Part shown: positions 1 to 64,000 of the stretch, one piece after another
How positions within the stretch are numbered: the stretch's first letter is position 1
Layout of the letters: each line of letters starts with the position of its first letter
DNA from: Inonotus obliquus
Taxonomy: Eukaryota; Basidiomycota; Agaricomycetes; Hymenochaetales; Hymenochaetaceae
Direction of reading: 5' to 3'
DNA length: 64,000 nucleotides
Assembly (NCBI GenBank): GCA_032164295.1
Contig: JAJHTX010000009.1
Span: forward strand, 1,302,001 to 1,366,000
Notes under the pieces: generated by a model
What the model was told of the DNA's origin: nothing
Database searches by the model: none
Seen by the model: the letters and a program-made list of their open reading frames with translations, nothing else
Translations under genes and position numbers: made by a program

Positions 1-230
1 TAGCTGTATTCCTGCTGGCCCTCCGCTGCCCATTCCAACTTCACGCGTTCTGCACGCCTTGTGATGGCAATACGATGCTGCAGAGGCTAGCGGCTAATTT
101 GTTTTGGTCATCGTTCTGGCAAAGCTGTATGGTTATGATTGGGCTGAATGACTCAATCCTCCGCTTTTCAATTTTTCACCGTCGTAAACCAGCCTTGTGC
201 CTTGTCCCGCCGGTATAACCCTTCTCTCAC

Positions 231-552
231 CGCCAATGATAAAAGTTCTTCGAGACGTGTAATGTTCGGCGGTAAATTGGTTTCAAACTGATATGTTGAG
301 GAACATCGCATTCACCTTGGTTCGTATAGGACGGTCAGGCGGTGGTGCACGTCCTCCCATTGCATTGATTCTGACCCCTTTCCAGTTCCATTGTATGGGT
401 TGGTAATGACGTTGTGGATTGATAAACGGGACTGTCTGGCCTCCACCGCCACAGAACCCGATTAGATTAGATTGCATGTCGAGACCAAGACTCAAATATG
501 ATTGCGAGCGAGATTCATTGAGATTCAACGACCTCGGTTCCTGGATGTTCAC
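231..552 (-). CDS. Partial unknown gene, exons at left edge
   Basis: Two exon-like stretches read leftwards. The first runs from about 548, after an acceptor CAG, to about 330, where a donor GTGAAT follows an in-frame AAG. The second is 297-231, between acceptor CAG and donor GTGAGA, and reads as LPPNITRLEELLSLA. The peptide of the first is rich in Gly, Pro and Asn and has the segment FINPQRHYQPIQWNWKG. The intron between them would be only about 28 nt with these borders, too short, so the real donor is probably further upstream. I do not recognise the family. The gene continues beyond the left edge. Confidence 0.35.
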
Positions 553-3500
553 ACATAGTCACGCGAAAGGTGGTGAATAAAATATGGGTCACCCGTAAGT
601 ATTCGTTTATTCAAGTTTCTATTCTCTCCTCCAGCCAATGAATCGCTCACCATTTGCATCTAAGGCTGTCATTGCCGGATATTAGTTGGGTGCTCGAACT
701 GGAAAAGACAATAGGCATTCCACTACGCTGCCGTGCCACCATATCAGACCATTTCCCGTATTTGGTGTATCCTTTCACCTTCTCTTTGGACATGAAGCAA
801 AATCAATATTAGCGCAGGAACATCATCGCCCCACCCTTCCCCTCCAATCCCGAATCCCGAACACATTATCCAGGCTTAACTTGCTTGGAAGTGATGTACT
901 CGCTCGGATTCGGATTTTCGATTCACCGACGTCATCAATAAGTCATCTTGAGATGAGGGTGCCACCTTATCTTGCATCCGCATCCGATTCTGCAGCAACA
1001 GTATTGGAAGCAAACTGGTTTCATGTCGCAAAGTTACTGAACGACCATGTACTCATACACTACTCAGCCATAACAACATTGTTGTTTGATATTGATACAC
1101 AGATAAAGGTTAGTTCGTGTCGGCGACTGGAGGCCACCGATTCACCGAGGCACCAAAGTCCAATCCTTGTCCTTACTACTTCACGATGGTCAATGCTTAG
1201 ATCCACACACAAGACCACAAGACCGTGTTTACCAGACTGGACTATTCCTAACGTGGGTTTCACCATGTGCAACAGCACATGTTTCATATGATGACTAACA
1301 TTTATTTGTTCAGAGCTGGAGGCTCTTGATTCTCGACCTTCACATTTCGAGCTAAGGGACAATTACTAGACTCCAAAATCTAGAACATGGTTGCAGTTAC
1401 AAGTCAGTAACAATATCATTGCAAGCTTCGAGAAAGATCCAATACTCCAATACACCACTGACTCATTCAACTTCTCAACTTTGGTTAAGTCGTCAAGACT
1501 TTACACACAAAAGCCAACACAATTTTGGACTTATACTTATATATATGAGAACATTCCAGCCAAGGACTCAGGACACGTATTCAAGACGCAAGAAGCAACC
1601 AAGAAACGCAAACGAATGAAAAGTAAGAACAGACAGACAGACGGATACGAATACGAAATACAACCGAACAAAAGTCTAAGCACTACGATGCTACAGCAGT
1701 AAAACTGGGAAAGAAAGGGGATGACACCCGATAAAGGAAAGAGGAAAGGTAAAGTGTCGTAGGATCACAGGGGATCGTTGAGTTCCGCTCCAATATCTAT
1801 GTCCATATCCGTCCCCGTAGTAGGGAGCTAGTAGGAGACCGTGGCCGTGGCGTGGACCACAGAAACGTCTAGTCGACGGTCGTGCCTACTTGATGACTCG
1901 AACGAGCTAGTAGAGCATGGAGGCGTAGATTGGCTATGTTAGATGAACTCTATGACTCGACTCGGAACTCTATTCCTTTGTATGCAGATGCACACAGCAT
2001 AAAGCATGCAAAGAATGTCATCGAGATAACTTCCTTCGTAATCATTTAGAAACAGATTCTTATTCTTAGAGAGAGAGGGACTCGGAGTAAGAGTAAGAGA
2101 GAAATTGACAAAAGTGGGAAACAAAACTCCTTATTTGTTCTTCTTTTCATTCCGTCTATCAAGCCTATACATACATATATTCATAAATACACTATTTCTC
2201 GTTCATTCCGCATTCCGCATTCCGCATTCCGTTCCGTTGCTTCTGTATGTACATTCCTACATTCCTTCCTTCCTTCTGTCGTGTCGAAGGTCGAATCTCT
2301 TCATTTTCTCACATCCCCAAGAACCAGAACCGTACCATCCATGATTCAAGAAGATATGAGATGAGAAGCCTAGGACAGGACAGGACAGGACAGGACAGGA
2401 CAGGATAGGACAGGAACTTATAACTTATGAGAGGATGGGAGACAAAAGACAAAAGACAAAAGACAAAAGACAAAAGACGAGAGAAGAGGGAAAGCTCGTA
2501 TCGGAACCACTGACAAGAAAGGGAAACCTGAACACATCACAATGCACAATCAATGCACAATGCACAATGTACAATGTACAATGACCAATCATGTACAATG
2601 CAACACATATGATGTACGACGAACAATAAGCCAAACGAACGAAGAACGACTCAAGAACGAAGAACACAGATCCGAGTCTGACAAATCAAATCACGATTTG
2701 GTTATGTAAGCGGAAACCATACCCATACCAGCTCCAGACTAAAATGAATTTGGAAATTTGGCAACATCAAAACACAAGTAAATTGTTTTTGATTCGAACT
2801 CGAGTGATATGTGCAATGGACGGAGAGAAGAGGAGAGGACAAGGTGTAACTGAACTGATGTAACTGATACGATACGATACGATACGATATGGTGCGATTC
2901 GAGTTGATAGAAAAGATACGATAGAAAAGATATGACCCTACAATATAGACGCGTGGAGAAGTGGATTCCGTCCCACCATACCAATACGAGCAAGTAGGGT
3001 AGGGGTGGTGAGTCTCCACGAAGGAGTGGCAAGACTGAGTGAGAACTACAATCAAATGCTAAAGAACAGCGACCATGAGAAACGACAACGACAGAAAAAG
3101 TGAAGAGACTTCAAATAATGTAAAACCACGACATAAACCGTTTACATAACGTTTGACACAATACGTAGAAATAATCTGGGTAAGAGAAAAGAGAAAAAAG
3201 GAAAGAGTCGCATTGTCGCATTAAGAAACTAACGTACGTACGAGCAAGGCAACAAAAGAGTTAGATAGAAAGAAGGGGAGAAAAAATGAAATAAAAAATA
3301 TATCCCATAACTATCCCATAAGCTATCCCATATCATCAGCAACAAACAAATTCAGATTCATTCCTTCCTCCGGCAAAAGGTAAACCGGGAATCAACAACA
3401 ACAGCGACGGCGACGACGGCGACGACGGCGACAACGGCGACAACGGCAGTACAACGACAATGAGGACAACGGCGGGACGACGACATCAACGTTCGAGAGA

Positions 3501-3988
3501 TGTTCGAAATTCGATTGGGCGTTCAAACGACAAATCGGACTCGGAATCAGAAACGGAATCGAGATCAATATATCCTTTCCTCGAATTGCATCGGAAAGCG
3601 CAAACGATGGAACAAATACCATGGCCATGAAGAAACGTGTATAACGAGAAAAGGAACCGGGAAACCGATGAACGAGAACCGCACGACGAGCAGTATATAT
3701 AGAGAGTGGATTATTCGAGTCGAATCGACCATTTCATGAGGCAGGTAATGAGGAGAGGCTTTGAAAGATCCGTATAGATGTATAAATATGTTTAAAGTTG
3801 ATGAGCGACTAAGAGAGAAGAAGAAAGTCAGCGCCAACTCTACGTAATAACGAAAATTGAGGTGTTCCGGTAGAAGAAGGGGGGAGGGGAAAGAGAAGAG
3901 AAAGAGAAATAAACTCACTAACAGCAAATGACACAAGCAATAAAACAGCAAGAAAATCAAACACCAGTACAACAGCCGACAGCCGACA
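553..3988. other. Gene-free, microsatellite-rich intergenic stretch
   Basis: No reading frame here looks like a conserved protein. The stretch is rich in short tandem repeats: ACAGG units at about 2372-2414, GACAAAA units at 2441-2478, GATAC units at about 2866-2890 and CGACGG/CGACAA units at about 3404-3446. It lies downstream of the zinc-finger gene and probably holds its 3' flank. Confidence 0.6.
2372..2478. repeat. Adjacent ACAGG and GACAAAA microsatellites
   Basis: ACAGG is repeated about eight times at 2372-2414, with one degenerate copy. After a 26-bp gap GACAAAA is repeated five times at 2441-2478. Both are simple tandem repeats visible directly in the sequence. Confidence 0.9.
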
Positions 3989-6900
3989 TCAAATCGTCAA
4001 CTTCTTCAAAGCCTGAGTAGCAGCAACAAATCCACCACTATTCCACACCTTATCCTCATTCCGTTCAAGACTCCAAATACTACTCCCTCCAGAAAGCGTA
4101 AGACTCGACGCCGAACCCATCGAAGAACCCGAACTCGCTCCAAGCGGGTGAGCGTAAAACGTAGCAGCAGCGCCAGCCCCTCCGGCGCCAGCATTGGCAG
4201 AAGGAGGAGGAGGAGGATAATTCCTACCACTTCCTATTACACCAACTGATTTCAAGGCGTTAAAATTCTGATTCTCGTATTCCTCGTTTGGTAAATCCGC
4301 GCTTGCTGATGAAGCTGGTGAAAGTGATGCTGGTGAACGTGTACCATTCCGCGAAACCGGAAGCGCAGTCGCAAAAGAACGTTGGGGGGCGTTACCCATT
4401 GGTTGGACTTCGCGATTAATGAACGAGGGAAGGAAAGGTCCTGTATAAGATGGTGAAGCGGAGGCGGTTTGAGGAGAAACGTGATCGTGACTGAGCGCGA
4501 GCGGACTCGAAATAGATGGCGGAGGGCGCATCACGGCTGGTGAAGGGGGCGTCTGGTAAACGATATTACCTTCCCCGTATGACTCGCCTAAAATCGATTG
4601 CACACGTCGAGCAGACGCAGGTTGACTGATCCCTCCATTGCTGCGCAAGTTCGTCACAGATGTGGATATCGAAAGAGGGGGTATAGGTGTCCTCCGTGCA
4701 GGAAGAGCAACGGGCACAGACGGAACTTGACTGCGGTGAGAAGACGTCGCCACGTTGTTAAAGGGATAATTAGGAAGTGAAGACAATGCAATCGCGTTAG
4801 AAGCAGTCGAAGTATATTGATTCGAAGCATTTGAGACCGGAATTTGAGAAGTCCCGTCTTGGCTCTGCGCCCGACCTGGGAATCTCTGGGTAGCAGCAGC
4901 GTGAGCCTGCTGACCATTTGTGATCTGCGGGTGAGTTTGTCCATAAACCGCAGCTAGAAGCGCCAAACGCTCTGCGTGCATTGACATCGAAACTGAGTCA
5001 CCATTGCCTTCCGCATCTATGAAAAGCATTAGTGAGTCAATGTGGAATAGGAGGTGAAGAGGTGAAAGGGCGAAGACAGATTGCCGCCAGAAGAAGACAA
5101 GAACACTTACAGGGGAAGCACATTTGGCACACTTTCCTACGTCTCCAATTAAGATGCTGACACTTTTGGCAAGTCCAGTCGCCTGGCTGGCGTTCGATGG
5201 GACCTTTGTTTCCCGTGTTCAAAATCGGTGGATGCTATGAGTTGAAAACTGTGAGTGACTCTGCGATTGATGTGAAGATCCAGGAACGTACAGGTCCACT
5301 GGCGAGAGTTGCGGGTCGGATCTGTCCAGGGTCGGGGAAGGGTTCGTTGTCGGGCCAAAACATCACACAAGGGGCGAGTGAGAGTGGATCAGGCGAGATA
5401 TTCTGCACCTTCCCTCCAACAGCAAACGCACGTCCACTCGGCGTCAATAGAGAGTGCGTTTGCGATGGAGGCTGTAATTGCGCCTTCATTAAGAGCTCTT
5501 GTTGCTGCCTCTCCTGCGATACGCCTTGCGACTGCATATTTAAAACATTCGAGAATCGCGGTGAGGTGACTCTCGTAGACGAGTGGCTGGTCGAAGAACC
5601 ATAAACATTCGGTATTCCACTCGAGCAACTGGGCGTATTCGATGTCAAGCCATTACCAAGTAGAGTGAGGCTTGAAGGGCGCGGCGATGAGCATTGAATG
5701 CACGTAACGTTTCGACTATGACGAGCAGAGCAAGCCGGAGAGGGCATAACATAAATGTCAGCGACTGCCATACAAATTTGAGATGGATGGGGGTAACGGG
5801 TAAAGAAGGCAAGAGAAGAAGGGGGAGCGAAACAGTCCACCCATCTCGCGGGGTGGCTTATAAACGAGGCATGACGAAGAAAAAAAGGCTCACCCGAAAT
5901 TATGAGCCGCGCAGACAGGGACAGCACAGCTATAGAATGAACGAAGAAAGCCATATGAAATCAGCAATCCTCATAGGGCGGAAAGGAGAAACGGGTAAGA
6001 ATTAAACGCCAGAGAGACTGCGAATCGGCGTCTTCGGCTCTCGGCTCTTGATGACGCCCAAGTTTTTCAAGACATGTTCGGCTATCTACCTCAACTCGGA
6101 AGATCACGGCATGCAAGGCTGTGTGGACCGAGCCGCGGCAGTCAAATTGCCCACGACACTTCCCTGATCCGATCGGGCCAGCCCTGAAATGGGAATGAGC
6201 CCGGCCCGATCGCCGATGAAATCTCAGGTCCTAATTCATGACCCGGAATTTATTCACCAAGGGCGGCATCGGTTGCGATACTGAATCATTCGCATTCGCT
6301 GCGCTCCGACTCATGTCTCCATGTCTCATCCCGTCCGCAGGCGCAGGATTGACCATACGTAATTCGCCGATCAACGCGGCGAAAGGAAAGTGGAGGGAGG
6401 AAGGAAGGAAAATAGACAGAAAGACTCACATCCAATCACCATGGCGGAATCCCGTACGTTTCGGTACGTTGGTCGACAAACCGAAATGGCACGCTTGCAT
6501 CGCTTGTAACATTTCAAGGCCACCACGAATAGGCTGTTCACGAACCGCTGAGGCCATTCCTGTCGTGGTTTTGGAGCCACCGAGGGCTTGAGCGTGATTA
6601 TAACCGTAACCGAAGCCAAGTCCGTGACCAAAGTCCAATTCCTCCCGTGCATCAGGAAAGAAGAGTTCCGCTTCCGTCTCTGCATCAGTCACATTCGTCG
6701 AGGTCGGAGATGGAGGGTAGCGCATGAGAGTTTGCAATCCCATCACTGCGGATTGAGTCGAAATAGTTGAGTTCTGTGAAGGAAAAGTTAAGGGGCGTCA
6801 GCAATGAGATCCTTCTACGCATGGTTTTTATCATAAGAAGAGTAGAGCGCCAGTTAGCCGTAAGCCGCCGCCGCACGGTCCGTCCACCGTCTTCCACCAC

Positions 6901-9162
6901 GTTCCACTTCTTTCATATCTGGCTTTCAGAAGAAAAGAAGCCACCTCCACGACAACTCAATCCACAGCCTCCGAATCCTTGCTCGAATCTACTCCGGCCA
7001 AATACAACTAGTCGGAAAGCGCCATTTCTCAGTGGTTCAAACGGGAAACCAAGGAGAAGAAGTTGATGGCGCGATGCCGCGCTAGATGTACTAATCATGC
7101 TTCTGGCTGTGTCAAGGGAGTTATTGCGATGTATCTGTATACTCGTCCCGAGGACGCCATAGGCGATCGTGTACTACAGCGTGGCACCGCTCATCATCGT
7201 GCCCATCACTCTCAAAAGGCGACAATGTATGAAAGGGACTTCTCGGGTCCGCGTTCCCGCACAAAGCCGACATTCAACCATCCATGGCGTTAAAGGACCA
7301 CATGGGCAAAATGTTCCCAACAAAAATGGACATGAAAGACAACAGATCAAAGCGTCACCCACCATCTCAACATTGCCAGACGTCCTAGGAGTGAAAGCTT
7401 GGAGTTTCGAGAATGGCTCGAGTTCCGACTCCAGAGCCGGTATGACGCTGACCGAGCTGCATCCGACTCCCGAGCCGTACCCAAGAGATAGTGCGGCACA
7501 AGCCTAATCGAAGATTCCTTTCATCAGCAAATCATACCACGATAGGAGTCAACAGAAGCGGGAGGAATTAGATAACAAGGTGAAGGTGCGGGATTCGGTA
7601 TATAAATCAATGCGTTGCCACATGCGACTCGAAGAAGTTTAAAGAAGCCCGATTAGGCGGCTCCGGTCGCACAAGCTACGCCCGACCAAAGAGATTCTCC
7701 ATCCATGCCGATCGGGCTCGGATGGCTAAATTCTGGACAACCCGACTGAACGGTGCGACAGAACAACCCGAATAATGGCCATTCCATTTCCCCTCGGCAC
7801 AAACAAACGGACAACTCGAATGTTTGAATACCACAGGTTACATTCCTAGAGCTTCCGGCGCTCCTCGGGATGAACAGAAGGAGAGAAAGAAGGGAAAAAA
7901 TAACACTAAAGAAAAAGTGAACGCACCTCCTCGTGACTGGCGAAAACGGCCCAAACGGGGCGATCACCATCCTGCTCGACAGAATTGGCGCGAAGAGTCC
8001 ACATCCTCACCGGCGTAGGCCGATTGATGCCGTCCAAAGCACTTCCACCAGACGGCTGCAGGACGAATAGAGGAAAGAGGGATGCAACCGCGCGTGCTGA
8101 AGCGTCGGACGAAGCGGGAAAACCACTCAACTATCCTCATGAAGTTTATATTGAGTGAGGAAATTGAGTGGAAAAAAGGGAAAAAGAAAAGTGACGTTCC
8201 GCGCCACAATATATTCCGAAGGAAGCAATTGCGCATACACGGATGCAAAAAGAAAAGCGAGATCCAAACGGAAACGGAGTGGGGTGGCGGTTGAATTAGG
8301 GGTAAATGGGAAGCGCGGATCCCGTGTCGTTCAACATCGGCATCACCACCGTGCCAGACAAAGTTATTGAAGCGCACAAACCGCGAGGCAAGGTCAAATC
8401 GGAAAGAGTGTCGCCCACCACATTCGCGCCATACAGAAAATAGGCCATCGTTGATGTGCGGAGGCATGAGTCGCACAATTGATAACAGCGGTCGTGTGAG
8501 TTATTAGCGCGAGAAAATATTCGTTGGTGATTCATTATTGAATAGTCGTCAAGCGCGTCGAGTCGTTTTCGCGTCGATATCAAAGATTCGCATGGGGTTG
8601 GGCGGGTACGCGTCCAGTGGAGTAAGGACAATATGACAAGAATAGAGGAAACAAAGATGGAAGAACAACTGGTCAGTAAAGGAATCTCTTTTACTAGCGG
8701 AGAAGTGGGTAGGACGGAGATGAAGGTGGGAGAATAAGGACTTACGCGTACGACGCGACTTTTGGAGGCACGAAAAGACTCGAATTGATCAGATTCGCAA
8801 GACGGAAGCACTAAACACGACGCATCGGGAGTCATTGGCATACACTGCCGTAACATATGCGCTCGAGACTGGTTGCTGGTGAACGGAGGAGCAAAAGGTG
8901 AAAATGTGCGGGTAGTAAACGGAGCGAAGGGCACCGCGGGATTGCCAAGAGCAAGCATGTTTACAAGAGGACTGGAGAACGCGGAGGAAGAAGCAGATGT
9001 GGAAGACTGAGAAAGCGAAGGGGCTGGTGAGGGAGCTGGGGTTGGCAAGGAATGGGAGCGCAGGTTGGCGCGAGTGTTGGGATTGAGGGACGAGGCGTGC
9101 TTGGATGCACATTGCTCGTCGAGGTTTTTGTTAGGACGAGGGTGCTGGAGAGCGCTGATCAT
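3989..9162 (-). CDS. RanBP2-type zinc finger protein (two fingers, Nrp1-like)
   Basis: Resolved exons, read leftwards: 9162-8746 (start, Ser/Pro-rich), 8130-7927, 7503-7363, 6773-6430, 5929-5894, 5715-5292, 5234-5111 and 5016-3989 (stop). From 6773 on all phases fit. Finger 1 is GDWIC, four residues, C, AAHNF, then RNVTCIQC. It is assembled from three exons, the middle one a 36-nt microexon. Finger 2, GDWTCQKCQHLNW to VCQMC, fits the W-x-C-x2-C-x3-N-x6-C-x2-C pattern exactly. Proteins with paired RanBP2 fingers bind single-stranded RNA; yeast Nrp1, with an RRM plus two such fingers, is the closest architecture known to me. I could not confirm an RRM: the exons between 8746 and 8130 and any exon between 7362 and 6774 are unresolved. 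The C-terminal exon is a low-complexity Ser/Ala/Pro tail of about 340 residues. Confidence 0.8.
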
Positions 9163-10370
9163 TGTCTTCTACGATGGCTCCTGTTCTGTCCTTTCTGTCT
9201 GTCTGTTGTGACGGAGGCGGGGAGGGGGTAAAATCGAGAAGTCTGTTGGTTGGAAGCGTTAACGGAAGGAGAAGATGGATAATAATAATAAGTTATGCAA
9301 ATACAAGGAAGGACGATTGAATGAATGCACTTGGGGCGTGAAGAAGAACAGCTCGAGTACTTGTACCACCTCCATGTTTGATGACCAGCACCGTTCCCCG
9401 GATCACGTACCCTTTCCGTCCTCGTCAACAACCCCGCAAGGGGTAAGTGACCAGTAGTGACCCAAAGGGAACTCGCTTGGAAATAGATGAAAACTCTGAA
9501 AAGCATCCATCATCATCATCATGATCGCCGCTGTCCCGCACGATGCCCGACCCTTCTGTCAACCCATCACGTGCGCTCGATTGTCCTCTGTCTCTTCGGG
9601 TCATATGGGCGCTGTTGCTTTCTCTCCTCCCTCGGTGATAATGCGGGTTCTCTCTGGTAGCGCCTGCCAATAATACGCGCTCGTTATTCCGCCGCTAGCG
9701 TGTGAGGAAAGAAATCAATGCATTAATCCCAGTCTATCATCCCCATCTCGGGTATCTACCCAAAAACGCACCAAATGCAAAGACATCGAACCGCATCCCA
9801 ACCAAGCAGATTTCCTACCCAGATTCTGCAGCCTCCTCGTATTCGACCATCTTGACGAGAACAGAGCCATGATGAGAGATTATTTGATCGTACCGTACCG
9901 AACACACCTCCTTTTGGACGCTCCGCGACACGTGTTCGCGACAAAGGATCTAAATCATGTGACTTCACGTTGCTTACCCGAGCACGTGTTTCTCAAACCC
10001 AGATCTGTTGCTGATCGTCGATCTTTTCGTAAGTACCTCCAAGCCATACCGTAGAGTAAGACGGAGGGCGTTATGCACAGCCCGTTGCTTCCGTATTCCT
10101 CCGACTCTCATCTCTATGAACGAATCAGATAAATTGTGGTACTTTTATACACACCAAGAGATTTGATTTATCTCGAATCGTCTGATCATATCATCACTGC
10201 GAGTACGTTTTGAGAAAGTTCTTCTAGTTTTTCACGAACAGTTCATACGTTTCAAACAGTTCTTTCACTTTCCATTCTCATTAATCCTCGATTAACTGAG
10301 ATTGAGATTGAGATTGGGGAGGGGAACGTCTTAGTACTAGTCATGGGTATGGATTATCCTTCAGATTTAC

Positions 10371-10418
10371 CGTTTTTCGTTTTTCGTTTTTCGTTTTTCG
10401 TTTTTCGTTTTTCGTTTT
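10371..10418. repeat. CGTTTTT tandem repeat
   Basis: About seven head-to-tail copies of a 7-bp unit, CGTTTTT, are readable directly. Confidence 0.9.
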
Positions 10419-11674
10419 GTTTTACCGTTTCACCATCTTGTGAAACTCCCGAATTATAAAACATGTTTTGCAAAGGTTGGGGATATCGATTCGGGTGCGA
10501 TTTTCGAAATGTAAAAAAGTCTATCTATCGTCTATCGTCAAAATTATTGACATAATTCATAATTCCAATTCCGCTCTACTACCTTCTACTATAGTACTGC
10601 TTAGCTCTCGGAATCTTGGAATCTTGGATCTTGGAATCTTCTCACCACCCCCTCCTAAGTCCTACACCCTACACGAGTTAATTCCGAGCCCGACGCCGAC
10701 GCCGAGTCAAATGCCGACAATTTACATAAAGCCTTCCTCTTCCTCTTCCTTTTGTCCACTTCCAACCCGTGGTTTTCGGTCATTCAAGGTCAAGGCCAAG
10801 GTCAAGGTCAGTTTACTCGATTCAACTCGATTTGATTCGATTCGATTTGATAATGTATCATCGATCGATTAATCAATCAATATTCAGTATTAGTATTCAT
10901 TCAAAATGTTGTGTCTGGGTTGAATAGGCGACAGGTAATAAGAAGGTACCGACTACTGAATGAATGGATGAATGAAGGTAATACCCACGACGCTGCGACC
11001 CGTACTACAATGTACACTGTAGTATCTCACGGCTCAGTCCTCATCTCTAGTGCCATTCATGCAATGCAATGCTTACTCGCCTCAGGCTCGCTCGCTCGCT
11101 CACTCGAAGTTCCGACCGATTGTATCCGTTCGGCTTGGACTTAGGACATAGGACATAGGACACAGGACACAGACATAGGAAGACATAGGACAACAGAATG
11201 CAGGTCAACAGGACAACAGAACGCAGGAAGACACGGAGAGGAGAGAAAGATGCTATAGCGATGGCGATACACCCACTTCTTCCTTCTTCCTTCTTCCTTC
11301 TTACTTCAATGCTTGGCAAAGCTAATTGGACGGACGGGAACTAATTAATTCTGAGGAACATTTTTGTTTTGTAACATCTTTTTCAATGCATATGTGTTTT
11401 GGGAAATGTCGTTTACCCAATGCTCAATGCTTCAATGCTTCAATCATCTCCACCATTCATCCTCTAGATCTGATCGACATCTTTTCCTCTCCGTTCAGAA
11501 AATCCAGAAGTAGTACTCTCGAGTCTCGACTCGGCCCTCGACCTGACACGATTCGCGATTCAGAAACGCACTAGGATCGTAGGAAATCACGGAAATCACA
11601 CGAAACGAAATCAAACGAAACGAAACACATATCCGGGATCCCTGGACGTTCTCCCCGACGGAGGCGGAGACTAA

Positions 11675-12173
11675 GAGCCCGTTCGGCTGCACTTCCGGAT
11701 CAGATCATGATCTGACTCTACCACAATCTGACCATTTGCGAGATTATGGTAGAGGTCGTGGGAGTTTTCAATGAGATTTTTCTCATGGCCAACCTCAAAA
11801 ACCCTCACTTTTGCTGAGGAGGCATAGCACTACATTGCAACCATGAGAAAGTTAGGTTTTTACCACCAGACGATAGGCCCCAATGAGTAGATTATTTTTG
11901 ACATTTTTACTGTATTTTTTTGTGGTTGAGTTGTGATGGGTGGATGAGATACTGGAATGAGGTTGGGATTTTCAGATTGAGATACAGGTCAGACCTGTAT
12001 CTCAATCTGAGTCCAAAAAAGGGAAAAATCGCAACCGGACTCGGTTGTGTTTAGTCCGGCAAAGTGCAGCCGAACAGCTACCTCTACCGCATCCGCAAAT
12101 CATGATCCAACGGGATCATGATCTCGTTTTTTCGCGGGGATGACCGGATCTTGAAATGCAGCCGAACGGGCTC
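11675..12173. mobile_element. PIF/Harbinger-type MITE, 499 bp, TSD TAA
   Basis: The ends are perfect inverted repeats over 17 bases (left end GAGCCCGTTCGGCTGCA). They are flanked by the trinucleotide TAA at 11672-11674 and 12174-12176. A 3-bp TAA/TTA target duplication is the mark of the PIF/Harbinger superfamily. There is no coding capacity, so it is nonautonomous. Two oddities lie inside: a 19-bp perfect inverted repeat with a 1-nt spacer (11972-11990 and 11992-12010), and a second copy of the terminal motif (TGCAGCCGAAC) near 12065. Confidence 0.85.
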
Positions 12174-14522
12174 TAACTTCCTGACTGCCTGACTGCCTGG
12201 AAGCGGCTACAGGCTACAGGGTAAGCATTACAATATTATATATGCACTGAATCACTGATACAAATCTCACTACTCGCTACTACTCGCTACTGCTCACTAC
12301 TACTCACTATGTAGTACTGACAGGAAATTGGAAATCGGAAATTGGAAATCGGACTAATAATCCATATAGTCGGACATTCAGCCACGATTTACTATTTACT
12401 ATTTACTGTTGTTCCTTCGTTCTCACGCCGGGGTCTTTCCTTTCGCCTTTCGCTAGTCGAAATACTCACACATCTTATATACTATATACTATGAGAGTGA
12501 TCTCTTGCTCACTTGCTCATATATCACTATGATCATTGTTTGAATTGCGCCCGACTCCGACTCCGACTCGGATTCGGATTCGCTTTTGGAGGGTTATGAG
12601 AACGAAAACGAGAACGAGAACTTTGAAGAAAGAGAAATCGTGACTCGGAGTATGTATGGATTATGGGCGGGCAGAGCCTAGCAACCCAATTGAGCCGAAC
12701 GCTCCTCGGGAACACAGAGACCAATATTCGCGACTGAACGAATCTCCGCATTGATCTGACTTTATTATTCATTCATGTCTGAGTCACCGCTTGCGCTTGA
12801 GTATGTGAAGAACCAGGACGTTGGCTTTTAAAGGAGCTGATGCGGAGAGTGAGCGTCGTTGGTTGCTGGAGACCTACTGATTACGACGATACCCCAGACG
12901 ATATGGTATCGAGAGCGGCGAGCGGGCCGATTGTCCTTACCTTACACTTCAAGTGACATCGATATCGTCACCATCCATCATCCACTCTATTTTTATGCTC
13001 GGTGACACATTACGACACAACACGTCGACGTCAACGCCAACGTCGATCTACGCCAAATACCGAAACCAACACCGAAGCCAAAGTCATCGCCGTGACGGAC
13101 TAGAAAAAGTTAATCTCCGCCGATGTTCAACGTCATGTGCTTATCACAGTTGGCGTAGGGAGAGGCCTCATTAGTACTACTCGATATATTGCGGCGTTTG
13201 ATGAATCGTGGTGGCGTCTTCCCATCTTCTGTCTTTCCTTATGTAAGCTTCTCACTACGTCGTCTCCGCGCTTCATTCATCTCTGTCTCTGCAATGTCCT
13301 CGGTCCTCGGTGAAAAAGACAAAGCTTTACATAACCACGTTCTTCTTTCTTTTAAGCTTGGAGTCAACTCTTCAGATTCGATTCAGCTCTTCTCACTCCA
13401 CTCCACTCCAGTCACCGCGTGACTCTCAGACGATGCACATGGTTGGTCACGGTCCACCTTCACCTTCACCATCAAATTCACCCTCGACCCCCATGCAGCC
13501 ACCTCGATATATTACGAGGCCTTAGTTGTGCAATGCCAATTGTGCACCTTGACGAAGCCAGCTGAGTGTAACCATCGCTCACCGCTGAGTCAGGCATATA
13601 TATGTTCGTCATCTGTTGCATGGCTAGCCACTCAGAAGACAGACTGTTGGACTGTTGGACTGTCGACCGCACTCACCGCTCTCACCCGAGTTCATCACAG
13701 AGCAGCGGTGGACGTTGAAGGAATTGCGCACTGCACTGCACTGGCAGGAGTTGAGGATGCGCTATCTCAATCTCTGATGGAAATGGACCTTTTCTCGGCG
13801 CATGCCAGTATTAATGGTTATGGGACAACGAGAGGCGGAAGGTATCTCTAAGCGACCGGACCTAGGCCTAGGCGTTCTTTGAGGTGCATCCCAAATTCAT
13901 CTACCACCGTGGTATTTGGTATTGAAGATTTACAATGGAAACGGAGCGTTTACTAGTACCTCTCGCCTAAAGCCTAATGAGTCTAATGAGTCTCGTCGGG
14001 CTGCATGAGCTTTCAAGCCAAAAGTTACATGCCATGACAAAATCGTCGTCAACCTACTGGTCAAGATTATTCTCGAACACTTATGCTGAGCTCCAAGTTC
14101 TTCCCGTTTTCGTGTGAGCTTATCGTGGTTAATTATTGATCTACTTTGAGATGGTATATGCATATTGATACTGGTGTGTAGGCAAGTGGGGTTTCTTCTA
14201 TACTATTGGGAGAAGGGAGAAGGAGAAATTCGAAAATCCGGGACCTGGGACGAGTTCAGGATTTCCTTCACTCATCGAGTCGTAAATCGATCTGCCTCTG
14301 CCTAAATCCTAAATCCACGTTTTTCTGACTAGTACTGTTTTCCATCGGGGCCGCCATGGAATACACTCACACCGTAAACAGAGGCGGAAACACAAACACG
14401 CAAAGTAAATCACATCATTCTACTACATCCAAACGCGCACTCAGGTAGCAGATACAACAGACGAGTGACTCGTTAGTAGCTGGTCAATACAAAAAAAAAA
14501 TACAGATTGTTGTTTTCTATAT

Positions 14523-16242
14523 TTACTTGAACTGTAAAAAGAGAGCGAGACGAGTCAGTCAAGTAAGTTCAGACTGGGAGCGAGGTAAGGATAAGGAAGG
14601 GAAGAAGGATAAAACTCACGTTCTTGCCATCCACCCATTTCTTACCACCAATCTCAAGGTCCCAAGCGAGCGCAGCCTCAAAGAACGCCTTATCATCCGC
14701 ATTCTCAAGATCAACCTTCTTATACTTGTATGACTCCCAATCCGGAGCGACCTCAATAACGGGTTTGAAATCTTGTCCACGAAGGATGAAAACACCGCTG
14801 ATAAGCGAGTCGTTGGCTTGACCCAGGACACCGACCGATCCGAAGAGGTATTTACGCGATGCCTCTAGACGGTTGAAGAAACCGCCGATTTGGTTTGAAG
14901 ACATGAATGTCTGGGTTAGTTCCTCTGGGTACTTGAAGTCAACACGCCAGATGGAGAAGCCCTCCTTGTCGAACCTAACATAACCAGGGATGAAAGGTGA
15001 GATGACTTATAATAGGATATACAGCAAAATAGATCACGAACTTCTCATAGAACCACTCTAGCGAGCCGCCCGCTCCACGAGTATCCAGGTTAGAGTAGGC
15101 ACGCTTCCAGTCCTCAAGGTTGAAGTTTGACTTGGGAAGCGAATCAAGTGGGTTCTTGGGCTTCGGCTCCTCGAACGGCTTCTCATCCTCCTCCTCGTCT
15201 TCCTCCTCCTTCTTTGGCTTCTTCTCTACCTTTGGCTTCTTCTCCTCAACCTTGGGCTCCTTCTTCTCCTTTGGTGGAGGAGTGTACTGAAGCGCCTTTT
15301 CAACGTACTGAGGCTTCTCGAAGAAATCCTTCACCTTCGGCTGGTTGATGACAGTCTCGAAGTATCGTACAACATGAGGGAGCTGGGAACGGAGTTCGGC
15401 ATCGAAGTTTAGAAGAAAACCTCGCTCCAAGGTAGCGGCAATGACGAGATCAGCGAGTGTAAGGCGCTCGCCCACGAGGAAGGTGCGTGGCGCAAGCTCA
15501 GTGTTCAACGTCCTGTAACCGCGTAGTGTGCGATCATTGAGATTTTGGTGGATCTGAACAAATATCAAGAACATAGTCATGATACGACAGATGAAGATTG
15601 ACGTACGGGTTTGTTGTATGGCGTAATCAATCCTTTGACCAAATGAGTAGACAGAAGAATATACGGAAAAATCTCTGTTCCAGCAAAGTACGCCCACTGA
15701 TCAACAAGAGCAGCGTCTTGCGGAGAGTTCCCCAGCAAACCAGAGTTGGGCGCCAACGTTGCAACTGCAGAAAAATTGAAGTCAGAAGAATGTCCTTTGT
15801 CGTGCAACCGCATGAAGCAAATGGTGAATAGTCAGAATTTCTGGATCTCGACATAGAGATTAAGACAGGGATAACTGAAATAATAAATAGTCTCATCTTG
15901 ATAGTTGTGCCGTACGGACACAAACTAGATGCGCGTCCAACTAGGAAAGCAACTCACAGTAACGAGCGATGGCGTATGATTCGGTCAGAAGGAAACCATC
16001 CTTGCCCTCCCACGCGGGTATCTTGCCATGAGGAAACTTGGAAAGGAATTCCGGCTTTTTGTTGTCTTCGAAATGAGTGTAGGACTCGGGAAGATCGATT
16101 TGAAGACCACCGATGGCAGCAACTGCTCGAATCTGTGTTTCAAGTACCTTCAGCTGAAAGGTCCTATAACGATTTCGAAGAAATGACGCACAAATTTGCC
16201 CTGAGGCTGTTGTGGGATGGTATACAGCGTCCCAAGAGACAT
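14523..16242 (-). CDS. EEF1G: Elongation factor 1B gamma (eEF1B-gamma), 419 aa
   Basis: Exons, read leftwards: 16242-16192, 16132-15958, 15764-15607, 15553-15042, 14974-14620 and 14531-14523. They sum to 1260 nt with every phase consistent, giving 419 aa, the usual length. The protein opens MSLGTLYTIP and has a GST-like N-terminal half (LQIDLPESYTHFEDNKKPEF; FPHGKIPAWEGKDGF; LTLADLVIAATLERG). A highly charged Lys/Glu linker follows, then the eEF1G C-terminal domain (NFNLEDWKRAYSN; IGGFFNRLEASRKYLFG; VAPDWESY). The last exon encodes only Phe-Lys-stop. It is the structural subunit of the eEF1B exchange complex that reloads eEF1A with GTP in the cytosol. It is divergent from the hydrolase gene, with about 0.8 kb between start codons. 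Confidence 0.97.
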
Positions 16243-17056
16243 TTTACGCGACTAGATGGAACACAGAGAGGATGAAAGAGAAAGGAGGAAAAGGTGAATC
16301 GCAAATTTCTACGCAGAGGTTAAGGGTATGCTCAGCAGCTTACGTCACCGAGCCTGTGTGACTCACTCAACGTAGTGACTCATCGTGACTGCATGTGTGC
16401 AGAGCAGGTAGGAATTGGAGACTTATCCTTCCGTCTTCCCCTCATCTCTCACTTCTGAAATCACAAATAACGCATGTTCTTATGCTCAACAATATTCTCG
16501 GGCCATTTTCGGTTCCCCTCCTCGGTCTAGTAACTAATGGCGTCGTCAGAGCCAAATGAAAATATGAATACACAAGACTACAATCGCAATATGTCTAGCT
16601 TATCTACGCTATGAAGCTCCCATGCTTGCTAAAAAGAAGTGTGGTGTTAACCTCTCTTGCCGACCGGTAACCTTGAAGCAAATTCTACCAAGCTTTAGAG
16701 CCAGGAACGATTTTTCGAGCATCTTTGTTCACTCAACAACCGTAATTACCGAAAGTCCTGTTCCGTTTTTCCTGCCAGTAATTCTTCCATGTGTCCTACC
16801 GGGCTTTCGAAGACCAACTCATGGTTCTGGACGACTTATTACAACGATACGATATATATTCCTCCGCTCATAGCGTCAAAGGAAGACATCTTTTGATCAC
16901 GCGCTCTGGTTCGCCCGGACCGTCCCAACTATTCGCGATCCCGTGATGGAGATCACGGTCCTTTCTCTGATCAGCCACGGCTATATGACAAACGGAATAA
17001 GGAGGAATCTACGTATATTATGGCGCATTCAGAAGGCCAGGTTTTCGCTACGGACT
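16243..17056. promoter_or_regulatory. Divergent intergenic region between eEF1B-gamma and GH78 genes
   Basis: This 0.8-kb stretch separates two start codons that point away from each other, so it should carry both promoters. Open frames within it (for example around 16622-16873) show no recognisable protein. I see no unambiguous TATA box. Confidence 0.4.
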
Positions 17057-19427
17057 ATGCTGATGGGCAGTACGGTCATCCACGCTCTTCTCGCTGTCTG
17101 TCTCCGTGCTAGTCTATCTGGTGCCTCTGCACCATCTGGGCCATGGAATGTATTCAATTATGCTCCAGAGTCGAGGGTGGTTCGTCCAACCGCCGTATTC
17201 AAGACCGAAGGGTTAATCACTAATGCGGAGAGGTTGCTTTCGGAGTCGGGGGAGACTGTATTAGGCGCGAGTGGTTCTTACGTCTCGTTAGATTTTGGGA
17301 AAGAGGTATCTTTGTTCAATGTTCGTTGTTTATTCGCTTGACTGATGAGAGTTATTTGTGTAGATTGGTGGATTGATTACGATGAACCTTTCCCCGGCTT
17401 CCAGCCAAAGTGCCTTCTCACTCTCATTCTCCGAATCGCCGGTTTATGTTAGTCCATTTGCATCCGACGATTCAACTTATCCCGCGCCAAACGCGTCTTA
17501 TGACGGAATTGAGCCTGTCCTTGCTCCGCTTACATCCGGGCTCTGGACACAACCAGCGGAAAGACTTCGAGGCGGATTTCGCTATTTGACGATTATGTCT
17601 GATTCGGACGATGGTCTTATAATCAGCAACGTCACCTGCGAGATATCTTTCATGCCACATGTGGAAGATATGAGAGATTATTCTGGATACTTCTTTGCGA
17701 AGGATCCGGTGTATAGTGACGAGGATTTCCTCACAAAATTGTGGTATGCGGGTGCATATACGGTACAGACTAATGTCGTCCCTCTTCACACCGGACGACA
17801 GATCCCTCCCGTTGCATCCCCAGGTGAGTTGACTCGTGTTCCTGGAAAGTGAAATCAACTCGGAGTATTTATAGGATGGGCGAATAATGCCACTCTGGGA
17901 GTCGCAGGTCCGATTATAGTTGATGGCGCGAAGCGCGACAGAGCGGTTTGGCCAGGCAAGTTATCCATTACGTCTCTTCCAAACATCCAAGCATCCTAAA
18001 CGAACACCGTTATTCACCTCTTTAGGAGACATGGGCGTCGCAGTCCCAACAGCCTTCGTCAGCACAAACGATCTCCTTCCAGTCAAGAACGCTCTTTCCA
18101 CCATGTTTGCAAACATCAACCCAGTAACGGGCGCTTTACCGGAAAGCGGTCCGCCACTAAGCCAGCTGGACAGTGACACGTATCATGGTTGGACACTCAT
18201 CGGTACACATAATTATTATTTGTATACTGAAGATGTGGAATGGCTTCAGACGGTTTGGGCGAACTACGTAAGTCGAATGCTCAAATTTTTGCTACGGTGT
18301 CTTTACGATCACTTGATATTTAGACGAAAGCAGTACAATTCTTGGTGGGTAAGGCTACGCCTTCCGGACTTATCAATATTACCGGCTTGCGTGATTGGGC
18401 ACGTCTTGGAGGGGGTGGAATCAATGCTGAAGGAAATGCTATCTATTATAAGGTACTTACCATGATCTCGAGTCAACGTAATAACCATGAGTGTCCATTT
18501 TGCTTTTATAGGTCCTAACAAACAGCATAGACCTCGCCTTAGCTCTGAACGATTCCGAACTCGCAAACGCCTACTCCGCAAACGCCTTGATCGTCAAAAC
18601 CGCCTTTAACCAAGAATTCTGGGTCGAGTCTCTAGGAATGTATCGTGATAACGCATCAACGACGTTATGCCCACAAGACGCAAACTCCCTCGCAGTTATC
18701 TATAACCTAACGCAAAGTACTTCACAAGCAAACTCCATTAGCGAAGGCCTTGAGAAGAATTGGAATGATTTGGGAGCGATTGCTCCTGAATTACCGGATA
18801 CGATTTCGCCTTTTATTGGTAGTTTTGAGCTTCAGGCGCATTTTGTTTCAGGGAATGATGATCGTGCGATGGATTTGCTACGCAGAGAGTGGGGATATAT
18901 GCTGTATACTAACCTTAGTGTCCAGTCGACTTTACTTGAGGGATATACAGCCAATGGTTCCTTGGGGTATGCCCTCCCTGCTATTACCATTCACTAATCT
19001 TCTTATTGAATATGCTATCAGGTATCGTTCGTATCGCGGCTACAACTACGACCCAGCGTACACCTCACACGCACACGGCTGGAGTTCCGGTCCTACTTCC
19101 GCACTAACGTTTTACGTCCTGGGTCTTCAAATAACAACACCACAAGGCCGAAATTGGGCACTCGAACCTCATACTTCTGGTCTTTCCGCGGCGGAAGGCG
19201 GATTTGAGACAGCCCTAGGCTGGTTTGGTGTTTCCTGGAAGCTTTCGAGGAATTCCGTTCAGATTACTGTCGACACGCCAAAAGGAACTAGTGGGACTGT
19301 GACGATACCGAAAGGAGTTGGCAAACTTGTAAGACTGGATGGAAGGTCGGTCAAATCGAAGTTAGAGAGGAATGGTGCTGTGTTGATTGTTGTTACTGGG
19401 GGTAAACATACGATCACCGCGAGTTGA
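17057..19427 (+). CDS. Secreted GH78-like (alpha-L-rhamnosidase family) hydrolase, 673 aa
   Basis: Exons: 17057-17305, 17364-17823, 17875-17955, 18026-18267, 18324-18452, 18512-18966 and 19022-19427; 2022 nt, phases consistent. The third intron (17956-18025) has a GC donor, GCAAGT. An N-terminal hydrophobic stretch (VIHALLAVCLRASLSGASA) looks like a signal peptide. The six-hairpin-fold signature is KRDRAVWPGDMG, followed by YHGWTLIGTHNYYLYT, INITGLRDWARLGGGG and, near the end, HAHGWSSGPTSALTFYVLG. Family 78 enzymes remove terminal rhamnose from plant glycosides and pectin outside the cell. Where bacterial enzymes have an R-D-E-R motif this one has R-D-R, so substrate or chemistry may differ from classical rhamnosidases. 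That last point is from memory of the family. Confidence 0.9.
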
Positions 19428-19602
19428 TTTGCTGTAATTTTTTGCCCCTCACTTTTCTCGCTATCGAAGCTCTCCAAAATGACCTTCTACAATTTATCTG
19501 CGCATTTCATTGATACTTACGTTTCGTACAAAATCATCTACGTATCTTCTGGATTGAAAAAGTAAACATCAACGAGTCAACTTACTTCAGTAACCATTCA
19601 TC
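19428..19602. terminator. Short convergent 3' region
   Basis: Only 175 bp separate the hydrolase stop from the stop of the convergent GPHR gene, so both 3' ends must lie within it. It is AT-rich. No canonical hairpin is visible. Confidence 0.3.
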
Positions 19603-21766
19603 CTACTCATCAAATTTTCCGCCGCCACTATTTATTCGCTCATCGAACCACAAGTATGCGGCAGTTGCAAGAGCAGAAAAGAGGTACGAGTAATCGAAAG
19701 CTGCGCCGAATACTTCATACGCAGGGAGTGTGGAGAAGACGTTTGACGCATCGTCGTTCTTCGGAGGGAAGGCCGTCCGGAGTTGTACCAGTGTTGAAAG
19801 TAGATACGTTCCCTGAAGAAACAAGAGGGTTGATTCATCACTTGAAATAGAACTGTGAAATGTCCTACCATCAGTTGGGCCAAGATGAGTAAGAGCAAGG
19901 AAGCGCCCAAATTCTGGCTCGTTATCTTCAGGATCTATATCATTGTATCATACTTCAGCATTTCGCATGCACATCTCTTCAAAAAGCTACAAATTCGCTT
20001 ACCCTCGAAACCGCTCTCAACACAAATCGGACACTGCTCAAAATGATGATTCCAACCAGACCTAAACTGACCTGCCGCGAGATTGCTGAGATACGTTCAG
20101 CGCTTAGATGTATGAAAGGAAGGAGCGAGACGAGGTAGGTCAAGAAGTGCGCAATCAAGTCCGTATATGATGATTGGGATTCTTCGTTTGAAGGGTCAGG
20201 AGGTGTGGAGCGGAATGGTGCGAGGATATTCAGAAAGCACTGAATAGATAAGACGACATCGCTTGAGAAAACAGTGAGGGAGGCCAGAGAAAATAGCTTA
20301 CACTTAGTGTCCTGAATGCACAGTAGACTGCAAACAACCGGCCCGTCCAATGAAACACCCTTCCTTGCAACGTTCGGTTGTAACGGGATCTGGCATATCG
20401 ATTCTTCATTTCTTCCAGATTTCGTTCTATCTGATAGTCTAAGGCTTCCAAGCCAGTTACCTCTTGCTGAATTGAAGCGAGTTCTGCATGAATGAGAAAA
20501 GACGATATCAGGTGTTGATTAGATATCAGAAGGAAAGACACGCACCCGAGTTGCCTGTGACGCTATTCTTCACTCGAGAGACCCAAGAACTAGATTCTGA
20601 AGCCTGCACGGTAGAACTTAGAACAACATCTCGCCTGGCAAAATATTGTTACCTTCATGCCCTGAAGTCGCTTCTCCTCTGCCCTGCGCAGCAATAGGTC
20701 TTTTCGTATCCCCTCAAGCGCAGCCTCCGAAGCGCGAATTTCCTGCTCTGTAGGGATCTTGCGTCTGGCAACACACCATTATGAGAAGGTCACACTCTAT
20801 TCCACACAGACAACTCACCGCCGTGAATTCGAGATCATTGGTATAAAATCCCAGGAATTTCTCACAGCACCGAAGCCTGAGAGAAGACCCATGATGAACG
20901 TCCCGAATACAACGAGCCTCGCAAGTGAGACGGCTGTTAAGCTGGCACTCTCGCCCGAAAGGCTTTCAGGTAGCGGGATATAAGAGAAGGCGATAAGATA
21001 CAGTGAATACGGCACGATTGCCATTGCGATACGAGTTGTGAATGAGCGCTTTCGTGACAAGTGGCCTAAGAATGTGGAACGTGTTCGTGGTTTGGATAAA
21101 AGCATGCGATAATAGACCCACCGAGTGGGGACTGATATGTCAGAAGATAGTTCTGAGCTAGTGGTATGACGAAGAGGATCATTAACAAGACCACGAAAAG
21201 CGATATTCGCCAATTAAGCATTCGGCTCCTGAGTCGGTCATCAGAGTTTCGTTGGTTTCATCTCTCTGAAGCAGAAGAAGGTTGCAAATGTGATACAGTA
21301 AAGGGTAAACGTACTCAGCCTCGAATATGTGCACCTCTTGGCATATGACAAGGAAGAGTAAGGTGCAACTCTCGGAGAAGCACAATGAGAAGCACAGGCG
21401 GGATATGCCCGCATGTTCCGGCCCCGGTTTGGATTTCACTGCACGATTGTCCTGATTACCGAGTGTAGGGATGGAGGGTGCAACAATAGAGGCTCCGCTC
21501 GCTGTGCTTGGTGCTGGGAGAGAATCCAACTCCAATTCTTCGTCATCGTCACTAGCGAACCGGTTCGAAGCCGTACTTGTAAGAGATTTCAAGTCATGAT
21601 ACACGGAGCGCAATACATGAAAGGCGCATGAATAAAAACAAGCGGCTCTGTTTTGAGGTAGTCAGAAGTGTATTCCAGCCAGGTCAATATGTCTGGACAA
21701 ACCGAATGGCTGTAATTAGAGCTGTGTCTAGTACCGCAGAGTGATGGATTTCCATGCCTCAGTCAT
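19603..21766 (-). CDS. Golgi pH regulator (GPHR/GPR89 family) membrane protein, 527 aa
   Basis: Ten exons, read leftwards: 21766-21735, 21647-21315, 21228-21122, 21065-20819, 20764-20653, 20603-20546, 20483-20302, 20239-20003, 19934-19869 and 19812-19603. They total 1584 nt with all phases consistent. The start MTEAWKSITL gives the expected first membrane segment (CFYSCAFHVLRSVYHDL). Family landmarks follow: SLCFSESCTLLFLVICQ, IPLPESLSGE, FGTFIMGLLSGFGAVRN, a coiled coil (VTGLEALDYQIERNLEEMK), and the C-terminal domain (SLGLVGIIILSSVRFVLR; ASLLLLILAQLMGTYLLST). GPHR proteins are multi-pass Golgi/ER anion channels needed for Golgi acidification; plant relatives are called GTG. An Asp/Glu run (SDDDEELELDSLP) lies in the first loop. 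The next gene diverges from it, 411 bp away. Confidence 0.93.
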
Positions 21767-22177
21767 ATGTCCTTCAAGTGTTTCTTATTCTGCCTGCCGA
21801 TGCCAGTGTAGTAGGGATTGGAGTCTGGTGGAGGTTAAAGTTACGTAAGTAAAAAGCGCAATGAGCGAGCGACAGCAACGCGTTGCTTGGTCCTGTTTGC
21901 GCAACACTCTCAAGTCCTTACATAAAGGTCCAGGGATTCTTAGGACTTTGTCGATGAATCCATCGAATTGCAAGGAAACCGAATGCCACGCTGTATTGGA
22001 GGGCTACCAGACCTTCGCTAAGCATCGGCTGAGCAAAGTTGGCTTTTACGAGTAATACGACTATTGCGCTTTCCGGCGCTCTTTGCACGATGTCCCTTCC
22101 GGTATGAATATCCATGGGCCATTCATCAGGCATGTTGTGTTATCTTGCTACCTTTTCGATCTATACTCTTCTTTCTT
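21767..22177. promoter_or_regulatory. Divergent promoter region, GPHR and F-box genes
   Basis: The two start codons point away from each other across 411 bp. Open frames inside it on the minus strand (for example 21918-22133) do not match GPHR. The resolved GPHR start at 21766 makes them unnecessary. Confidence 0.4.
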
Positions 22178-23776
22178 ATGGTAGATCAACGCGAGGACAT
22201 CGCACCCACACTCCCTAATGAAGTACTCTCGTTTATTTTTCGCGAATTTGTATCCAACGGCCGGGACAATCCTTCTTTCTTGAGACCAGATCGCACAAAT
22301 GTGCCACTCAATCTCTCTTGGGTGAACTCCCAGTGGCGACGAGTTGCCATCTCTACCCCTGAACTTTGGACATCCATCGCACTTCCGAACGAACGAGCGC
22401 GACGCAGTAACCCTACCCCAAACCCGACGAATGGTGATGCTGAGCTTCTCAAACTATACATCTCAAGGAGTGGAGACCAACTTCCCCTCTCGTTTGCTCT
22501 CGACTATGGCGGCATTCGGACCGAGGAATCTACTTCGGTCAGAAGAGAGGTTGTTGAAGCTGCAGAGCACATCGCTGGCATAGTACGTCTGACGCTAATC
22601 CTCGACAACGTTCGTCACAGATGGCGTTTGATGATAATGCGATGCCGGGCTTTCGAAGCGCTGAGCATCCTTCTATCATCGCTGGTCATTGGAGCGCCGT
22701 TGCTGGAACACCTTCTCATTTCGACAACACCTTCATCCCTTGGTACGGATAGCTCTGGGATCGAGGGAGACGTATCGAGGGAGGGGAGGCTGTTAGATCT
22801 CGCATGTTGTCCGAAGTTATCAAGCGTTGTCCTTCAATGTCCTCGGCTTCGGTTGAATCCATTCATTCTAGACGACGGCCCGATGGAGAACCTCAACTTT
22901 CTTGCCCTCAACTCCAGCCCCTCGCAAAAAGATGCATTTACATGGCTCCAATGTAGCGTGAATCTCGTGACGCTCTCACTCAACTTCACCAACGCTCCGC
23001 GATTCATGCTTCCTCACGCTTTTCCCTTGGTGTTACCGCGTCTCGATCGTTTCGAGTTGTGTTGCCTCAGTGACCCAGGACAGGAACCATCAGACCCTGC
23101 TTCACTCCTACACCTCTTGACTTTGCCAGCTCTTCGGTCATTTGAGCTTATGATGGATGAATCGCTTGGGTCTGGTCAGGGCTGGCCACATGTTCTGGAA
23201 CTCCTTCGTAGATCTGGACCTGGTCCACAGAATCAACTTGGTCCGCCGTTGGAGGAACTGGAGATTTTGGGAACCCCGATGACTGAGCAGGAGCTCCTTG
23301 AGATACTAGCGTTGGTTCCCAAGTTGAAGAAACTTTCCATTGATGATGGTCTAACATCAGACGCCGTAATACAGCAACTGGGCGCACCCTCAGTTTCAAG
23401 AATGACTGGTGAGCCTGAAACGGGTTACATACAACTGCCATTATGTCCAGGACTCCAATTACTCGTCTGTCACGCTTGCCAAGCCAGTCTTCCGGTCCTT
23501 GCTAGCATGGTTGATTCTCGTTACTATTGCACTTCGACAGAGGGCGATTCAGATAACCAACCCGATGCAAGCCTACAGGATGGGCATCGCGAACAGGCGT
23601 ACAGGACGTTGAGGGGTTTGATATTGATGCACAGCTACAAGTCTCTACCACCTGTTTCCGAGAATCCCGCTTTCCGAAAATGCCAGGATGGTGGTCTACA
23701 GATCGTGCAAAGACCACTTCCCGCACCCATGAATGACTCCCAAGATCACATGACAATAAGCTCGGTTTTTTGGTAA
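22178..23776 (+). CDS. F-box protein, single exon, 532 aa
   Basis: The frame opens at 22064, but the first Met followed by an F-box-like sequence is at 22178 (MVDQREDIAPTLPNEV), so I place the start there. An F-box spans about residues 8-65: LPNEVLSFIFREFV, then SWVNSQWRRVAISTPELWTSI, the form typical of the large agaricomycete F-box families. The rest has irregular leucine-rich segments (LEELEILGTPMTEQELLE; LALVPKLKKLSIDDG), suggesting an LRR-like substrate-binding surface. Such proteins recruit targets to SCF ubiquitin ligases through Skp1. The substrate is unknown. No intron is needed. Confidence 0.85.
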   Translation: MVDQREDIAPTLPNEVLSFIFREFVSNGRDNPSFLRPDRTNVPLNLSWVNSQWRRVAISTPELWTSIALPNERARRSNPTPNPTNGDAELLKLYISRSGDQLPLSFALDYGGIRTEESTSVRREVVEAAEHIAGIVRLTLILDNVRHRWRLMIMRCRAFEALSILLSSLVIGAPLLEHLLISTTPSSLGTDSSGIEGDVSREGRLLDLACCPKLSSVVLQCPRLRLNPFILDDGPMENLNFLALNSSPSQKDAFTWLQCSVNLVTLSLNFTNAPRFMLPHAFPLVLPRLDRFELCCLSDPGQEPSDPASLLHLLTLPALRSFELMMDESLGSGQGWPHVLELLRRSGPGPQNQLGPPLEELEILGTPMTEQELLEILALVPKLKKLSIDDGLTSDAVIQQLGAPSVSRMTGEPETGYIQLPLCPGLQLLVCHACQASLPVLASMVDSRYYCTSTEGDSDNQPDASLQDGHREQAYRTLRGLILMHSYKSLPPVSENPAFRKCQDGGLQIVQRPLPAPMNDSQDHMTISSVFW

Positions 23777-24065
23777 CTAACAAACTTGTCATTACATTAT
23801 AGGGTGTAGTTATATAGCATAGTCATGTTATCTGATACGTATTCCGAGTCTCAGTACGTTATCATCCGGAACACTAGCTCAATGGTTGCCCCGCTCGTTA
23901 TCATGAGTTGTAGTGAAGTTTGAAGATTAAGAGCGAGGCATCATTCTTCTTTACCACCGGTGAACGAGGTATGGTAAGGTTCACTATGAATCGCTAACAA
24001 AAATCCGCGAGAACAAACGCTTCACAAAATATCATTCATTGCCACACTCATTACCTACTCCTACC

Positions 24066-25690
24066 TCAATCGAAGTAAAGAACCTTTATCCCTCCAGGAA
24101 ACCGTACAGCAATCGCGCCACTCCACGGATCAACAGAAGTGATGTTCGGGTCGAACACCTCATATTCTGGAACCACTTCAGGGTCAAGCATTACTTCGCT
24201 GATAGGCTGTTCATCTTCCGAGAAGAGAGAGAACACGTGGAGATTCTGGCGTAACGAGAACATCAACGCTGCATTGGAGATATTGCGCGGATTTCGAGGC
24301 AGACGATCAATTGGTGCAGAGTTTGACTTGACGAGTACAAGAGTCCCACGTTCATCCTCCGTTCCAGAACCTTGAGAATGGGATACTTGAAGATGGAGTG
24401 AAATGAGGTGCTGTGGTTTGGTTGCTCCAGGATTGACGGTATATGCAACAATGAAGATCTCAATCGGTGCATTCGGCCTCCAAGAAGGTTTGAAAACATG
24501 CTGTGCCAATATCCAAGGTCCATATCCCGTCGTTCTATTTTGGTCATTGTCTGGACTTCTTGGATACGGAAGGGGGAGTAGCGAATAGCCCTGATCCGAC
24601 GGATTGAAAGGGACTCGTCGCCAGGCATTGTGATCCACATGATCAGACCAGTATTCCCTAAGTGAAGACAGCGGGATCTGAACAGCGTAGAACCCTATTT
24701 CTGCATCCTGGACAAAGACAATCAAGCTGTTACCGGCGACGAGCTTTGATCGAGCATCATACCGGACGCCCTAATATTGATTAGCTCATTTGGGCACTAC
24801 ACAATAACTGTAGCGGTTGACGTACCGTCGGGTTGACAAAATCAAGAATCATTGCATCCGCAGTCCGCCAGTTGATGATTATGCTCTGGAATCTCCGTGG
24901 GACGGCAGACATAAAGAAATCACCTTGTAGCGTTATCCGAGAGGGCGACAGAGTTGGCAGTCGACGCTCGAGGACGAGATCTAAAGCCTGACGATTGAAG
25001 GTATAATTATATACCCGGAGTAAGCTCCTGTGGACGTGATGTGTGAGAATCCTTCGTAGCGTATAATAAATTATCTTCCTACATGGCTTCGAATACGGCA
25101 TCCTCGCAGACAGCCGCGACGGCGAGTACATTACCATTGTCAATAACGTCAAAATCGAACCCTACAGTATCTATGTGGTCGGCAGGAGGGGTAATAGTCC
25201 AGAGTCTCTGTACTGTCTCGATAGCCCATAGTTCGATACTCCCATGATTTGCTATGAGTATCTCTCGTCCTCCCGGAAGCAATCTCGTTTTCATTATCCT
25301 ATCCTCTTCGATATGAGGTAGAGGTAGTTCAAGGGTTCGCATCTGAGGCATTGCTCCAGGGGTATTCCATGCGCGATGCCTTTGAACAGCGTTAGAAGCT
25401 TTCCACCTTAATTCTCTTTCGGAATGAGAATCAATTGTATCGAAAGGATCTAAGCTGGGCGCCTGGGTAATATCAAGATTCTGCAGAAGTGTCCTCCAGA
25501 CGCTGTAGGAACGGCATATTTGATACAAGCGCTTGCACGTCTGCACAGGTGGTAAGGATATGTAAGCAGGAAAGGGATCAACACGTACACTTTCAAGCTT
25601 TAGAATGGTTTCGACTGGGCAGTATGACAGAATTTCGACAATGAGTTCATCCGGCAACGTCAGGAGGTGGCATTGAGTGGCAATTGGCAT
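24066..25690 (-). CDS. F-box protein, 488 aa, four exons
   Basis: Exons, read leftwards: 25690-25589, 25540-25083, 25027-24826 and 24770-24066; 1467 nt, phases consistent. The start MPIATQCHLLTLPDEL leads straight into an F-box (LPDELIVEILSYCPVETIL, then CKRLYQICRSYSVWRTLLQNLD). An in-frame Met 12 codons upstream (25726) is an alternative start. The remainder is beta-rich with repeated strand-like blocks (MKTRLLPGGREILIANHG; SIELWAIETVQRLWTI), resembling a degenerate WD/Kelch-like propeller without clear repeats. The likely role is an SCF adaptor; the substrate is unknown. It diverges from the aldo-keto reductase gene, about 0.8 kb away. Confidence 0.85.
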
Positions 25691-26525
25691 AAACGAGTGT
25701 GGGTCCACAAAAGAAAGAGGACTCAAAAAGAGAGAATATAGTTGGAGTTAGCCCTTGAACAAGCCAGTGCGTCTGAATAGGGAGGGAACGACCAAGTAAG
25801 TGCTGGGTTTTGGTCGAGTAACTTTGCTTCCAAGTAATAGAGTGCAAACAAAAACTGCAACGAATGGTAGCCCTCTACATTGGCTTCCCACACAAGTTCA
25901 CTATCCTCCATCCATCATCGAAAACTTGAGCGACGCCATGGGATGGCGCGAACACGGAATACCAGAGAACACGGAAGCGAGCCCCCTTCTGCTAACGAAA
26001 ATCGACCTATCTTTTAAGTCCAGCGACAATTATTAGATACTGAGTGTAGGGCAAAACTCTATCCAAAGCACGTATTGGGTCCCATCATGCTGAAGTCGAA
26101 GGGTAAGGATGTTCTGTAGTTGTGGTGGTGGGATGAGACGAGGATCGACACGCCAAATTTGTCCTCGACTATGTTGAAATCAGACAAGACCACGAGCGAT
26201 ATATGCTGCTATGCAATGCACTTCCCTTCGCTGTTTCCCATACTCCGAATCGCCGCAATGCGTCGTAAGCTTGCGGCAGGTGGTATAAATGAATCGAATG
26301 GCAGCCCGTGCAGGCCCGTATCGTATGCCGGGTTGCCGTGGCTGACGCGTCTGATTGATGATGGTGAAAGATGACCAGGCAAATGAAATTAGAGAGTAAT
26401 AGTTGCTTTGACTACACAGAGTCTATGCTTTGAAAAATGGAATACAAAAGGCAGTCGGGCAAAAAAACTATCCTCAGGCTCAGACTCAGTTCTGGAATCA
26501 CCTCTCTAAGATTTACTCACAGACC

Positions 26526-27850
26526 ATGTCTATTGACTGGACACCTCCCGCTGCTCCTACTCCTCTTGGTCGTTACCGCGTCTTGTCCCCTCTTGCTGGC
26601 GTCCGTGTCTCGCCGCTCCAATTGGGGGCGATGAGTATTGGCGACCAGTGGGAGAATATGGGACTCGGCGAGATGAACAAGGAGTCATCATTCAAGCTTC
26701 TTGATGCGTACTACGAAGCTGGTGGGAACTTCGTTGATACAGCCAGTGATTAGTATGTATCTCTTCCACTTCTTACATGCGTCTAGCGACTCACTATCCA
26801 ACAGTCAGGATGAGACATCCGAGAAGTTCATTGGTGAATGGATGGAGAAGAGGGGAATTCGAGACCAAATTGTCATCGCGACGAAGGTGGGTGTTTAGCT
26901 TGTTGAATTCCGTTCTCTGACTTTTGACGCGATCCTCCATGGTATAGTTCACGACGAATTACAAGCGGGCCGCCAAAGATATCGGTATCAAGGTGAACTA
27001 TACTGGCAACAACGCTAAGACACTCTTCGTTAGCGTAGAAGACAGTCTCAAGAAGCTGCGGACCACCTACATCGACATTCTCTACCTCCATTGGTGGGAC
27101 TGGCAAACTTCTATAGAGGAAGTCATGGACAATCTCCACCACCTCGTAGCTACTCGTAAGGTTCTCTACCTCGGCATTTCGGATACGCCAGCATGGGTCG
27201 TCTCGTATGCGAACGCATATGCCAAAGCGAATGGGAAGACTCCATTCGTAATCTACCAAGGCAAGTGGAATATATTGGATCGTAGCTTTGAGCGAGAGAT
27301 CATTCCGATGGCGCGATCGCTTGGGCTTGCCCTCGCACCATGGGGCGTACTTGCAAGTGGTCGACTCCGCACGGACGCCGAAGAAGAAAGGCGCCTGGCT
27401 TCCGGAGAGAATGGTCGCTCACTGTTCGGAGGGGACTGGAAGCGGACTGAGGACGATAAGAAGATATGCGTTGCACTTGAAAAGGTTGCAAAGGAAGTGG
27501 GTACGGAGCACATCACTGCTGTCGCCATAGCGTACGTCATGCAAAAGACGCCTTATGTGTTCCCTATCATCGGAGGACGCAAGGTCGAACATCTCCTCGC
27601 GAATGTCGAAGCACTCAAGATTTCACTCTCGGACGAGCAAATCAAGTACCTCGAGAGCATTCTTCCGTTCGATCTCGGTTTCCCGCTCAGTGTTTTCGTG
27701 AGTGGTTTGCTACGGCAGATATATTCCTTCGACTAACTTGAGCTACAGGGAGACGGAACGTCTCAGCGGCCCTTCATGTTGTATGATTCGACTGCGCAGT
27801 GGGATCGTTGGCCGCAAAGGCAGGTTATCAGGCCAACCGCAAACGTTTAG
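26526..27850 (+). CDS. Aldo-keto reductase, aryl-alcohol dehydrogenase type, 386 aa
   Basis: Exons: 26526-26752, 26805-26886, 26948-27697 and 27749-27850; 1161 nt, phases consistent. The start [16 protein letters not shown] is the first ATG with family sequence after it. The AKR catalytic tetrad is visible: Asp71 (FVDTASD), Tyr76, Lys103 (VIATKF) and His151 (LYLHWWDW). Further family marks are [35 protein letters not shown] and [13 protein letters not shown]. It belongs to the NADPH-dependent group of fungal aryl-alcohol dehydrogenases and norsolorinic-acid-reductase-like proteins, cytosolic enzymes that interconvert aromatic aldehydes and alcohols. In wood- or litter-degrading basidiomycetes such enzymes work around lignin breakdown; a role here is inference. 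Confidence 0.95.
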
Positions 27851-28529
27851 TTGGTGGTAGCATTTGCGTATGAAATGATGCGTGCGCGGGCGATGGAGAG
27901 AGAATAAACTAGCCCGGACATTTCTTCTCTTTGTCTGTAGTATAAAGTCCAATTGCAAGAGAGATTTCAACAAAAATGCGAAGCAACTAATAAGCAAGGT
28001 TCGGTGGGTAACTGTAACGTACTGGACCGCATCGTGCCTACGGAAACAGCTATATCATGTTAGTGCCCTGCCAATGAAACAGACATTCACCCAAGTCAGA
28101 TTTACAACAATGTACGCACTTGGACATTCCTTTCCAGGATCGATGAAAGCAGGAGCACTCCGAAGATCTCGCGCGTATACGATAGGGCCATACGTGGACC
28201 GTGGAAGTACGCCCTGAGTTATACCATCCAGCGTTGGGCTCCAGAAGAGCTACAGTCGTAGATTGCACATATATCAGACGCTGAAGAAAATGGAGATATT
28301 GCACCACCTGCACGTCTACTTGCTATTGGGAAATTGGGTACGGACAGAGGTCTGCTGATTCCAGTATCTGTTGAAAGGCTGCAGAGGTAGTTGTCCAGAA
28401 CAGAGTAAGTATCAGCCGATAAAAGCTTTGCATAGTCTACGGAGTCCGATAGCAGCAGCAGCAGCATGACGACGTTCATGTTCACTGCCAAAGAAGGACT
28501 CGATATGAGGAGTTGGCACGTTAGCTCAC

Positions 28530-28672
28530 CTTGTCCAAATCTTCCCTAGGCTCGCTAACCACCACGGGTACATAATACCCTCCTAAACCTCCTTTCCCAT
28601 CATCGCCATCTAGGTCTGCACCAGCCATAGCCCGTCTGATAACATCCTCACTAGACTCAGGAGGAGATGGAA
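28530..28672 (-). CDS. Exon-like fragment of an unknown gene
   Basis: Read leftwards this stretch is an open, protein-like segment (PPESSEDVIRRAMAGADL; LGGYYVPVVVSEPREDLDK) ending at a good donor, GTGAGC. I could not find a phase-consistent next exon to the left, and no start to the right. The DNA to the right soon becomes the hAT-type insertion and then retroelements. It may be a remnant of a gene broken by transposition. The product is not recognised. Confidence 0.35.
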
Positions 28673-29001
28673 CCCTTTTGTCCCATGCAATGTTCAAAAG
28701 ACAAGGGGCGCCTCGTAGAGGTCTATAATAGCGTTTTGAACATGTTTGGCGAACATGTTCGATACATACGCAAGTTGAAGACGTCGAAGGAACACAAACG
28801 TTTCTGGCGCAAGGTGCGTATTGCTTGCTCTTTTAGCATAGATTCCTTCGGTAGCTCCTTACTGACTTACAGGGAAATTCATACAGCCGTTTGCAGAAGT
28901 AAGTACAGGGAATTCCATAATAGGATTGGCAATCCGTACAAAAAAACGGCCGTTCCCACGGTCTCGCTTAGCCTTCCAAGTGATCGACAGTCCCGCAGAT
29001 C

Positions 29002-29695
29002 AGGACCTGACAATGTCAATTGATGCCTGATCCAAATTTCAAAATTCTTATCTGGATTTTTCCGGGCGCGAACGCCCGTTTTATCCGGAAAAATTCATGC
29101 ATTGCCTCTTCAAACCTTCAAATTATCCGGATTTTGACGGAGGCCTTGAATAGTTGCCTTCTTATCTGGATTTGGGTGGAGGCCTCCCATATGTTTTTTT
29201 TCTTCATCTGGTTGGCTATCATGTAGTTGTCATAGTACAGAACTTAATCCACTTCAAGAGCAATCCCATGTAGAGGGAACAATAGGCAGAAGTTACAAGG
29301 TTTCTTGTTATTTCGCGCAAACATTTGCACAAGATAGTATAACCACATATGGTAATTATACGCAATATTTCCAACTCTGGGAAATTTAGGTCGGAATGTG
29401 AAGGCTCCTCATCTGATTGGTAGGATTATCATTCTAGGTATGATTTTTAGCAGTGAGTTAATGATTTTCTGCCTGGTGTGGCAGGAATTTCTGATCTGGA
29501 CTAGTAGGCATGTCACTTTTATCCGGATTGGAGGAGGCCTAGGCAACCACCGGCTTCCTCTTATCCAGATTTTGACACAGGCCCTGACCTGTTTTTCGAC
29601 CCAAATTATCCGGAAAAATTCAGGCATTAGACCCAAAATTTGACAATTTTTATCTGGATTTAGCAGAGTCCTTAGTCGGGATTGTCAGGGGTCCT
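29002..29695. mobile_element. hAT-type nonautonomous element, 694 bp, TSD CGCAGATC
   Basis: An 8-bp direct repeat, CGCAGATC, flanks it exactly (28994-29001 and 29696-29703). The ends are imperfect inverted repeats: left AGGACCTGACAATG, right (reverse complement) AGGACCCCTGACAATC. Subterminal copies of ATCCGGA and TCTGGATT recur several times inside, including a pair of TCCGGAAAAATTCA boxes near 29084 and 29609. An 8-bp duplication, short TIRs and subterminal repeats fit the hAT superfamily. No transposase is encoded. Confidence 0.8.
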
Positions 29696-30521
29696 CGCAG
29701 ATCCTGTCCCATCTGGGGATTCAACATTCGATACAGTGAAATAATTACATAAAGCAATGTTATAAGTGTTTTCAGAGGAAGATATGGTCGTGCAAAAAAG
29801 CCAAAATAAGATCACATGACACATAAGTGAAAACAGTTACACGGCAGGCAAAATAGAATATTGGAGGGGGCGCTATTTTAAATTATTTTTTTGCCAATAT
29901 TTTAAATATCGATGAAGAGAACTACGTGCAGCTGAGCTCGGTATCAAGCCTGGTATCCCATTCTACGCTTACCCCATGCTACGGTACAGTCCTTCCAGTA
30001 TCTACCAGCACACCCAGAGAAACCGTCAGTCCCATTTCTCGAAGTACCGAACACCGAGAGTACCGGTACCGAGCGCCAAGAAACCCGGTACCGAGAATAC
30101 CGAGAGTACCGAGTGCCGAGAAACCCGGTACCGAGACAAATTGACAATTCAACATGCTCTCATGACATGGATCGGACGTCTCCCTCTCTGGTATTCATTC
30201 CTGATGGTTGGACTATGCATGCCGGTTCTTTGGAAAAGCTCAGGGTCAGTATCCATTAAGGTTTTCAGGTCCGGTACCACCAGGAACGTGTCGGTATCAA
30301 TCAGCAGGGGCGTATATCTCTTGTCCTGAGGACTTTTCATCCAGGGGTACTATATGCTACGTTTTCATTGGTATCTTGTCCTCCCTAAACCTTTCTTGTT
30401 GTCCCCCTGATGGCGCTGCAATGTTCACTTTCCTTGTTACATTTTCTTCAGACTTTTCTTTGTTTTGATCTTCCTTTCTACTTTCTCCTTTTGGATTTAT
30501 GAGCTAACTACAGTACAGTAG

Positions 30522-30530
30522 TATAAATAT
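30522..30530 (+). promoter_or_regulatory. TATA box in LTR1
   Basis: TATAAATAT lies in an otherwise mixed-composition LTR and is conserved in LTR3 near 47366. Transcription should begin about 25-35 bp downstream, before the gag leader. Confidence 0.6.
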
Positions 30531-30789
30531 CTCCTCCTGTACGTAGTAGCTCTCCAGGTAATCTTAGGAGCTAGCCTCTAGCGTGAGGGCTCAGGTTTCC
30601 TCACCCCCTTCTCAGTCTCATCTCAGCTTTGTCTCAAGTTCTGTCCCAGTTCCGTCTCAAGTGAACCTCAGGAGTTAGCCTCCCGTGCGAGGGCTCAGGT
30701 TTGCTTCCCAGTCCAGTCGACACCTTCATCTACCAGTCTCCCTCATTCTGTTTCTCGCTATACCACCCCGTGCTAGCTATTTCCTTGCA

Positions 30790-31160
30790 GTACCGACCTG
30801 TACCGATGTTTTTCCCACGGTACCGACGTTTTGTTATTCTTCGTATTTTGCACATCCACCTTTCGTTTCTGTACTGAGCTTTTGTTTTACAACGTTTCTG
30901 CACATACCGATCCTGTTCGTTCAAGTACCGACCTGTACCGACGTTTTTCCCACGGTACCGACCTTTAGTTATCCTTTGTATTCTGCACGTCATCCTTTAG
31001 TTTCTGTACTGATCTTCTTGTTTGACAACATACCTCCACGTACCGACCCCTTTCTTTCTGTACCGACCTGTACCGAGGTTTTTCCCACGGTATTAGACTC
31101 TTGTTTTGCTACGTTCTCCCTTGTACCGACCTATACCGAAGTTTTTCCCATGCTCTGACC
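30790..31160 (+). repeat. Four diverged leader repeats in R/U5
   Basis: The block GTACCGACCTGTACCGA followed by a GTTTTTCCCACGGTA-like part occurs near 30791, 30924, 31057 and, more degenerate, 31117. The first three are spaced about 133 bp apart. The same array is present in LTR3. The units are built from the CGGTA/TACCG word that is dense throughout this element. Confidence 0.8.
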
Positions 31161-31346
31161 TGTCCTTTTTGTACCAGAATCACATACTCTTCACTTCTGG
31201 CCCATCCATTCACTCCCCCATTTCATAGACAACAAGTACTGTGAGCGTACTGGTTAAGTACCGGCACGTATTAGCCCTCCCCCACTTAAAACCATACACC
31301 CCTCGTCTCGGTATTTCGGTACCGGACGCGATCTCGCACATTCAAC

Positions 31347-31364
31347 TGGAGCCCACCGCGAGGG
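31347..31364 (+). other. Primer-binding site of compound element
   Basis: TGGAGCCCACCGCGAGGG starts four bases after LTR1 and begins with TGG, the complement of a tRNA 3' CCA. The same sequence follows LTR2 at 43091. I cannot name the tRNA. Confidence 0.7.
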
Positions 31365-31788
31365 AGGGTTCAAACTGACTCGACGTCGAGAGAACGCCTG
31401 GCAACGCAATCGAGCCGCTTTGGAAGAATCGTATTCGGACGACGAGTCGCTGGAATTATCGTTCGCCTCTCTTTCCATCTCAGAAGAAGTAGCTGCCGCC
31501 TCTAGTACTGTCTCGGTATTGAGTTCGTTACCACCGTCTTCTACCGGTAGAGAATTGTTCTCGGCAAGCCCGTCCCCTGTTGACGAAGCCCCAGAGTTCA
31601 TCTTACCGAGTGAGAATTCGCTGGCTAACCAGACTTCTACCAACCGTAGCGGTACCGAACGCCGCAGCACCCCTCCGACTATCACATCACAGTCACCAAA
31701 CCCCAACACCACTCACACCCCGTCACGCCCCAGAAACGCCACCATAGTTCCTCCAGTAAGAGGCCCACCCCCTCACCTCCGTAACGCC

Positions 31789-33765
31789 ATGGCAGCTAGA
31801 CCTCCCAGGCGTGGAGCGAGGGATGCCCCGTCGTTCGACGGTAGCGAGCCATTAGAACTGTTCCGGTACCTCGAAGATATCGAATTTATAGCTGTGGACT
31901 GCGGTTTGGACGACGCCCAGAAGATTCGGTACGCCAAATATTACGCCTCATCGTCGGTAGCTGAGCTATGGGAGACTGCCCCTGGAGTTGCCTCCGATGC
32001 CGCTGATTGGGCCCAGGCCAAGGAAGCTATCCGCTCGTTCTACCCTACGTTAACCCAAGGGTCTAGGTTCACGAGAGAAGACGTCAATCGACTCGTAGAG
32101 ACCTGGCGTAGAAAGGGGTTCAGATCTCGCCTCGATTTGGCCGACTACCGAAACGAATATTTAGTGAGGTCCAGTTACCTACGAAACCTCGGTACCTTCT
32201 CCGCAGACGAAGCAGCAAGGAGCTTCTTCACCGCCTTCACAGGGAATTTTCGAGAACGTCTACGTCTGCGGCTGGAAACGAAGGAGACCGACCCAGAACC
32301 TGGAAGAGTCTATTCGGTAGATCAGATCGTGAAGCACGCAGAACACATTCTCGGTACCGACTTCTTCGACGATGCACCCCGTACCGGACTAGCCGAAGCA
32401 GCGAAGCCGGCTGTCAAGAAAGAAGATGACGTGTGGGATACCGTAAGGAGTCTTCAATTACAGATCGAGCAGTTGGGAAAAAGACCCAGCATACAGCCAC
32501 CTCCGCAGTCTCGCCCCGGGGGCTGTGCCTTCTGCAGCGATCCTACTCATTTCATTCGTTCCTGTCCGAAGGTCGCAGAATACATTACCCTGGGACGTTG
32601 TAAACAAAATACCGAAGGACGTGTTACCCTACCCGACAATTCTTATCCTTCGAACTCCCTACCCGGTAGAAACATGATGGAACGTATCGACTACCTGTCC
32701 TCCGCCCAGTCTTCAGTAAACCTCGTCGAATTGGGACTGCAACCGGTATCGAATACCGACGGTTCTAATATGGTCGCCGCCGTTACCGACGTTTCCCGCG
32801 ATTGGGAAGGGGACCAAGATGTGGCCCGTCTCGAAGTCATGCTTAACGAGGCCAAGAAGAAAGCTTCCGTGGTACGAAAGGCCAAGTTCGATGGCGTCGA
32901 AATTCCCCATGTCTCGAGGCCTAACAACCCCCAAGTCCCAGCCAATACCGGATCGAACAAGCAGACCCCTGTCACACCTCGAACTGATGCCCCTAAAGAA
33001 GTGCCACGGTACGCGCAGCAGTCGAGTCAACCATCAACTAATCCGCAGCCGCCGCAGTATCGATCGGTAGCCCCTATCGAAGACCCAACCCTGGCGCAAC
33101 GTGTCCTTGCTCGTTCGTTAGAAGCACCCATCACGGTCACCCAACGAGAACTATTAGCACTATCGTACGAGCTGAGGAAGCAGATGAAGGACCTGACTAC
33201 CGCGAGAAGGATCAGCCCTGGAGATGCGCATATAGTCAGTGTTGGCGAGGACGAGGATCCATTCGATACCGAAGAGCCGTCGTCGATATTGTTCGGTAGT
33301 CTACCGGCTGCAGAAGACACGCTGCCCCTGCGTACCGTTCGAGTCGGTATCGAGGATTCCGTCGAGTGTGTGGCGATCTTGGACCAAGGAGCCGTCATGT
33401 GTCTGATTAGGGAAGATGTGTGGGAGAAGCTGGGAGTGCACCTACGGAGCGACAAGAAAATGGTACTCGAAACAGCCGATACCGGAAGGTCGTCCACGAA
33501 GGGGATGATCCATAACGCGAAGTTCTCGGTAGCCGGTATTGAGCTGAGGCTTCAGGTTCACGTGGTCGAAAAAGCGCCGTTTGAGGTTTTACTTGGGAGA
33601 CCTTTCTTCGCCATTACCGAATGCGAGACCAAGGACTTCTTAAGCGGTGAGCAGCATATTACGCTAACTGATCCGAACGAGCCGGACAGGAAATGTATGG
33701 TCGCTACCGGAGTACGAAACTACACGCGAGTACCGGACTCGGGTTTTGCCCAGTCGAGGAACTGA
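31789..33765 (+). CDS. Gag-protease of Ty3/gypsy element, 658 aa
   Basis: I chose ATG 31789 (GCCATGG context) because the related gag at 43359 begins at the matching position (ARPPRRGARDAPSFDG versus GRPPRRRTEDAPSFDG). The frame is open far upstream without any ATG. The capsid region is FRYLEDIEFIAVDCGLDDAQ to LRLRLETKETDPEPG. A CX2CX4HX4C zinc knuckle (CAFCSDPTHFIRSC) marks nucleocapsid. The retropepsin-like part has ILDQGAVMCLI and FEVLLGRPFF; the usual D-S/T-G triad reads D-Q-G. The stop is 33763-33765, just after a -1 slippery heptamer leading into pol. Confidence 0.88.
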   Translation: MAARPPRRGARDAPSFDGSEPLELFRYLEDIEFIAVDCGLDDAQKIRYAKYYASSSVAELWETAPGVASDAADWAQAKEAIRSFYPTLTQGSRFTREDVNRLVETWRRKGFRSRLDLADYRNEYLVRSSYLRNLGTFSADEAARSFFTAFTGNFRERLRLRLETKETDPEPGRVYSVDQIVKHAEHILGTDFFDDAPRTGLAEAAKPAVKKEDDVWDTVRSLQLQIEQLGKRPSIQPPPQSRPGGCAFCSDPTHFIRSCPKVAEYITLGRCKQNTEGRVTLPDNSYPSNSLPGRNMMERIDYLSSAQSSVNLVELGLQPVSNTDGSNMVAAVTDVSRDWEGDQDVARLEVMLNEAKKKASVVRKAKFDGVEIPHVSRPNNPQVPANTGSNKQTPVTPRTDAPKEVPRYAQQSSQPSTNPQPPQYRSVAPIEDPTLAQRVLARSLEAPITVTQRELLALSYELRKQMKDLTTARRISPGDAHIVSVGEDEDPFDTEEPSSILFGSLPAAEDTLPLRTVRVGIEDSVECVAILDQGAVMCLIREDVWEKLGVHLRSDKKMVLETADTGRSSTKGMIHNAKFSVAGIELRLQVHVVEKAPFEVLLGRPFFAITECETKDFLSGEQHITLTDPNEPDRKCMVATGVRNYTRVPDSGFAQSRN

Positions 33766-33779
33766 CCAGTGGTCGGCGA
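33741..33779 (+). promoter_or_regulatory. -1 ribosomal frameshift signal, gag-pro to pol
   Basis: GGGTTTT at 33741-33747 is an X-XXY-YYZ heptamer in the correct gag phase (tcG GGT TTT). Slipping back one base enters exactly the frame of the following RT ORF. A 6-nt spacer follows, then a possible stem: TCG (33754-33756) with CGA (33777-33779) and CTGACC (33762-33767) with GGTCGG (33771-33776), closed by a 3-nt loop. The gag stop lies within the stem. Confidence 0.75.
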
Positions 33780-35528
33780 GACGATCCTGAGCTCTCGGTG
33801 CTCCTAAACCGTACTGCAAGTCATGTTACCCACTCCAGAATTCTTAACCGTTTCGATACCAATATCCCAAATCCACTCGACTCTTCGCTCAAATCGATTC
33901 TCTCTATCCTCGGTACCGACGACCATACCCACTCCTCTATTCTCGACCACGTCGGTAGCCGGTATCGTTCATCAAGAAACACTGAAAACATTCGAAAAAC
34001 ATTTATCGATTTCTCGCCGTCTCTTCTCTCGAATCGACTCAGGTATTTATTATCAGAAAACGCTCTAATGCTCGACAAGTATTACGATTCCTTCGATTCG
34101 GTAGTGCTCGACTATCCCAACGACGGTACCGACCTCAAAGTATTCGCATATAAAAAGGTAGCGCAGAAGGTGAGGCCTGTTCCAGGAGTCTTACCGGAGG
34201 AATTCAGGATAGTCAGACGAAGACATCCTGATCCGCTGCGAGGAATGCCAACTCTACCGACGATACCTATACCCTTCGTACCGACAACGAAACTAACGCA
34301 AGAACGAATGGACGCGCTCGAGCTAAATCCCGATGGATTTCTGTGGCCAGACGAAGAGGACCTCGTAGTCAACCTGATGATGTTGCAGGAAGGAGCCTTC
34401 GCTTGGACCGAATCCGAACGCGGTACCTTCGACCCCCTTTACTTCGATCCTGTACGAATGCCTACGGTACCGCATGTACCGTGGGTGCGCAAGAACATAC
34501 CAATACCGCCCGGTATACTCAAGCAGACGATCCAGTTATTAAGGGACAAGATACAAGCTGGCGTCATAGAAGAATCGAACTCGTCGTACCGATCCCGTCG
34601 GTTCTGCCTGGTCAAGAAAGATGGAGCTTCGCTGCGATTCGTAATCGATCTTCAGGACCTAAACGGAGTATCAATTCGCGATTCAGCGGTACCGCCGAAC
34701 ATCGAAACCCTAGTGGACGGTTGTGGAGGGAGATCATGCTATACCGTGCTCGACTTAGCAATTGCGTTCGACCAACGTGCACTAGACGAGAGATCCCGCG
34801 ACCTTACCACAATCCAAACGCCTCTGGGTGCCTACCGACTCAAGGTACTGCCCATGGGGTATACGAATTCGCTGCAGATTATGCACGGTGACGTAACCTT
34901 TATTCTAAATGAAGAGATACCGGACGTTGCTCTACCGTATGCTGATGACGTAATCACCCTAGGAGGATTCGCTCGGTATGAGAACGATGACGGTACTTTC
35001 GAAACCCTGCCAGACAACCCCGGTATTCGCAGGTTTGTGTACGAGCACCTATGCGACGTTAACAGAGTGTTGCAACGAGTCAGAGTAGTAGGAGGGACGT
35101 TTTCAGGCAAGAAGTTCCAGGCCTGCTCAGACGCAGCGGTATTTCTCGGTAACAAACTCACCTACAATGGACGTGAAGCGGACGATTCGAAGATACAACG
35201 AGTTCGAGACTGGCCGCCTTGCCAGACACTTACCGAAGTTCGAGGATTCCTCGGTACCGCAGGAGTATTACGAGTTTTTATCAAAAGTTACTCGATGATG
35301 GCCAGACCGCTCACGCAGTTAACGCGAAAGAACTTAAATTTTCAGTGGGGAGACGACGAACAGGAGTCCATGGACAAGCTCAAAGACGCAGTAATCAAGT
35401 GCCCGGCGCTGTCAGCTATCGACTATTCGGCAGAACGAGAGGTGGTGCTCGCGGTAGATTCGTCAATCATCGGAGTAGGTTGGACCCTCGGGCAAGAACA
35501 CCCTGATGGTAGACGACGTATCAATTGA
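33741..35528 (+). CDS. Pol part 1: reverse transcriptase and start of RNase H
   Basis: The first ATG of the frame is 33693, but expression is expected by -1 frameshift at 33741 from gag. RT landmarks are SRRFCLVKKDGASLRFVIDL, TVLDLAIAFDQ, LKVLPMGYTNSLQ and the catalytic YADDV near 34938-34950. RGFLGTAGVLRVFIKSY leads into RNase H, with an active-site-like LAVDSSIIGVGWTL near 35450. The frame ends at an in-frame TGA, 35526-35528, in the middle of RNase H. The same frame stays open beyond it, so this is a nonsense break in one long pol. Confidence 0.88.
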   Translation, partial: GFCPVEELTSGRRDDPELSVLLNRTASHVTHSRILNRFDTNIPNPLDSSLKSILSILGTDDHTHSSILDHVGSRYRSSRNTENIRKTFIDFSPSLLSNRLRYLLSENALMLDKYYDSFDSVVLDYPNDGTDLKVFAYKKVAQKVRPVPGVLPEEFRIVRRRHPDPLRGMPTLPTIPIPFVPTTKLTQERMDALELNPDGFLWPDEEDLVVNLMMLQEGAFAWTESERGTFDPLYFDPVRMPTVPHVPWVRKNIPIPPGILKQTIQLLRDKIQAGVIEESNSSYRSRRFCLVKKDGASLRFVIDLQDLNGVSIRDSAVPPNIETLVDGCGGRSCYTVLDLAIAFDQRALDERSRDLTTIQTPLGAYRLKVLPMGYTNSLQIMHGDVTFILNEEIPDVALPYADDVITLGGFARYENDDGTFETLPDNPGIRRFVYEHLCDVNRVLQRVRVVGGTFSGKKFQACSDAAVFLGNKLTYNGREADDSKIQRVRDWPPCQTLTEVRGFLGTAGVLRVFIKSYSMMARPLTQLTRKNLNFQWGDDEQESMDKLKDAVIKCPALSAIDYSAEREVVLAVDSSIIGVGWTLGQEHPDGRRRIN

Positions 35529-37430
35529 TTCGGTTCAATAAATTGGTCGCCGGTACAAGCGCAGTACTCACAGCCGAAGATAGAGTTGTTCGGACTCTTT
35601 CGTGCCTTGCGAGCAGTACGGTTATTCATCTATGGAGTCAAGACCTTCGTGGTAGAAATGGACGCCGCCTACGTCAAAGGCATGATCAATAATCCAGACC
35701 TCCAGCCAAACGCTACCATCAATCGCTGGATAGCCGGTATCCTATTATTCGACTTCAAACTACGACATGTACCGGCTTCCGAATTCACCTGTACCGACGG
35801 ACTATCTCGAAGGAGAGCCGCCCCTGAGGACCCAGTAGAAGAAGACGACTTCGAGGAGTGGATCGACGATGCCTACGCTTTCGTAATGGCTTCGGTACTT
35901 GGCACCGTTGCCTCGGTATTAGTCGGTATTTCGCCCTCGAGTTCGACAGTCAACCCCGCTAGGACCCATGCGATAAGTTGCGTCTCGAAGGGATTAGGGG
36001 AGGTATATACCGCCGGCGAAACCGATGCATCGCCTAGGTTGGAGTTTCCGAAGACCGATGCAGCCCAGAAGAAGGAAATTCGACTGGGGCAGGTTCGACG
36101 CTTCCTCGAGTCCGGTATTCGACCAGAAGACATACCGGAGAAGCACCTCCAAGGCTTCGTTCGATACGCCTCGGGATTTTTCACGAAGAAGGGAAGACTC
36201 TGGAGAAAGACACGATCGGAATCCCCTCAGTTAGTGGTGGAACTGGCGAAACACTGGAACCTCGTCCAGGATGCGCACGACAACCTCGGTCACAAAGGAG
36301 TCTACGTCGTACGTCAACGCTTACTCGAAAGGTTCTGGTGGCCATCTGTCAGCGACGATGTCAAATATTTCGTCAGGACCTGCGACGAATGTCAATACCG
36401 ACAGACGACAAAGGTGTTGATACCGCCATCAGTACCGTCGGTAGCGCCGATATTCCAGAAGATACATATCGACACAAAGCACATGCCTGCGTCTGGAGGA
36501 TACCATTATATTGTCCAAGCTCGATGCTCGCTCACTAGTTATCCCGAGTTTAGATTGCTACGCAAACAGACTGGTCATACGATCGGTCAGTTTATCTTCC
36601 AGGACCTGTTATGTCGGTATGGCGCTTGTCCAGAGCTCGTTACCGATAACGGTACTCTGTTCATCATGGCGCTAGACTGGTTGCGCGATCGGTATCACAT
36701 CAACCACATCCGTATTTCTGCTTACAACTCTCGTGCTAATGGGATCGTGGAACATCGACACTACGATGTGCAAGAGGCCCTCATGAAGACCAGCGGCGGT
36801 AATGCGACGAAATGGCACGAACACGCCTACTCGGTATTTTGGGCCGAACGAATTACCATCGGTAAGGATACCGGAATGTCGCCTTACTACATGGTACATG
36901 GAGTCGAACCAGTATTGCCATTCGATCTCGCCGAAGCCACCTATCTCGTAGAAGACTTCGGTAGACTGCTTTCGACCACCGAATTGATCTCCGTGCACGC
37001 CAGACAGCTGCAGAAGCAACAGGAAGACCTCGAATGGGTAGCCCGTATCGTCTTAGACGCTCGCCACCGGTACGCCAGGCATTTCGCCGAGGTCCACAAG
37101 CATACGATCAAAGACTACGATTTCGACCCCGGTAGTCTCGTGCTACTGCGTAACACTCGAGTCGAGAAGGAGTTGGATAGGAAGACGAAACCTCGGTATT
37201 TGGGTCCCTACGTGGTAGTGAGGAGGACTCGGTCCGGTACGTATATTATTATGGAGTTGGATGGTTCGGTATCCCGTTTCAGTGTGGCTGCATTTCGTTT
37301 GATTCCTTATTTTCCCCGTTCGGAGATTTCTGTTCCCATCGAAGAACTTCTGAAGTCGGGCGAGGATGAGCACGAAATGATGACACCACATCGGTACACC
37401 GAAGATGACTCAGCGTCTGATTCGGATTGA
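35529..37430 (+). CDS. Pol part 2: end of RNase H and integrase
   Basis: It is in the same frame as the RT ORF; the first Met after the TGA is 35586, but the open frame begins right at the TGA. It starts with the RNase H end (FVVEMDAAYVKGMINNPDLQ; TDGLSRR). The integrase zinc-binding domain follows, with two His (DAHDNLGHKG) and two Cys (CDEC) at about 36268-36393. The catalytic D, D, E lie in IHIDTKHM, LVTDNGTLF and ANGIVEHRH. A GPY-type C-terminal motif (RYLGPYVVVRR) comes next. There is no chromodomain, so it is not a chromovirus. The stop is 443 bp short of the 3' end of the antisense gene. Confidence 0.87.
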   Translation, partial: FGSINWSPVQAQYSQPKIELFGLFRALRAVRLFIYGVKTFVVEMDAAYVKGMINNPDLQPNATINRWIAGILLFDFKLRHVPASEFTCTDGLSRRRAAPEDPVEEDDFEEWIDDAYAFVMASVLGTVASVLVGISPSSSTVNPARTHAISCVSKGLGEVYTAGETDASPRLEFPKTDAAQKKEIRLGQVRRFLESGIRPEDIPEKHLQGFVRYASGFFTKKGRLWRKTRSESPQLVVELAKHWNLVQDAHDNLGHKGVYVVRQRLLERFWWPSVSDDVKYFVRTCDECQYRQTTKVLIPPSVPSVAPIFQKIHIDTKHMPASGGYHYIVQARCSLTSYPEFRLLRKQTGHTIGQFIFQDLLCRYGACPELVTDNGTLFIMALDWLRDRYHINHIRISAYNSRANGIVEHRHYDVQEALMKTSGGNATKWHEHAYSVFWAERITIGKDTGMSPYYMVHGVEPVLPFDLAEATYLVEDFGRLLSTTELISVHARQLQKQQEDLEWVARIVLDARHRYARHFAEVHKHTIKDYDFDPGSLVLLRNTRVEKELDRKTKPRYLGPYVVVRRTRSGTYIIMELDGSVSRFSVAAFRLIPYFPRSEISVPIEELLKSGEDEHEMMTPHRYTEDDSASDSD

Positions 37431-37550
37431 ATACCGATACCGTCTGACAATGCTCTATGCCTTATGACAATTTCCATGCCTTATGATTCATTTTTCGAAG
37501 TCCTATGATTCCGCCCATTATGCGTCTAACCATATATTATGTTATTCATC

Positions 37551-37630
37551 GATACCGAAGCTTCCTTCGGTATCGGTATGCTCCTTTTACATTCATATGC
37601 TGACCTTCAATACCGAGGCTTCCTTCGGTA
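37551..37630. terminator. Two successive hairpins after pol
   Basis: The first is GATACCGAAG, loop CTTC, then CTTCGGTATC (37551-37574), a perfect 10-bp stem. The second, about 60 bp on (from 37610), has a 9-bp stem of the same sequence with one wobble pair and the same CTTC loop. They lie in the short convergent space between pol and the antisense gene. They could stop transcription from both sides or serve as paired CGG-type binding sites; either role is inference. Confidence 0.5.
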
Positions 37631-37873
37631 TCGGTATGCCAATCCTCTTATACTTCACCTTATGCACTCCATTCTTATTTCACCCTCTTTTCGTACGAAA
37701 CCACTACTTTTTTTGCAACCGTATTATAAAACTACAAGTCTTTTATCTACTGGTTACTTTATCAAAGGCAGGGATTTTTTTTCAGAACAGAAACACGCGG
37801 ACAGTCCAATCGCACACGAAACAAACACCTCGATACCGTCGACTAACGACGTACCGAGCTCTGCGCCGACCTT

Positions 37874-40800
37874 TCACTCCTCGTCCTCATCCTCATCCTC
37901 ATCCTCTTCCCCTTCCACTTCAGACAGCAACACGTTGATCCGTGACAGCGTGCCCTCGGCGAGCCGCGTGAGCTGTGAGCCGAGGCGGTACACCTCGCGG
38001 ATGTCCCGTTGTGCCTCCGCCAGTCGCCTGACACGGCCGCTCGCCCCATCCATGGACAGGGAGCGGCGCATGTCCTCGAACGAGCCTGGGAACTGGCTCG
38101 GTCCGGCCACAGGCCGCTGCAGCTGTTGCTGTTGCTGTTGTTGCTGTTGCTGCTGCTTGGACGAGAGAGGGGCGCGCCTGCGCTTGGGAGGGGGTGGTGC
38201 TTCTACCAAGGCCTCAGTCCTCTTCCTCTTCGCGGTAGTCTTGGCGGTAGCGGCCGGCCTTGCTGCTGTTGCTGCTGCTGCTGCTGCTGGAGGTGGGGCA
38301 GATGACGGTACCGACGGTGGAGGGCGAGAGACAGGTGGCACGGCGGTAGCAGCTGCTGTTGTTGTTGCTGCTGTTGCTTCTGTTGCTGGAGCCTGCGACC
38401 TGCGATGAGACGCGTGCTCGCACCTCACACGCCACTTGAGGGTGCAGAGGAAGCAAGACTTCCCCTCCCGCCCCACACACTCTGCGTTGTGTTTCCGACA
38501 CCGCTTGCACACATAGGCATACGGTACCGGCGGAGGACCTGGATACCGAGACTTCCCCATGCTGTTGAGGATGACGAGGCCGTGCTCCTCTGCCAGCTCT
38601 TCGGCGGTGCGCAGCCGCTGTTGCTGTTGCTGCTGCTGCTGCCGTGGTGGTGATGGCTCCTGTTGAGAAGGAGGCGGCTGCTTCTTCTTCGAAGGCCGTG
38701 CTCGACGTGCTGAGGGAGGGACCGGCGATGGTTGCGGTAGCTGTTGTTGTTGCTGTGGAGGCAACGGTACCGACAATGGCGGAGCAGGCGTCTCAAGCTG
38801 CTGCTGTTGTTGTTGCTGCTGCTGTACTGGCACCTCTACCGAAGTAGGCTGAGCAGGCGACTGCTGCATGGCGTCCTCTACCACGTCGGTAACGTACTCG
38901 ACAGGCTCCTCTGGTGTTTGTTGTTGCTGCTGCTGCAGCTGAGTCGGCTCGGTAGCCGAGGAAGGGACGTCGACGGGCTCTGGAGTAGGAAGCTGCTGTT
39001 GTTGCTGCAGCTGCTCGTCGGTATGTGCATGCGAGTCTGGAAGGAAGAGAGGTAGCTCCTGCTGCTGTTGTTGTTGCTGCTGGAGCTCACTGGGAGGCAT
39101 GTCTACGGGAGCCTCGGTAGTGGCGGTAGCATCGTCTGGAGCAGCCTCCGGTGCTGCTGTTGCTGCTGTTGCTACTGCAGCTGGGACCTCGGTAGCGGGG
39201 CTGGAGTCCTCTGGTACAGCCGTCGTGGGGGTTACAGTCCTTACAGCTGCTGTTGTTGCTGCTGCTGCTGCTGTGGCTGGTGCGCTCTCCTCGGTAACGG
39301 GAGCAGGCTTCCTTGCCTTCGCCGCCCTGCACGCAGCTTCAGCTTCGCGCTTCGCAATCCTCTCCCGCATAATCCTCTGCTGCTCCAGCAGCTCGTCCAG
39401 CGCCTCCAAGTCCCGCCTATGCTGCTCCTCGTCGGCCAGTGCGGTCAGCCTCGTCTCCCGCTCCAGTTCCGTCTCCTCTAAGATAACCATCGACGACGGT
39501 ACCTCGACTGCGGTACCGACGTCTGCCATCGTCGTCGTCGTCGTCGTCGCCGTCGTCGCCATTTTTGCCGCCTCGGTAGCGGTCTCGCTCGCCGTCGTCG
39601 CTGTCGTCGTTGGCGCTTCCCCTTCGGTAGACGCCTCGGTAGCGCCTTCGACTCCAGAAGGAGTCGACGCTTCACCCTCCTCTCGTCCTTTCGCCACCCG
39701 CTCCCGTTGTTCTGCCAGCTGGCCCAGCATTTCCCTTACGCGCTCCACGGATACCGACTGCGCACGACTGACGACGAACGTCTCGTTTTGGTCGTACGGC
39801 CACCAGCGATCGATCGGTAGTTGCTGTTGTTGCTGTTGCTGAGACTGTACCGGTATGAAGAAAGCAGAGTCGACGTCGAGCAGAGCCGCCTGTGAAGGAG
39901 AGAAAAAGTCGTGGCTGTGAGGGATTAGCAAGGGATCGTCGAGTAAATACTCGTATGGATTTGTTTGTTGTTGTTGTTGTTGTTGTTGTTGTTGGTGTGT
40001 ACCGAAACGCCAATTCGAAGGCCCAGGTTCTGACGGAGTGGAACGTGCTTCGCGACGCCGAGAAGAAGAACCTTCCGAAGGAAGGCCGGCCATCGGTACG
40101 AACTCCGACGGTCCGTTGTCCGACGCCTTGCCAAACCATGGCCGCCGTTGCTGCTGCTGCTGTTGTTGATGCCGCTGCCTCGCATACCGACACTGCGCAG
40201 CCCTCACTCGAGAAATACCGACTGATTCCGAGGAGGGAGACCACACGCGCCGAGGTCGGTGCGGCGGCAGTCGTGTTTGACGGCGCGGTACCGCCTTCCC
40301 CTTACCCTTTGATAAGCGCCTCGGTATGGCTGGTCCGCCGTTGCCCTCACTACCGTCGTCAAAATCGTCTCCGTCGTGGTCATCATCATCGTCCTCGTCG
40401 TCTTCGCCAATCTCGGTATCGACAGGTACCGTCTCCGGTACTTCACTGATCGACGCCGGTATTTGTGGAAACCATCGCTCAGGTCATTCCCACGTCGGTA
40501 CCGGTGTACGCTCAGGCGGTATGTACTCGGCGACCCCCTCGTCCGTTCCCGTAGGGTACAGAAACGCGTCCATCTCCCCTCCCGTAGGTGGTAGGTCAGG
40601 TAACCAACATGGGAGGGGGAGGATCTCCGTCGACGACGAGTACCCGTACGGCCTCAACCTGCGGATGACCGAGCGTACGGCCCTAGGCAAATTGAGCTGC
40701 ACCATCCAGCGCAGCTCACTCCAGGCACGGACTACCGTCCAATACCCGCGCCAGTCCACGTCTCCCATACGTCGCGCCGCTACCAGTACCGTACCGTAGT

Positions 40801-41208
40801 ACTCTCGGATGGTACGCTCAAACAACAACTATTATCGACCAATCAGTACAGAGAGAAGCCAGACAATCTAATACCGATGCGCACCTTGAACCACAAAAAC
40901 CTCTTCAACCGCCGCCAGTGCGTCGGTAGTTTTCTTCCTCCAGCACGAGACTCCACCAACAGCTCCTCACGATGCTCCACGTACCATGCCAAACGTTCCC
41001 GGGCAGCTGAGGAGATACGCCTCAGGCTTGCCAGGAGCACGGACGTTCGCCGAATGCGGATACGCGGTACTCGTCTACCACTCGCGTCGTTATTGTCACC
41101 GTCACCGCCGCGGTTCTGGTCATCGTTGCGATCGTCGCTGCCGTTGTTGTTGTTGTTGCTGCTGCGGTTGTGACGCCCGTAGGTCTTGGTGTGCATTGTG
41201 CGAGCCAT
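37874..41208 (-). CDS. Antisense polyglutamine zinc-cluster protein gene in retroelement
   Basis: Exon 1 is 41208-40885 (MARTMHTKTYGRHN, then Asn/Asp-rich), ending at donor GTGCGC. A 56-nt intron ends in ATAATAG, and exon 2 is 40828-37874, joined in phase. The spliced product is about 1090 aa. One in-frame TGA at 40484-40486 interrupts it; the frame is open on both sides. Visible parts are a helical Arg-rich N-terminal region, an acidic block (EDDEDDDDDHDGDD), at least ten tracts of five or more Gln, Ala/Thr-rich spacers, and a Cys cluster, CX2CX6CX7CX2CX7C (YVCKRCRKHNAEC onward, coded near 38417-38509), that fits the fungal Zn2Cys6 DNA-binding spacing. A nuclear-signal-like AKTTAKRKR and an acidic C-terminus follow. 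It sits antisense between pol and the next LTR. Function unknown; DNA binding is inferred from the cluster. Confidence 0.72.
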
Positions 41209-41331
41209 TGTGGTCAAGCGAAGATTACATTTGGAAGGATGCAATTACCGAAGTCGCGCTCCAAAAATGTCTATAAACGCCCATCTTCTCCCGCCAATCG
41301 ATTCGTCACGTGATCAAGACGGAAGGTTGGT

Positions 41332-41366
41332 GACTGGGGACAGTCACTATCTAAAGTACCGGGGAG
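41332..41366 (+). other. Conserved 3' internal end and polypurine tract before LTR2
   Basis: GACTGGGGACAGTCACTAT and a GGGGAG purine run directly precede LTR2. An almost identical block, with CCCGGGAG, precedes LTR3 at about 46188-46222. This marks the 3' end of both internal regions and the plus-strand priming site. Confidence 0.65.
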
Positions 41367-43086
41367 ATAAAGAGTAATACCGGAGGCTACGATCGATATG
41401 GGCTTAATTCTGCGATTCTACCGCTTCTTCCAATTAACAATACTTCTGCGATTCTACCGCTTCTTACTTCTCTTCGGACCACGGTACTTCTGCTGTCCTA
41501 TCTATGCCTGCGGTTCCAACAAAGTACGAGGCTTCTGCGATTCAACAAGGCTAAGAACGATTGAGAACTGGTCCACTTCTGCGCCAATACCGAATCACCA
41601 ATCCCTACGCCCGTCTTCCATCATAGTACCGAACCACCAGACTTCGATACCGATGATACCGATACCGTACCGTCCACCCATCCTGATACCGACGCTTAAT
41701 ACTCCACGTCTAGTCGATACTACGCCCTCGACAGCCCATACCATAGAAAAAGGCTCACGAAGCTGCACTCGGTCTGCCATACGTTGCTGCGAAGAGTTGG
41801 ATCATGGTCGAAGCTCCAAGTCCGACGGTATGCCCTTCCGAACCGCCATGCATCGATACCGACGATACCGGTGTTGATACCGATGGTCCGCTCCGGTACC
41901 GGAGTTCGTAACGTGTGCTAGGTTGAGACCACGCCATCGGAGATCTACGTCGAGAGGAAGGTTGGGAAATGAATCAAGTCCGCCGTACGCTGCTTCGATC
42001 TCGGAGGAGGCCATCGATCCGACTCGGAGGGGAAGCCAAGCAATGCCCAGTCGAGTCAGGCGACGCGTACCGGTCGATATCGAGGGGCTAGAGCGATGCT
42101 CAGGGACGATCCCAGGGTACTGATTGGTACCGAACGGTAGAGTACCCCATTGCCAAGGTTGGGTTGTACCGACACGTCAACATCGGAGCACGCCGTCCGA
42201 TCGACCGGTAGACGCCCAGACTGACGCCGCACGGATCATGATACCGGAACAAAGGTAAATCAGGATGACGTGCTTCTTCTACGACAGGGACATCGCCAGG
42301 AGCGCCCATGCGGTAGCTTGAGACACGTCCTTAATTTAGCGCTGGTCGACGTCGGTATCGCCGCCCTACCTCGGTATCACTCGTCGTAAGTTTTCATTGG
42401 GTTCTTGTCTTGTCCCACCCTATTCTTAGCTACCCCCTGATAAAACTTCTTATTCATTCATCATCTTATGTTTCCCCTGATTGTAATTTTACATTCAATT
42501 TGACTTTATGTTCCATTTCTTGTACCGGATTACGGTACGATTCGACTTGTAAAAACCCTCCATTTGGTATCTTGAATGGCTACGGTATTATGGTATTTAT
42601 AGCCTGCATGTTCTACTGTAGCAAACCAGCTAATCTGAGAGGAACTTCCAGAGTGAAGGTCCGGGTTTTGCTCATCTCGTTCAAGTCCCCGTTCGTTCGT
42701 CTCTTCTCGTAGTCACCGGTATCGATACCGGTAGTCGTCGTTCTCGTCTTCGTCGCCCTCGTCTCTCGTCTCACGACCAGTCCCATCAGAAACACCTCCT
42801 CAGCTCGCCTCCTCTACTGCTTTGTTCTCTCTACCGTAATACCGGACACCAGACGACTCGGTATCGACGGATTCGTCTCGGTATTGATCGTCTCCTGATA
42901 CCTCTCCTCTTGAGCGGTCACCTATAGTCTCCTGTACTCATCAATCCAGCCAGGCCCTACTATTCTCTCTTGACGACTTGTCTGTGACTGTACGACTTAG
43001 TACCGCCACGTACCGGCCCTCCCAACGCACCTAAATCGTACCCCCCTCGTCCGGTATTTCTGATACCGGCCGCGTTCTCGCACATT
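41367..43086 (+). repeat. LTR2, internal LTR of a different subfamily
   Basis: It starts ATAAAGAGTAATACC and ends GCGTTCTCGCACATT, matching the LTR1/LTR3 ends. It is 1720 bp long, with a middle that I could not align to them. A polypurine tract precedes it and a primer-binding site identical to the first follows at 43091. It is therefore a genuine LTR. Confidence 0.8.
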
Positions 43087-43358
43087 CAACTGGAGCCCAC
43101 CGCGAGGGAGGGTTTCACTAGGTGTCTTGTTGTCTGATTGATTATTTGATTACTCCTATTCAAATCCCTTTCAATATCGACAATTTGCTTTGTCCAGTTT
43201 CGTCTCTGTAAAAGTCTCGGCAGACCGGTACCTCGGTACCGGACAGTAGCATTTATTCTTATTACCACTTCACAGTCTCCCAGTCATTTAGTCTCACCCT
43301 TTTTCAGTTCGTATTTCACCCCGTGATTGTTTCTAGAGGTACACCCCACTCGAGCAAG

Positions 43359-45785
43359 ATGGTAGGACGTCCTCCTAGACGCAGAACCGAAGATGCTCCT
43401 TCGTTTGATGGTACCAAACCATGAGAACTGCCCCGGTACCTTGAAGACATGGAGTACCTAGCTGCCGAATACAACCTAGACCCAGCCCAGATGATTTGGT
43501 ATGCCAGATACTATGTGTCTCGCACTGTAGCCGAGCTTTGGAAGACCTCTCCAGACGTGTCAGATACCAGTACCGACTGGTCGAAGGCCAAGGCAGCAAT
43601 CATATCATTCTACCCAATATTGTCTGAAGGAGCCCGGTACACTCGAGAAGACGTTGTTCAGCTTGTAGAGTTCTGGAGATGCAAAGGGATCAAGACACGA
43701 CTCAATCTGGCCCAGTACCGGAACAAATTTTTCGTGCGTTGGAGCTACCTGAAGAGTCTCGGTACCATCTCGGTAGAGGAAGCAGCCCGGTACTACTTCT
43801 CAGTATTCACCGGTAGCCTTCAGGATCGCATCCGTTTACGTCTCGAGACAAAAGAAGCCGATCCCAAGCCTGGAACGACGTATACAGTGGAGCAGATCCA
43901 TAAGCACGCCGATTATGTTCTCAGTACCGACTTTTTTGATGAATCACCTTGTACCGGATTACATAATGCTGAGTCGCAGCCAGTCAAGGAGGAGCCGGAG
44001 CTTGGTACACTCTGGAAGACATTGCAGATCCTTCAGTTACAGGTAGAGGAACTGGAGCAGGAGCAGCAGTTGTTACCGGAACCATTGGAGTTGCCTTCGG
44101 TAAACGTAGTTGTGGCCCATTCACCTCCGGTATCAGTCTCGGTACCGATCCAGCAACGCCGAGAGCACCCAGTTGCAAGGAAGAGAATTGCAGAGGAGGT
44201 AGGAGATGATCAGGAGGTTGTTAGACTGGAGATTTTGCTTGAGAATGCTCGAAGAAGAGCAGAGGAAGCACGCAGGAGGGAGTACCGGAGTGCCGAGAGA
44301 TCATCAGTACCAGAGTACTACTACATGGAGGACACGTCTCCCAGCAGAGTCTTAGCAATGTCAGACCCACTCCCGAAACTCAAAGAAGATGCATACGAGC
44401 CCTCGGTAGCTGACTGGAAGTCTCCGGTACTGGCCCCGGTAGATCAGCCTCTTGGATCTGGGCTTACGGTATCTCAACGCGAGTTGTTGGCATTATCGCA
44501 GGAGCTTAGAAGGCAGATGAGCGAGTTGGTTTCAGTTGAGTGTGGAGGTCCCGGGAGCATATATGCAGTTGGTACTGAGGCAGCAGGAGAGCTGTCAGAG
44601 AAGGAAGAAGATCCCCCGGTACTCAGTTCCAGGTTGTTAGTTGAGGAAGGATCAGCGGATTCGGTTGCAGGAGGTGACGTGTTAGGTCAGGAAGTGGTGC
44701 AGTGTCTAGGAGGCATAGATCTGGTGGACGTGCATCGAGTATCGATCGGAATTGAGGTGCACAGCCACGTACCGGACCCTGGTATCAGTCAGGATATGGG
44801 TCCAGCTGACGACTCGTTAGTGTCATTGGTGGCTCCGGTACCAGTTATTCTGGTGCCAGATGAAATTGTCAAGTCCCCGGTACCAATCGTTCCAGTGCAG
44901 GATACAATCGTCGAGGCCCCGGTACATGCTCTAAAATTTTCGGTACCCATTCTCCCAGTCATTGGCATAGCTAGGAAGGCCCCCACGTCGATCTTTTGTC
45001 TAGTTGGTGCCCATCCTCAGGTTTTGGATCCAGTGTACGAGTTTCAGAAGGCGTTTATTGGTTGCTCCCCTATGCGAGTCTCGTCACCCAGGATTCCCCA
45101 GCCTCTCGGTACCAAGCACAGCCACATCGAGTCGGTAGACGCCAGCCATTTGGACTATGGTACTAGGAAGAATTCATCCCTGGAGTCTCAGGTCAGCCGT
45201 ACGACATCTACTGGAACTAGTAGAGCTTCTATTGGTATTGGAGGAGTTGCACGTCTTGGCTTATTCGATCGATTTCCGGTACCGGTACCGGTACTTTTCT
45301 CTCGGCATCGGTACCAACCCCCTGGTATTGGCTCGGTAGTTCGTTCAGTGGTGGCAGCAGCTCTTGGAACTCATTCTACGACCCATCGAAGCGTTTCCGG
45401 TACTTCAGTAAGGGCTCTCGAGTTGGGAAACGTGGTGACCGTAAAGTCTACAAGCACCAAGGAGTTGTCGGTATTTGGTACACGTGACAGACTATGGTTC
45501 AAGGACGACTATGGCTTGCTCATTTTAGGACAACTCAGCCAGACGTTCCCTGCCAACCCAGGCAAGCAACTAGCGACGGCTTGCAGCAGCTACCGGTACC
45601 AGAATACTGCGCAAGACTCTCTCCTGTTCTCAGTACCGCCTCGGTACCGCTTACATAAGCTCGGTACCGGACGGGGCTATTGTATCAATGGTGGAACATA
45701 CCTCGGTATGGCTGTGGACTGGTTGCTACCCCTTTCCCAGCTATTCTTTCTTCTATTCCACCCTCTCCTTTCTGATTATGGATAA
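43359..45785 (+). pseudogene. Gag-only unit with early TGA
   Basis: ATG 43359 (MVGRPPRRRTEDAPSFDG) is followed by an in-frame TGA at 43422-43424; the matching codon in the other gag is a Leu codon, TTA. The frame then stays open for 787 codons to 45785. The first about 200 residues follow the 31789 gag (YLEDMEYLAAEYNLDPAQ; LRLRLETKEADPKPG). The rest is a different, Val/Pro/Ser-rich sequence with no zinc knuckle, no protease and no polymerase. This looks like a nonautonomous derivative that needed pol in trans. Long maintenance of the open frame after a stop suggests the TGA is young. Confidence 0.75.
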
Positions 45786-45843
45786 TTTTGAACTTCTACT
45801 TCTGAAATCCGTTTGCACGGTCGGTATTTGATTGTTTTACCTT

Positions 45844-45972
45844 CCGTACCTATACCCCCATCCCATTCTCAAATTATCTTATACATTCTTCCACTGTCTC
45901 ACTTATTCCGTACCTATACCCCCATCCCATTCTCAAATTATCTTATACATTCTTCCACTGTCTCACTTATTC
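45844..45972 (+). repeat. 64-bp tandem duplication after gag-only ORF
   Basis: A unit beginning CCGTACCTATACCCCCATCC and ending CTCACTTATT is present twice head to tail with no differences that I can see. It lies between the gag-only ORF and the polypurine tract before LTR3. Confidence 0.9.
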
Positions 45973-46222
45973 ACGTTCTTCTGTCCTTTGTGCGAATTTC
46001 GGTATTGGTTCCTATTCGATGACACTGCAGTTGCATTCCACTACCACTCCCGGTACCGAAGCTTACTAATCACTGGTACCGGAGACGCCGAGTCGACTTG
46101 ATGATGGATTGGGTTGGAGGAAGGACTCTTTGGCTTACCTCTCCTTGTGCCGCCTCACGTTACCGATGCACCTTGGCTATGGAGGATGACTGAGGACAGT
46201 CACTATTTAAAGTGCCCGGGAG

Positions 46223-48186
46223 ATGAAGAGAACTACGTGCAGCTGAGCTCGGTATCAAGCCTGGTATCCCATTCTACGCTTACCCCATGCTACGGTACAG
46301 TCCTTCCAGTATCTACCAGCACACCCAGAGAAACCGTCAGTCCCATTTCTCGAAGTACCGAACGCCGAGAGTACCGGTACCGAGCGCCAAGAAACCCGGT
46401 ACCGAGAATACCGAGAGTACCGAGTGCCGAGAAACCCGGTACCGAGACAAATTGACAATTCAACATGCTCTCATGATATGGATCGGACGTCTCCCTCTCT
46501 GGTATTCATTCCTGATGGTTGGACTATGCATGCCGGTTCTTTGGAAAAGCTCAGGGTCAGTATCCATTAAGGTTTTCAGGTCCGGTACCACCAGGAACGT
46601 GTCGGTATCAATCAGCAGGGGCGCATATCTCTTGTCCTGAGGACTTTTCATCCAGGGGTACTATATACTACGTTTTCATTGGTATCTTGTCCTCCCTAAA
46701 CCTTTCTTGTTGTCCCCCTGATGGCGCTGCAATGTTCACTTTCTGTTACGCTCTGCGCTGTCAGAGACGTTGATCCGCTGATCAAAGACGTCGATGGCTG
46801 CAAAAGAACGAGCTACCACTTAATCACAAAAGACCGAAGTCTGCGACGTAGGTGATAGTACTAGAATTTAGCACGTCTATATAATATACAAGGGAGGATA
46901 CGACTTACCTGCGACGTAAGTGATAGTACTAGAACAAGAGAGTGAAGAGGCGATCACTCTCTAGTCCAGCCTTATATACCCAGATGCCGCGGGAAAGCTT
47001 TACATAAACTATACAGTATAAACAAAGACAAATAGAAAACGCTTTGTGCAAATCGCATCTTTGCACAAAGCATAAAAGTCACATGACGAGAAAAGGAGGA
47101 ATAATAAAATGGGAAAGAAGAGAAAGGGGAATGGCGGGATAAAGTTGTTATAGATTGTGATTAGCTAAGCCAGTAGGAATTAAGTAAGGAACGTGATTAA
47201 AATGAAAGTAAATATGCGTCGACGAATAGAAAGAATGGCCGTATGAGGAAAAGAGAAAAGACATCGTAACACTTTCCTTGTTACATTTTCTTCAGACTTT
47301 TCTTTGTTTTGATCTTCCTTTCTACTTTCTCCTTTTGGATTTATGAGCTAACTACGGTACAGTAGTATAAATATCTCCTCCTGTACGTAGTAGCTCTCCA
47401 GGTAATCTTAGGAGCTAGCCTCTAGCGTGAGGGCTCAGGTTTCCTCACCCCCTTCTCAGTCTCATCTCAGCTTTGTCTCAAGTTCTGTCCCAGTTCCGTC
47501 TCAAGTGAACCTCAGGAGTTAGCCTCCCGTGCGAGGGCTCAGGTTTGCTTCCCAGTCCAGTCGACACCTTCATCTACCAGTCTCCCTCATTCTGTTTCTC
47601 GCTATACCACCCCGTGCTAGCTATTTCCTTGCAGTACCGACCTGTACCGATGTTTTTCCCACGGTACCGACGTTTTGTTATTCTTCGTATTTTGCACATC
47701 CACCTTTCGTTTCTGTACTGAGCTTTTGTTTTACAACGTTTCTGCACATACCGATCCTGTTCGTTCAAGTACCGACCTGTACCGACGTTTTTCCCACGGT
47801 ACCGACCTTTAGTTATCCTTTGTATTCTGCACGTCATCCTTTAGTTTCTGTACTGATCTTCTTGTTTGACAACATACCTCCACGTACCGACCCCTTTCTT
47901 TCTGTACCGACCTGTACCGAGGTTTTTCCCACGGTATTAGACTCTTGTTTTGCTACGTTCTCCCTTGTACCGACCTATACCGAAGTTTTTCCCACGCTCT
48001 GACCTGTCCTTTTTGTACCAGAATCACATACTCTTCACTTCTGGCCCATCCATTCACTCCCCCATTTCATAGACAACAAGTACCATGAGCGTACTGGTTA
48101 AGTACCGGCACGTATTAGCCCTCCCCCACTTAAAACCATACACCCCTCGTCTCGGTATTTCGGTACCGGACGCGATCTCGCACATT
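46223..48186 (+). repeat. LTR3 (3' LTR) of compound element, interrupted
   Basis: It matches LTR1 across its full length, starting ATGAAGAGAACTACG and ending CGCACATT. A solo LTR at 46744-47271 and its duplicated CTTTC split it. Subtracting these 533 bases leaves 1431 bp, identical in length to LTR1. Confidence 0.9.
46744..47271. mobile_element. Solo LTR nested in LTR3, 528 bp, TSD CTTTC
   Basis: The insertion point is exact by comparison with LTR1. CTTTC flanks it (46739-46743 and 47272-47276). It begins TGTTACG and ends CGTAACA, the short inverted repeat of an LTR. An internal 25-bp-class repeat (CTGCGACGTARGTGATAGTA) occurs twice, near 46849 and 46910. No internal domain is present, so it is what remains after LTR-LTR recombination. 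Confidence 0.85.
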
Positions 48187-48469
48187 TATCGATAAGCATC
48201 CCAGCTGCGCCGAAACTTATAATATATTTCACGTGTTGATATTTTAAATATAAATATGGATATTCCCATCCGCGAGATATTTAAAAAATCCTCTTACTGA
48301 TATTTTTATCGATATCAAAGATATCAACTTGGCGTATATTTTAAATATCAATCAAGATATCTACTTGGGTGATATTTTAAGAATCAATAAGGGTATCATC
48401 AGACCGGATATTATAAATATTGGTCAGGTAGATATAAAGCGGGCGATGAACGGGCAACGGGCAGGCAAT
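48187..48469. repeat. AT-rich GATATTTTAAATATC repeat tract
   Basis: Diverged copies of a self-complementary GATATTTTAAATATC-like motif recur about every 35-45 bp. The same motif occurs just left of the compound element (AATATTTTAAATATC, near 29897). So the element landed inside this tract, and the two halves are now 18 kb apart. Confidence 0.65.
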
Positions 48470-49348
48470 TGTTAGGACCAGTGCGGATCGGATCAGCAGA
48501 CCGATATTGATCGACTGATCAACACGATCGACGCACCAGACCAAGTCCACTCACTCTGGCAATATTCGCAGTCCGTCTTGATAAGCGATGGGAAGTGTGA
48601 GGCGGTGCTTTGTAGAGCGGGGTAGCAACAGTACTTAGTCGGGGTCAAGGGACCGGCCAGACACTAGTACCGATGATAAGAGTGGTAGCGAAGAAGAGAA
48701 GCTTGGTGGGGCTTCTTTGTATTCACTAGTACAGAAGAATTTTGCTGAGGGACATAGCCACCCTCGCTTGGCCTATTTATACCCGAAGCTTCTATCTATT
48801 GAGTTACCCGGGCTTCCTCGGGCACAGCCTCCTGATTCTTCTGAGCACAGCCCCTATCTTGTCCGATACCCTGCAATCTCCAATCGGGTGGCGATGCACC
48901 TCCAATCTTCCCCGCAATCCTTCTAGGACTTTCGATATGACTTCATACCTGGTCAATGCACAGCAATCATGCCATCATCGTCCAATCCTGTGGCTTGTGC
49001 GGAGCTCCGTGCCTTCCGCACTGCCCCAGCCGTCCTTCTCGAATGTCCCTTATGATGTCATGTACAGCAACTCGAACAGTCTGCCATGTCTTCATCTTCT
49101 GCAGGTGCTGCTGGGCCGTTCGGCTGCCTCGGTTGACTCGGGCTTCCTCCCTCCATAGGATTAGCTCAATTATCAATCACCGGAACGGCGGGCCTATATG
49201 GTTCTGCCTGTACTATGGCAGGTAACCCAGTCTGCCAGATCGTCGCTCGGCGATATCCGTTGGGTATCTGTATCTCTGTTCCTTGCACCTGATCGCCACT
49301 GATTCTGTTAGAAAGGTAGTATTATCCATCATTAATAAGCCAATAACT

Positions 49349-50119
49349 ATGAGCGTCCTACGTTGGATACAAGAACGGTTAGCGGCAGTAATACAAGTAC
49401 TAGAACAGCCCATCGTTCCCCCGACACCGCGAAGCAATATACTACGATGTTGCAACACGTGCCGCCCAGCTAAAGAACTAGCTGGAGGACTAATGCGAGA
49501 ATTAATCAGAGAGATCACTTACGGAGACATAATGAACGGACAAGCCGACATAATGATACGACGTCGATTTGTAGAACTAACCTACGACCCTAACCAACAA
49601 ATGCAAAAGGCTTATGAAAGGGAGATACGAGTATTATCCTACGACGCCGGATACTTTGTAATGATGATCGGAATACGAAACGTAGCACAGGAAGGAAGAC
49701 ACGAACGATGCGACGCAGCTATAGTAGACGTCGACATTGCCTACAAGCGAGACCAAGCCGGAACGAATGAGAGAACTGCATATGCTTGGGGGCATTGGAT
49801 AATGAATTACATAAGTCGAGGATTACCTTATGGATATACCATAATGGAAATAAAGGTAGAACAGTACGGCGGAGTAATACACCTACAAGGAGTACAAGGG
49901 ATAACCCTACAACGCGCCAGGACAACACCAGGATATACACGAGTGCAAACTATTCGAAACTGGCTGACTGTACCACGACCGATCCTACCAATACCAACGA
50001 GACCCGAAATACAAGAACAGATGACTCAGCAATTACCTAGAATAGCTGAATTGGATCAAGTGCCGTTACCTACACAAGGATCAAACCTATCTACAAGATG
50101 GTACCGCCCACTACACTAA
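49349..50119 (+). CDS. LTR (U3)-encoded ORF, 256 aa, unknown
   Basis: ATG at 49349 (MSVLRWIQERLAAVIQVLEQ) opens a 257-codon frame lying wholly within the LTR, upstream of the TATA box. It is intact in both LTRs with identical protein. An in-frame ATG at 49283 lies outside the element and is ignored. Visible parts: an amphipathic N-terminus, a Cys-rich spot (ILRCCNTCRPAKELAGG), a mixed middle (YDAGYFVMMIGIRNVAQ; YAWGHWIMNYISRGLPYG) and a Pro-rich tail. I do not recognise it. Genomic RNA would contain it only in the 3' LTR, as with the U3-encoded gene of one animal retrovirus group; expression could also come from the 5' copy through an upstream promoter. Confidence 0.65.
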   Translation: MSVLRWIQERLAAVIQVLEQPIVPPTPRSNILRCCNTCRPAKELAGGLMRELIREITYGDIMNGQADIMIRRRFVELTYDPNQQMQKAYEREIRVLSYDAGYFVMMIGIRNVAQEGRHERCDAAIVDVDIAYKRDQAGTNERTAYAWGHWIMNYISRGLPYGYTIMEIKVEQYGGVIHLQGVQGITLQRARTTPGYTRVQTIRNWLTVPRPILPIPTRPEIQEQMTQQLPRIAELDQVPLPTQGSNLSTRWYRPLH

Positions 50120-50266
50120 ACTAATCAAAGAGAGGCTAGTAACACAGAGGTAGTGAAATAAGGAAGGAAGTAAAGAGAAAGCACGGACCAGGTATCATAA
50201 AGGAAGAAACAGATAAATGCCATAAACAGTAAGTAACAAGGTAGTAACGTCACACATGTAAATTAG

Positions 50267-50275
50267 TATATAAGG
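50267..50275 (+). promoter_or_regulatory. TATA box of chromodomain element LTR
   Basis: TATATAAGG, followed by GAGGCCATCG, is the only strong TATA match in the LTR and is repeated in the 3' LTR. Transcription should start near 50300. An ATG immediately followed by a stop lies just upstream (50256) and would be excluded from the RNA. Confidence 0.65.
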
Positions 50276-50771
50276 AGGCCATCGTAGAGCCGACCTAGCA
50301 GTTTAATCCAAGTCAAGGGACCCTACCATAAGTCCCTAAGTTAAATCGTAACATCAATTACTTGCGAGCCAGTAAATTACCAGTAGCGACACGGCTGAAC
50401 TAAACCGATTGTGTGAAATCGAAGTGAAGCTAAAAATACGGATTGCAACTAGATTGTTCTCCCTATTGTCCGCACGGTACGAGCTACTCACAACGTAGTG
50501 CGATTCCCGATATTCCCTTATCGTGAATAACAATCAGTATAACAATCGCGTCTTCACGCCGACTTAATACTGTACGATTATAGTATCAGGTTCAACTGCA
50601 ATATTAGTTAGTTGCTGGTTGTTTCAGATCGGATCAGCTACACAGTCCACTAAGGTGATTAGCAATTCCATAACCAGTATTGTAGAATTTGGATTAACCC
50701 CTCAGACCGAGGAATAAGCCAGATTGGTCCGTCGATCAAGAATCAACGAACCCTCCACGGAGATAAACATC

Positions 50772-50788
50772 TGGATTAAACTCCCTTC
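50772..50788 (+). other. Primer-binding site of chromodomain element
   Basis: TGGATTAAACTCCCTTC starts two bases after the 5' LTR and begins with the expected TGG. Confidence 0.6.
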
Positions 50789-50871
50789 TTAGCAAGCTTA
50801 AAGGAACAAGCGCAGACTACTGCCAATAAAGGTAATTGTGATAGCACGAACTAGTCATTCAAATAGACTGA

Positions 50872-52891
50872 TTGAATAATTCCCTTATCCAATCAGTAGG
50901 CCACCTGGAACGGCAAATAGACATCAGTAACAACCACCGAAACCTAGAACCACAGGTCGGGTTAACATTGGAGCGTACAAAACAAACGCAGGAACGAGAA
51001 CGAGGAGCGCCGAAGGATATAGACGCGTGGAAGCTAATAGCGAGGCAACCAATTTGGCAAGATCTCTACTGGGATCATTTCAAGACAGGAAGGGTTATAG
51101 GCAAGGTATCACCTACACCACACGAAAGTGTATTTAAGAGAGCACTAGAAAACGGAGGAGGAACGTTGTACTCCGCGCAAGCACACGCCAACCTATTACA
51201 CCGAATACTACTAGCCCTACTTAACGGGAAGAAAGAGAAAGCAAAAGCAAGTAAAGTATAAGCACAAAAAATCGAATATATAATTAAATATAACTATAGT
51301 GGCTTACGAAGGAATATACGCGGGGCTGGTTACAGTATTCATATTTGGTACGATCTACTATAGGACAGCGATCGCAAGTGCGCTCAGACGAGGAACAAGA
51401 CTACTTCAATACCTGTCTATTTACGAACCCTACGCAACGCAGTGGGGGATATATCACTACTCAACTGCCATTGGAACGCAAGTGGACCGATTGGCCGGAA
51501 GGATCGAACTAATCCTCAACACACAGGCTGAAAAGGATCAAGCATTGGGAGTGTACCTAGACCATCAGTTCAATCAACATATCGAGAAACATAGCCGCTG
51601 GCACAGGAGTAACGACGAGGCACACCATATCACCAGAACGTTAGTAAGGTACAACCAGACAGAGCTAGGCATCCTCAGGACAATAACGAGAGAAGTACAA
51701 CACACCTTCGAGACGCTACAGCGAAGACAAGAAGAGCATATAGAGCGGTGGACTGCCCGAGAACACCGAGACGCCGAATTTCAGCGCGAACTATTAGATA
51801 AAGTAAGCCGCATCGAGACAAACTTCCTACGCCTAAGGAATCAAGTGTCGGATATCAGAGTCGCACTCGCCGTGTGGGAAGGAGAAGAAAGACAGCGAGA
51901 GGAAACGGAAATCCAACAAGACTGGAACACCGTCGGATCGTTATTAGGAGACGATCAAGATCCACCAACGCCGGAACTAACTCAGTCCGAAGCCAGTTGG
52001 GAATCACCGAACGAATCGGAGCAGAACGGAGGAGAGTGGGGAACAGGGAGCCGTTGGGCAAATTCAGAACCAAACGGGTTTAGGGACTTCAACGGAGACG
52101 AAAGTTACAGGCACCCAGACTCGCCAATTCCCACTATTCCAGACGAGGAACCGGAAGAAGGAGAGACACAATTACACGTAGTCGACTTCAGGGCCCAGAA
52201 CGAAAGTGAGAACCTAACTACAATCACGGAGGAAGAAGAAGGCATTAACCAAGAAAGTAGTACCTCCAGGGTTACATTTGATAACGGGAGAAGACTACCA
52301 AGCGGCATTAACGTTACTCGAGATCAGACAGGGAACGTCCGCATAGACCTGCGAGGATTGGCTAGGTTAAACATAAACGAGATAGTCGAGGAAGTAATTA
52401 CAGAGCTACAAGAAGAACTAAAACCGACAAACGAACAAATCCCAACAATAACCATCAGTCGCAAATATCATCGAAAAGCAGATCAGGACAGAATAGCTAA
52501 AGGAATCATAGGTCGAATCCGAGAACAAAGGGAAGCGAACAATAGGAAAGAAGAAACCAGAGAAGTCCAGAAAACCGAACGAGAACAGGGGATAATTGAA
52601 GAGGTAGAAATGAGGGGAAGGTTGGTGTTGTATTATTCCCCAGGATCCACGACCAGTGGCAATTCAGAAGAATTCTCCAGCCCATTCAGCGACGTTAGTC
52701 AAACCCACAGTAGCAACACTACAGAGGACGAATACCTAGAAGACAATTATCGAAGGCATTTAGCGTTACTAGAATTCGACCCAGCGGAACTCGAAATCTC
52801 GGAACAAGAACTTAGAGACCGGTTGACTTGGGATTCAAGCGAAGATGACGAGCCTACAAATGAGTATGTCGCAGAAACCACCGAAGTTTAG
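50872..52891 (+). CDS. Spliced pre-gag coding region, AUG created by splicing
   Basis: Two open frames, 50872-51261 and 51284-52891, join in phase across a 49-nt intron, 51251-51299 (GTAAAG donor; ATAACTATAG end). The join puts A51250 next to T51300-G51301, making ATG GCT. From that AUG the product is 530 aa: a hydrophobic segment near the start (YAGLVTVFIFGTIYY), coiled-coil-like helices with many Gln/Glu/Arg, then an acidic low-complexity half. The first exon also reads like protein (WKLIARQPIWQDLYWDHF), though it has no ATG. It may belong to a longer product begun at a non-AUG codon or from an unseen 5' exon. The stop overlaps the gag start by 47 bases. I do not recognise the family. Confidence 0.6.
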
Positions 52892-53783
52892 AGGAAGAGA
52901 TAAGGAGAACGTGGATGTATTTATAAATAAAATGATTAGTAATTTTGCATGGATGGATGCGCAAAATCAGAGCAACAAACAAGTGGCACTAACAGATAGT
53001 AACAAAGCCTATATCATGTGCCAATGCATGGAAGAAAAGGCTGCCACGTGGGTAAGCACAGCGTTAAAAACAAATCCGCTAGATATGATAGGAAAAGGGC
53101 AAGTATGGGAAACGTTTGAAGAATTCTTGACCTACATAAGGAGTAACCATAAACAATACTACGACCCTGTAGAAGACGCAACGAATAAATTAGTAAATAT
53201 TGTACAAGAAGGCTCCATATTGCAGTACAATAGCGATTTCGGAAAGATAGTATCAGAATTAGATAAGGCAGTATGGCCGGATAAGGCACTTACAGTATTA
53301 TACAGAAGAGGGATGAAAGATTATATTTATGCGCAATTAGCAGGACAAACGGAAAGCGCGAAATGGACGCTAGCAAACTGGATGAGCTGAGCAGTAGCAC
53401 TAGAAGGCGCAAGATATGGCGCCAAGGCAAGAACTAAGACCTTCACGAGCAACTGGGAAAAACCCCAGAGGAGAAAAGACGATGTAGTCCCAATGGACGT
53501 AGACGTACGAAAATTCAGGAAGAGGACTAATAAAGGAAAACCCAGGTACCGGAGTAACCAAAAACCGAAGAATACGACGGGTTGTTACAGATGTGGTAAA
53601 CCAGGTCACATTGCCAGAGAATGCAGAGTGAAACCACGAGAAGGAAAACCTCCGAGTAGACCGGGCTATCAAAAATTCAAGAGAAGATTGATAGGAGAAG
53701 AATCGGAATATGAAGGCTCCAACGAAGCTAGCGATAACGAGAAAGAAAGAGAACCTAAAGAGGATTTTCAAGAAAGCGACTGA
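52845..53783 (+). pseudogene. Gag of chromodomain element, broken by TGA
   Basis: ATG 52845 (MTSLQMSMSQKPPKFRGRD) opens a frame ending at TGA 53388-53390. The same frame then continues to 53783. The first part is a retrotransposon gag capsid (FAWMDAQNQ; CQCMEEKAATWVST; WETFEEFLTYI). The second has a CX2CX4HX4C knuckle (CYRCGKPGHIAREC). A single Arg-to-stop change (CGA to TGA) would explain the break, but this is inference. The pol frame overlaps the last 24 bases in the -1 phase. No canonical slippery heptamer is visible there. Confidence 0.85.
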
Positions 53784-53875
53784 TCGAATCGGCTGATCAG
53801 CGCGCAAGAAGAGGGACCATAACGAAACCAGAAGGAAGATGGTCGCGGGTAAAAGCGAAATGGAAACGCCGATGG

Positions 53876-56800
53876 ATGACCCCGGTAAAACCAAATACCG
53901 ATCATCCAAAACTGAGGATATACCTCAGTCAGGGGGGAAGGAGAAACCTACCAATAACAGCAATGATCGACTCAGGATCAGTATTAACAACGATTAGTCC
54001 TAATACCGTCAAACGATATGGACTAGATACAATAAAGAAACAGAATCCTGCCCAAATTAGAAATGCAGATGGAACGCTAACGAATAACGGGTGGAAGGAA
54101 AGCGTTAGAGCATGGGTGGATACCGGAGCATCAAGAGGAAATATGGAACTCGCAGTAGTAGAAACTACAGGAGACAAATTTTTATTAGGAAATGATTGGA
54201 TAGCTAACTATAAGCCAGTCATAAACTGGGAAACGGGTAAGGTAACAACTAAATTTGGAGAAGCCAAATTGTTAGGAACTCGGAATATGATAACGATGGA
54301 AAGGATGGCTCGATATCAACAGAAAAGAAGAAGAAAATCCCGTAAAATTAGATCTCCACTGCGAAGAGACTCCGAAGAAGGGTCCGAATCCGAAGGAGAC
54401 ACGGGATTAACAATAAGGTGGAATACCATGGGAAAGGCAAGCTTAGGGAATTTACCGACACCACCACCAAGGTCCGTACAAACCGCGGTGATTGTGGTGC
54501 CTCCAGAAGGAATACGGCCAACCACACTAACGCCTAAGGATGTTACAGTATTGCCAGCACCAGTAATGCAGTATAGGGAGTCGCAAGAAGGAATCGAATC
54601 CGACCCAGAGGAAGTCGAAGAAGTAGAAGAAACTACGGAAGAAAGGGACGAATTCCAAGAACAAATCTTGAGAAACTTTGGGAAATTAGCTGAAGAACTG
54701 CAAAGACTAGAGGAAACAAATCTCGAAGACCCGCCGAGATCACCAGAAAGAACGGAAATAGCACTCCCAAGCATAGAACAAATAATATCCGGGGAAACAC
54801 CGAGTAAAAGATTACCACCGCAACCACCGCCAAAAATGCACCAAGTAGGGCAAGGCGGAAGTAGAATAACTAGAGAGAGGAAAACGAGTTACCAAAAGGC
54901 CCGGGAAAACAAAACTAAACCAGAAGAGGTGGTATACGACCGAAACATGAGAATAACTGTACAAGTAAACGATCAAAAACCCCAAAACCGAGATTATAGC
55001 CGAAACAGCAGGATGAAAAAGGAAAGGACCGAGCAGGAAACAACCGCAATTAAGAAATTAAATAAGTATAGCAGTATGGCACAAAAGTACTCCCAAGAAA
55101 AGGCAAGGGAACAAGGACGATCACAAATAGGAACGACTAAGCATTGGAAATCCTTGGTGCCTAAAGAGCTATGGGATTTCGGGGAAATATTTAGTGAGAA
55201 CAATTCAAAACGACTACCGAAGCACAATCAATGGGATATGAAAATAGTGTTTAAAGAAGGACAGGAACCAACAGCGAAACGAACCATTTATCCGCTAACG
55301 CCACTAGAACAAAAGGCAGTGGAAGAATTCATAGAAGACAATTTGGCAAAAGGATGGATCAGGAGATCCACTTCAAAGTACGCAATGCCGGTATTCTTCG
55401 TCGGAAAGAAGGATGCAGGGGCAAGAATGGTAATAGATTACCGACCAGTAAATGCAGTTTGTGAAGTAGATCAATACCCGATACCCATTATGCACACGCT
55501 ACCCGACAATTTGGGAAAGGCCAAATGGTTCACCACGCTAGACCTTCGATCAGGATACAATAATATACGAATCCAAGAAGGAGACGAACATAAGGCCGCA
55601 TTCCGAACACATAAAGGAGTATTTGAACCATTGGTAATGCAATTCGGAATGATGAATTCGCCAGCAGTCTTTCAACGAGCTATGAACGAACTATTTGGAG
55701 ACATGTTGAACCATGGAGTGATGATTTATCTAGATGACATCATTATCTATGCTGAAACAAAGGAAGAACTGTTACAAAAGACGAGGAAAGTACTAGCTCG
55801 AATACGAAGAGCAGACTTCTATCTGAAACCGGAAAAATGCTTCTTTAACAAGCAAGAATTAGACTACTTAGGATTCATAGTAAATAAGGACGGATTAAAA
55901 ATGGACCCGTACAAGCTCAAAGCAATAGAAGAATGGCCAGTACCGCAAAACAAACGAGATATAAAGAAGTTTACAGGATTTTGTAATTTCTATAGGAAAT
56001 TTGTCAAGGACTATGCAGCAATAGCAAGGCCGATGAAGAAACTAGAATCCAAGAAACAAGCCTTTGTGTGGGGAGAAGAGCAACAAAGGTCGTTTGAAGC
56101 CCTGAAAAAGGCCGTAATCACAGGACCAATACTAAGAAGACCAGACTATGACAAAGCCTTCGTAGTAGAAACAGATGCATCGGACTATGGCATGGGAGCA
56201 GTATTATCACAAGAACACGAAGGAAAATTACATCCTATTGCCTATCTCACGAGATCCTTTACAACAACTGAAAGGAACTGGCCAGTATCCGAAAAGGAAC
56301 TGTACGCAATTGTAATCGCGCTAACTACTTGGAGACACCATTTAGAAGGAGCGAAACATACCATCATGGTACTATGCGACGCGTTGAACCTGAAGACCTT
56401 CATGAAAGCACAACGAGTCGGACGAAAACAGGCCCGATGGGTCACGGACGTACTGAGTAGATATCAATTCAAAATCGATTATCGACCAGGAAGCAAGAAC
56501 ACGAGGGCCGATGCGCTATCCAGGAGATCAGGATATGACGAAGGAAAGAATGATAACAAGGACGTGATCGTATTACCAAGAGAAAGATTCGTCAACCCAA
56601 AAATATTTGATCGACAAGCTAGGAACAGCACGAGCGAGGGAATGGTACCGCCAAACGACAAATTAATGCCCGGACAGGATCGGAAAAGGGATGTATTATA
56701 CACCTTCCACGACTCACCAATGAGCGGACATCCAGGAACAGACAAGACGATAGCGGCCACAGAAGAAATCTATTGGTGGCCGAACATGAAGGAAGAAATT

Positions 56801-58324
56801 AAGGAATATGTTGCCTCATGCCACATTTGTCAAAAGAACAAACCTAGGAGGGGACGAACACAACCACCACTGAAACCATTGGAAATACCAACGGGACCAT
56901 GGAAACATATCACCATGGATTTCATTACAGGACTTCCAGAAAGCGAGGGCTATGATGCGGTGCTAGTGGTAGTAGACCGGTTTTCAAAAATAGCAACGTT
57001 TATTCCCTGTACTAAAGAAACAGACAGTAAGAAAACAGCGAAGATGCTATTGGACCACGTATTCACGAAACACGGACTACCAGAAAGAATTACTAGCGAC
57101 AGAGGCCCACAGTTTACAAGCAACTTTACACAAGAAGTATATAAAGCCATGAATATTGACAATGCGCTTAGCACGGCACATCACCCACAAACAGATGGGC
57201 AAAGCGAAAGAGTAAACCAGGAACTAGAACAATACTTAAGGCATTACGTAAACACAGCGCAAGACAACTGGGCGCAGTACATCCACATGGCAGAGTTTGC
57301 TTATAATAATAGAATACACGCAGCAATAAAGAAGTCACCATTTGAACTCCTTTATGGAAGGAAATTGGAAATATTGCCCATGGGGCAAGCGAACGCACCA
57401 GACGCACAAGAATATATTAAAAAGGTATGGGAGGTACAGAAACAAGCAGAACAAGCGCTGATGGCGTCAAATGAACAAATGAAGAGATACACCGATAAAC
57501 ACAGGAGAGCAGAATTAGAATTCAAGGTAGGAGATAAGGTAATGATAGACGCTAGAAACTACAATATAGTAGTACCCAGCCGAAAGATAGGGCCGAAGAA
57601 TTTAGGACCATACAGAATAATCAAACAACATGGGCCATTAAATTATGAACTAGAATTACCAAAGAAGATGCGCATACATCCAGTATTGTATGCAGGCAAT
57701 CTTATTAAATATCAAGATAGAATAGTAGATGACACCACGGAAGACCAAGAAGTACCTTCGAATCCAGTCGTTGTAGAGGACGACGAATACGAAGTAGAGA
57801 GAGTACTAAATTCAAGGAAAACAGGACGGAAATATTACTTCTTAATCAATTGGAAGGGATACGGGGCAGAACACGACTCATGGGAGCCATTAGGGAACCT
57901 AGGAAACGCCACGGAAAAGATCGAGGAATACTATCAGAAACACCCACAAGCGGAGAAACCAAATTACATCGACGGATGGATTAGAAGGAATAACGAAAAC
58001 GAAGAGAAAGGAAAGCGAACAGCCAGGAGAAGGATGATAAGTACCAGGAACCCGATAAAAATAAAGGATTTCGCGTATGACGAAAACAACCCATTACACA
58101 CCAATCCTAGTGGTTCATCGAGAACGGATAATCTAGAAGAAACATACCAGAGAGCCAAAAGCCCACTATCCAAGGAACAACATTGGGAGGAAGACGACGA
58201 CAACATCAGGATGGATCCTGATCATGCCATAGAAGGAGATAAGGACGGAGGCCGCATCCGGCAAAGAAGTAGACGGTTAACGAAGCGGAAACCTACGGGT
58301 TCACACGAGGAACAGAGTATATAA
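53876..58324 (+). CDS. Pol polyprotein with chromodomain, 1482 aa
   Basis: The frame is open from 53759, overlapping gag; its first ATG is 53876. Domains in order: retropepsin (MIDSGSVLTTIS, Asp near residue 32), a charged linker, RT (MVIDYRPVNAVCEVDQYPIP; WFTTLDLRSGYNNI; YLDD near 618), RNase H (VVETDASDYGMGAVLS; RADALSRRSG), integrase zinc domain (HDSPMSGH to CHICQ, near 945), catalytic D, D, E (TMDFITG; TSDRGPQF; GQSERVN), and a C-terminal chromodomain from about residue 1304 (EYEVERVLNSRKTGRKYYFL; INWKGYGAEHDSWEP). This is the chromovirus layout; the chromodomain guides integration toward marked nucleosomes. The frame is intact across all domains. An acidic/basic tail of about 130 residues follows. 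Confidence 0.96.
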   Translation: MTPVKPNTDHPKLRIYLSQGGRRNLPITAMIDSGSVLTTISPNTVKRYGLDTIKKQNPAQIRNADGTLTNNGWKESVRAWVDTGASRGNMELAVVETTGDKFLLGNDWIANYKPVINWETGKVTTKFGEAKLLGTRNMITMERMARYQQKRRRKSRKIRSPLRRDSEEGSESEGDTGLTIRWNTMGKASLGNLPTPPPRSVQTAVIVVPPEGIRPTTLTPKDVTVLPAPVMQYRESQEGIESDPEEVEEVEETTEERDEFQEQILRNFGKLAEELQRLEETNLEDPPRSPERTEIALPSIEQIISGETPSKRLPPQPPPKMHQVGQGGSRITRERKTSYQKARENKTKPEEVVYDRNMRITVQVNDQKPQNRDYSRNSRMKKERTEQETTAIKKLNKYSSMAQKYSQEKAREQGRSQIGTTKHWKSLVPKELWDFGEIFSENNSKRLPKHNQWDMKIVFKEGQEPTAKRTIYPLTPLEQKAVEEFIEDNLAKGWIRRSTSKYAMPVFFVGKKDAGARMVIDYRPVNAVCEVDQYPIPIMHTLPDNLGKAKWFTTLDLRSGYNNIRIQEGDEHKAAFRTHKGVFEPLVMQFGMMNSPAVFQRAMNELFGDMLNHGVMIYLDDIIIYAETKEELLQKTRKVLARIRRADFYLKPEKCFFNKQELDYLGFIVNKDGLKMDPYKLKAIEEWPVPQNKRDIKKFTGFCNFYRKFVKDYAAIARPMKKLESKKQAFVWGEEQQRSFEALKKAVITGPILRRPDYDKAFVVETDASDYGMGAVLSQEHEGKLHPIAYLTRSFTTTERNWPVSEKELYAIVIALTTWRHHLEGAKHTIMVLCDALNLKTFMKAQRVGRKQARWVTDVLSRYQFKIDYRPGSKNTRADALSRRSGYDEGKNDNKDVIVLPRERFVNPKIFDRQARNSTSEGMVPPNDKLMPGQDRKRDVLYTFHDSPMSGHPGTDKTIAATEEIYWWPNMKEEIKEYVASCHICQKNKPRRGRTQPPLKPLEIPTGPWKHITMDFITGLPESEGYDAVLVVVDRFSKIATFIPCTKETDSKKTAKMLLDHVFTKHGLPERITSDRGPQFTSNFTQEVYKAMNIDNALSTAHHPQTDGQSERVNQELEQYLRHYVNTAQDNWAQYIHMAEFAYNNRIHAAIKKSPFELLYGRKLEILPMGQANAPDAQEYIKKVWEVQKQAEQALMASNEQMKRYTDKHRRAELEFKVGDKVMIDARNYNIVVPSRKIGPKNLGPYRIIKQHGPLNYELELPKKMRIHPVLYAGNLIKYQDRIVDDTTEDQEVPSNPVVVEDDEYEVERVLNSRKTGRKYYFLINWKGYGAEHDSWEPLGNLGNATEKIEEYYQKHPQAEKPNYIDGWIRRNNENEEKGKRTARRRMISTRNPIKIKDFAYDENNPLHTNPSGSSRTDNLEETYQRAKSPLSKEQHWEEDDDNIRMDPDHAIEGDKDGGRIRQRSRRLTKRKPTGSHEEQSI

Positions 58325-58418
58325 AGAAAAGAGTCGCCGACGAGATACCAGTATCCTTATCAATTCCTTTCACCACCGCCATCAAAACCCTAGACACGAG
58401 TACCAACGCCGAACGAAA

Positions 58419-59061
58419 ATGTCGAAAACCGTAGAACTTGTACTCGCGATAGTAGCGTTTGGATTGGTAATCATGATGAGTCTGATAATACAATGGAGAA
58501 TGCAATTTTGGATATGGAGACAGGTGCGCAGTCATTACAATAGAGAGATAGCAACCGTTAACCAGCTATCAGGAATTAAATCACCCGCCTGAAGAAGGCG
58601 TAGACCAAAACCCAATAGCGTTTGCGCACGGAAATGAAGATGAAGATGAAGATGAAGATGAAGATGAAGATGAAGATGACGATTACATCCCGATGCCGTT
58701 CATCCCCTGGCCAACCGAACAACAGATGGCGCAAGAAGGAGAACTATGGGCAAATGTAACAGCGCCCTCAAATGAAGATTGGGGAGACATCTCTACGTGG
58801 GGAGCAAACTGGCCAGCAGCGAACGACCCAGCACACTGGGATCACGAAACGTTTTGGACCGACGACGAGTTTATTTTCGATAACTGGACGCCGGAACAAT
58901 TAAACGAAATCTACGAGATAAGAAGGACCGCGAGAGAACAAATGAGAAACGAGTTAGTAAATCGAGCAGCGCTGGAGAGAGCGCTAGAAGAAGAACAGAA
59001 CGCAGACGACGAAATATGGGTGGACATTCAGTTATGGTCGTCAAATGTAGAAGAATTTTAG
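58419..59061 (+). CDS. Spliced membrane-anchored acidic protein behind pol, 197 aa
   Basis: Exon 1 is 58419-58523 (MSKTVELVLAIVAFGLVIMM and on), containing one hydrophobic membrane segment. It ends at donor GTGCGC. A 49-nt intron (58524-58572) ends in AGCTATCAG. Exon 2 is 58573-59061, in phase. Exon 2 starts ELNHPPEEGVDQNP and runs into an Asp/Glu repeat (GAAGAT units near 58637-58680). A Trp-rich acidic region follows (WGDISTWGANWPAANDPAHW) and then a helical tail. Unspliced, exon 1 reads on for 57 residues. Its position between pol and the 3' LTR is where envelope-like genes sit, but it shows no envelope features such as Cys pairs or glycosylation clusters. Unknown family. Confidence 0.6.
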
Positions 59062-59137
59062 CTCAAAACGGGCTTAAGAATTATGAATAAAGAATATGTG
59101 TCATGCATTCCTTATGATTATGTCAGATGCATTCCTA

Positions 59138-59147
59138 GAAGGGGGAG
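59138..59147 (+). other. Polypurine tract before 3' LTR
   Basis: GAAGGGGGAG abuts the 3' LTR start TGTTAG directly, as expected for the plus-strand primer. Confidence 0.85.
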
Positions 59148-60611
59148 TGTTAGAAAGGTAGTATTATCCATCATTAATAAGCCAATAACTATGAGCGTCC
59201 TACGTTGGATACAAGAACGGTTAGCGGCAGTAATACAAGTACTAGAACAGCCCATCGTTCCCCCGACACCGCGAAGCAATATACTACGATGTTGCAACAC
59301 GTGCCGCCCAGCTAAAGAACTAGCTGGAGGACTAATGCGAGAATTAATCAGAGAGATCACTTACGGAGACATAATGAACGGACAAGCCGACATAATGATA
59401 CGACGTCGATTTGTAGAACTAACCTACGACCCTAACCAACAAATGCAAAAGGCTTATGAAAGGGAGATACGAGTATTATCCTACGACGCCGGATACTTTG
59501 TAATGATGATCGGAATACGAAACGTAGCACAGGAAGGAAGACACGAACGATGCGACGCAGCTATAGTAGACGTCGACATTGCCTACAAGCGAGACCAAGC
59601 CGGAACGAATGAGAGAACTGCATATGCTTGGGGGCATTGGATAATGAATTACATAAGTCGAGGATTACCTTATGGATATACCATAATGGAAATAAAGGTA
59701 GAACAGTACGGCGGAGTAATACACCTACAAGGAGTACAAGGGATAACCCTACAACGCGCCAGGACAACACCAGGATATACACGAGTGCAAACTATTCGAA
59801 ACTGGCTGACTGTACCACGACCGATCCTACCAATACCAACGAGACCCGAAATACAAGAACAGATGACTCAGCAATTACCTAGAATAGCTGAATTGGATCA
59901 AGTGCCGTTACCTACACAAGGATCAAACCTATCTACAAGATGGTACCGCCCACTACACTAAACTAATCAAAGAGAGGCTAGTAACACAGAGGTAGTGAAA
60001 TAAGGAAGGAAGTAAAGAGAAAGCACGGACCAGGTATCATAAAGGAAGAAACAGATAAATGCCATAAACAGTAAGTAACAAGGTAGTAACGTCACACATG
60101 TAAATTAGTATATAAGGAGGCCATCGTAGAGCCGACCTAGCAGTTTAATCCAAGTCAAGGGACCCTACCATAAGTCCCTAAGTTAAATCGTAACATCAAT
60201 TACTTGCGAGCCAGTAAATTACCAGTAGCGACACGGCTGAACTAAACCGATTGTGTGAAATCGAAGTGAAGCTAAAAATATGGATTGCAACTAGATTGTT
60301 CTCCCTATTGTCCGCACGGTACGAGCTACTCACAACGTAGTGCGATTCCCGATATTCCCTTATCGTGAATAACAATCAGTATAACAATCGCGTCTTCACG
60401 CCGACTTAATACTGTACGATTATAGTATCAGGTTCAACTGCAATATTAGTTAGTTGCTGGTTGTTTCAGATCGGATCAGCTACACAGTCCACTAAGGTGA
60501 TTAGCAATTCCATAACCAGTATTGTAGAATTTGGATTAACCCCTCAGACCGAGGAATAAGCCAGATTGGTCCGTCGATCAAGAATCAACGAACCCTCCAC
60601 GGAGATAAACA
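59148..60611 (+). repeat. 3' LTR of chromodomain element
   Basis: It is 1464 bp with the same ends as the 5' LTR. The single difference noticed lies in R/U5 (TATGG versus TACGG at the CpG). Confidence 0.93.
59191..59961 (+). CDS. Second copy of U3-encoded ORF, 256 aa
   Basis: Same start (MSVLRWIQERL) and stop (TRWYRPLH) as the copy in the 5' LTR, with no amino acid change seen. This copy lies within the transcribed part of the element and could be translated from a 3' subgenomic RNA. The frame is also open upstream to 59083 through the polypurine tract, but that part lies outside the LTR. Confidence 0.65.
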   Translation: MSVLRWIQERLAAVIQVLEQPIVPPTPRSNILRCCNTCRPAKELAGGLMRELIREITYGDIMNGQADIMIRRRFVELTYDPNQQMQKAYEREIRVLSYDAGYFVMMIGIRNVAQEGRHERCDAAIVDVDIAYKRDQAGTNERTAYAWGHWIMNYISRGLPYGYTIMEIKVEQYGGVIHLQGVQGITLQRARTTPGYTRVQTIRNWLTVPRPILPIPTRPEIQEQMTQQLPRIAELDQVPLPTQGSNLSTRWYRPLH

Positions 60612-62340
60612 GATTCCTTCCATGACGAAGGTTAAGATCACCCCGTTGATCCGTTCCCTCGGTTGAGAGATTTCCAATGCTATCATCCCCGGTAGTTGAT
60701 TCTGCTCCGATTTCCATTGTGCCACTATGTTGCCAAATAGATTATTGCGTAGTGCTTGATGTTCTCATGTAGCTTCTGCATGTATTGGCCAGTCGAGTTG
60801 TATTGCCACTCGTCGGCATAGCTGGGAATGTATTGATCTTCTTGTCCATGCAATTACACCTGCATTCGCAATGTAGTGTAACCCCCTTCCTGTCCAAACC
60901 GTAACTTCGTGCAAGTATGCATTTAGTGTAGGTGTGAACAATGGTTGAGTTGTTTCTGCAACCGTCGACCAATGGTGGTTGGTTCAAATTGAATACGGGT
61001 CACTTCGAAGCATATGATTGACTGCATCCTCGAGTATCCATGTCTGCAGTAGCCATGCCTCTTCATGGCTACTGCAGACATGGATACTCGAGGATGCAGT
61101 CAATCATATGCTTCGAAGTGACCCGTATTCAATTTGAACCAACCACCATTGGTCGACGGTTGCAGAAACAACTCAACCATTGTTCACACCTACACTAAAT
61201 GCATACTTGCACGAAGTTACGGTTTGGACAGGAAGGGGGTTACACTACATTGCGAATGCAGGTGTAATTGCATGGACAAGAAGATCAATACATTCCCAGC
61301 TATGCCGACGAGTGGCAATACAACTCGACTGGCCAATACATGCAGAAGCTACATGAGAACATCAAGCACTACGCAATAATCTATTTGGCAACATAGTGGC
61401 ACAATGGAAATCGGAGCAGAATCAACTACCGGGGATGATAGCATTGGAAATCTCTCAACCGAGGGAACGGATCAACGGGGTGATCTTAACCTTCGTCATG
61501 GAAGGAATCAGTGGCGATCAGGTGCAAGGAACAGAGATACAGATACCCAACGGATATCGCCGAGCGACGATCTGGCAGACTGGGTTACCTGCCATAGTAC
61601 AGGCAGAACCATATAGGCCCGCCGCTCCGGTGATTGATAATTGAGCTAATCCTATGGAGGGAGGAAGCCCGAGTCAACCGAGGCAGCCGAACGGCCCAGC
61701 AGCACCTGCAGAAGATGAAGACATGGCAGACTGTTCGAGTTGCTGTACATGACATCATAAGGGACATTCGAGAAGGACGGCTGGGGCAGTGCGGAAGGCA
61801 CGGAGCTCCGCACAAGCCACAGGATTGGACGATGATGGCATGATTGCTGTGCATTGACCAGGTATGAAGTCATATCGAAAGTCCTAGAAGGATTGCGGGG
61901 AAGATTGGAGGTGCATCGCCACCCGATTGGAGATTGCAGGGTATCGGACAAGATAGGGGCTGTGCTCAGAAGAATCAGGAGGCTGTGCCCGAGGAAGCCC
62001 GGGTAACTCAATAGATAGAAGCTTCGGGTATAAATAGGCCAAGCGAGGGTGGCTATGTCCCTCAGCAAAATTCTTCTGTACTAGTGAATACAAAGAAGCC
62101 CCACCAAGCTTCTCTTCTTCGCTACCACTCTTATCATCGGTACTAGTGTCTGGCCGGTCCCTTGACCCCGACTAAGTACTGTTGCTACCCCGCTCTACAA
62201 AGCACCGCCTCACACTTCCCATCGCTTATCAAGACGGACTGCGAATATTGCCAGAGTGAGTGGACTTGGTCTGGTGCGTCGATCGTGTTGATCAGTCGAT
62301 CAATATCGGTCTGCTGATCCGATCCGCACTGGTCCTAACA

Positions 62341-63480
62341 GAGAGGGCGGTGGGCGGGCAATAGGCAGGCAATGAGAGGGTACGGGAGCAGTCATGATAG
62401 AAGGTGCAACTGCGGCGGCTAGAGCGGGCATCCATTCTGCTATTGCAGGGGCAGCATTTGGTGTCGGCTTGAGCTACTAACAGGTAAGAAAATATTAATG
62501 TCGCAGAGATGGACCAGTACCACAAGAACGATGAAGTCTGTTTTCTTGATATTGTAAGACTTGATGGACTCCCTGTTCTGGAGTATCCCACCTGTATATA
62601 TGTTACATAGAGTTAAGTACCAAGTCTTTAAAGACGCACCGGAGTAAATCAGTTTCTGCAGGTCAACTGCATCGTGTTCCGGTTGGTCTTCAAATATTTT
62701 TCATTTAACATCCGCCACCTCAATACAATCTTCTCATCCAAATTGATCTACGGAACCAGTCCGTAAGGAATCAATTAATAGCACAATTGAGATGGTTGAC
62801 CTCGAAGACCTTTCCTTGCAAAGTTTTGATTGTGAGTTTGATCATGTCGTGTTCAGAGAGGAGAAAGGAAGCTTACATAAGAGTAAGATGCACCATTATG
62901 CCTGACTAAGCATCTATATTTGGTAATGTCACACCCAATGGAGTGCGGAACCTTAAATACCTCTCTCGTTCCTACCTACCATTCGCGGGACAAGCAATGA
63001 CCGCATTAGACGGATAGCAACGTTCATCAAGTATAATATGGATCAAGACTCATGCAGGCATTAGTCGAAGACGCAAAGCCCAAGTTCTCCCATCGTGCTC
63101 AATTGGTTGGTCTCGTAAATCTGTTCGTCCTCTCAACCAATACCCACCACTTGTTCTTCTGATGCGATTCGAAGCGCTCAGCATCAATGTCGGTACTCTC
63201 GATGTTCAACTGGATATTCTTCCGCGACCCCTTAGTTATATTGATTCGGGCCCCGGCAAGGACAAGTCTGGCACACTTTCCATTGTGGAGTCATTTCGTT
63301 CCTCATTTTCTGCAGTTTCGAAACCATCCTATCTCAGCATGAAGGACGTATCTTCATTTCCACGCTTTGCTAGAAACTAGTTCTATTCCAAGAAACGACC
63401 ATCTCCTCGTCGTGACAGATCCATAAGTCCCGCTGCAATGACTCTCCAGCCCCTTCTCGCAAGACCCCGGCTATCTTGAA
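62341..63480. other. Intergenic stretch right of palindrome
   Basis: Nothing definite is seen in the first 0.8 kb. A short frame at 63162-63380 (EALSINVGTLDVQLDI; FRSSFSAVSKPSYLSMKD) lies directly before the cyclin fragment in the same direction and may be its decayed N-terminal, disordered part. Confidence 0.4.
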
Positions 63481-64000
63481 AGCTGAGCTGCAGCAGATAC
63501 GACACTGCAAGGCTCAACTAGCTGCCTTCAGGAGAGAAGACTCTTATGTTGAGGAAGAATACTGCGAAGAGATATGCTGTTATATGCGAGAAATGGAGGT
63601 CGGTCGTTGAAAAGTGACCTATTTAAACAAGTCGCTCCCGTTCTAAATGTCAAGTGTCAATGCATAGGACCACACAATGGGCTCTGCTTCAGCCATGGAT
63701 CAGCAACCAAATCAAATGCGCCATGTGGCCTTGTCTTGTCGACGTTCTTATTGTGATTCATTTCACCTTCCGACTTCGTTCTGAGACTCTTTACCTTACC
63801 ATGAACATCGTCGACCGATACATTTTGCGTCGTATCTTGTACACGAAGCATTACCAATTAGTTGGCTGTGTGGCGTTGCAGATAGCAGCAAAATTTGAGG
63901 ATGCGAAAGAACGCATGCCAACTTCAACCGACCTGGTTGGGATTTGCCTTGATACCTATGACGAATCTACCTTCATCCAGATGGAAGTACACGTTCTTGC
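63481..64000 (+). pseudogene. Cyclin-box gene fragment, probably decayed, cut by window end
   Basis: The protein in pieces is VEEEYCEEICCYMREMEV, an intron-like stretch, MDQQPN, then in a shifted frame PCLVDVLIVIHFTFRLRSET, LYLTMNIVDRYILRR, KHYQLVGCVALQIAAKFEDA and TYDESTFIQMEVHVL. This matches the cyclin N-terminal box of B-type/mitotic cyclins, regulators of the cyclin-dependent kinase, landmark by landmark. Between MDQQPN (near 63700) and PCLVD the frame shifts, equal to a 2-nt loss or 1-nt gain. Several conserved residues (the W-H-M-R core before PCLVD) are changed. It is best read as a pseudogene next to the transposon nest; a sequencing error or short intron is an alternative. Confidence 0.65.

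Follow-up and report, generated by a model that had tools for sequence, protein, structure and literature searches.

An AUG-depleted leader upstream of gag, and a candidate intron that would create a start codon within it, in a Ty3/gypsy retrotransposon of Inonotus obliquus

How can ribosomes reach gag in an LTR retrotransposon when this gene is preceded by a leader of more than 2 kb, and how can such a leader encode proteins of its own when its open frames carry no methionine codon? The question is raised by a locus in the window, i.e., the 64,000-nucleotide stretch of Inonotus obliquus DNA analyzed here. The initial annotation had noted an ATG-free zone between promoter and gag and had proposed that selection removes every upstream AUG, such that scanning ribosomes on unspliced RNA arrive at gag, while the overlapping protein is made in another way.

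The locus is a Ty3/gypsy LTR element of 11.3 kb (49306-60611; Table 1), flanked on both sides by the 5-bp target repeat GATTC. The first 181 codons of gag match PF19259 (4.3e-10) and PF03732 (2.3e-6) in a Pfam search, and pol is a single 1521-codon frame with the Pfam order protease, reverse transcriptase (RT), RNase H and integrase, followed by a C-terminal chromodomain. As judged from pol, the LTRs and the self-primer discussed below, the element is a Ty3/gypsy chromovirus (Metaviridae). Relatives of its Gag amounted to two proteins among 421 candidates, both without DNA context, and none was found in viral contigs. The gag gene of the window copy carries a private in-frame stop; over the compared stretch the gene is open in 11 of the 14 full copies, L011 also having a stop and L010 being interrupted. 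The element occupies one arm of a near-perfect palindrome of the form A-element-B, 6 nt, B'-A' (48470-49305, 60609-61057, 61064-61512 and 61505-62340), of which the opposite arm is an empty site; this palindrome is either a recent inverted duplication or an assembly artefact. Short tandem repeats are seen 5' of the element at 47593-47958 and 45842-45969, with a spacing of 135 bp and 64 bp, respectively.

Table 1. Features of the element in window coordinates (a slash marks a splice junction)
Feature	Position	Strand	Remarks
5' LTR	49306..50769	+	1464 bp, TG...CA
U3 ORF, 256 codons	49349..50119	+	inside U3, also in 3' LTR; conserved in C6 (45%)
TATA box	50267..50273	+	read in sequence; position conserved in C6 and C13
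Probable RNA 5' end / self-primer AGTTTAATCCA	50300..50310	+	33 nt past TATA; perfect 11-nt PBS complement
Leader	50300..52844	+	2545 nt; AUG-free in 9/14 full copies; window copy has one ATG, 52610
Primer binding site (PBS) TGGATTAAACT	50772..50782	+	2 nt past 5' LTR
Candidate leader intron (AAAG/GTAATTGTG ... ATCAG/TAGG)	50832..50896	+	creates no AUG; hand reading of alignment
ORF-A	50872..51261	+	129 codons, no Met; 33% identical to C6 counterpart
Candidate intron GTAAAG...CTATAG	51251..51299	+	49 nt here, 47-54 nt across 14 copies
ORF-B coding exon	51300..52891	+	hydrophobic N-terminal segment, charged/acidic remainder; 47-nt overlap with gag start
Private ATG	52610..52612	+	absent from other 13 full copies
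gag	52845..53783	+	Ty3-type capsid match in first 181 codons; zinc-knuckle motif by eye
pol	53759..58324	+	protease, RT, RNase H, integrase, chromodomain; overlaps gag, -1 frame
3' gene	58419..59061	+	small hydrophobic N-terminus 58419-58523, candidate 49-nt intron 58524-58572, acidic part
3' LTR	59148..60611	+	1 mismatch vs 5' LTR

The element was compared with the whole genome (36.07 Mb in 30 contigs), in which 150 RT matches were scored. Fourteen full copies, including that of the window, were aligned, and the partial copies L023-L026, which are interrupted by foreign sequence, were left out of the copy counts. A diverged relative, referred to as C6 (C6:2446672-2451702 plus its 3' end), and a broken one, C13, were also used, as were other families of the same genome, which are referred to by the lengths of their frames. 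A gag-like lineage at C12:688110 is a nested, decayed fragment that offers no usable leader and was dropped; L059 (1346-aa group), which was read as a non-LTR element, was left out of the leader counts.

In self-primed elements the RNA 5' end is complementary to the PBS, a signature described in an excerpt of PMC4600332. A PBS complement of at least 11 nt is found 33 to 36 nt past the TATA box in seven out of seven leaders (window, C6, C13 and four other families). Because an 11-nt match to the start segment was also obtained in 23 of 2000 base-shuffled leaders, a single match can arise by chance, and the convincing point is that its position recurs from family to family. From the self-primer, the RNA is predicted to start, probably, at 50300. 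A transcription start near 52600, which would leave the ATG-free zone out of the RNA and which the initial annotation had listed as an observation that would speak against its proposal, appears unlikely given the conserved TATA box at 50267 and the self-primer.

The absence of ATG from 50276-52609 (A 841, G 544, C 519, T 430) was confirmed by an exact count, which gave 0 ATG and 27 CAT, and the next ATGs are, as had been annotated, those at 52610 and at the gag start, 52845. The earlier assertion that base composition does not explain this pattern was also borne out: 2000 dinucleotide-preserving shuffles yielded on average 21.1 ATG, with a minimum of 11 compared to 0 observed, which rules out chance or composition as the cause. 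Over the leader as a whole, one ATG is found against 23.1 expected (0.04 of expectation), and ATG is the sole triplet that is nearly absent; the next lowest, TTT, is at 0.46 of expectation, CAT is near expectation, and the near-cognates GTG and TTG are over-represented. Outside the leader, ATG was counted 19 times in U3 (16.1 expected), 24 times in the gag stretch (19.0) and 90 times in pol (76.4), i.e., these regions are not depleted, and the depletion begins at the promoter and stops at gag. When the synonymous codons of ORF-B were shuffled (51302-52843), 11.3 ATG were expected in all frames taken together and one was observed, that at 52610. Because this ATG is private to the window copy, the zone of the family reaches 52844; among the other 13 full copies, four have one private ATG elsewhere in the zone up to that position.

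Counted from the RNA start to gag, nine of the 14 copies have no ATG and five have one each, at five different sites of which none is shared. The copies are about 98-99% alike in the leader, and invariance among them is therefore weak evidence. Minor alleles present in one copy only, which mostly arose after insertion, include five ATG gains compared to 4.79 expected; those common to at least two copies, which probably have passed through transposition, include none compared to 4.16 expected (Poisson probability near 0.016, taken alone and with alleles treated as independent). A separate observation concerns a single site in the LTRs, where the window copy has ACG in the 5' LTR (50438-50440) and ATG at the matching place of the 3' LTR (60281), while at the homologous site C6 1153 the 5' LTR has ATG and the 3' LTR has ACG. 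As read from these sequences, the position (50439/60281/C6 1153) is a CpG site that mutates to AUG.

The leader of C6 has 54% of aligned bases in common with that of the window, and counterparts of the TATA box, the self-primer, ORF-A, ORF-B, the U3 ORF and the 3' gene are all present. In its 2597 nt, two ATG and 33 CAT are found. One of these ATGs is ACG in the element's own 3' LTR and was thus probably acquired after insertion. The ATG at C6 2891, which is also found in C13 (2885), is a true exception; it is out of frame with both ORF-B and gag and opens a 30-codon frame. C13 itself, a broken copy with stops in ORF-B and gag, has eight ATG and 34 CAT, as expected if selection had ended, but the copy also counts, plainly, as a relative in which ATGs occur. 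The initial annotation had held that ATGs scattered through the zone in related elements would weigh against selection; such scatter is seen in the broken C13 and, mildly, as the one site common to C6 and C13. Of the 30 CAT that the window contributes to the alignment, only six are also CAT in C6; triplets are thus replaced freely, and ATG nonetheless remains rare. The count from RNA start to gag was extended to other families, of which the 1199-, 1277- and 1214-aa families are represented by one copy each. No ATG is found in the first (790 nt) or the second (1270 nt), and one, in the weak context TACATGT, in the third (1101 nt). In the 1808-aa group, two of three copies have one ATG and the third has two; the ATG common to this group has a weak context (TATATGC), and the gag ATG has a strong one (ACAATGG). 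In L054 and L055 the common ATG opens a 293-codon pre-gag frame (open frame 301) with a 47-nt gag overlap, and in L053 this frame is interrupted early. As far as these readings go, the AUG rule applies throughout the five family groups, two of which possess a pre-gag gene. Taken together, the copies, the diverged relative and the other families, as well as the contrast between mutations confined to one copy and those present in several, all back the proposal of the initial annotation, and selection against upstream AUG from the probable RNA start (about 50300) up to gag is well supported by these comparisons.

Both Met-less open frames were found as had been claimed, one of 129 aa at 50872-51261 and one of 535 aa at 51284-52891. 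Comparison of the 14 copies gave a pN/pS of 0.146 (ORF-A) and 0.122 (ORF-B), against 0.81-3.4 when the other two frames were used. The length of ORF-A is 349 nt in all 14 copies; that of ORF-B is 1587, 1590 or 1596 nt, in each case a multiple of three, and one copy carries a stop. ORF-B is 34% identical to its C6 counterpart, and the best 19-residue mean hydrophobicities of its N-terminal segment are 1.48 and 2.03 in the two families. That ORF-A and ORF-B are under purifying selection as conserved proteins without Met is well supported at the sequence level. Relatives of the ORF-B protein were found neither among the 7993 best candidates (E 1e-3) nor in the PDB (E 1), and a Pfam search at E 0.1 returned no match for ORF-A, ORF-B, the U3 ORF or the two 3' frames.

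The spacer between ORF-A and ORF-B is 47, 48, 49, 50, 51, 52 or 54 nt long, i.e., all residues modulo three are represented, and translation of the spacer in a single constant frame can therefore be discounted. At its ends, all 14 copies have GTAAAG and TATAG, and removal of the segment as an intron would yield GCA A/TG GCT TAC. The AUG made in this way would have G at both -3 and +4 and would share the frame of ORF-B. At the same place C6 has GTAAGG...GATAG, and removal would yield GAA A/TG GCT TAC. The splice would fuse ORF-A in frame to ORF-B in the window family and would not do so in C6, and this difference in phase indicates that the conserved feature is the AUG rather than a fusion. Among 12 AG/TG sites in the window and 15 in C6, one in each, at the homologous site, has a strong A/GT donor 40-60 nt upstream; in shuffles, a fixed stretch of 22 positions contained such a donor in 1.1% and 1.4% of cases. 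A genome-wide search for the donor-acceptor pattern gave 18 matches (the 14 full copies, two partial copies, C6 and C13) compared to none in the reversed control, and the acceptor lies inside one of nine identical runs of at least 11 nt between window and C6. Plausible host actin/tubulin introns of 55, 71 and 56 nt provide a rough guide, the list from which they are taken including false pairs. By eye, the candidate intron of the window has no clear CTRAY branch site, and a search of the genome with one pattern found no spliced DNA copy. We infer splicing at 51251-51299 from the donor-acceptor pattern and the AUG that it would create. Donors and acceptors that would create an AUG for ORF-A were also sought: an in-frame scan of pairs gave none in the window, and seven pairs in C6 all lie at least 414 nt before the open frame with a stop between. 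A non-AUG start of ORF-A is our default guess. The notion of a protein made in another way fits these data, since both frames are conserved without Met and the small candidate intron would supply the AUG of ORF-B. A further candidate intron lies just past the PBS (50832-50896), where a donor, a CTGAT branch-like site and an acceptor are similar in C6; this site might be a major donor for 3' genes.

These observations suggest the following sequence of events. With AUG purged from the RNA start to gag, ribosomes scanning the unspliced genomic RNA would start at gag. From part of the RNA the 47-54-nt intron (51251-51299 in the window copy) would be removed, and the A/TG junction would provide a strong-context upstream AUG (GCA AUG G) from which a protein of ~530 aa, beginning MAY and having a hydrophobic N-terminus, would be made from ORF-B. 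In this way, one and the same transcript would yield Gag-Pol when unspliced and the ORF-B protein when spliced. The model as a whole, i.e., a self-primed leader purged of AUG, two Met-less proteins and an intron-made AUG for ORF-B, seems to us likely. We also lean towards its formulation as a start-codon switch, in which the genomic RNA has an AUG-free leader of 2.5 kb and loss of the tiny intron introduces the only strong upstream AUG, turning a Gag-Pol mRNA into the mRNA of a membrane protein, while the pre-gag gene of relatives in the same genome is reached through either the splice or a single AUG of weak context, the latter in the 1808-aa group.

The main rival to the splice as the origin of the ORF-B start is initiation at a GUG. 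Here, ribosomes would scan leakily and use non-AUG starts, as they do in rice tungro bacilliform virus (RTBV): ORF-B would be started at GUG (51299-51301, AUAGUGGCU) on unspliced RNA and ORF-A at another near-cognate, with most ribosomes going on to gag. The GUG has a good context (A at -3, G at +4) and belongs to a 12-nt run that is identical in C6; the conserved block ATAGUGGC could also act as a good-context GUG start, ATAGTGGCTTAC being a plausible acceptor and a good start context alike, and the variable length of the spacer is compatible with an intron or with a plain intergenic spacer. In addition, the near-cognates are not depleted in the leader, ORF-A needs a non-AUG start in any case, and leaky scanning with a non-AUG start has a precedent, described in part of PMC5902531. 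What this alternative leaves unexplained is the strong A/GTAARG donor found at the same place in both families despite a difference in codon phase, and we regard this alternative as rather unlikely.

Two further alternatives carry far less weight. Gag might be reached without linear scanning (by an IRES, a shunt or a second promoter), the lack of ATG then being a result of, e.g., codon or mutation bias; 2.5 kb is a long distance to scan, and LTR elements can use two promoters, as in BARE (PMC3735527, in an excerpt). Against a bias stand the near-absence of ATG alone among the triplets, with CAT near expectation, and the private mutations that make ATG at the expected rate; furthermore, for two leader stretches of ~1 kb, the predicted folding (z -0.98 and +0.52) was not superior to that of 20 shuffles per stretch. 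We consider this explanation highly improbable. We give equally little credence to the idea that ORF-A and ORF-B are later exons of transcripts that originate upstream of the LTR promoter, with an AUG-bearing first exon in U3. It draws on the conserved 256-codon, Met-bearing ORF in U3, but this frame stops at 50119, a non-systematic look found no conserved upstream promoter, and the phases of the leader intron, in an alignment read by hand, differ between families.

The preferred reading, i.e., an AUG-purged leader with a splice-made AUG, has partial parallels in known systems. In RTBV, ORFs I and II are AUG-free over about 900 nt and are served by leaky scanning, with AUU as the start of ORF I (PMC5902531, in an excerpt). 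Like RTBV and the badnaviruses (Caulimoviridae), the present element is reverse-transcribing and has two long ORFs without internal AUG before the capsid gene, apart from one private ATG in each of five of the 14 copies. In contrast to RTBV, where ribosomes leak past the AUG of ORF II, the leader comprises 2545 nt, has no AUG in nine of 14 copies and harbors a candidate AUG-creating intron. A kinship with Caulimoviridae is not indicated because the element has a chromodomain integrase and LTRs. Caulimoviridae are not known to have an integrase or to integrate by means of LTRs.

The predicted RNA 5' end complementary to the PBS and the order RT-RNase H-integrase are shared with fungal self-primed LTR retrotransposons of the Tf1/Tj1 type, as far as these are described in part of PMC4600332. 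Further features of the window element are the pair of ORFs before gag, the 3' gene, the U3 ORF and the placement of gag and pol in two frames. Elements of the Drosophila MDG1 group harbor sORF1 and sORF2 before gag, where sORF2 encodes a transmembrane protein, and some lepidopteran elements have an sORF2-type gene after pol (PMC11952523, a preprint, in an excerpt). The similarity to these elements lies in the two accessory ORFs before gag, the hydrophobic N-terminus of ORF-B and the position of the 3' gene after pol. According to the same part of the preprint, sORF2-like proteins have 63-107 aa and a TM segment, and the search for them used canonical start codons and a myristoylation motif; the ORF-B protein, by comparison, comprises about 530 aa, would start MAY, lacks an AUG when unspliced and is hydrophobic only at its N-terminus, i.e., it is not sORF2/FAST-like. 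In BARE and copia, splicing restricts the RNA to Gag, and in Ogre it joins gag-protease to the rest of pol (PMC3735527 and PMC6317226, in excerpts). As in these elements, the splice proposed here would change which protein one LTR transcript encodes, with the difference that it would make a start codon upstream of gag. No splice-made AUG of an LTR element is mentioned in the titles and opening abstract lines covered by a limited literature search. Splicing of env in Gypsy occurs in flies.

What we propose as new is an intron-like spacer, present in both families, whose removal would create the AUG of ORF-B. If correct, the leader would be an unusually long AUG-free scanned region (compared with about 900 nt for RTBV in the excerpt of PMC5902531), and selection on start codons would act through conserved coding sequence. 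The splice-made AUG would constitute a simple division of one retroelement RNA among genome, Gag and accessory protein. The layout, i.e., two pre-gag ORFs of which the second has a hydrophobic N-terminus, together with a similar 3' gene, parallels that of insect elements reported to move between cells (PMC11952523, in an excerpt) and is now found in a fungal genome.

The U3 ORF, which carries Met, has a pN/pS of 0.173 and ends before the TATA box. Its position is comparable to that of sag in MMTV or nef in HIV. Its predicted structure (pLDDT 60.8) gave no PDB matches at E 1e-3. The candidate intron of the 3' gene fits all eight copies that were read, with 49 nt in seven and 50 nt in one. The layout of this gene is similar in C6, including a similar donor and acceptor, and is also seen in L067 at about 1044-1395. 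In the window, the frame of the 3' gene runs on, past one stop, in frame into the ORF of the 3' LTR.
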